A stretch of 33,870 nucleotides of DNA, taken from contig MHSR01000008.1 of assembly GCA_001822815.1 (NCBI GenBank), positions 1 to 33,870 of the forward strand, read 5' to 3'. The translations under genes and the position numbers were made by a program. Positions 1-33,870 of the stretch are shown here, piece by piece. This DNA is from Candidatus Terrybacteria bacterium RIFCSPHIGHO2_01_FULL_43_35 (GTDB taxonomy: Bacteria > Patescibacteriota > Minisyncoccia > Terrybacterales > GWB1-40-14). Position 1 is the first letter of the stretch. Each line of letters opens with the position of its first letter. Below the pieces are notes generated by a model. The model saw only the letters and a program-made list of their open reading frames with translations, ran no database searches and was not told where the DNA came from.

Positions 1-2
1 AA

Positions 3-392
3 CGCCAAAATTATTCCGTCGTCGTCCCGTCAGATTGGAACATTCAAGAACCAACAGCCGTTTACGATATTTTCAATTTTTTTGATGAAACGAACGGCTG
101 CCGATTTTCTTCCGGATATTCTGAAACCGAGATGACCTTGAGTGATTTTATCGATAAAACTGATCCAAGAAGAGATGAGTTTATTACAGTTAAGAATTAT
201 AGTATAGAGGATTTTAATAATCTGAGCGGAAAATATACAAAATTTGAAATCGAAGAAACGGGATATTTTGAAAGTTTAGATTTTGAAAAAAATAATCATG
301 TATTCAGCATCAGCTTGGGAGTGCTGGATGGAAATCGAGAAATATGTTCTCAAGAGTTATTGCAATTAGCCGAATCTTTGGAGTTGCGTTAG
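3..392 (+). CDS. C-terminal part of a small extracytoplasmic protein (PsbP-like 'YSVVVPSDW' motif), 5' truncated by the window edge
   Basis: Frame stays open upstream of the called ATG132 to the window edge (RQNYSVVVPSDWNIQEPTAVYDIFNF...). Ends at TAG 390-392. Motif resembles the downstream paralogs. Confidence 0.7.
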   Translation, partial: RQNYSVVVPSDWNIQEPTAVYDIFNFFDETNGCRFSSGYSETEMTLSDFIDKTDPRRDEFITVKNYSIEDFNNLSGKYTKFEIEETGYFESLDFEKNNHVFSISLGVLDGNREICSQELLQLAESLELR

Positions 393-1990
393 TCGGTTTA
401 ACGCTTCCAAATTTTGTCTTTGCTGCGGATTTAACTAATCCGCCTTTTGAAGATGACGAGCCGTTTGTTTTAACACGTGGATACGAAACTCCAGCAACGC
501 ATGTTGGCAAAGAACAATATGCATTGGATTTTACACAAAGCGGATGTCTAGCTTTTCGAAAGCCAATTATTGCTGTTGCCGATGGTGAAGTTACAAAAGT
601 TAACGTGGATGATCGTCGTCCGCAGGGTGGAGGAGGGTACGGTTTATTCGTTTTAATTGGACATTCGGATGGAATAAAATCTCGTTATGCTCACCTCGAT
701 GAAGTTTTAATATCTTCGGGTGAAGTAAAAGCCGGAGATGTTGTCGGGTTAATGGGCAATACAGGACATGTTTCCGGAACATCTTGTCCCGAATACCCAG
801 GTCTTCACTTGCATTTCGCAATGTACAATCCAGACAAAAGCGCTTACAAGCCCGAGCCTATGCAAAAATGCACCGACGTCACGAATTCTTCTTCGCCCTG
901 CACTGATTTTACCGCTTGGCACAAATACAAATCGGAAACGATATTAACCCAAGAAGAACCGAAAGATTTAATAGCCAACGTTCAAAGTAGTGATACGGCT
1001 GTAATTTTGCCCAGCAACGATACTTGGTGGAATGATGTTGCGGATTTCTTTGACACGACAGTTTATGGCTGGACGACCATCGCCAACTCAATAGGGGATG
1101 CGTTTGCAAATTCTTTCTCAAATCCGGATCTTTTGAGCGCAAACACATCTCAAACCTTATCTCAAAATGACGCTTTAAATCCGCCATTTGAAGCACCGCT
1201 TGAAGGCTATGCTGTGGATTACGATATTGACAATTCGTCTTCGCCGCAAGATACGGATAACGCATCAAACCTGGTGCCACAGCCAGCACAAGATTCTAAT
1301 ATATTGCCGCCGGATAATTTAGTTAGTGATGATTCGGTTCAAGAGAATAATAGTTTGCCGCAAGATACGCAGATAACAGTTGACTCTAATATAGACGCAA
1401 GGGGCGGAGAGTCTGCGCCGCCTCTTGAGCCGCTTGAACCGTTGAATAATACATCCGAAGAAATTGAGCCGCTTGATACCTCAGAAACGCCAAAAGATTT
1501 TTCTAAGATGACCTCGCAGGAATACGCTGATTTTTTTGGTCCGTATGGTCCTCCTGGCCCCAACGGCAGCACGCCGCCAATTAATGATGCGTCCGTTCCG
1601 CCCGCGGCACCCGCATGCGCTGGTTTCAACGCGGAATATTTTGATAATAGGTTTTTGGAAGGCGTTCCAGTCTTTGTGCGCTGTGAAGGTGCTATAGATT
1701 ATAATTGGCAGCAGGGCAGTCCGGACGCATCAGTGCCCGTAGATGATTTTTCTGTCCGCTGGACAGGCATCTTCCCATTTGAAGACGGCAACTACTTGTT
1801 TTTTATGCTTACCGATGACGGCGCCAAGATTTATGTGGACGGCAACGTTGCTTTTAATGCTTGGTTAGATCAGGCCGTTAAAGCATACTCAGTTAATGTA
1901 CCCATGACCGTCGGACAGCACGAAATACGTTATGAATATTACGAACATACCGTGAACGCGGAATTCCACGCCTCATGGATAAAGCTTTAG
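344..1990 (+). CDS. Secreted M23 (LytM-type) peptidase with Asn/Pro/acidic linker and C-terminal PA14-like domain
   Basis: Signal peptide MFSRVIAISRIFGVALVGLTLPNFVFAA; M23 motifs (HVGKEQYALDF, YAHLDE, GNTGHVSGTSCPEYPGLHLHF); PA14-like C-terminus (FNAEYFDN...FSVRWTGIFPFEDGNYLFFMLTDDGAKIYVDG). Confidence 0.85.
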   Translation: MFSRVIAISRIFGVALVGLTLPNFVFAADLTNPPFEDDEPFVLTRGYETPATHVGKEQYALDFTQSGCLAFRKPIIAVADGEVTKVNVDDRRPQGGGGYGLFVLIGHSDGIKSRYAHLDEVLISSGEVKAGDVVGLMGNTGHVSGTSCPEYPGLHLHFAMYNPDKSAYKPEPMQKCTDVTNSSSPCTDFTAWHKYKSETILTQEEPKDLIANVQSSDTAVILPSNDTWWNDVADFFDTTVYGWTTIANSIGDAFANSFSNPDLLSANTSQTLSQNDALNPPFEAPLEGYAVDYDIDNSSSPQDTDNASNLVPQPAQDSNILPPDNLVSDDSVQENNSLPQDTQITVDSNIDARGGESAPPLEPLEPLNNTSEEIEPLDTSETPKDFSKMTSQEYADFFGPYGPPGPNGSTPPINDASVPPAAPACAGFNAEYFDNRFLEGVPVFVRCEGAIDYNWQQGSPDASVPVDDFSVRWTGIFPFEDGNYLFFMLTDDGAKIYVDGNVAFNAWLDQAVKAYSVNVPMTVGQHEIRYEYYEHTVNAEFHASWIKL

Positions 1991-2105
1991 TCCAGCTCTA
2001 ATTTAGTGCTATCATATAGAAGCTAAAAGCGTAAAGCGAAAAAGTAAAAAGATAACCGGCTTATCCTTCTTTTATGCTTTTCGTTTTGCACTTTACGCTT
2101 TCATT

Positions 2106-2783
2106 ATGCATCTGCCAAACATTCTAAGCTTAATACGCAAAAAACAAGATGAGGACAAGCGTATTATTATTCTCTTCGCAGCCTTTGTATTGAGCTTTTT
2201 GTTCGTTAGCGGATATCTAGGCTGGATATATTGGAAGTACAACGCCCATTTGCAGTACGGCGATCCCAACAATTGGCTCACGCAAGCGTCAGAAGTAAAT
2301 AACTTTTCTTTTCGTTATCCAACTGAAATGGATGTGATAGTTCCCCAAGACCAGATAAAATACCCCATATCTGTGGTTAAGAAAGGGGAGCGCGGCGAAA
2401 GCGTTTTAATTCAGCTTGGTACCTGGGACACCGAACCATTCCAAGATTTGGAAGCGGCGGTAAAAAGATATCAAAGCGCGACCGGCAATAAACGGCAAAG
2501 TGAAAAAATAGAAGAACTTGTTATAGACGGCCGCGGCGGGGTATTGTTTATACAGAATGAAAATACAGGCCGCCGTATTTTAGAAGCCTTGATTTGGGAT
2601 CCGGTCCCAACCACGCAAAACGAAAATGCCGTTCCGGTTACTGTTTCAGGCATATTCGGTTTACCCGGTTCTGCGCGCGAGATTTCTCTGCAGCTGCCTG
2701 GTAACGCCACCGCCAATGATCGTATTTTATACGAAAAACTTTACCGCGAAATACTTAATTCCGTTAAATTTATAAAGAGATAA
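2106..2783 (+). CDS. Small membrane-anchored protein, PsbP-like
   Basis: N-terminal TM segment followed by 'NFSFRYPTEMDVIVP'; shares architecture with the 3096 and 3799 ORFs. Confidence 0.65.
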   Translation: MHLPNILSLIRKKQDEDKRIIILFAAFVLSFLFVSGYLGWIYWKYNAHLQYGDPNNWLTQASEVNNFSFRYPTEMDVIVPQDQIKYPISVVKKGERGESVLIQLGTWDTEPFQDLEAAVKRYQSATGNKRQSEKIEELVIDGRGGVLFIQNENTGRRILEALIWDPVPTTQNENAVPVTVSGIFGLPGSAREISLQLPGNATANDRILYEKLYREILNSVKFIKR

Positions 2784-2808
2784 TTTACCCAGCCCCAGTT
2801 TTGTATCT
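2784..2808. repeat. Left arm of 25-bp inverted repeat flanking the GIY-YIG ORF
   Basis: TTTACCCAGCCCCAGTTTTGTATCT; reverse complement of 3070-3094 with one mismatch. Confidence 0.95.
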
Positions 2809-2813
2809 TTTTT

Positions 2814-3071
2814 ATGTGGATAGTATATATTATTCAGCATGATGTTTCTAAAAATCTATATATTGGTTTTACGAGTGATTTGAAAAGAAGGCTGCTCCAA
2901 CATAATGCCAAAACAACCAAATCCACCAAAAGGAAAATAGGCATGTGGCATATAATTTATGCTGAAGCTTATCGTAGTAGGTCAGATGCCGTTGAACGCG
3001 AAAAGCGATTAAAAAGCCATGGAAGCGCAAAATTCAATTTATATAAACGCATAGCAGGCAGCCTTCTTTAG
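2814..3071 (+). CDS. GIY-YIG domain endonuclease (COG2827/UPF0213-like)
   Basis: MWIVYIIQHDVSKNLYIGFTSDLKRRLLQHN...AVEREKRLKSHGSAKFN: GIY-YIG motif spacing and the (E)REK.LK motif. Confidence 0.9.
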   Translation: MWIVYIIQHDVSKNLYIGFTSDLKRRLLQHNAKTTKSTKRKIGMWHIIYAEAYRSRSDAVEREKRLKSHGSAKFNLYKRIAGSLL

Positions 3072-3094
3072 ATACAAAACTGGAGCTGGGTAAA
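3070..3094. repeat. Right arm of inverted repeat flanking the GIY-YIG ORF
   Basis: AGATACAAAACTGGAGCTGGGTAAA; overlaps the GIY-YIG stop codon. Confidence 0.95.
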
Positions 3095-3095
3095 A

Positions 3096-3719
3096 ATGAA
3101 CATAAAACATCTAAAAATAACCCCTATAATCATAATCATTCTTGTGGCCGCCGTTATTGTTATCCTTGCTGTATTTTGGTATAAAAATAGCAGTTCAATA
3201 CAAAATAATAGCGGCGTTTCTCTTTTTCCTCAGCTTGAGCGTTATTCCGAAGTACCCGCAGATTGGCTCTTGTTTAGCGAAGAAAAGTCTGGTTATTGGT
3301 TGTACTATCCGCCCGATTGGGTTACGGACGACACATTAAAAGACGTTCCCGAGGTTAAGGTGTTTCTTACTAAGGAAAAAGAACCGTCCGAAGGTTTTTT
3401 CATTATCCGTGCAATAACCGAACCCGGCCAGAGCGACCTTTCGTATCTTGATGGCCACTTTGCAGAAACATTCCGTAAGCAGGCCGTTGAAGGGACGTTG
3501 CGCGAAGAAAATGTGAACATTCAGGGCAGGGATTCAAAATCGCTCGAAGCAAAAGTGATCAATGCCGACACAAAAAAACCAGTGGACGCATATTTACTAG
3601 TCATTTCTGGACAGCAGAATAATCCCGCATATGCCATGTCGGCGATTATAGTCGGACCAAACGCGCCAGCGCTACTTGAGCAGGTTCAGCTCATGACTCG
3701 CTCCCTTCGTTTCTTTTAA
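3096..3719 (+). CDS. Small membrane-anchored PsbP-like protein
   Basis: TM anchor plus 'SGYWLYYPPDWVTDD' motif. Confidence 0.7.
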   Translation: MNIKHLKITPIIIIILVAAVIVILAVFWYKNSSSIQNNSGVSLFPQLERYSEVPADWLLFSEEKSGYWLYYPPDWVTDDTLKDVPEVKVFLTKEKEPSEGFFIIRAITEPGQSDLSYLDGHFAETFRKQAVEGTLREENVNIQGRDSKSLEAKVINADTKKPVDAYLLVISGQQNNPAYAMSAIIVGPNAPALLEQVQLMTRSLRFF

Positions 3720-3798
3720 AGGCAGTTGAACTCTTGAACATGCAACCCGTCGTTATCGGACTTCTTACACATTTAATTTTTAAATCCGTTTAATTTTT

Positions 3799-4476
3799 AT
3801 GATTTCTCTACGTCGCCACATCCCGTTTTTGAACCGTAAGCACGTTTCAACAAAAGATAAAATAGTATCAGCCGCCGCGTTGATATTTGTGTTTGTTTTT
3901 ATTTCCGTTGCCCTGGTTTTTCTGCTCGGCAAGCAGGCAGGAGCCCCAACTGAAGACGACACCGCCCGCGGTTTTTCTTTTGAAACCAAAACAGCCCCTT
4001 GTTTAAATGACTCGCAGGCTCTTTGTGATAAAATTTTGCGGCCGGATTATAAATTTTCTGCTGTTGCGCCCAAAGATTGGATAGCCTCACAGCCAAATTC
4101 CGCTACCATTAAAGTTGAGAAAGAGGGCTTGGCGTGTCCTATTTTGTTGATAATGGGAGATAATGACAAATACGTTTCCGCCTCGGGCTGGGTTGATATT
4201 CTGAATCCTCCCGGCAAGAAAGGCCCCTTCATTAAAGACGTATTTGGCGGAGTAATTCCTGTGGGGCCCTCAAACTGGCCTGCCGCGCATATAACCACGC
4301 GGGGCCAGCTTGAAAACATAAGGAAGGAAGTTTATATTCCAGTTGGAAATGTGATTTTTATTTTAAATTATGATTTGAAGGCCCTGGTTGATAAATCCGG
4401 CAATTTTGCGCCGAATCCGGACGAGATCGTGTGTGATAAAGGATTGAATGATCTGCTTGCGGCTGTTAAATTGTAA
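3799..4476 (+). CDS. Small membrane-anchored PsbP-like protein
   Basis: TM anchor plus 'YKFSAVAPKDWIASQPNS' motif. Confidence 0.65.
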   Translation: MISLRRHIPFLNRKHVSTKDKIVSAAALIFVFVFISVALVFLLGKQAGAPTEDDTARGFSFETKTAPCLNDSQALCDKILRPDYKFSAVAPKDWIASQPNSATIKVEKEGLACPILLIMGDNDKYVSASGWVDILNPPGKKGPFIKDVFGGVIPVGPSNWPAAHITTRGQLENIRKEVYIPVGNVIFILNYDLKALVDKSGNFAPNPDEIVCDKGLNDLLAAVKL

Positions 4477-4530
4477 ATTAAAGAGATGATGTTTAAGGAA
4501 TTTTTTTCTTTGTTGGCCATAAAAATAAAG

Positions 4531-4637
4531 CCGCCCAACTCCACTTTTGTTTATAAAGCCCGTTTGATTCTCCAGCCTAAACTTAAGTATGAAATTTTTA
4601 TTTTTGCGCCCTAATAACAAAAAGTGGGGCTGGGTGG
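4531..4637. repeat. Short inverted-repeat element with termini related to the GIY-YIG-flanking repeats
   Basis: Arms CCGCCCAACTCCACTTTTGTTTA (4531-4553) and ATAACAAAAAGTGGGGCTGGGTGG (4614-4637); share CCCARCYCCASTTTTGT with 2784-2808/3070-3094. Confidence 0.8.
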
Positions 4638-5290
4638 TTTTACGTTGGGCGTTTGTTTGCGTTTTGGTAATTCTATCCGCGCTTGCCGTTAAGGAAAAAC
4701 TGACCGTGCCCGCCCCGTATAATTCAAATTACCGCCCGCTTTCAGAGCAAACGGTACCGTTCACCGTTGAGTCTTCCGGGCCGGACGTCGGCGTTTATTC
4801 GCGCACGCTTGATTTTGGTAAGGGGAAATTTATTAGTTTATGGGTTCATCCGCCGGGCGAAGATCTGCGCATTGAAAAATTACGCGTGCGAAAGGAAGGC
4901 GCAACCGATGCAGAAATGCCTTATGCGTGGCTTCGTCTCAACGGCATCCGCGTTTATGTGCGCGTTCCATTTGTAAACGATGTTGCTGTATTTAGCGCAT
5001 TCCCGCCAAAAGATATAAGCAGTTTTAAATACGAAGGATACAAAGACGCGCAGGAAGAACAAAAGCTGTTGCTTGATTTAGAAGATTTGCCTTACATCGC
5101 TCCTGCAAGCGGCCAAACCTCAACACAAATATACGGTCAGTTTGCGCCGGATATCGCCCCGCGCGAACAGCGGCAAGGCATACGTTTTTGCCTTGAAGAG
5201 ATTTCAGGCACACTGTTGCCTTCGGGCCGTAGGGCTTTGACTTCTTTTGCCGCGCCAGTTTGTTTTTCTAGGATGGGCATTTCGCTCTAA
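4589..5290 (+). CDS. Hypothetical membrane-anchored protein
   Basis: Long ORF with one N-terminal TM segment; no family recognised. Confidence 0.65.
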   Translation: MKFLFLRPNNKKWGWVVLRWAFVCVLVILSALAVKEKLTVPAPYNSNYRPLSEQTVPFTVESSGPDVGVYSRTLDFGKGKFISLWVHPPGEDLRIEKLRVRKEGATDAEMPYAWLRLNGIRVYVRVPFVNDVAVFSAFPPKDISSFKYEGYKDAQEEQKLLLDLEDLPYIAPASGQTSTQIYGQFAPDIAPREQRQGIRFCLEEISGTLLPSGRRALTSFAAPVCFSRMGISL

Positions 5291-5329
5291 AGGTCATGAA
5301 TGGGACTATGTTTTTAAAATAAGCGGCGG

Positions 5330-5335
5330 TATAAT
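5330..5335 (+). promoter_or_regulatory. Candidate -10 box TATAAT upstream of ORF 5368
   Basis: Perfect TATAAT 33 nt upstream of ATG; -35 is weak. Confidence 0.45.
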
Positions 5336-5367
5336 AAGTTTAGATGCCGTTAAATTAACTCGTTCAT

Positions 5368-8300
5368 ATGAAAAAAATCACGATCCATTCCAATAAATAC
5401 ACCGCGTTATCGATTGCGATGTTGGTATTATTATACCAGTTAAGCGTCGGTATTTTTTTACCTGAAGTTGCTTACGCTTCTTCGCCGGTTTTTGTCAATA
5501 ACGGTACCGCCGATTCGGGCCTTATTACACCCGGCTCTACAAATGTTGTGGGGTTAAATATAACTCTTCCTCCACTTGACGCGGATACGTTTCTTGATTC
5601 TGATGGCACTGCCGCAACCGTTGCCGGAACGCTTGATTCTGCCTGGGATACCGATGGCATCCAGACGTTCAATTCATCCGGGACATATTCAGATGTTCCC
5701 AACGCCGTCGCGTTTGATTCCGTAAATAACAAGCTTTACGTGGGCGGCTATCAGGATACGAATGGAACGGGAATAGATGCTCTTATTTTGCGTTATAACG
5801 CTAACGGGTCGCTTGATTCGACATGGGATGGCGACGGCAAGGTTATCTATAATTATTCGAGCGGCGAGTTCACCGACGTAAAAGCTCTTGCGTGGGATTC
5901 TGCAAATAACAAGCTTTATGCGGCTGCGCGTTTGGGTACGAACGTAACGGATTTTGCCGTGTTTCGTTTCAACAGCGACGGTTCGCTTGATACGACATGG
6001 GGCAGTACCGGAGTTGTTACCTATAATTCTGGAAGCGCAAGCAATTACGATATTCCTCACGCTATTTTACTGGATGCGGCAACGGGTAAGGTTTATGTGG
6101 CTGGGGAGTATGATGGCTCGACGAGCAACATCGACATGCTCATTCTTCGGTATAACAGTAACGGCACGCTTGATACCACATGGGATTCAGACGGCATAGT
6201 TACTTATAATTCGGGCACGTCTTACGATATTGCGTACGCGCTTGCTTTCGATAGCGTCGATAGCGACCTCTATGTTGGTGGAAGAGGTCCGCTTGAAGAT
6301 GCTACCGTGCTTCGTTACAACAGTAATGGCGCGTTGGATACGGGTTGGGACACAGATGGCATTAAGGTTTATGATTCTGGCGGCGGCAATTATGACCAAA
6401 TTTACGCGTTGGTTTATGACGCTACAAATACGGATTTATACGCCGCGGGCGGACAACAGACTAATGGTTATGACGGTTTTGTTCTTCGTTACAACAGTAA
6501 TGGCGCGTTGGATACAGGTTGGGATACGGATGGCATTCAGACATATAATTCTGGCGGTACGCAAAACGATATATTTCAAGCCATACAGCGAGATTCGGTT
6601 TCGGGAAAGATTTATGCAGTAGGTTGGCAGGCAACGAATGATGCAGACTTTGTAGTGAATCGTTATACCAGCGCTGGCGCGTTGGATACGACATGGGATG
6701 CGGATGGTATTCAAACGTATGATGCGGCCGGCACCCCTTTTGATTCAGATCTTGCGTACGCGGCGGTGCTTGATACAACAAATAGGCGTTTTTATGTGGT
6801 TGGACAACAGAATACGAACGGTATCGATTTTGGGGTTTTGCGTTACTTTACCCATAACGATGGAGCCCCAAGCGCGATTACAAATGGCGATACCCTGGTG
6901 GCAATCGGAGCCAACACGCTTTGTGGAGATACAGACGGCACAACCGCGCCAACGAAAATTCGTACAGACGCCAACACGGATTGCGCAACGATTGATGGAT
7001 CGGTCGTTTTGGGAGAAGACACAACCGGAACCACTTTTAATTTAGGGGCTTCAACATCGCAAGTGCTTTTTCGCGATTCGGTGTCGGTCAACGGCACTTG
7101 GGATAGCGGTGAAGATATTTACTTCGATGCCGATGACAGTCTGCTGTATAACGCCGACACGGTTGATGCTATAACGGTTCGGAATCTTGGTTCTGCGGTG
7201 GATGCGACCGATATCTATATTGTTAAGTGGTGGGTAGACAATGGTGACGGCCAGTTCAGTTCTGCGACAGATGCGATCGTTGATTCGTTGTGTCCGTGGG
7301 ACAGCGCAAATGACTGGGAATGCGGTGATAATACAAGTCTTAGCTATGCCGGCTCTCCCGGAACGACATCACGGATTTATATTACATATGATCTTACGGG
7401 TTCTTCCACTGCTACCACAGGTCAGACAATACAATTACAGGTTGCCGCGTTTTCAGATAGCGGCACCGCAGGCGCATTTAATTCTGGGGATACCGGTATA
7501 TTCTTTTCTAACGCAGGCACTGCCAATACCGGCAATCATGACGGGCCAACGGCTGTAATAACTAACGATAGTACCAGAACAATAGGGAGCGCATCTTCGT
7601 CTTCGTCACCAACACAAAACGGAGTTCCTATTGTTGGCGGAGTTCCGCTTGAGCCGTTGGTTACGAATACCGAAACCGAAACTATTACCGATGAAACCGG
7701 CGGTTCTGTTACGGAAACCGCGGCAAATGACGGAAGTTCAGCAACCGTAAGCGTGGAAGAGGGAACTACAAGCGGAGATGCCGTATTCACAGTGGCAACC
7801 TATGTTGCTTCGGAAGTATTTACCCAAAATCCGTTGCCTTCTGGTTTAGATATTGGAGGCAAGGCCGTTTATGATATTACCGCAACTGTCGGTGGACAAA
7901 GCCTTGATACGTTTGTAAAACCCCTCACGTTAACTTTTGCTTACCAAGAAAATAATTTATCTGCCGGGGTTAGTGAAAATGACTTGCGCTTGGCCGTTTT
8001 TGGCGAAACGGAAAGTAATTGGTACGTTCTTGAAGATGCAGTTGTTGATGTTGCGACCAATACTGTTACCTATCAATCCAACCATCTGACGCGTTTTGCT
8101 TTAGTTAGGCCGGCAGATTCTAGCCCGCCGGCGCAACCAGCCAATGTTTCAGTTGCCGCTATTTCAAACGGTGTCAGGATTTCGTGGCAAAATCCGGCTT
8201 TAGATTTTCATCACGCCCGCATATTGCGAGCGGCAAGCGCAACCGAGACAGGAAGTCTTCTTGCCACCAATCTTATAGGTACGAGCTACGACGACACATC

Positions 8301-8832
8301 TATTTCTTCTTCCGAAGTTTACTACTACAAAGTTTTCAGTATTGACTATGCCGGAAACATGTCTTCGCCCGCCGCTGTTTCGTTCGGCGTCTCCTCTACG
8401 CAGTCGCAGAGCCCACCCGAAGGTCAAGTTTCGCCGGAGTCAAGCGGTGTAGCGGACGGGGATTTAATAAGAGCTCTAAACACGGTTGAGGTTTATGTCA
8501 CTAAAAAAATCGGCGCCACGGTCATAGTAAGGCATATTGTTAACCCGCGCATCTTTGATGTTTACGGCCACTTTGGCGGTAGCGCGGCCTGGAATAAAAT
8601 TGTGCCTGTTGAGAGCTTGGGCAATGCTCGCATTTCAGCATGGGTGCGTGGTTCAGATGGCCGCGTATGGGAAGTTAACGGCGACGCCACCCGTCATTGG
8701 ATGAATATGACTTGGCAGCAATTTGCGTCTCGCGTTGCCGCGGGCGACTCGGCTCTTGCCACCAGTCTTATTTTTGAAGTTAACGATAATGAATTGGCGC
8801 TTTATGCGGTAAGTTCAGACGTGCGTCCATAA
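5368..8832 (+). CDS. Large secreted surface protein: delta-60-like repeats, Fn3 domain, C-terminal repeat module
   Basis: Signal peptide; repeated 'LRYNSNGxLDTTWDxDGIxTYNSG' units every ~58 aa (5640-6850); Fn3-like region; C-terminal 'GDLIRA...VRHIVNPRIFDVYG' unit. Confidence 0.85.
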   Translation: MKKITIHSNKYTALSIAMLVLLYQLSVGIFLPEVAYASSPVFVNNGTADSGLITPGSTNVVGLNITLPPLDADTFLDSDGTAATVAGTLDSAWDTDGIQTFNSSGTYSDVPNAVAFDSVNNKLYVGGYQDTNGTGIDALILRYNANGSLDSTWDGDGKVIYNYSSGEFTDVKALAWDSANNKLYAAARLGTNVTDFAVFRFNSDGSLDTTWGSTGVVTYNSGSASNYDIPHAILLDAATGKVYVAGEYDGSTSNIDMLILRYNSNGTLDTTWDSDGIVTYNSGTSYDIAYALAFDSVDSDLYVGGRGPLEDATVLRYNSNGALDTGWDTDGIKVYDSGGGNYDQIYALVYDATNTDLYAAGGQQTNGYDGFVLRYNSNGALDTGWDTDGIQTYNSGGTQNDIFQAIQRDSVSGKIYAVGWQATNDADFVVNRYTSAGALDTTWDADGIQTYDAAGTPFDSDLAYAAVLDTTNRRFYVVGQQNTNGIDFGVLRYFTHNDGAPSAITNGDTLVAIGANTLCGDTDGTTAPTKIRTDANTDCATIDGSVVLGEDTTGTTFNLGASTSQVLFRDSVSVNGTWDSGEDIYFDADDSLLYNADTVDAITVRNLGSAVDATDIYIVKWWVDNGDGQFSSATDAIVDSLCPWDSANDWECGDNTSLSYAGSPGTTSRIYITYDLTGSSTATTGQTIQLQVAAFSDSGTAGAFNSGDTGIFFSNAGTANTGNHDGPTAVITNDSTRTIGSASSSSSPTQNGVPIVGGVPLEPLVTNTETETITDETGGSVTETAANDGSSATVSVEEGTTSGDAVFTVATYVASEVFTQNPLPSGLDIGGKAVYDITATVGGQSLDTFVKPLTLTFAYQENNLSAGVSENDLRLAVFGETESNWYVLEDAVVDVATNTVTYQSNHLTRFALVRPADSSPPAQPANVSVAAISNGVRISWQNPALDFHHARILRAASATETGSLLATNLIGTSYDDTSISSSEVYYYKVFSIDYAGNMSSPAAVSFGVSSTQSQSPPEGQVSPESSGVADGDLIRALNTVEVYVTKKIGATVIVRHIVNPRIFDVYGHFGGSAAWNKIVPVESLGNARISAWVRGSDGRVWEVNGDATRHWMNMTWQQFASRVAAGDSALATSLIFEVNDNELALYAVSSDVRP

Positions 8833-8850
8833 TTCACATTGCGGAAGTTG

Positions 8851-8920
8851 ACCCCGTTAGAGACCACGCCCGCGCTTGCGCGCCCAAAGGGCCTGCGGGG
8901 CGGGCTGTCTCTAACGGGGT
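8851..8920. repeat. Inverted-repeat element with CCCCGTTAGA ends
   Basis: Arms ACCCCGTTAGAGAC (8851-8864) and GTCTCTAACGGGGT (8907-8920), a perfect 14-bp match; GC-rich interior with CGCGC-tt-GCGCG and GCCC-aaa-GGGC hairpins. Confidence 0.9.
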
Positions 8921-8947
8921 TGACAAAATTCATGGGCTTGCTATACT
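8920..8947 (+). promoter_or_regulatory. Strong sigma70-like promoter: TTGACA-N16-TATACT
   Basis: -35 TTGACA 8920-8925; -10 TATACT 8942-8947; no ORF downstream for more than 600 bp. Confidence 0.75.
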
Positions 8948-8953
8948 GTACTT

Positions 8954-9022
8954 AGAGTGAGTGTTCCCGTGAGGGGACCCTTCTAGGTAGGCGAAAGACC
9001 TTGGGGTTTTCCAAGGTTTTTT
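8954..9022 (+). ncRNA. Candidate ~69-nt small RNA with intrinsic terminator
   Basis: Follows the promoter at the expected +1; GTTCCC-gtga-GGGGAC hairpin; terminator ACCTTGG-ggtttt-CCAAGGT followed by T6. Confidence 0.6.
8998..9022 (+). terminator. Intrinsic terminator of the candidate sRNA
   Basis: 7-bp stem, 6-nt loop, TTTTTT. Confidence 0.8.
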
Positions 9023-9124
9023 GCTATTTATACTTATGGTTTTCTTCTACTTTTCCTTTCCTATCTTGTTTCCTCCCTATCCATCTCGTCTCCTTCTCTT
9101 CTTGCTATCCCCCTATCTATCTTC

Positions 9125-9163
9125 TCTCAATTCCTAGTTTTTAACTAGGAATTGAGATTTTTT
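9125..9163 (+). terminator. Very strong intrinsic terminator
   Basis: TCTCAATTCCTAGTT-ttt-AACTAGGAATTGAGA (15-bp perfect stem) followed by TTTTTT. Confidence 0.85.
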
Positions 9164-9267
9164 GTGAATATTTTTGTGTATAGTCGTCTATTGGTTTTTA
9201 TTAATCATTACTTTGCTATATTATAATTTGATGCTTTTCGCTTTGAGATTTTAGCTATATAATGATT

Positions 9268-9328
9268 GTGCCGGAAGGGCAGGCACTCACTTAATACCTA
9301 GTATTGGAGTCAAACCCCCTTCCGGCAT
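9268..9328 (+). other. Folded element (two nested internal stems closed by an 11-bp perfect stem)
   Basis: TGCCGGAAGGG 9269-9279 / CCCTTCCGGCA 9317-9327; inner ACTC 9285-9288/GAGT 9307-9310 and AATAC 9293-9297/GTATT 9301-9305; TATAAT 9258-9263 just upstream. Confidence 0.6.
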
Positions 9329-9334
9329 CGTTGG

Positions 9335-9560
9335 AATTTCCAAGCACCAAGAAACAAGATGCAAACAAAGTCCAAATGTCAAAATCCAAAGTTCAATTCA
9401 AGTTTAAAATCCCAAGTTCAAAATTTGGCATTGAAGTACTTGGATTTGAATTGATATTTGACCCATTCGATTCCGCTCAGGATCATCCCGAGTAGAGTCG
9501 AAGGATGAGCTTTGTCATTTGAGCTTTCGCTTATTGTAATTTGTCTGGTGATTGTAACTT
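9335..9560. repeat. Degenerate intergenic repeat block (CAA/TTG-rich imperfect dyad with 'TTCGATTCCGCTCAGGATCATCCCGAGTAGAGTCGAAGGATGA' core)
   Basis: Left CCAAGAAACAAGATGCAAACAAAGTCC vs the reverse complement of the right part (CCAAGATACAAGTTACAATCACCAGACAAATTACAA). The called ORF 9304-9495 is a translation of this repeat (FDSAQDHPE). Confidence 0.7.
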
Positions 9561-9605
9561 GTATCTTGGTTATTAAAATTACACAGGATAGGTTTTATAT
9601 ATAAT

Positions 9606-11669
9606 ATGTTGAAGTGGCCCAAGATAATTCTGTTATTGTCCCCACTGATTATTTGTGGGGTTGTTTTTTATGCCGACAATGCTCGCGCCACGGTTTTGGG
9701 TGAGGTTTACGGTCCGCCATCTGACCTAAGTCCCATTTTTACACCAACGCATGTTTATCCGGTGAGCTGGGCCGCGGCAGTAGGTGACACGGTTAATTTC
9801 AATGTTGACAAGTCTTTTGATTTTCTGGGCCGCGCGCAGCTCCAGGCCACACTTAAAATTACCAGCGCCAAAGCTTATTTATATGTTGAGGACGCATATT
9901 TTTCTTCCTTAAGCATTCAGGCCCAGAGTGATTTTTTAGCCGGTCTGCAAAATTTGGCTAATGAATTTGACAACAATATATATCCGAAAGAAACCGCGTT
10001 TTTTGGGCTTCCTTGGGAACCGGGCATAGATAACGATTCACATATTACCATTCTTGTTTCGCATCTGGCTGGAAATTTTGGCGGATATTTCCGCACCGAC
10101 GATGAATATCCGCGTAGTCAAGTTGCAACAAGCAACGAGCGCGAGATGGTTTTTATCAATGCCGTCAATATAACTAATGCGGCCAGCTCCAACTCGGTCA
10201 GAAATTTTCTAGCCCACGAATTCCAGCACTTAATTAGTTTTTATCAGAAGACTAAATTGTTAAATTCAGATGATGATGTTTGGCTCAACGAATTGCGTTC
10301 AGAATACGCGCCTACAGTTGCTGGCTTCAACGATGTTTGGTCCGGTTCATACCTGCAGTCTAGAGTCGGTTCTTTCTTAACCAATCCTTCAGACAGCCTT
10401 AATGAATGGAAGAATGCTACGGCTGATTACGCGGCTATAAATGTTTTTGCGCATTATTTAGCCGATCAATATGGCTCAAGTATTATTAGCAAATCTCTTC
10501 AGCGGCCGGAGCGGGGTATTGTCAGTATTGATGCCACCCTTGCAGATATGGGCTTGTCAGATAAGTTCGGCGATATTTTCTTGAATTGGGAAATAGCCAA
10601 TTATATAAATTCCCCCACAGCTGGGACGCGCTATACTTATAAGAATCCCAATTTAACTTTTAAACTTATCGCACCCTCCAATATTTATACCGTTGACGGT
10701 TCCTTGAATTTCAATGTCGTGGGCAGTATAAAGGACTGGGCCGGCAGGTGGGATAGGATAAATTCAAGTACTAAAAGTCTTAAAATAAGTTTCTCCCCTT
10801 CTGTATCCAGCTATATTTTTAAAGTCGCTTCAATAATTGTTAACAAGAACGAAACCTACGAGGTGCGCAATATGTCTTTATTCGGAAGCCAAGCAGAAGT
10901 TATTGTAAATGGCATGGGTACTACGGTTGATCATGTTATATTTGTGCCGGCAAGCGAAACCAAAACATCTGATTTTGGTAATAATGAACCAACGCGTAGC
11001 TTTAATTTGTCTATGGCTACAGTAGAGCCGGCAAATTTTTCTGTTAATTCCGTTTCGCCAAGTGTCGTTTATGCCGGTGGAGGAGCCATAATTTCTGTTT
11101 CTGGAAGCAATTTCGTCAGCGGCATGACCGTCAGTGTTAACGGAATATCGGTTGCCGCGACTTTAGTCAGCAGTTCAACTATTAACTTTGTCATGCCTCA
11201 AGTTGTGGTCGGAAATGTTTGTTTGTTGTTTGCTAGTCCAGGAAGCGCGTCTATACAAAATTGTTCTCTGTTGAGAGTAGTCAGCTACGCCGAAGGCTCT
11301 CTTATCCGCGCAAGGGGGGATTATAAAGTTTGGATAGTCAAGAGCGGTTGGCGAAGACATATCGTTAATTCTGAAATATTCAGTTTTTATCCGCATCTCG
11401 GATTTACCGACGTAATAGATGTGGACCAGTCGGAACTTGACGCCTTCAAATTAAGCGCGTGGGTCAGGGTGCCACTAACACAAGATTCTTTGACTTGGCG
11501 AGTTTATGAAGTGAACGATGATGCAACAAAACATTGGATAACCTGCGCCGACCCAAACAATTGCGCCGCAAACTGGCTTGCTCATGGTGGTAATCCAGAT
11601 GGCATTTATACCATAAATCAATCCGAGATGAATTATTATTCCGAAGGACCAAAAGTTTTTCTGCAGTAA
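9606..11669 (+). CDS. Secreted zinc metalloprotease-like protein with IPT/TIG-like domain and C-terminal repeat module
   Basis: Signal peptide; 'FLAHEFQHLISFYQ...DVWLNELRSEYA' (HExxH); IPT/TIG-like 'VNSVSPSVVYAGGGAIISVSGSNF'; C-terminal 'EGSLIRARGDYKVWIVKSGWRRHIVNSEIF'. Confidence 0.8.
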   Translation: MLKWPKIILLLSPLIICGVVFYADNARATVLGEVYGPPSDLSPIFTPTHVYPVSWAAAVGDTVNFNVDKSFDFLGRAQLQATLKITSAKAYLYVEDAYFSSLSIQAQSDFLAGLQNLANEFDNNIYPKETAFFGLPWEPGIDNDSHITILVSHLAGNFGGYFRTDDEYPRSQVATSNEREMVFINAVNITNAASSNSVRNFLAHEFQHLISFYQKTKLLNSDDDVWLNELRSEYAPTVAGFNDVWSGSYLQSRVGSFLTNPSDSLNEWKNATADYAAINVFAHYLADQYGSSIISKSLQRPERGIVSIDATLADMGLSDKFGDIFLNWEIANYINSPTAGTRYTYKNPNLTFKLIAPSNIYTVDGSLNFNVVGSIKDWAGRWDRINSSTKSLKISFSPSVSSYIFKVASIIVNKNETYEVRNMSLFGSQAEVIVNGMGTTVDHVIFVPASETKTSDFGNNEPTRSFNLSMATVEPANFSVNSVSPSVVYAGGGAIISVSGSNFVSGMTVSVNGISVAATLVSSSTINFVMPQVVVGNVCLLFASPGSASIQNCSLLRVVSYAEGSLIRARGDYKVWIVKSGWRRHIVNSEIFSFYPHLGFTDVIDVDQSELDAFKLSAWVRVPLTQDSLTWRVYEVNDDATKHWITCADPNNCAANWLAHGGNPDGIYTINQSEMNYYSEGPKVFLQ

Positions 11670-11679
11670 GCAGAAAAAC
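11655..11679 (+). terminator. Hairpin overlapping the stop codon of the metalloprotease gene
   Basis: GTTTTTCTGC-agtaa-GCAGAAAAAC, 10-bp perfect stem with stop TAA 11667-11669 in the loop; no clean U-tract. Confidence 0.6.
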
Positions 11680-11793
11680 GAATTTTAAATTTATAATTTT
11701 AAGTCAATTCAGCAATTTTTAAATTTTAAAATTAAAATATTCATTTAAAACTAAAAATTTAAAATTGAAAATTAAGAATGAATAAATCCTTTT

Positions 11794-12720
11794 ATGCATT
11801 TATCAGACTTTAAAACTAATATTATCTTGGCTCCTTATACCTCTTTGGGTGTTGGCGGCCCCGCGGATTATTTTTATGAGGCCAAAAACGAAGAAGACCT
11901 GACCGCCGCATTAAAGTTGGTTAAGGAAGAGAATATTTCATATATCATGTTGGGCGGCGGCACCAATGTCATGGTTTCCGATAATGGTTTCCGTGGGCTT
12001 GTAATAGTTGCGCGTAATAATGATTTTTCTATAAATGGAGAAAATATTTTTGCTGGCGCCGGTTGCCCCTTGGGCGTTTTAGTTGCTTCATCGGCAAAAA
12101 ACGGTTTGGCTGGTTTAGAGTGGGCCGCTGGTTTGCCCGGCACCTTGGGCGGCGCGATTTATGGTAATGCCGGCACGTTTGGCAAAAGCATTAGTGATAT
12201 TATTTCTGAAGTCAAGATAATTGATACTGAGGGTAAGGAAAGAATTTTTAATCAGCAGGATTGTGAGTTTGGTTATCGGAAAAGTATTTTCCAAAATACG
12301 CCCGGCGTAGTTATTGTTTCGGCCAAATTAAAAATGCAACATGGCGACTCAACTTTGTTGAAAGGGGAATTGAAAAAAAATGCGCTTTGGCGCCTAGAGC
12401 ATCATCCGCCCTATAAATCTGCCGGCTGCATTTTTCGCAACAGTAACCCATCTCCAGATGCGCATTTGCCGTTGCTTGAAACAGATCAACCCAAACAATG
12501 GTTCGATAAGGTTCCTTCTGGTTGGCTAATAGATAAAGCCGGCCTCAAGGGCAGTACTAATGGCGGATTTATCATATCTGAGGTTCACGGCAACTTTTTC
12601 ATAAATAACGGTACCGGAACAGCCAAACAGCTAAATGAGCTTATCGAAAAAGCTAAAAAAGATGTTAATGAAAAATTTGGCGTGGCGCTTGAAGAAGAAG
12701 TGCGGAGGATAGGATTTTAA
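11794..12720 (+). CDS. murB: UDP-N-acetylenolpyruvoylglucosamine reductase
   Basis: LAPYTSLGVGGPADYF, MLGGGTNVMVSDNGFRGLVI, GLEWAAGLPGTLGGAIYGNAG, YRKSIF, KSAGCIFRN, LIDKAGLKG, HGNFFIN. Confidence 0.95.
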   Translation: MHLSDFKTNIILAPYTSLGVGGPADYFYEAKNEEDLTAALKLVKEENISYIMLGGGTNVMVSDNGFRGLVIVARNNDFSINGENIFAGAGCPLGVLVASSAKNGLAGLEWAAGLPGTLGGAIYGNAGTFGKSISDIISEVKIIDTEGKERIFNQQDCEFGYRKSIFQNTPGVVIVSAKLKMQHGDSTLLKGELKKNALWRLEHHPPYKSAGCIFRNSNPSPDAHLPLLETDQPKQWFDKVPSGWLIDKAGLKGSTNGGFIISEVHGNFFINNGTGTAKQLNELIEKAKKDVNEKFGVALEEEVRRIGF

Positions 12721-12895
12721 AAATATTAGGACAGCAAAAATATTTTTTGTCCAAAACAGTTATCCACACTGGTAATATTGACAGTCATATGTAAAATGAG
12801 ATTAAAGAGATCTTTCAGTTTCTAAATTTAAAAAGAGTTGGTCGGCTCTTTTTAAGGACCATTTTAAGTCCGTTTTTCTAGATAGCTATTTCAAT

Positions 12896-12982
12896 ATGGC
12901 AAAGAAAGCAAAGAAAGCAAAGAAAGCCGCAAAGAAATCAGCTAAGAAAGCTCACAAAAAGCCCGCAAAAAGGCGAAGGTAA
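12896..12982 (+). CDS. 28-aa Lys/Ala-rich micro-ORF (MAKKAKKAKKAAKKSAKKAHKKPAKRRR), histone H1/AlgP-tail-like
   Basis: ATG-to-TAA ORF read directly; not in the supplied ORF track; flanked by hairpins. Confidence 0.6.
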   Translation: MAKKAKKAKKAAKKSAKKAHKKPAKRRR

Positions 12983-13015
12983 GCTTTCTTAAGGCTCTTC
13001 TTTGGGCTTGGGAAC

Positions 13016-13036
13016 CCTTAAAAATAGTTTTTAAGG
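13016..13036. terminator. AT-rich hairpin, possible terminator
   Basis: CCTTAAAAA-tag-TTTTTAAGG, 9-bp perfect stem. Confidence 0.4.
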
Positions 13037-13059
13037 AAAAATTATAGGCTCTATTAGCG

Positions 13060-13085
13060 CCCCCGCATAAATATGTGGGGGTTTT
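13060..13085 (+). terminator. Intrinsic terminator
   Basis: CCCCCGCAT-aaat-ATGTGGGGG followed by TTTT. Confidence 0.8.
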
Positions 13086-13194
13086 GCTTATAATGCGTTA
13101 TAATAATAAAGCGTAAAGTTAAAAGCGAAAAGCTAAAAAGAATTTCGTGCGTTAGCTTCTTTTACCTTTTTCACCTTACGTTTTAAACTTTTAC

Positions 13195-13590
13195 ATGCGT
13201 ATTCTCATTAAAGCTACAAATTTTTCGCTCACGCCCACGCTAAAGAATTATATAGAAAGTAAGATTGGTGCGGATATTAATGATATTTTGACGTCTAGGT
13301 TTGTATCTTCTTCCACAGTTAAAGGCGGTCGCGACACGATAGAAGCCAGGGTTGAGATTGGTAAGACCACGCGTCATCACCGCAAAGGCGATGTTTTTCA
13401 CGCAAGAGTAAGTATATCCTTGCCAGGGAAGAAACGTTTATATGCCGAAGCGCAGGAATGGGATATGCACGTCGCGATAGACAAGGTTAAAGATGAACTT
13501 TTCGCCGAGATAAGCAAGTGGAAAGAAAAAAGACGCACCAATATTAAGAAAGGTGGGCGCATGTTTAAGCGTCGTTTAAAGAAAACTTAG
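13195..13590 (+). CDS. hpf: Ribosome hibernation-promoting factor/RaiA family
   Basis: MRILIKATNFSLTPTLKNYIESKI...FHARVSISLPGKKRLYAEAQEWDMHVAIDKVKDELFAEISKWKEKR. Confidence 0.85.
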   Translation: MRILIKATNFSLTPTLKNYIESKIGADINDILTSRFVSSSTVKGGRDTIEARVEIGKTTRHHRKGDVFHARVSISLPGKKRLYAEAQEWDMHVAIDKVKDELFAEISKWKEKRRTNIKKGGRMFKRRLKKT

Positions 13591-13748
13591 CCGCAAATTT
13601 TCTTGCACATTTTCTTATTTTTGTTAAAATATATTAATCAGTGAAATAATTAATAAATTTCTAATTAAGCAAGATTACTAATTCCTGATTACGGTAACAG
13701 ATGTGTTTTTAGAAATTAGAAATTTGAAATTAGAAATTAAGTTTTAAT

Positions 13749-14333
13749 ATGGTTCCAAGCGGAGTTCCGGCGCGAGTTTTTTTTACCTCGGGCGTAGGTG
13801 TTCATAATGAAGAGCTAGCTGCTTTTGAGACGGCTTTGCGCGACTGCGGCATTGCTCAATTTAATCTTGTGCACGTTTCGTCAATTTTTCCTCCGGGTTG
13901 CAGAAGAATCGCAACTTCTCAAGGTTTGAAATATCTGTCTCCGGGCGAGATAGTATATTGCGTAATGGCTCGGAATGCTACCAACGAACCGGGCCGTCTT
14001 GTGTCCTCGGCCATAGGAGTTGCTTTGCCGGCAGGAGATAAGCAGTACGGTTACCTTTCTGAACATCATGCTTTCGGTCAGACCGATGAATCAGCCGGCG
14101 AGTATGCCGAAGATTTGGCCGCCTCCATGTTGGCTTCAACTTTAGGCATAAAGTTTGATCCGGACGAAGCCTGGGATGCGCGCCGTCAGGCTTTCCGCAT
14201 GTCTGGCAAAATAGTTCGTACATCGCACGTTGCCCAGTCGGCAAGAGGAGATAGAAGGGGACGCTGGACCTGTGTTGTTTCTGCGGCGGTGTTCGTCTTT
14301 CCGCATCACCTTATTCAGCAAACATTAGCGTAG
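13749..14333 (+). CDS. Pyruvoyl-dependent arginine decarboxylase
   Basis: PvlArgDC family: [25 protein letters not shown] (Ser-Ser self-cleavage site), [11 protein letters not shown]. Confidence 0.85.
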
Positions 14334-14364
14334 AAACGAAATTACATAAGTTGATATATTGGTT

Positions 14365-15207
14365 ATGATCAAACAAACTTTTCTCGGAGTAGAAGAAACG
14401 CCGTATGAAAAAGCGCGCGCGGTTATCATTCCCGTGCCCTATGACGCTATGGCTTCATACGGCACCGGCGCTCGTTTTGGGCCAGATGCTATTTTGCGCG
14501 CGTCACAACAGGTTGAAACATACGATGAAGAGTTAGAACGCGAGCTTGAACATATGCCAGTTTTTACACACGAACCGGTATGGCCGGATAAATCTGCGCC
14601 TGAAGCCATGATAGATGTTCTTGAGAAGGTGATTGCTGAAGTGGCAGAGGCAGGCAAGACGCCAATTATTTTAGGCGGCGACCATTCACTGTCCATCGCG
14701 CCAACGCGTTATTTTGCTAAAAAATATCCTGGAGTTGGTATATTGCATCTTGATGCGCATAGTGATTTGCGCAAAGTTTGGGAAGAAAGTTCATACAGCC
14801 ACGCTTGTTCTATGCGCCATGCCTATGACTTGGGTGCAATGCTGGTTCAGGTCGGCATACGTTCAACTCCCAAAGAAGTAGTGGAAGAATGTAAAGAACA
14901 TCGCAAAGTTTTCTTGGCGCCGCACGTGCCTGTTGATGAAATAATGGCAGTATTGCCGGACAAAGTTTATATTTCTCTTGATATTGATGTTTTAGATCCA
15001 TCGCTCATGCCGTCAACCGGCACGCCGGAACCTGGTGGTATTGGTTGGTACGATATGCTTAAACTTTTGCGTGCGACAGCCCAAAAGAAGCAAGTTCTTG
15101 GTTTTGATTTGATGGAACTTTCGCCCGTACCCGGTTTAGTGTATCCGGAATATACAGCAGCCCGTCTTCTCACTAAATTCCTCGGATATCAATTTATAGC
15201 GAAGTAG
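14365..15207 (+). CDS. speB: Agmatinase (arginase/ureohydrolase family)
   Basis: GGDHSLS, LHLDAHSDLR, SLDIDVLDPS, GFDLMELSP metal-binding motifs; ATG 14365 preferred over TTG 14359. Confidence 0.9.
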   Translation: MIKQTFLGVEETPYEKARAVIIPVPYDAMASYGTGARFGPDAILRASQQVETYDEELERELEHMPVFTHEPVWPDKSAPEAMIDVLEKVIAEVAEAGKTPIILGGDHSLSIAPTRYFAKKYPGVGILHLDAHSDLRKVWEESSYSHACSMRHAYDLGAMLVQVGIRSTPKEVVEECKEHRKVFLAPHVPVDEIMAVLPDKVYISLDIDVLDPSLMPSTGTPEPGGIGWYDMLKLLRATAQKKQVLGFDLMELSPVPGLVYPEYTAARLLTKFLGYQFIAK

Positions 15208-15290
15208 GCTACGTGACTTCCATGAAAGAACTTTTCATTAGCCGTACCACTTACGACGTAGAAATAATTTTTGCGTATTTGTAAGTATTA

Positions 15291-15316
15291 AAACTCGAGC
15301 CTGGGCCCGAGTTTTT
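15291..15316 (+). terminator. Intrinsic terminator
   Basis: AAACTCG-agcctgggcc-CGAGTTT followed by T-rich sequence. Confidence 0.7.
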
Positions 15317-15351
15317 ACTTTTTACAATACTTCTGTTATTGTGATTTACGC

Positions 15352-18090
15352 ATGGCATTTAAACTAGAAAACATATTCGGAGACGTAAACGCCAAGGAGG
15401 TCAAGAAATTGGAAGCTAATGTGGTTTTGGTGAACGCGCAAGAAGATAACGTTAAGACCCTTTCGGACGCTCAATTACCAGAAAAAACCAAAGAATTAAA
15501 AAAGCGTTTACAAGACGGTCAAACCTTGGACGATATTCTTCCAGAGGCCTTTGCTTTGGCACGCGAGGCCGCGCGTCGGACTTTGGGCCAAAGACACTAT
15601 GACGTGCAGTTAATGGGCGGCATGGTTTTGCACCAGGGTAAAATATCCGAGATGCGTACCGGTGAAGGCAAGACTTTAGCCGCTACAGCCCCAGCTTACT
15701 TAAACGCGCTTTCTGGTCTTGGTGTTCATGTTGTTACGGTTAATGATTATTTGGCCAAACGTGATACGGTCTGGATGGGACAAATTTACAATGCACTGGG
15801 GCTCTCTGTGGCTTGTATAACTCAAGAGCAGGCCTATCTTTACGACCCAAGTTTCAAGGGCAATGCGCAATCGGAAGAAAAAGAAGATAAGGAACGAGAT
15901 ACCAAAGGCGCATTTGAAGTTGTCGCCGATTTTTTGCGTCCGGTTTCCAAGCGCGAAGCTTATTATGCCGATATAACTTATGGTACCAATAACGAATTTG
16001 GTTTTGATTATCTGCGCGACAACATGGTTTTGTCAGAAGAAGAGATGGTTCAGCGTGAGCATAATTTTGCGATAGTGGATGAAGTTGACTCTATTTTAAT
16101 AGATGAAGCTAGGACACCGCTGATAATTTCATCTCCCGATAGCGACGCGCCAAAGCACTATGAAGAATTCGCGCGTTTAGTGCCGCGGCTTACCGCAGAC
16201 GTTGATTATAATATAGATGAGAAAATGAAAGCAGTTTTGCTTACCGATGAAGGCATCTCCAAAGTAGAGAAATACCTGGGTATACCTAATTTATATGCCG
16301 ATTCCGATCCAAGATTGGTGCACCATTTGGAACAAGCTTTGCGCGCGTACGTTTTTTATAAGCGCGACCGCGATTACGTAGTTAAAGACGGAGAAGTGAT
16401 TATAGTAGATGAATTCACGGGCCGTCTGATGCCGGGCCGCAGATGGTCTGAAGGGTTGCATCAGGCCGTTGAAGCGCAGGAAGGAGTAAGCATACAAAGC
16501 GAATCGCGTACCTTGGCCACTATTACTTTCCAGAATTATTTCCGTATGTATAAGAAACTTTCCGGCATGACCGGCACCGCTGTTACCAACGCCGAAGAGT
16601 TTGACAAGGTTTATAAATTGGAAGTTATTATAGTGCCGACCGCCAAGCCGATGATAAGAAAAGATCTTCCAGATTTGATATATAAAACAGAAGAAGCGAA
16701 GTTTAAGGCCGTGATCCAGGAAATAAAAGAATGCAATAAGCTGGGTCAGCCAGTACTTGTGGGTACGGTATCAATACAAAAAAATGAGTTTTTATCCGCA
16801 TTACTTGCCAGAGAAGGCATTAACCACGAGGTATTAAATGCCAAGAATCACGAAAGAGAAGGTATGATTATCGCGCAGGCCGGTAGATTTTCTGGAGTTA
16901 CTATTGCCACCAACATGGCCGGCCGCGGTGTTGACATTATCCTTGGAGGAAATCCTCCGAATAAGGAAGATGCTGAAAAAGTTAAATCTTTTGGTGGATT
17001 GCACGTTATCGGAACAGAGCGGCATGAGGCGCGCAGAATAGATAATCAGCTTAGAGGAAGAAGCGGTCGTCAGGGCGATCAGGGTTCTTCGCGTTTTTTT
17101 GTTTCACTTGAAGACGATCTGATGCGCGTTTTCGGCGGCGACCAGCTGCAAGGAATTATGCAGCGCCTCGGCGTGCCGGATGATCAGCCTATAGAAAGCG
17201 GTATAGTTTCTAAGGCCATTGAAGGCGCGCAAGCGCGCATTGAAGGTTTTAACTTTGATGCCCGTAAGCACCTACTTGAATATGATGACGTCGTAAACAA
17301 ACACCGAACCGCCGTATATAGTCGCAGGCGCCAGATACTTAAAGACAAAAAAGATGAATTGACGTCAAGATTAAAAGAATTGATCGAAGAAGAGATAGAA
17401 GATTTAGTTTTTGCCCATACCGAAGGCAATTATTATGCAGACTGGAATATAGAAGAACTGGTTGAAAACATAAAGACGATTTGCCCCTTACCCAATAATA
17501 CCCACGCCGATATTATACGTATTTACCAACAAGGCGACATGTCGGCGTTTGGCGATGATGTTGCTGGAGTAGTGGGCGATGAACCGGATGACCGGCGCGA
17601 GGCCGTAAAGAAGTATTTGCTTAAAAACATATTCGCGGTTTTGGATGAACGCTTAAAAACCTTTGCCGATCTTGCCGAAGGTCTGTTGAGATATGTGATG
17701 TTGCGTTCAATGGACGCGGCTTGGATGGATCATATCGAAGCCATGGAAGCCTTGCGCGATACTGTGCGCCTGCGCGCTTACGGTCAGCGCGATCCTTTGG
17801 TTGAATATAAGAACGAAGGCCGGCGGCTTTTTGATGAATTTATAAGAATTGTCCGCAGTCAATCAACCCGCATGGTATTTAGACTTGAGCCCAGAACTCA
17901 TGTAGTACAAGCGCCAAAAGTTGTGTTGGGTCGCGGCCTAACTAAAGGTCAAGGTGGCGGTTCTGGTCAAGTTTCTGGAGAAATTGGTAGGAATGATCCT
18001 TGTCCGTGCGGAGCGGTGAATCCAGCAACCGGTGAAGTATATAAGTATAAGAAATGTGGTTTAATTAATGCCTCGTATCATAGAAGATGA
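15352..18090 (+). CDS. secA: Preprotein translocase subunit SecA
   Basis: EMRTGEGKTLAATAPAYLNAL, IVDEVDSILIDEARTPLIIS, TNMAGRGVDIILGG, LRGRSGRQGDQGSSRFFVSLEDDLMR; C-terminus GRNDPCPCGAVNPATGEVYKYKKCG. Confidence 0.98.
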   Translation: MAFKLENIFGDVNAKEVKKLEANVVLVNAQEDNVKTLSDAQLPEKTKELKKRLQDGQTLDDILPEAFALAREAARRTLGQRHYDVQLMGGMVLHQGKISEMRTGEGKTLAATAPAYLNALSGLGVHVVTVNDYLAKRDTVWMGQIYNALGLSVACITQEQAYLYDPSFKGNAQSEEKEDKERDTKGAFEVVADFLRPVSKREAYYADITYGTNNEFGFDYLRDNMVLSEEEMVQREHNFAIVDEVDSILIDEARTPLIISSPDSDAPKHYEEFARLVPRLTADVDYNIDEKMKAVLLTDEGISKVEKYLGIPNLYADSDPRLVHHLEQALRAYVFYKRDRDYVVKDGEVIIVDEFTGRLMPGRRWSEGLHQAVEAQEGVSIQSESRTLATITFQNYFRMYKKLSGMTGTAVTNAEEFDKVYKLEVIIVPTAKPMIRKDLPDLIYKTEEAKFKAVIQEIKECNKLGQPVLVGTVSIQKNEFLSALLAREGINHEVLNAKNHEREGMIIAQAGRFSGVTIATNMAGRGVDIILGGNPPNKEDAEKVKSFGGLHVIGTERHEARRIDNQLRGRSGRQGDQGSSRFFVSLEDDLMRVFGGDQLQGIMQRLGVPDDQPIESGIVSKAIEGAQARIEGFNFDARKHLLEYDDVVNKHRTAVYSRRRQILKDKKDELTSRLKELIEEEIEDLVFAHTEGNYYADWNIEELVENIKTICPLPNNTHADIIRIYQQGDMSAFGDDVAGVVGDEPDDRREAVKKYLLKNIFAVLDERLKTFADLAEGLLRYVMLRSMDAAWMDHIEAMEALRDTVRLRAYGQRDPLVEYKNEGRRLFDEFIRIVRSQSTRMVFRLEPRTHVVQAPKVVLGRGLTKGQGGGSGQVSGEIGRNDPCPCGAVNPATGEVYKYKKCGLINASYHRR

Positions 18091-18212
18091 TAGTGAGGCC
18101 CCGTACCGTGCTTTTATCCGGAGCCCGTCGAAGGATGCTCTGGTGCGGGGCGGTTCAGGGGAAAAATATAAAAAGAAGTGCCATGGAGCGTAGGTACTGT
18201 TAAAATACAACT

Positions 18213-18302
18213 ATGAATGGAAAAGAACAACTCAAATCATTTAAGCAAGATAAAAATCCTGACAAGGAGATTAGAAAAGAATTGGAAGCGCAAGGTTGGT
18301 AA
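18213..18302 (+). CDS. Hypothetical 29-aa ORF (MNGKEQLKSFKQDKNPDKEIRKELEAQGW)
   Basis: Short ORF not in the track, 24 nt before the next ORF. Confidence 0.35.
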   Translation: MNGKEQLKSFKQDKNPDKEIRKELEAQGW

Positions 18303-18326
18303 CGAGCAGGACAAGAGGTTACACGC

Positions 18327-18539
18327 ATGAGGCCATTTAATCCAGAAACAGGAAGATTTGATCTGAAAGAAGTTAAAATTACTGAGGACATTGAGAGAGA
18401 ATATTTAGAAAGATATGGCAGCGATGGATTCGTTGAGATTAAACTGATCAGGCCACATCGTTGGGCGGATAAGCTTGGTTATGTGGAAGATGAGCACAAT
18501 TATTATGTTTATATGCGTAAATCACAGAATGTGAAGTAA
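18327..18539 (+). CDS. Hypothetical 70-aa protein
   Basis: ORF MRPFNPETGRFDLKEVKITEDIEREYLERYG... Confidence 0.5.
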   Translation: MRPFNPETGRFDLKEVKITEDIEREYLERYGSDGFVEIKLIRPHRWADKLGYVEDEHNYYVYMRKSQNVK

Positions 18540-18574
18540 ATCCCGCTGGTGAGGCAATTAATATAAGAAATGTC

Positions 18575-18793
18575 ATGGAAAATAAATTAAAATTAGGCAT
18601 ATACGAACACTACAAAGGCAATCGGTACGAGGTTGTAGGAGTTGCGAAACATAGCGAAACGCTTGAGGAAATGGCCGTATATCGAGCGCTGTATGGAGAA
18701 GGACAGATTTGGGTGCGCTCACTTCGAATGTTTTTGGAAGATGTAGAAATTAACGGAAATAAGCTTCCACGATTCACTTATATAGAAATATGA
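18575..18793 (+). CDS. DUF1653 family protein
   Basis: LGIYEHYKGNRYEVVGVAKHSETLEEMAVYRALYGEGQIWVRSLRMFLEDV...RFTYIE. Confidence 0.85.
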   Translation: MENKLKLGIYEHYKGNRYEVVGVAKHSETLEEMAVYRALYGEGQIWVRSLRMFLEDVEINGNKLPRFTYIEI

Positions 18794-19548
18794 AATTAAC
18801 CGTATTGGGTTCGGGCACAATGATGCTTAAGAAGGATAAGTTTCCGTCTTCTTTTTTGCTTGAAGAAGGGGATATTAAGCTTTTGCTGGATTGCGGTTTC
18901 GGCGCTATTGCCCGCTTAAGTGAAATGGATATGGATTTGCGCCAGATAAACGCAGTTTTTATCTCCCATTTTCACGCCGACCACTTCGGGGATGCCTTTA
19001 ACCTTGTACATGCTCGATTTGTTGCCGACCTATACGAGAATAAGCCGCATAGTAAGCTTATTTTTATATGCCCAGAAACCACTAAAGATAGGTTTATGAA
19101 ATGGCGCGAAGTTTATTGGCCGGAACCGAAAGAAGATTATCCTTTAGAATTCAAGGAAGGGTCGCTTGAGATGGATTTAGGGCAATTACACATAGAAACC
19201 TTTCCGGTAAGCCATGTGCCGTGGTTTAAATCTGTGGGCATACGCGTTTCTTTTAAAGATAAGCTATTGGTTTATACCGGAGATATCGGTAGCTCTCACG
19301 ATTTTGAAGATTTAGTTAAACGTACGCAAAACGCGGATCTTCTGATGATAGAAGCCGCTGCTCAAAAACCGACTCCGAATCATTTCACGTTGGAACAGAT
19401 TCAGGAATTGACCGAAAGAGCCGCAGTCAAAAAAGCTTTAATAGTCCATACGCGTCCGCAAAAAGAATGGCAGGAGCGCATAAGAAATTTTATAAAAGAT
19501 AAACCCACTTTAATTTTAGCTGAAGATAAGATGACTTTCGAAATTTGA
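18790..19548 (+). CDS. MBL-fold hydrolase, ribonuclease Z-like
   Basis: MKLTVLGSGTMM, FISHFHADHFGD (HxHxDH), VYTGDIG, ALIVHTRP. Confidence 0.85.
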   Translation: MKLTVLGSGTMMLKKDKFPSSFLLEEGDIKLLLDCGFGAIARLSEMDMDLRQINAVFISHFHADHFGDAFNLVHARFVADLYENKPHSKLIFICPETTKDRFMKWREVYWPEPKEDYPLEFKEGSLEMDLGQLHIETFPVSHVPWFKSVGIRVSFKDKLLVYTGDIGSSHDFEDLVKRTQNADLLMIEAAAQKPTPNHFTLEQIQELTERAAVKKALIVHTRPQKEWQERIRNFIKDKPTLILAEDKMTFEI

Positions 19549-19560
19549 TAAACAATATTT

Positions 19561-20250
19561 ATGCAGTTTGAACTATTAAAAAAATATCCCGAATTATCAC
19601 ATGGTATATCCAAAAAGAATTATAAACAGAGTGAAATTTTTGCCGCAAACCGCAAGACCTATTTAAATCAGCAGGGGTTAATGCCGACTCGTATTGCGGC
19701 CGTCAAACAGGTACACGGCAATAAAGTTTTATATGCAAGCCTTGATGAACCCACCGCCACTTTTCATGCTGATGCCTTGTTTACAGATAAGCCCAATATT
19801 TTTTTAACAATTAATGTTGCAGATTGCTATCCAATTTTTGTTTATGATCCAGTTAACAAAATTGCAGGCTTGGCTCATGCCGGCTGGCGAGGTATCACGA
19901 AACAAGTATTTTGTAATTTAATAGATTCTTTCGTACTAAAATTTAACTCCGAACCACAAAATATTATGGTTAGTGTAGGGCCAGGAATTGCAAAATGCCA
20001 TTTTGAAATTCAAGATGATGTTCTGGACAATTTTAAGGTATATGAGGATGCTATTTTTTACGATAAAGAGAAAATTTTTGTAGATTTGCCTGGAATTTTG
20101 AAAAAGCAAATTTTAGATAGAGGGGTATTGCTTAAAAACCTGCAATTTTCAGGACTTTGTACATATTGCGAAGAAGATTTATTTTTCTCCCGCCGCAGAC
20201 AAAAAGAATCCGATGACGTTATGATGGTTTATATCGGTATTACCGAATAA
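19561..20250 (+). CDS. YfiH/laccase-domain family (PgeF-like, purine nucleoside phosphorylase/'polyphenol oxidase')
   Basis: VKQVHGNKV, DALFTDKPNIFLTINVADCYPIFVYD, GLAHAGWRG, VSVGPGIAKCHFEI, LCTYCEEDLFFSRRR. Confidence 0.9.
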   Translation: MQFELLKKYPELSHGISKKNYKQSEIFAANRKTYLNQQGLMPTRIAAVKQVHGNKVLYASLDEPTATFHADALFTDKPNIFLTINVADCYPIFVYDPVNKIAGLAHAGWRGITKQVFCNLIDSFVLKFNSEPQNIMVSVGPGIAKCHFEIQDDVLDNFKVYEDAIFYDKEKIFVDLPGILKKQILDRGVLLKNLQFSGLCTYCEEDLFFSRRRQKESDDVMMVYIGITE

Positions 20251-20287
20251 ATTAGAAAATTAAAACCAAAAATATAAAATTTTGGTA

Positions 20288-20324
20288 AGTAGCCAGCCCT
20301 GACGTGGCTGGCTACTGTAGTTTT
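20288..20324 (+). terminator. Intrinsic terminator
   Basis: GTAGCCAGCC-ctgacgt-GGCTGGCTAC, 10-bp perfect stem, followed by TGTAGTTTT. Confidence 0.7.
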
Positions 20325-20374
20325 AATCCGGCCGTTGTGGATAACTTGTGTAGCATCAAAAAACGATCCAAAAC

Positions 20375-20383
20375 GTGCTATAA
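20375..20383 (+). promoter_or_regulatory. Extended -10 promoter TGCTATAAT
   Basis: TGnTATAAT ~80 nt upstream of the giant ORF; no convincing -35. Confidence 0.55.
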
Positions 20384-20462
20384 TAGAAGGAGTATTAGCC
20401 AATTTTAATCCTTCTATCTGCCGGTCCAGCCGTTTGAGCCTGCGGGTTTAATTAAATTGAAT

Positions 20463-23400
20463 ATGTCAAAAGCTTTTATTTTACAAAACAGGCGGGTTAT
20501 CTCGACCTTCCTTTTGGCCGGCCTTGCAGGTACGGCTATTATTTTTGTCGTCTTGTGGGCTACAGTAGCCCACGCAGCAACGGTTGATATAACAATTACT
20601 ACCTCTGGATTTTCGCCCTCATCCGTTACTATTTATCCAGGCGATACTGTTCGTTGGACAAATTCTTCTGGTGCCGTAGCAAATGTATCATCAAATGATC
20701 ATCCGACACACACGTTGTATTCTTCGCTTAACTTAGGAGATTTTGCTCCGGGTGAAGTAAAACAATTATCGTTTACAACATCTACACCGCCTGGTTCGTA
20801 TGGCTATCATAATCATTTAGATCCAGCCAAGACCGGATGGGTTTATATTTCCTCCGGCCCCCCTCCAATGCCATCAAGTCTTGTTGCAACTGCGGTTTCA
20901 TCTTCGCAAGTTAATTTGACTTGGACAGACAATGCAACTAACGAAACGCATCAGAATATCGAACGTGAAGTTTCTGGTTCTGCAACATGGAGTACTTTAA
21001 CTTCGCTGGGTTCTAATATAACTTCCTATAGCGATACAACTGTTGTTGCGGGAACCTCCTATAATTATCGCGTACAGTCATGTCTTTCTGGGAGCGGTTG
21101 TTCTTCATATACATACTCAAATACTGTTACGGTTCCTTCTGTTGGTGATACTACTCCGCCAACCGCGCCACAGAATTTATCCGCTACCCCCGTTTCTTCA
21201 TCGCGGATCGATCTTTCGTGGGGGGCATCAACCGATAATGTGAGCGTTGCCAATTACAAAATTTACCGCAATGGCGCTTTCTGGTATCAAACTTCGCTAC
21301 TTTCTTATTCAGACACTGGTTTAACAGGCAACACGACTTATTCATATTATATTAAAGCAGTGGATGCGGCCGGAAACGTATCCGCTTCCAGCAATACCGT
21401 TTCATCGACCACGCCTTCAGGGACGGCGTCATGTGATGGGCTTACGCTTACATTCGCGAACAATAAGACTTCATACATCGTGGGAGAGACAGTAACTTAT
21501 ACTTATATTTGTACGCCGGGCGGGACAGCGGCTAACGTAACAGTACAAGTGGTTAATCCTAGCGGCGTTCCGACTACCTATAACTCCGCGACAAACGTTA
21601 GTCAAAATACTCTTGGTTTTGGCACTTCGAATCTTGCGGTTGGAACCTATACGTTACGTGCGTGCTTTGACTCGAATTGTTCACCGGTTACCGCAAGCCT
21701 TCCATTTTCCGTTGTTTCCTCGAGTTCTACTGATGTAACTTTGCCGGGCGTTGTTTCAAATTTGGCTTATTATAGCGCCGATTCAGATACGGTTACTTTG
21801 CAGTGGACAGCTCCTGGGGACGATGGAACATCAGGGACCGTTTCAGGATATGACATAAGATATAGCACTACGTATCCTTCTTCATATAGCAGTATTGAGA
21901 ATTGGTTTAATTCGGCTATTGCAACGACCAATATTAATTTTGACCCTGTTATATTGAGTCCTGCTGGCTCAATACAGAAAGCTACGGTTAAGGGCTTGTC
22001 TTCAGGTACAAATTATTATTTTGGACTTAAGGTGCGTGATGAAGCTTATAATTGGTCACCAGTTTCTAATTGGGCAAATGCTACTACTACAGGAGGCACA
22101 ACCATGGGAGTGCCTAACGCACCAACTAATCTTACAGCAATTACCATATTGTATAACCAGGTAACGCTTAGCTGGACGGATAATTCCTCCAACGAGCAAG
22201 GGTTCAGAGTTTATCGCAAATTGACAACAGATTCAAACTGGCCAACCACTTACTTTTCTGTTGGCGCAAACGTATATAATTACACCGACACCGCCGTAAT
22301 GCCGTTGACCGGCTATAATTACAAAGTTGCGGCATATAATGCTGATGGCGTTATAGAATCCGGCGCTATTATCGTTTCTACGCCGGCAAGCGGGACACAA
22401 ACCGGAATCCCAAATGCCCCAACCAACCTCCAGTTTTACTTAACGACCAGCAATCAGGTTAATCTTAATTGGTACGATAATTCATCTAATGAAGATGGTT
22501 TTAAGATATTTCGAAAGAGGGCCGAAGACGCCTGGACCTCAATTCATTACGCCGTCGTGCCGGTTAACATACTTACCTATGTCGATACCGCTGCCGAGCC
22601 CGGTAAAAGTTATTATTATAAGGTGGCTGCATATAATGCCTCCGGTATTTCTTCAGAATCTAATCTTGTTTACGTGATGATTCCAAATTCAGGTGGAGAT
22701 TATCCAAATCCTCCATCTGCTTTGCGTCAGGAGCCTACACCAACCGGCTCTTCTGGTATAGCCTTGAGATGGGATGATAACGCAAATAACGAAACAAAAT
22801 TCAATATTTATAGGCGTATTGTTGGATCGACCGAATACCTGTTTTTGATTCAACTATTAGGCTCAAACATAGTTTCTTATTTTGACGGTAGCGTAAGCGC
22901 AGGAATTTATTATGATTATGCGGTTGAGGCTTGTCGTGAAGGTTATGGCTGTTCTTCTAATCGCGCCGAGTTGATACACGTGGCTTTTGGTGTTGATGTA
23001 TCCGGAGGTTCTATTTATGGGAAGGTTAGTACCTCAAGCGGTCAAGCAGTACTTAACGCTCGTGTTGAGTTAAGGAGCGCTTCAAGCGCGGCATTCTTTA
23101 TGTATGCCAATAGCGGTGCTGATGGAGGATATAGGCTTGATGGCGTTCCTTTCGGTGGTTATTCGTTGTTGGCTTTTCCGCCATACGACCGCAGCGATTT
23201 GTTTTCTTCTTCAGCTCAATCCGTAAACGTGTCGGATGGGACTCCATTATTGCGTGATCTTCAGCTCAGCGGCGCTTCAAAAACCATACGAGGTTCCGTT
23301 AAAAGAACGGATGGAAGAACAATTATTGATGCGGGAGTTGGCGCATGGCGCCTTGATGGCCCGGGAAACGCAAGTGCGGTTACTGACGCTAACGGAAATT

Positions 23401-26400
23401 ATTCGCTTAGTGTTTTTGGCGGAAGGTGGAACGTGGGCGTGCGTCCTATGAGCGCAAGCGCTGATTGGTCATATAATAAAGAGCCGCAAACTGTTGAGTT
23501 TTTATTTGATTCTTCCGTTGAAACAAAAACCGTTAATTTCGAAGTTTCTTCTACTGATGCTTGGATAAGCGGTTCCATAAAGAATGCTGATGGCAGTGTT
23601 CTTCCTGCCGGAGTCGTAAATAATATAGGTTTCTTTAACCCGACGACTAGAACTGGCGCTGGTGGACAAATTGATGTCAGCGGAAATTTCAAGGTGGGTA
23701 TTCAAGCCGGTATTTACGAAGTTTATATTAACTTTTCAGATGCTACGCTTTATGCTCAGCCGATAGCATCTGTTTCAGTAGCTCAGGGAGAGAATAAGAA
23801 TATCGGAATTATACTTGTTTTGAAGAAATCCGGTGAAATAATACGTGGTCGTGTAAGCGGACCAAGCGGAGAGGCTATAGTTGGTGCCGAGGTCCATGCG
23901 TTTATGACAGACGGCGGTGGATTTGTTTCAGCCAGGACCACTTCCGACGGCAATTATGAATTGCGCGTATTCCCCGGAAATTGGAACGTGAGTTTATTAT
24001 CGTCATCCCTTGGCGCCTACACTTTTGCTGGCGCCGCGAGGCCAGGAGTTGTTCAAGCCGGACAAGTTATTATCATGGATTTTGTGTTGACCAAAGCCGA
24101 AGCCGTAATTTTAGGAACGGTAGTTAATTCTTCAGGGACCGTGTTAAGTGATTTCTTCGGCAGTTTTTCAGTAAGACCGCAAGAGGGATACGGTTCAAAT
24201 TCGCTGTTTTACGGTGGACCGGTTGGAAGAGGCCTATTTAATATAGGAGTTCCGCCAGGAAATTATTTGGTAACGGTTTATTCCGGATATAGCTCAGCTT
24301 ATCCCTCAAGTGTGGATGTTGCCGTATCTGTGGCCCGTGGAGAAACCGCTAAAGTTTCGATAGTTGTTGTTAAAAGCTCCACGGTTTTGCAAGGCACTGT
24401 TAAAACCGCTGGCGGCACAGCCGTGACTGGAATAAAGATATGGGTGTTTGCCAATAAAGATACAAATACTTGGCGAGAAGCTTTAGTTGATGCGTCAACA
24501 GGTAAATTTATCATGAACCTTTATCCCGGCACTTGGAATGTTGGCATGAGGACCGAAGGTTCATCTTATATGATCCCACCTCCATCTATACTGAATTTAG
24601 TTGAAGGACAAACTTTGACGCATGATTTTATAGTTAGCGCAGCCGATGCTTTTATAGGCGGTAAAATAACAGATCCATCTGGTAAGTCCGTTGCCAATTT
24701 GTTGGTTTCTGCCGATAATCGAAGCTTCACTCAAGCCGGTACTGTGTTGCCTGGAGAGATAAGGTCTTTCCATGCGTTTTCTGATTCCGTCGGTAATTAT
24801 AAGATAGCGGTTCCATCGGGCACTTATTATATACATGTTTTCTTGGGAGGAACCTCGGATTATCAGGCTCCTGATGAAAAAAGTGCTGTTGTGGCCCAAG
24901 GTGAAACAAAGAACATCGATCTGGTTTTGGTGACAGCTGGAGCAACGCTGCAGGGGCGTGTTACCGAGGGCGGTATCGGAAGACCGGCATTTGTGTGGGC
25001 TTGGAAGGAAGCGGGCGGCACGGCAAATATCAGAGCCAATACCGACGGTTCTTACTTGTTGCGTTTGGGCGTAGGAAGATGGAAAGTAGGCGCTGGTTTT
25101 GAGAGAGATGGAATATTATTCAAGGCCGCGGAGATCCCGTTAGATGTTGTTTCTGAAGGCACATATAACGCAAGCCTTGTGCTGGTAGAAGTTAACATTG
25201 CGGTACCGGAAGTTGTTGTAAATAGTTCCGATGCGTTAGTTGATCAAATCATCAAGAACGATCAAGGAGTTCAGGTAAACATTCCAGCCAATGCCATGGC
25301 AACTCAAGGTTCAGTTACTGTTACTTTGACACCTACAGCTGATGCTGCTTCACAGGGCATAAATAATGTTATTGGTTTAGCTTATGAAATAGCTGCCTTG
25401 GATAACAACGACCAAAAAGTTAACAGCTTGAACGTTCCAATAACCATTACTTTGCCTTACAACGAAAAAACAATAGGAATTGATGAAAATTCCTTGGAAC
25501 TCGCTTTTTGGGATGAGGCTTCTGGATCTTGGCAAGACGTTGCCGGATTCTTCGCGGATACAACAAATAATGTTGTTACGGGTTCAACAACACACTTAAC
25601 TCGTTTTGCGTTGGTTGCGCCGGCCGACATCACTCCGCCGACCTCTCCGACTTCGATACGGGCCAAGGTGGAAACCGGCAAGATTACCTTAAGCTGGAGA
25701 AATCCGACCTCCGATTTTCATAGTGCGCGTATCTATCGTTCGCTTATCGCCGGAGATAAAGGAGTCAAGATTGCAGACAATATCATTAGTTTAAGCTGGA
25801 GCGATTCAGCCGTACAGAATGGAGTAAAATATTACTATAACGTGAAGGCGGTGGACTTGGCCGGCAACGAATCTTCAAGTTTAGCCCAAACGTATGTTGT
25901 GGGAGGAGAACTTACTACAGGCATAATCGGTCCGTACCCCTCGGGAACTCTGTTTAGATTGGTAAATAGTCCGACCGTATGGTATGTCGAGGGCGGCCAG
26001 CGTCGGGCCGTGCCTTCACCGGCCGTATTTGACGCAAGATTTGATTGGAAAAACGTTAAAACAGTATCCGATTCTGATCACACGAATTTATATACAGAAG
26101 GTTCCGCAGTAGGATTTCCAGACGGCATGTTGGTAAAAGGCAATGCCCCGACGGTTTATGTTATTGCTGAAGGCAAGAAGTTGCCCATTGCAAGCGCTGA
26201 AGCGTTTAATGGACTCGGCTATAAAAGGGGGAATATTAAAACTGTTAGTGAGGGCGAACTTGCGGTTCACGCCACTGGTCCCGTCGTATCTTCCGCGGCA
26301 ACATATCCTACCGGAAGTCTGATTCAGAAGGAAGGTGAGTCTACGGTTTGGTATGTGGATCGAGGATTAAAACGAGGATTTCCGACGCTGGATGTATTCC

Positions 26401-26663
26401 AGGTTCGTAAATTTAGTTTCAACAACGTGATTAAAGTTTCGTCTTCTGTCCTTGACTCCATACCATCAGGCGCCCCGTTGTCGTATCCCGATTATACGCT
26501 GGTTAAAGGTGACGCTCCCGAAGTCTATTTTGTGGAAGGAGAAAAGCGCCGTCATATATCTTCTGCAGAGGCATTTAATGCCAACCAATATGATTGGGGG
26601 GCCATAAGAACTGTTCCGGATAGCGTTCTTAATATTTTACCAAAGGGTAGCCAGGTGGGTTAG
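20463..26663 (+). CDS. Giant multidomain surface protein: cupredoxin-like domain, multiple Fn3, carboxypeptidase-regulatory-like repeats, C-terminal repeat module
   Basis: TM/signal; 'GFSPSSVTIYPGDTVRWTN...GSYGYHNHLDPAKTGWVYI'; Fn3 'PSSLVATAVSSSQVNLTWTDN' repeats; 'GxV....G..v.gA.V.....' repeats ~22990-25190; four 'YPxGxLI...VWYV..GxRR' units at the end. ATG 20463 preferred over TTG 20457. Confidence 0.9.
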   Translation: MSKAFILQNRRVISTFLLAGLAGTAIIFVVLWATVAHAATVDITITTSGFSPSSVTIYPGDTVRWTNSSGAVANVSSNDHPTHTLYSSLNLGDFAPGEVKQLSFTTSTPPGSYGYHNHLDPAKTGWVYISSGPPPMPSSLVATAVSSSQVNLTWTDNATNETHQNIEREVSGSATWSTLTSLGSNITSYSDTTVVAGTSYNYRVQSCLSGSGCSSYTYSNTVTVPSVGDTTPPTAPQNLSATPVSSSRIDLSWGASTDNVSVANYKIYRNGAFWYQTSLLSYSDTGLTGNTTYSYYIKAVDAAGNVSASSNTVSSTTPSGTASCDGLTLTFANNKTSYIVGETVTYTYICTPGGTAANVTVQVVNPSGVPTTYNSATNVSQNTLGFGTSNLAVGTYTLRACFDSNCSPVTASLPFSVVSSSSTDVTLPGVVSNLAYYSADSDTVTLQWTAPGDDGTSGTVSGYDIRYSTTYPSSYSSIENWFNSAIATTNINFDPVILSPAGSIQKATVKGLSSGTNYYFGLKVRDEAYNWSPVSNWANATTTGGTTMGVPNAPTNLTAITILYNQVTLSWTDNSSNEQGFRVYRKLTTDSNWPTTYFSVGANVYNYTDTAVMPLTGYNYKVAAYNADGVIESGAIIVSTPASGTQTGIPNAPTNLQFYLTTSNQVNLNWYDNSSNEDGFKIFRKRAEDAWTSIHYAVVPVNILTYVDTAAEPGKSYYYKVAAYNASGISSESNLVYVMIPNSGGDYPNPPSALRQEPTPTGSSGIALRWDDNANNETKFNIYRRIVGSTEYLFLIQLLGSNIVSYFDGSVSAGIYYDYAVEACREGYGCSSNRAELIHVAFGVDVSGGSIYGKVSTSSGQAVLNARVELRSASSAAFFMYANSGADGGYRLDGVPFGGYSLLAFPPYDRSDLFSSSAQSVNVSDGTPLLRDLQLSGASKTIRGSVKRTDGRTIIDAGVGAWRLDGPGNASAVTDANGNYSLSVFGGRWNVGVRPMSASADWSYNKEPQTVEFLFDSSVETKTVNFEVSSTDAWISGSIKNADGSVLPAGVVNNIGFFNPTTRTGAGGQIDVSGNFKVGIQAGIYEVYINFSDATLYAQPIASVSVAQGENKNIGIILVLKKSGEIIRGRVSGPSGEAIVGAEVHAFMTDGGGFVSARTTSDGNYELRVFPGNWNVSLLSSSLGAYTFAGAARPGVVQAGQVIIMDFVLTKAEAVILGTVVNSSGTVLSDFFGSFSVRPQEGYGSNSLFYGGPVGRGLFNIGVPPGNYLVTVYSGYSSAYPSSVDVAVSVARGETAKVSIVVVKSSTVLQGTVKTAGGTAVTGIKIWVFANKDTNTWREALVDASTGKFIMNLYPGTWNVGMRTEGSSYMIPPPSILNLVEGQTLTHDFIVSAADAFIGGKITDPSGKSVANLLVSADNRSFTQAGTVLPGEIRSFHAFSDSVGNYKIAVPSGTYYIHVFLGGTSDYQAPDEKSAVVAQGETKNIDLVLVTAGATLQGRVTEGGIGRPAFVWAWKEAGGTANIRANTDGSYLLRLGVGRWKVGAGFERDGILFKAAEIPLDVVSEGTYNASLVLVEVNIAVPEVVVNSSDALVDQIIKNDQGVQVNIPANAMATQGSVTVTLTPTADAASQGINNVIGLAYEIAALDNNDQKVNSLNVPITITLPYNEKTIGIDENSLELAFWDEASGSWQDVAGFFADTTNNVVTGSTTHLTRFALVAPADITPPTSPTSIRAKVETGKITLSWRNPTSDFHSARIYRSLIAGDKGVKIADNIISLSWSDSAVQNGVKYYYNVKAVDLAGNESSSLAQTYVVGGELTTGIIGPYPSGTLFRLVNSPTVWYVEGGQRRAVPSPAVFDARFDWKNVKTVSDSDHTNLYTEGSAVGFPDGMLVKGNAPTVYVIAEGKKLPIASAEAFNGLGYKRGNIKTVSEGELAVHATGPVVSSAATYPTGSLIQKEGESTVWYVDRGLKRGFPTLDVFQVRKFSFNNVIKVSSSVLDSIPSGAPLSYPDYTLVKGDAPEVYFVEGEKRRHISSAEAFNANQYDWGAIRTVPDSVLNILPKGSQVG

Positions 26664-26683
26664 CAGCGATGATTATTAGTGCA

Positions 26684-26715
26684 GGCCCCGTTTCGTGAAC
26701 AAACGTAACGGGGTC
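26684..26715. repeat. CCCCGTT/AACGGGG dyad
   Basis: GGCCCCGTT-t-CGT-gaacaa-ACG-t-AACGGGGTC. Confidence 0.7.
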
Positions 26716-26724
26716 TTGGTTCAA

Positions 26725-27525
26725 ATGGGTAGAATCAAAAAATCGATACATAAAGCGATTATTGCCGTAATGATTTTATTCTGTGGCGCAGTGGTTTTTA
26801 TATTATCTTTGAAGACGCCGTTTGTCAGCGAGCATCCGTTAATAAAATTAGTTTTACCCTCCTCGACCGGATTAAGCTCCACACAGTTCAAATCCCATTT
26901 TTACGAAGAGCCAGAAATTTCTTTAGAGAAAATACATATTCAGGCTTTTTATCTGGTTCCCGAAACATTGCAGGTCAATATGCCCGCATCATGGAAAGAT
27001 GATTTTACAAAAGCCCTCATTAAGATACGTGAATTTCACAGCGCCCAATTTAAAAACAGTTCAAATATAACGTTCTCTCTTCTGGAAACCCCAGTTTTGA
27101 CCCAAGACGAGATTATTGCTTCTATTCCCGTCGGCATAGACAGACCCTCACGGGTAGATTTGACAAAAATTGACCAATTCATCGAATCAAAAATCTTGAC
27201 ACCGGGAGCGTTTTTTTATCGCAGTAATTTTGCAGAAATTCCGCCAGGAGCTTTTGTGGTCAAGTTGATTTTCCTTGAAGGTCCTGCCGCCTTGGGAGCA
27301 GAAGGCATTGCTATTTTATCCAGAAGTTATTTTACCGATCCCGTCGTGAATTACGGCACAAGCTTCCTTTACCACGAATTTGGACATGCGCTTGGTATGC
27401 CGGATTTGTATGATTCTGAAAGCGGCGAGACTTTTTCTGACGGCATAATGGGTTCTGGCCGTTATCGTTATATCGATTATGTCCATTTGGATCAGGACAT
27501 AAAAGTTAAGATGGGCATAAAATAA
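26725..27525 (+). CDS. Secreted M6-like (immune inhibitor A-like) metalloprotease
   Basis: TM/signal; 'LYHEFGHALGMPDLYDSESG...GIMGSG' (HExxHxxGxxDLYD). ATG 26725 preferred because the called GTG 26695 lies inside a dyad. Confidence 0.8.
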   Translation: MGRIKKSIHKAIIAVMILFCGAVVFILSLKTPFVSEHPLIKLVLPSSTGLSSTQFKSHFYEEPEISLEKIHIQAFYLVPETLQVNMPASWKDDFTKALIKIREFHSAQFKNSSNITFSLLETPVLTQDEIIASIPVGIDRPSRVDLTKIDQFIESKILTPGAFFYRSNFAEIPPGAFVVKLIFLEGPAALGAEGIAILSRSYFTDPVVNYGTSFLYHEFGHALGMPDLYDSESGETFSDGIMGSGRYRYIDYVHLDQDIKVKMGIK

Positions 27526-27532
27526 TCTAAAA

Positions 27533-29557
27533 ATGAAATTCGTTCCGAAGACAAAAAATACATATGGCGACGAACATATTCATCCCGCAAAAGGCGGTAT
27601 ACGACAGAAACTCTTACGCAACTTCGTGATTCTTGGGTTGGTGCCAATTATTGCCTTGAGTATTGCCGGTACTATTTTTCTTGTTATTTCTCGCCAGGAG
27701 AGTATAGAAGAAACCGAAAATCTGCTTTTGAAACAGAAGGCAGAAGAGGTTTCGCGTTTTATTGACGAGACAATAGATGCTTTTGAAGTCCAAGTTGGTT
27801 ACGAGTTTATTGTTCCTCCATCTTCCGGTTATCCGCTGTCGGAAACAGGAATTGCCGCCCTGTATGATTTTAGGTTGGATGCGCAGTTATTTTTACTACA
27901 AAGTCTGTTGTCAACAAACCGCAATTTAGTTGAAGCTGCTTTTATAAACACTCTTCGCACCGAAGAAACAGATACTATACCCAAAAAGCAATTACCGCCT
28001 CCGGGAAAGGAGACAAGAGTTTTAACTCGGCAGCAATTTGAAAACCCCGATTTTAATTACAATTTATTGGATTGCGGCTTAGGTCACGAAGTTTTGGCGG
28101 CAGGAGATTGCGAATATTATGCATTTTATCCCTCCTCAGAATTATTCAAGCAGATTGCGGCCGGTAAGAATTATATTGGTCGTCCATATAAAACGCTGGA
28201 AGGATATTTTATAACATTGGGCGCTCCGGTTAAAAACAGCAACGGTAAGGTAATCGGCGGCATACGCGGCGAACTTTCGTTAAAGCCACTGGAAAGAATT
28301 TTTGCTCAAGCAACGCTCGGAACCAGAGGATATGCTTATCTGATAGACGATTCAGGTTTTCTTATTGCCGCCACCGCAGGTAAAAATTTGCCAAAAGATA
28401 CGACAATAAAAAATACTTTAACCGAAAAATTAGATAAAAGCGTTGGGGTCGTTAGTGCCGGCGTTTCCAGAAATATTTTTGGAGATACGGTTATAGCTTC
28501 GGCGATACCTGTGGGTAGGCTTAATTTGGCTATTATAACCGAATGGCCCTATTCGGATGCTTATTCGGTGGTATATTCTCTGGTCAACCAAGCCGCAGTT
28601 TTCATCCTTATAATTTTAGCGGCCACAGTTATTTTGAGTCGCGTTTTGGCCCGTCAGATAACAAGACCAGTAAACATTTTGCAGTTTGCGGCAAGTAAAA
28701 TAGGGAAGGGCGATTTCGAACCGATATCAGAAATAAAAACAGGTGATGAGCTTGAATTTCTGGCGCATTCTTTAAATAAAATGGCTCAAAGCTTGAAGGA
28801 AATTGAAGAACTGCGCAAGCAGGCCTTGCAGGCTCAACTCTTGGAGGCCAGTTTGGCCAGAGAAAAAGAGCTTGTTGAAATAAAAGATTCCTTTCTGGAC
28901 ACGGCCTCGCATCAATTGCGTACGCCGGTTTCCGCCATACGGTGGCAACTGGAGTTGCTACAAAGCGAAAAAATATCCGATACGGCTAAAGAATTAGTTC
29001 AAGGAGCTTATGAACATGTAGAATTCTTGTCGGAAATATCATCCGATCTAATTAATGCCGCAAGTTATGGTGCGGGTTATCAAGTTAAGAATTTTACCGA
29101 TGTTTCTCTGACTAAAGTAATAGATGAAGTTTTGACCCAGTTTTCTTCGCAGGTAGAGCAAGCCAAGCTTAAAATAAGCAATATTCCTGCAGAGAAGGAC
29201 GTTTCGGTATCTGGTAGCTATCCAGCGCTACGAGTTTTATTTGAGAATATCATAAGGAACGCTATAAGATATACTAAAAGTGAAGGTCAAGTTACTATTA
29301 CAACAATAAATCAAGCTGATTCCGTGGAGGTCCGTGTTGCTGATACGGGTATTGGTATTCCCGCAGAAGAGCATAAAATGCTTTTTCGACAATTCTTCCG
29401 TGCAACCAATGCCATTGAGACAAGGAATGTTGGTACGGGACTCGGTCTTTATATCGCCAAAAACATAGTTGATGGCCATAAGGGCAATATTTGGTTTATT
29501 TCTGAAAGAGATAAGGGCACAACCTTGTTTATCAGCATTCCGGTCAAGCGACAATAG
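27533..29557 (+). CDS. Sensor histidine kinase (extracytoplasmic Cache-like, HAMP, HisKA, HATPase_c)
   Basis: Two TMs; 'TRGYAYLIDDSGFLIAATAG'; HAMP; 'DTASHQLRTPVSAIRWQLELL' H-box; 'NAIRYTKSEG', 'DTGIGIP', 'GTGLGLYIAKNIV'. Confidence 0.92.
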   Translation: MKFVPKTKNTYGDEHIHPAKGGIRQKLLRNFVILGLVPIIALSIAGTIFLVISRQESIEETENLLLKQKAEEVSRFIDETIDAFEVQVGYEFIVPPSSGYPLSETGIAALYDFRLDAQLFLLQSLLSTNRNLVEAAFINTLRTEETDTIPKKQLPPPGKETRVLTRQQFENPDFNYNLLDCGLGHEVLAAGDCEYYAFYPSSELFKQIAAGKNYIGRPYKTLEGYFITLGAPVKNSNGKVIGGIRGELSLKPLERIFAQATLGTRGYAYLIDDSGFLIAATAGKNLPKDTTIKNTLTEKLDKSVGVVSAGVSRNIFGDTVIASAIPVGRLNLAIITEWPYSDAYSVVYSLVNQAAVFILIILAATVILSRVLARQITRPVNILQFAASKIGKGDFEPISEIKTGDELEFLAHSLNKMAQSLKEIEELRKQALQAQLLEASLAREKELVEIKDSFLDTASHQLRTPVSAIRWQLELLQSEKISDTAKELVQGAYEHVEFLSEISSDLINAASYGAGYQVKNFTDVSLTKVIDEVLTQFSSQVEQAKLKISNIPAEKDVSVSGSYPALRVLFENIIRNAIRYTKSEGQVTITTINQADSVEVRVADTGIGIPAEEHKMLFRQFFRATNAIETRNVGTGLGLYIAKNIVDGHKGNIWFISERDKGTTLFISIPVKRQ

Positions 29558-29577
29558 GGGATGAGGTTATTTGTTCA

Positions 29578-29613
29578 ATCCGCATATCTATTATAGATAT
29601 GCGGATATTTGTT
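29578..29613 (+). terminator. Intrinsic terminator
   Basis: ATCCGCATATCT-attat-AGATATGCGGAT, 12-bp perfect stem, followed by ATTTGTTTT. Confidence 0.75.
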
Positions 29614-29643
29614 TTGACTTATTTGTGGTTTGGGGATTACAAT
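29614..29643 (+). promoter_or_regulatory. Promoter TTGACT-N18-TACAAT upstream of secD
   Basis: -35 29614-29619, -10 29638-29643; predicted +1 ~29650. Confidence 0.6.
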
Positions 29644-29653
29644 AGTTAGGCTT

Positions 29654-31399
29654 ATGAAATTTCAGCCTATATTCAATATAATATCGAGACCGATAGGTTC
29701 GGCTAAACGGTTTTTTAGTGGCGTATTTAGGCCCGTAAAATGGCTTTTTGGATTGGGGTTTAAACCGTTGGCTAAAGTACTAAAACTGATTGTCTGGTCA
29801 TCGCGCTTCTCGAAACCATTATTGAAGCCGATGCGCTTTTTGCTTTTAAAATTAGCCAAACCAGTTGAATGGATAGGTGAGGGGACCATTTGGGGCGGAA
29901 AATTCCTCTTGGGAATCTTTGTTTGGCCATTTAGAAAATTGTGGTTATTCTTGCCGTTTCGCAAAAATATCGAAAAAAGGAAACGCAGACGCAATATCTT
30001 AATTTTAGTTTTTATTTTTAGCGTGTTCGCGCTTCTGATTGTCTATCCCAACGTTTGGAATTATCCTTATAATCAGATAGAGCCGCGACTTTGGGGAGCC
30101 ATTGAGAATCTATCTTCTAAATACAATAAGCCGCAGATTAAAGACTGGGCTTCAAAAATTAAAATAACAAAACTTACCGTGAGACCATTTCTTTTGGGGT
30201 TGGATTTGCAAGGCGGCACGCAATTGGTTTATGAAGCGGATTTACACAACATTAGCCCTCAAGACTCTAAAAATGCGCTAGAATCTTTACGGGATGTAAT
30301 TGAAAGACGCGTCAATTTATTCGGTGTGAGAGAGCCGCAAGTTCAATTGGAAAAAAGCGGAAATTCTAACCGCCTACTCGTTGAACTCGCCGGCATCAAA
30401 GATATCAATCAGGCCATAAATGCTTTAGGCAAGACTCCATTTCTTGAATTTAGAGAAGAAAGGAGCCAGGAGGAATTAGATGCTATAAGCCAGGGCCCAA
30501 GCGGAGAACCCTTGCCGCAACAACAGCTTCAGCGGCCCGAAATTATTTTTAAGACGACAAAACTCACAGGACAATATCTAAAAAGAGCTGAGCTTACTTT
30601 TGATCCAACCACGCGTCAAGCCACGGTAGGTCTCCGTTTTAACGATGAGGGTAAAGACATATTTAAGGAGTTAACCGCACGTAATGTTAATAAGCGATTG
30701 GCTATATTCCTTGATGGTTATATAATTAGCGCCCCAACCGTTCAACAGGAAATACCTTCGGGTGAAGCGGTTATAACAGGCACCTTTTCTATTCCGGAAG
30801 CTCAAGAATTAGTACGTAATTTAAATGCCGGAGCCCTTCCCGTGCCTATAAACCTTATTTCTCAGCAAAGCGTTGGTGCAACGCTAGGGCAGGAATCATT
30901 GAATAACATAATGCGCGCCGGGGTAGCGGCTTTGATTGTGGTAGTTTTGTTCATGTTATTACTTTATCGCGTGCCCGGAGCAATTGCTGTTTTCGCCTTG
31001 TGTATTTATTCTGTTTTGACTTTAGCCATCTTTAAGCTACTTCCGGTAACTTTTACCTTGCCCGGCATCGCAGGTTTTATTCTTTCTATAGGTATGGCGG
31101 TTGACGCCAATATCCTTATTTTTGCGCGGATGAAAGAAGAACGTAGGTGGGGACGTTCGGTTGAAGACAGTATTGAGGCTGGTTTTGTGCGTGCCTGGCC
31201 CTCAATACGCGATTCAAACATCGCGACTTTAATAACGACGTCTATTCTATATTTTTTAACCACGAGTTTCGTGCGCGGTTTCGCCTTGACCTTAGGGATC
31301 GGCGTTTTAATGTCTATGTTTTCAGCGGTATTCATCTCCCGTCTTTTGCTTTTGCAGATAGTTCATACCCGTTTATCTAAATGGCAGAAACTATGGTAA
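29654..31399 (+). CDS. secD: Protein translocase subunit SecD with ~115-aa N-terminal extension
   Basis: LGLDLQGGTQLVYEAD, RRVNLFGVREPQVQ, GAALPVPI-like 'GALPVPINLISQQSVGATLGQESL', 'GFILSIGMAVDANILIFARMKEE'. ATG 29654 preferred over TTG 29630. Confidence 0.93.
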   Translation: MKFQPIFNIISRPIGSAKRFFSGVFRPVKWLFGLGFKPLAKVLKLIVWSSRFSKPLLKPMRFLLLKLAKPVEWIGEGTIWGGKFLLGIFVWPFRKLWLFLPFRKNIEKRKRRRNILILVFIFSVFALLIVYPNVWNYPYNQIEPRLWGAIENLSSKYNKPQIKDWASKIKITKLTVRPFLLGLDLQGGTQLVYEADLHNISPQDSKNALESLRDVIERRVNLFGVREPQVQLEKSGNSNRLLVELAGIKDINQAINALGKTPFLEFREERSQEELDAISQGPSGEPLPQQQLQRPEIIFKTTKLTGQYLKRAELTFDPTTRQATVGLRFNDEGKDIFKELTARNVNKRLAIFLDGYIISAPTVQQEIPSGEAVITGTFSIPEAQELVRNLNAGALPVPINLISQQSVGATLGQESLNNIMRAGVAALIVVVLFMLLLYRVPGAIAVFALCIYSVLTLAIFKLLPVTFTLPGIAGFILSIGMAVDANILIFARMKEERRWGRSVEDSIEAGFVRAWPSIRDSNIATLITTSILYFLTTSFVRGFALTLGIGVLMSMFSAVFISRLLLLQIVHTRLSKWQKLW

Positions 31400-31417
31400 T
31401 AATTAAATTTATATATG

Positions 31418-31546
31418 CCCCGTTAGAAAATTGTGTAATACTATGAAACATTTGATACATATTAAGTTAATTGGTTATTTTGCAAGCGCCAAAAAAGTCC
31501 GCAGTACTTTTTCGGCAGCTGACTCGAGGCCAATTTTCTAACGGGG
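31418..31546. repeat. Inverted-repeat element with CCCCGTTAGA ends between secD and secF
   Basis: Arms CCCCGTTAGAAAATTG (31418-31433) and CAATTTTCTAACGGGG (31531-31546), a perfect 16-bp match. Confidence 0.9.
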
Positions 31547-31547
31547 T

Positions 31548-32486
31548 ATGCGTGAATTTTCTATAATTAAACACCGATGGATATTCTTGATATTTTCTGC
31601 AATTTTAGTGTTTGCAAGTATTTTTTCTTTGACGGTTTGGGGTTTGAAATTGGGCGTGGAATTTAAGGGCGGTTCATTAATGGCCGTTAAATTCGATGAC
31701 AAAGTGCCAGCGCGTGAAGAATTAATTTCCGTTCTTTCGTCTGAAGATTTAGGTGATATTACAGTACAGCCATCCGATAACAAGACTTTGATTTTGAAGT
31801 TTAAGTCGGTTGACGAGGATACTCATCAGGAGGTTTTGAAAAAAATAAAAGACTTGGCTCCGGGCGAGGAGAGCCAGTTTACTTCTATAGGTCCGGTTGT
31901 CGGCAAAGAGCTTGAACAGAAATCAGCCCTGGCCATAGCTTTGGCTGTAATCTGCATAATGTTATACATAGCTTGGGCCTTCCGCCGTGTTTCAAAACCC
32001 ATTTCTTCTTGGCAATATGGCTTGATCGTGGCCATTGTTGCTCTGTTGCATGATGTCATCATTCCTCTGGGTCTTTTTGCCGCCCTTGGATATTTTATGA
32101 ATATAGAGATTAATGTTGCTTTCGTGGCCGCAATCCTTACTATTCTTGGCTTTTCTGTTCACGACACCATAGTTGTATTTGATCGGACAAGAGAGAATTT
32201 GAGGAAAATATTTGATAAGTCTTTTGGGGAAATAGTAAATACCAGCTTGAATCAAACATTGGGTCGTTCACTTGCTACATCTATAACCGTACTTCTTACC
32301 ATAGGCGCAATAGGCCTTTGGGGCGGGAGCGCAATTGCCGACTTCGCCCTTGTTTTGTTTGTGGGCATTGCCGTTGGTACATATTCATCCATTTTCGTTG
32401 CCGGTCCATTGCTTATAGAATTACAGCGCGTAAAGGTATTTATGGGAGGGTTGCGTAATAAACGACGTAACAGGCGATATCGTTGA
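31548..32486 (+). CDS. secF: Protein translocase subunit SecF
   Basis: GVEFKGGSLMAVKF, GPVVGKEL, 'AILTILGFSVHDTIVVFDRTREN', NQTLGRSLATSITVLL. Confidence 0.95.
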   Translation: MREFSIIKHRWIFLIFSAILVFASIFSLTVWGLKLGVEFKGGSLMAVKFDDKVPAREELISVLSSEDLGDITVQPSDNKTLILKFKSVDEDTHQEVLKKIKDLAPGEESQFTSIGPVVGKELEQKSALAIALAVICIMLYIAWAFRRVSKPISSWQYGLIVAIVALLHDVIIPLGLFAALGYFMNIEINVAFVAAILTILGFSVHDTIVVFDRTRENLRKIFDKSFGEIVNTSLNQTLGRSLATSITVLLTIGAIGLWGGSAIADFALVLFVGIAVGTYSSIFVAGPLLIELQRVKVFMGGLRNKRRNRRYR

Positions 32487-32539
32487 CGATAACGAATTAT
32501 CGAGGTAGGCTATAGTTTGAGTTTTGACTCAATATTTAT

Positions 32540-32676
32540 GAGGTAATCCCTCGGCTTCGCCTCTGGTCGTTCAGACTCTGAAGAGTCTCAGATCATTCGA
32601 TTCAGAGAATCTCAGATTCGATGAACTCGAAGAGATGCACATTGTGCAATCCCTCGCAAAGCTCGGGAGCAACCAC
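32540..32676. repeat. Compound multi-hairpin repeat upstream of rplU
   Basis: GAGGTAATCCCTCGGCTTCGCCTC 32540-32563, middle GACTC/GAGTC and GATTC/GAATC hairpins, ATGCACATTGTGCAATCCCTCGCAAAGCTCGGGAGCAACCAC 32635-32676; inverted related copy at 33775-33842. Confidence 0.75.
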
Positions 32677-32681
32677 GGCAT

Positions 32682-33113
32682 ATGCAGCTTGCAGTCATAA
32701 AAACAGGCGGAAAACAATATTTGGTAAGCAGGGGACAACGAATAGCCGTTGAGACTTTACCGTATGAAAGCGGTAAAGAATTTGATTTTAATGAAGTCTT
32801 ACTTCTTGTTTACGCTGGCCAAGTCAAGGTGGGCATGCCCTTTGTTGAGGGGGCTAAAGTCATGGGCAGGATAATTTCTCATGGTTTGCATGATAAGGTT
32901 ATTGTTTTTAAGTTTAAACCCAAGAAACGTCAAAAGCGCAAGAAGGGCCATCGGCAGTCATACACTCTCGTTGAGATTATGGACATAAAAGATAACGCCC
33001 TTAAAGCCGAAGCGCCAGTTTCAAAACCTAAAGAATCTCAAACCGGCCCAAAACGAAAAACGGTAGCTTCCATAAAGGCAAAAAGAGCTGTAAGGCGATC
33101 CGTTTCAAAGTAA
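32682..33113 (+). CDS. rplU: 50S ribosomal protein L21 with basic C-terminal extension
   Basis: MQLAVIKTGGKQYLVSRGQRIAVE...KVIVFKFKPKKRQKRKKGHRQSYTLVEI. Confidence 0.95.
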   Translation: MQLAVIKTGGKQYLVSRGQRIAVETLPYESGKEFDFNEVLLLVYAGQVKVGMPFVEGAKVMGRIISHGLHDKVIVFKFKPKKRQKRKKGHRQSYTLVEIMDIKDNALKAEAPVSKPKESQTGPKRKTVASIKAKRAVRRSVSK

Positions 33114-33120
33114 TTTTCTC

Positions 33121-33155
33121 AACAAAAAACGTCCCGTATTTCGGGACGTTTTTGT
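33121..33155. terminator. Bidirectional intrinsic terminator between convergent rplU and recR
   Basis: AAAAACGTCCCG-tattt-CGGGACGTTTTT with flanking A/T tracts. Confidence 0.9.
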
Positions 33156-33156
33156 T

Positions 33157-33768
33157 CTAGTTTCTGTTTTTCATTGCTCCACGCAATGTTTCTTCGTCGG
33201 CGTATTCTATCTCACCACCTGAAGGCATGCCTATGCCCAAGCGGGTTATTTTGACGTTTTCTGATGAGGACGCAGATTCTATAACGGCTTGTTTCAGCCA
33301 TAAAGCTGCAGCATTGCCCTCTGATGTTGGACTTAGGGCGAGAATAATTTCTTTAAGATTTTGATCAGAAGAAACCCTCTGTTTTAACTCATTGATTCTT
33401 ATGGATTGGGGGTGGTATGCGATGGATAGCCTTCCGCCCAGAACAAAATATTGTCCTTTAAATACGGCGGCTTTTTCGAGTTGTTCAAGATCGGTGTCTT
33501 CTTCAACAACGCATAAAGTGCCGTTGGCACGTTTTGGATCGTGGCAAGATGTACATAGCCTTTGAGCGGTATTTTGAGTTATGGATATGGCCCGGAAGCA
33601 TTTTTCACAATTTCCAATATTGGAAATATTCTCTAAAGCTCTTTTCAGGTCTTCTCTTTCTTGCGGGCGTCGTAAAATATAAAAAGCGCACCGAAGCGCT
33701 TGGCGCGGTCCGATGCCCGGTAGTCTTCTTATAAGATCTGCTGTTTCACGTATTGGCGGCGGTAGCAT
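33157..33768 (-). CDS. recR: Recombination protein RecR
   Basis: LIRRLPGIGPRQALRCAFYIL, CEKCFRAIS...LCTSCHDPKR, LCVVEEDTDLEQLEK, Toprim-like C-terminus. Confidence 0.95.
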   Translation of the reverse strand: MLPPPIRETADLIRRLPGIGPRQALRCAFYILRRPQEREDLKRALENISNIGNCEKCFRAISITQNTAQRLCTSCHDPKRANGTLCVVEEDTDLEQLEKAAVFKGQYFVLGGRLSIAYHPQSIRINELKQRVSSDQNLKEIILALSPTSEGNAAALWLKQAVIESASSSENVKITRLGIGMPSGGEIEYADEETLRGAMKNRN

Positions 33769-33773
33769 GTGCT

Positions 33774-33870
33774 AGTTGTTGCCCACGAGCCGCGCCGAGT
33801 GGTTGCAACAACTGCATCCTGAGGCGAAGCCGATGGATTACCTTTTATTGTTGCCCACGAGCCGCGCCGA
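33774..33870. repeat. Compound repeat upstream of recR with a 23-bp direct repeat (72-bp period) running to the window end
   Basis: TTGTTGCCCACGAGCCGCGCCGA at 33776-33798 and 33848-33870; AGTTGTTGC 33774-33782/GCAACAACT 33805-33813 stem; GAGGCGAAGCCGATGGATTACC 33821-33842. Confidence 0.85.

Follow-up and report, generated by a model that had tools for sequence, protein, structure and literature searches.

A GIY-YIG open reading frame framed by inverted repeats in a Terrybacteria genome, a probable minimal transposable element with gene-less derivatives

The window analysed here, a stretch of 33,870 nucleotides from a Candidatus Terrybacteria genome (contig MHSR01000008.1), contains a cassette of 311 bp in which two 25-bp arms enclose an intact GIY-YIG open reading frame of 85 aa. 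The left terminal inverted repeat, TTTACCCAGCCCCAGTTTTGTATCT (2784–2808, forward strand), lies immediately 3′ of the stop codon of a 225-aa gene (2106–2783, forward strand; TAA at 2781–2783), and the right one, AGATACAAAACTGGAGCTGGGTAAA (3070–3094, forward strand), ends 1 nt 5′ of the ATG of a 207-aa gene (3096–3719, forward strand), such that the start codon of this downstream gene abuts the element. The GIY-YIG ORF (2814–3071, forward strand) begins with an ATG at 2814, and its TAG stop codon at 3069–3071 overlaps the right arm, which also contains a GGAG upstream of the next gene's ATG. The arms are complementary at 24 of 25 positions with a spacing of 261 nt. The initial annotation had given the same arm coordinates and complementarity, which we obtained again on recomputation, and had described the same close fit of the arms to the upstream TAA, the ORF's own stop and the ATG at 3096, with which the coordinates agree. 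It had also labelled the two flanking genes PsbP-like; neither matches any Pfam family, and that label is therefore not confirmed.

When 897 places in the window were scanned with the same geometry, the cassette scored 45 and every other place 24 or less, and not one of 1,567 control intervals from other loci reached a score of 32; the pairing is thus not attributable to chance. A transcript of the element is predicted to fold far better than shuffled sequences (z = −5.7, using RNA parameters only). No match to an Rfam intron was found at the window element or in the 14 loci scanned, and a search for a clear target duplication at the window copy found none. We note that another intergenic quasi-palindrome (AAAGCGTAAAGCGAAAAAG...) lies at 2026–2101 of the window, with relatives near 9233–9266 and 13100–13142, and that it is unrelated to the GIY-YIG arms.

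GIY-YIG domains are present in homing nucleases and in other nucleases of mobile elements. The assignment of the ORF to this superfamily in the initial annotation is borne out by a Pfam match to PF01541 (E = 1.1e-18), by an alignment with its relatives in which Y5, Y16, G18, R26, H30 and E63 are invariant, the catalytic Tyr, Arg and Glu among them, and by an AlphaFold model with the GIY-YIG fold (mean pLDDT 83). Its nearest relatives by HMM and Foldseek are the UPF0213 structure 1zg2 and SLX1, and there are weak matches to TIGR01453 and to phage homing endonuclease families. No separate or extra DNA-binding domain was found in the cassette protein, which consists of the bare catalytic domain and is a putative mobility enzyme.

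Relatives of this ORF in the window's own genome and in 34 relatives are often framed by inverted repeats as well, with arms that vary from copy to copy. A contig scan with a five-member alignment as query returned 80 loci, mostly from metagenome-assembled genomes (MAGs) of Parcubacteria and other CPR bacteria, some of which are perhaps misbinned and the related ones among which are not independent. Framing scores of at least 24 were obtained for 63 of the 78 testable protein-selected GIY-YIG ORFs, as against 6 of 1,567 shifted control intervals, and scores of at least 32 for 50 of the 78 as against none of the controls; 15 of the 78 are unframed, as are several GIY-YIG relatives in G001, a second genome of the same genus. 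The initial annotation had named as support GIY-YIG ORFs that recur with the same arms in different contexts. Framed GIY-YIG ORFs elsewhere are many, each with arms of its own; the outcome that it had named as refuting, arms present only here with no other framed GIY-YIG gene, is not what was found. Two other GIY-YIG ORFs of G001 (C21:6273 and C35:12165) have hairpins of the form CTGAGCC(A)AAGGCTCA nearby, which may represent a third family of arms, and a weakly framed one (L169 / L278) occurs in Psychroflexus halocasei, a cultured Bacteroidota isolate and a possible experimental host.

The arms carry a CCC near the outer end and are of two main kinds, which track the kind of protein: proteins with EAY have mostly CCC-YCAC or CCC-AG arms, and those with EAC have CCCGTTAG/CCCTATTAA-like arms. 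Arm similarity and protein similarity are correlated, with a Mantel Spearman r of 0.42 that is uncorrected for relatedness (the highest of 999 permutations gave 0.23). The association also appears when the search starts from DNA alone, as the pattern CCCGTTAGA-N240..270-TCTAACGGG has matches in 43 of 368 genomes of the class and none in the reversed control, and 27 of the 30 element-size arm-pair loci that were read encode a GIY-YIG protein. Elements of the family have an ORF of ~70–90 codons and a total length of about 260–330 bp.

That ORF and arms move as a unit, as the initial annotation supposed, is strongly supported at the level of the family by the recurrent framing, the arm-protein covariation, target duplications described below, near-identical copies in unrelated flanks, and the lack of the cassette at the orthologous site of a same-genus genome. 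On contig 27 of G273, two 273-bp GIY-YIG elements are 98.9% identical, and their flanks beyond the shared target are alike at chance level only; similarly, two species of the same genus have a 92.9%-identical element at unrelated sites. An empty orthologous site was predicted for the window locus, and in G001 the orthologs of both neighbour genes indeed adjoin with no GIY-YIG ORF between them, but the junction is not a clean one, containing instead ~130 bp of unrelated intergenic sequence. The window arm, searched as TTTACCCAGCYCCAGTTTTG, has six sites in its own genome and none in the control, and the sites elsewhere in that genome include four short inverted pairs or hairpins. Among 384 genomes of the class, exact window arms were not found outside the window's own, where there are just isolated near-matches at close to the background level, including hairpins and pairs whose arms are related. 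Because the window copy has no visible target duplication, the case for its mobility rests on the family, on the four short elements with the same arm, and on its absence from the sister genome.

Short copies that lack the gene are numerous. The sequence read, 669 of the 827 kb of the window's genome (which is 98% complete) and 637 kb of G001, contains 64 short elements with CCCGTTAGA arms, and in 44 of these an exact 4–5-bp target duplication lies flush with the ends (shuffled pairs gave a mean of 3.5 and a maximum of 10 in 500 rounds). The duplications are of the type TNN(N)A, with T first and A last in 36 of the 44. Two MITE-like non-autonomous elements of the CCCGTTAGA arm family are present in the window, neither assigned to a strand: one at 31419–31545, with a TATG duplication, and one at 8853–8918, with a TTGA duplication, 20 bp after the stop of the ORF at 5368–8832. 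The latter ORF encodes a secreted-looking protein of 1154 aa with tandem repeats of 165–180 bp (beta-propeller-like). The arm of these short elements in the form ACCCCGTTAGARA frames two GIY-YIG ORFs of the window's genome and occurs there 62 times, versus 3 in the reversed control, mostly as inverted pairs 57–138 bp long. Such copies have the properties of MITEs, being short, bounded by terminal inverted repeats (TIRs), associated with target duplications and provided with the same ends as an autonomous element.

No CCCGTTAGA-family arm pair with a spacing of 300–4000 bp was found in the sequence read of both genomes, and therefore no larger, transposase-sized relative was seen. MITE-size pairs occur in 69 genomes, including 27 of the 43 that have element-size pairs (odds ratio 11.4, p = 6e-12, uncorrected for relatedness). 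G001 contains 25 copies of MITE size but lacks an exact copy of element size. The MITE at G100:C11:23834 retains an in-frame GIY-YIG start and the first ~15 residues and, judged by this remnant, is an internal-deletion derivative of a GIY-YIG element; simple internal deletions of this sort are a minority among the MITE-like copies, and many MITE families have no ORF remnant. Between the two same-genus species no base-exact empty MITE sites were obtained, the flanks being too diverged.

Element ends are placed where they remake their target, at start codons, tRNA 5′ ends, prepilin motifs and RNA hairpins. For 18 of 33 element-size copies one end directly adjoins the ATG of an ORF at least 60 codons long, and 20 of 79 protein-selected copies have an end within 2 nt of a start codon (expected 2.4, p = 3e-13); without exception, the end next to the start codon is the one 3′ of the GIY-YIG ORF. 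Among 30 copies, 12 have the displaced start codon in the reading frame of the GIY-YIG ORF (mostly MNPVR...), and in four copies the domain is not preceded by an ATG of the element itself, which together suggest that the latter use the captured start. The window copy, by the position of its right arm, is of the start-codon class. At G000:C22:5924–6198, L262, L265 and L268, a start codon immediately beyond the left arm shares the reading frame of a GIY-YIG ORF that has no own ATG before the domain.

Eleven loci are at the 5′ ends of tRNA-Ala/Val genes, where the tRNAs are intact, the right arm provides the tRNA's GGGC, and NNNTA is duplicated. On the left flank of the tRNA-located elements at L110, L114 and L123 (the family of L123 being represented by one genome) there are extra copies of the right end, for example CTGGGTGAGGG, which look like footprints of earlier elements. 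Prepilin GFTLIE motifs are a further insertion site, as are hairpins of RNase P RNA (rnpB) and 16S rRNA, for which folded models show the arms extending the host stem; target duplications were looked for at the rnpB and 16S insertions and none was seen. In rnpB of L118 and L124, a short hairpin with element-related arms occupies the place at which L157 has a full GIY-YIG element, and it is possible that these hairpins are element remnants that serve as ribozyme stems. The precision of landing may reflect either choice by the enzyme or survivorship.

We conclude, with a probability of roughly 0.7, that the cassette is a copy of a minimal transposable element family, composed of one GIY-YIG ORF between clade-specific TIRs and accompanied by non-autonomous derivatives, and from these sequence comparisons we infer that the GIY-YIG protein carries out transposition. 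In the mechanism that we propose, the protein would bind the arm ends, probably in the form of a dimer or a larger multimer, cut the element ends, and make a staggered cut of 4–5 nt at a short palindrome-like target, after which the element would be joined to the target and the gaps filled; MITE-like copies would be mobilised in trans by the cognate protein. Element ends, duplication and target flanks together show an inverted symmetry centred on the 4–5 bp, which fits a GIY-YIG multimer that recognises two arm ends, or arm-like half-sites, and cuts with a 4–5-nt stagger. GIY-YIG restriction enzymes are homodimers or tetramers that act on palindromes (PMC4081073). On insertion, the element end would remake the sequence that it displaces, whether the A of an ATG, the GGGC of a tRNA 5′ end, the G-F-T codons of a prepilin or the stem of an RNA hairpin, and insertion into essential genes would therefore be tolerated. 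It also seems reasonably likely that the family constitutes a new class of DNA transposable element, one in which a bare GIY-YIG domain of ~85 aa is the sole protein and the transposase, the TIRs are its substrate, MITEs are moved in trans, and gene starts and genes of structured RNAs are targeted for insertion in a manner that rebuilds the site.

Several other readings account for part of these observations. The GIY-YIG ORF could be a passenger captured within MITE ends whose movement depends on a recombinase (DDE, Y1 or other) from another locus, as TIRs with 4–5-bp duplications are typical of classical transposases; the many MITE families with no trace of the ORF and the abundance of MITE-size copies in G001, where exact element-size copies are lacking, lean in the same direction. 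We consider this unlikely, however, given that arm sequence tracks the GIY-YIG clade, that neither genome has a larger arm-bounded element, that the element-size copies read so regularly encode GIY-YIG, and that proteins of the two transposase families searched, Y1 (PF01797) and DDE_Tnp_1 (PF01609), were not found in the window's nearly complete genome. A route through single-stranded DNA is also conceivable, in which the arms form a stem, an SLX1-like structure-specific GIY-YIG enzyme cuts its base, and the resulting hairpin is inserted into palindromes or loops; the stems are near-perfect (as the z-score of the window transcript, from RNA parameters only, indicates), the branched-DNA nuclease SLX1 is among the nearest folds, some of the target sites are loops of hairpins or are flanked by complementary sequence, and short perfect hairpins with the same arms occur. 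Staggered double-strand cuts nevertheless explain the short duplications more simply, and we view the single-stranded route as doubtful.

The GIY-YIG fold is that of homing nucleases, and this, with the weak matches to TIGR01453 and phage homing families and the insertions in conserved sites of tRNA, rnpB, 16S and pilin genes, recalls homing, whereby the nuclease would cut cognate empty alleles and the cassette would be copied by homologous repair. The copies at many unrelated sites, the short duplications and the non-autonomous relatives argue against homing as the only route, and with neither a ribozyme or intron at the loci scanned nor a separate DNA-binding domain we regard it as very improbable. 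Hardly credible is the idea that the repeats around the ORF form a hairpin that regulates a resident gene or stabilises its RNA, and are no part of a mobile unit: the arms do form a strong transcript stem, and the right arm has a sequence at which ribosomes may bind to translate the next gene, but target duplications, dispersed copies, gene-less arm pairs and absence from the same-genus ortholog pair all speak against it. A terminator or regulatory hairpin was rejected on the grounds of the duplications and the dispersed copies.

Known prokaryotic DNA transposases belong to the DDE, HUH, tyrosine, serine and a few other classes. If the transposition reading is true, a GIY-YIG transposase would represent a new chemistry and, at ~85 aa, would be among the smallest; it would account for many of the small GIY-YIG paralogs and short palindromes of CPR genomes, and for the GIY-YIG insertions within rRNA genes of CPR bacteria that were assigned neither to introns nor to homing in a published survey. 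By rebuilding start codons, the 5′ ends of tRNAs and prepilin motifs, the family would show how a parasite can live in streamlined genomes, and because arms and protein covary, its specificity can be tested directly in vitro. The family is widespread in the ultra-small CPR/Patescibacteria, with many gene-less derivative copies, and apparently undescribed: no description of such GIY-YIG elements was found in the literature searched, whose coverage excluded subscription papers and preprints, and the text of PMC11270868 nowhere mentions inverted repeats.

Among known systems, the closest solved structures by sequence, which are also among the closest by fold, are those of UPF0213 proteins (BH0048, 1zg2; EF2693, 1ywl), for which, to our knowledge, framing by inverted repeats is not known. 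GIY-YIG homing endonuclease genes (I-TevI and others of phages and organelles) share the fold, the catalytic residues and insertion at conserved sites, but the elements described here have no DNA-binding domain and no self-splicing intron core around the ORF, and they have inverted-repeat ends and dispersed gene-less copies. Penelope-like retroelements/terminons and Tsy transposons likewise tie a GIY-YIG nuclease to a mobile element (PMC6431247, PMC10293859), although in those elements the nuclease is found alongside a reverse transcriptase or tyrosine recombinases, and is non-essential in Tsy, whereas here it is the only gene. With DDE insertion sequences and their MITEs the family shares terminal inverted repeats, short non-autonomous copies and target duplications, which are short and of near-fixed length in the CCCGTTAGA family and not seen at the window copy; it differs in that no DDE transposase gene lies between the ends of an element of ~260–330 bp, whose single ORF is a bare GIY-YIG domain. 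REP/BIME sequences with their RAYT (TnpA_REP) genes are similar in that a small nuclease-type gene sits between inverted copies of a short, dispersed palindromic unit that is also found alone, but there the enzyme is of the HUH/Y1 and not the GIY-YIG type, and 4–5-bp target duplications are seen here. With Y1 and DDE_Tnp_1 transposases absent from the genome and GIY-YIG the sole enzyme between the arms, the family thus works most like the REP/RAYT and IS/MITE pairs and belongs to neither.
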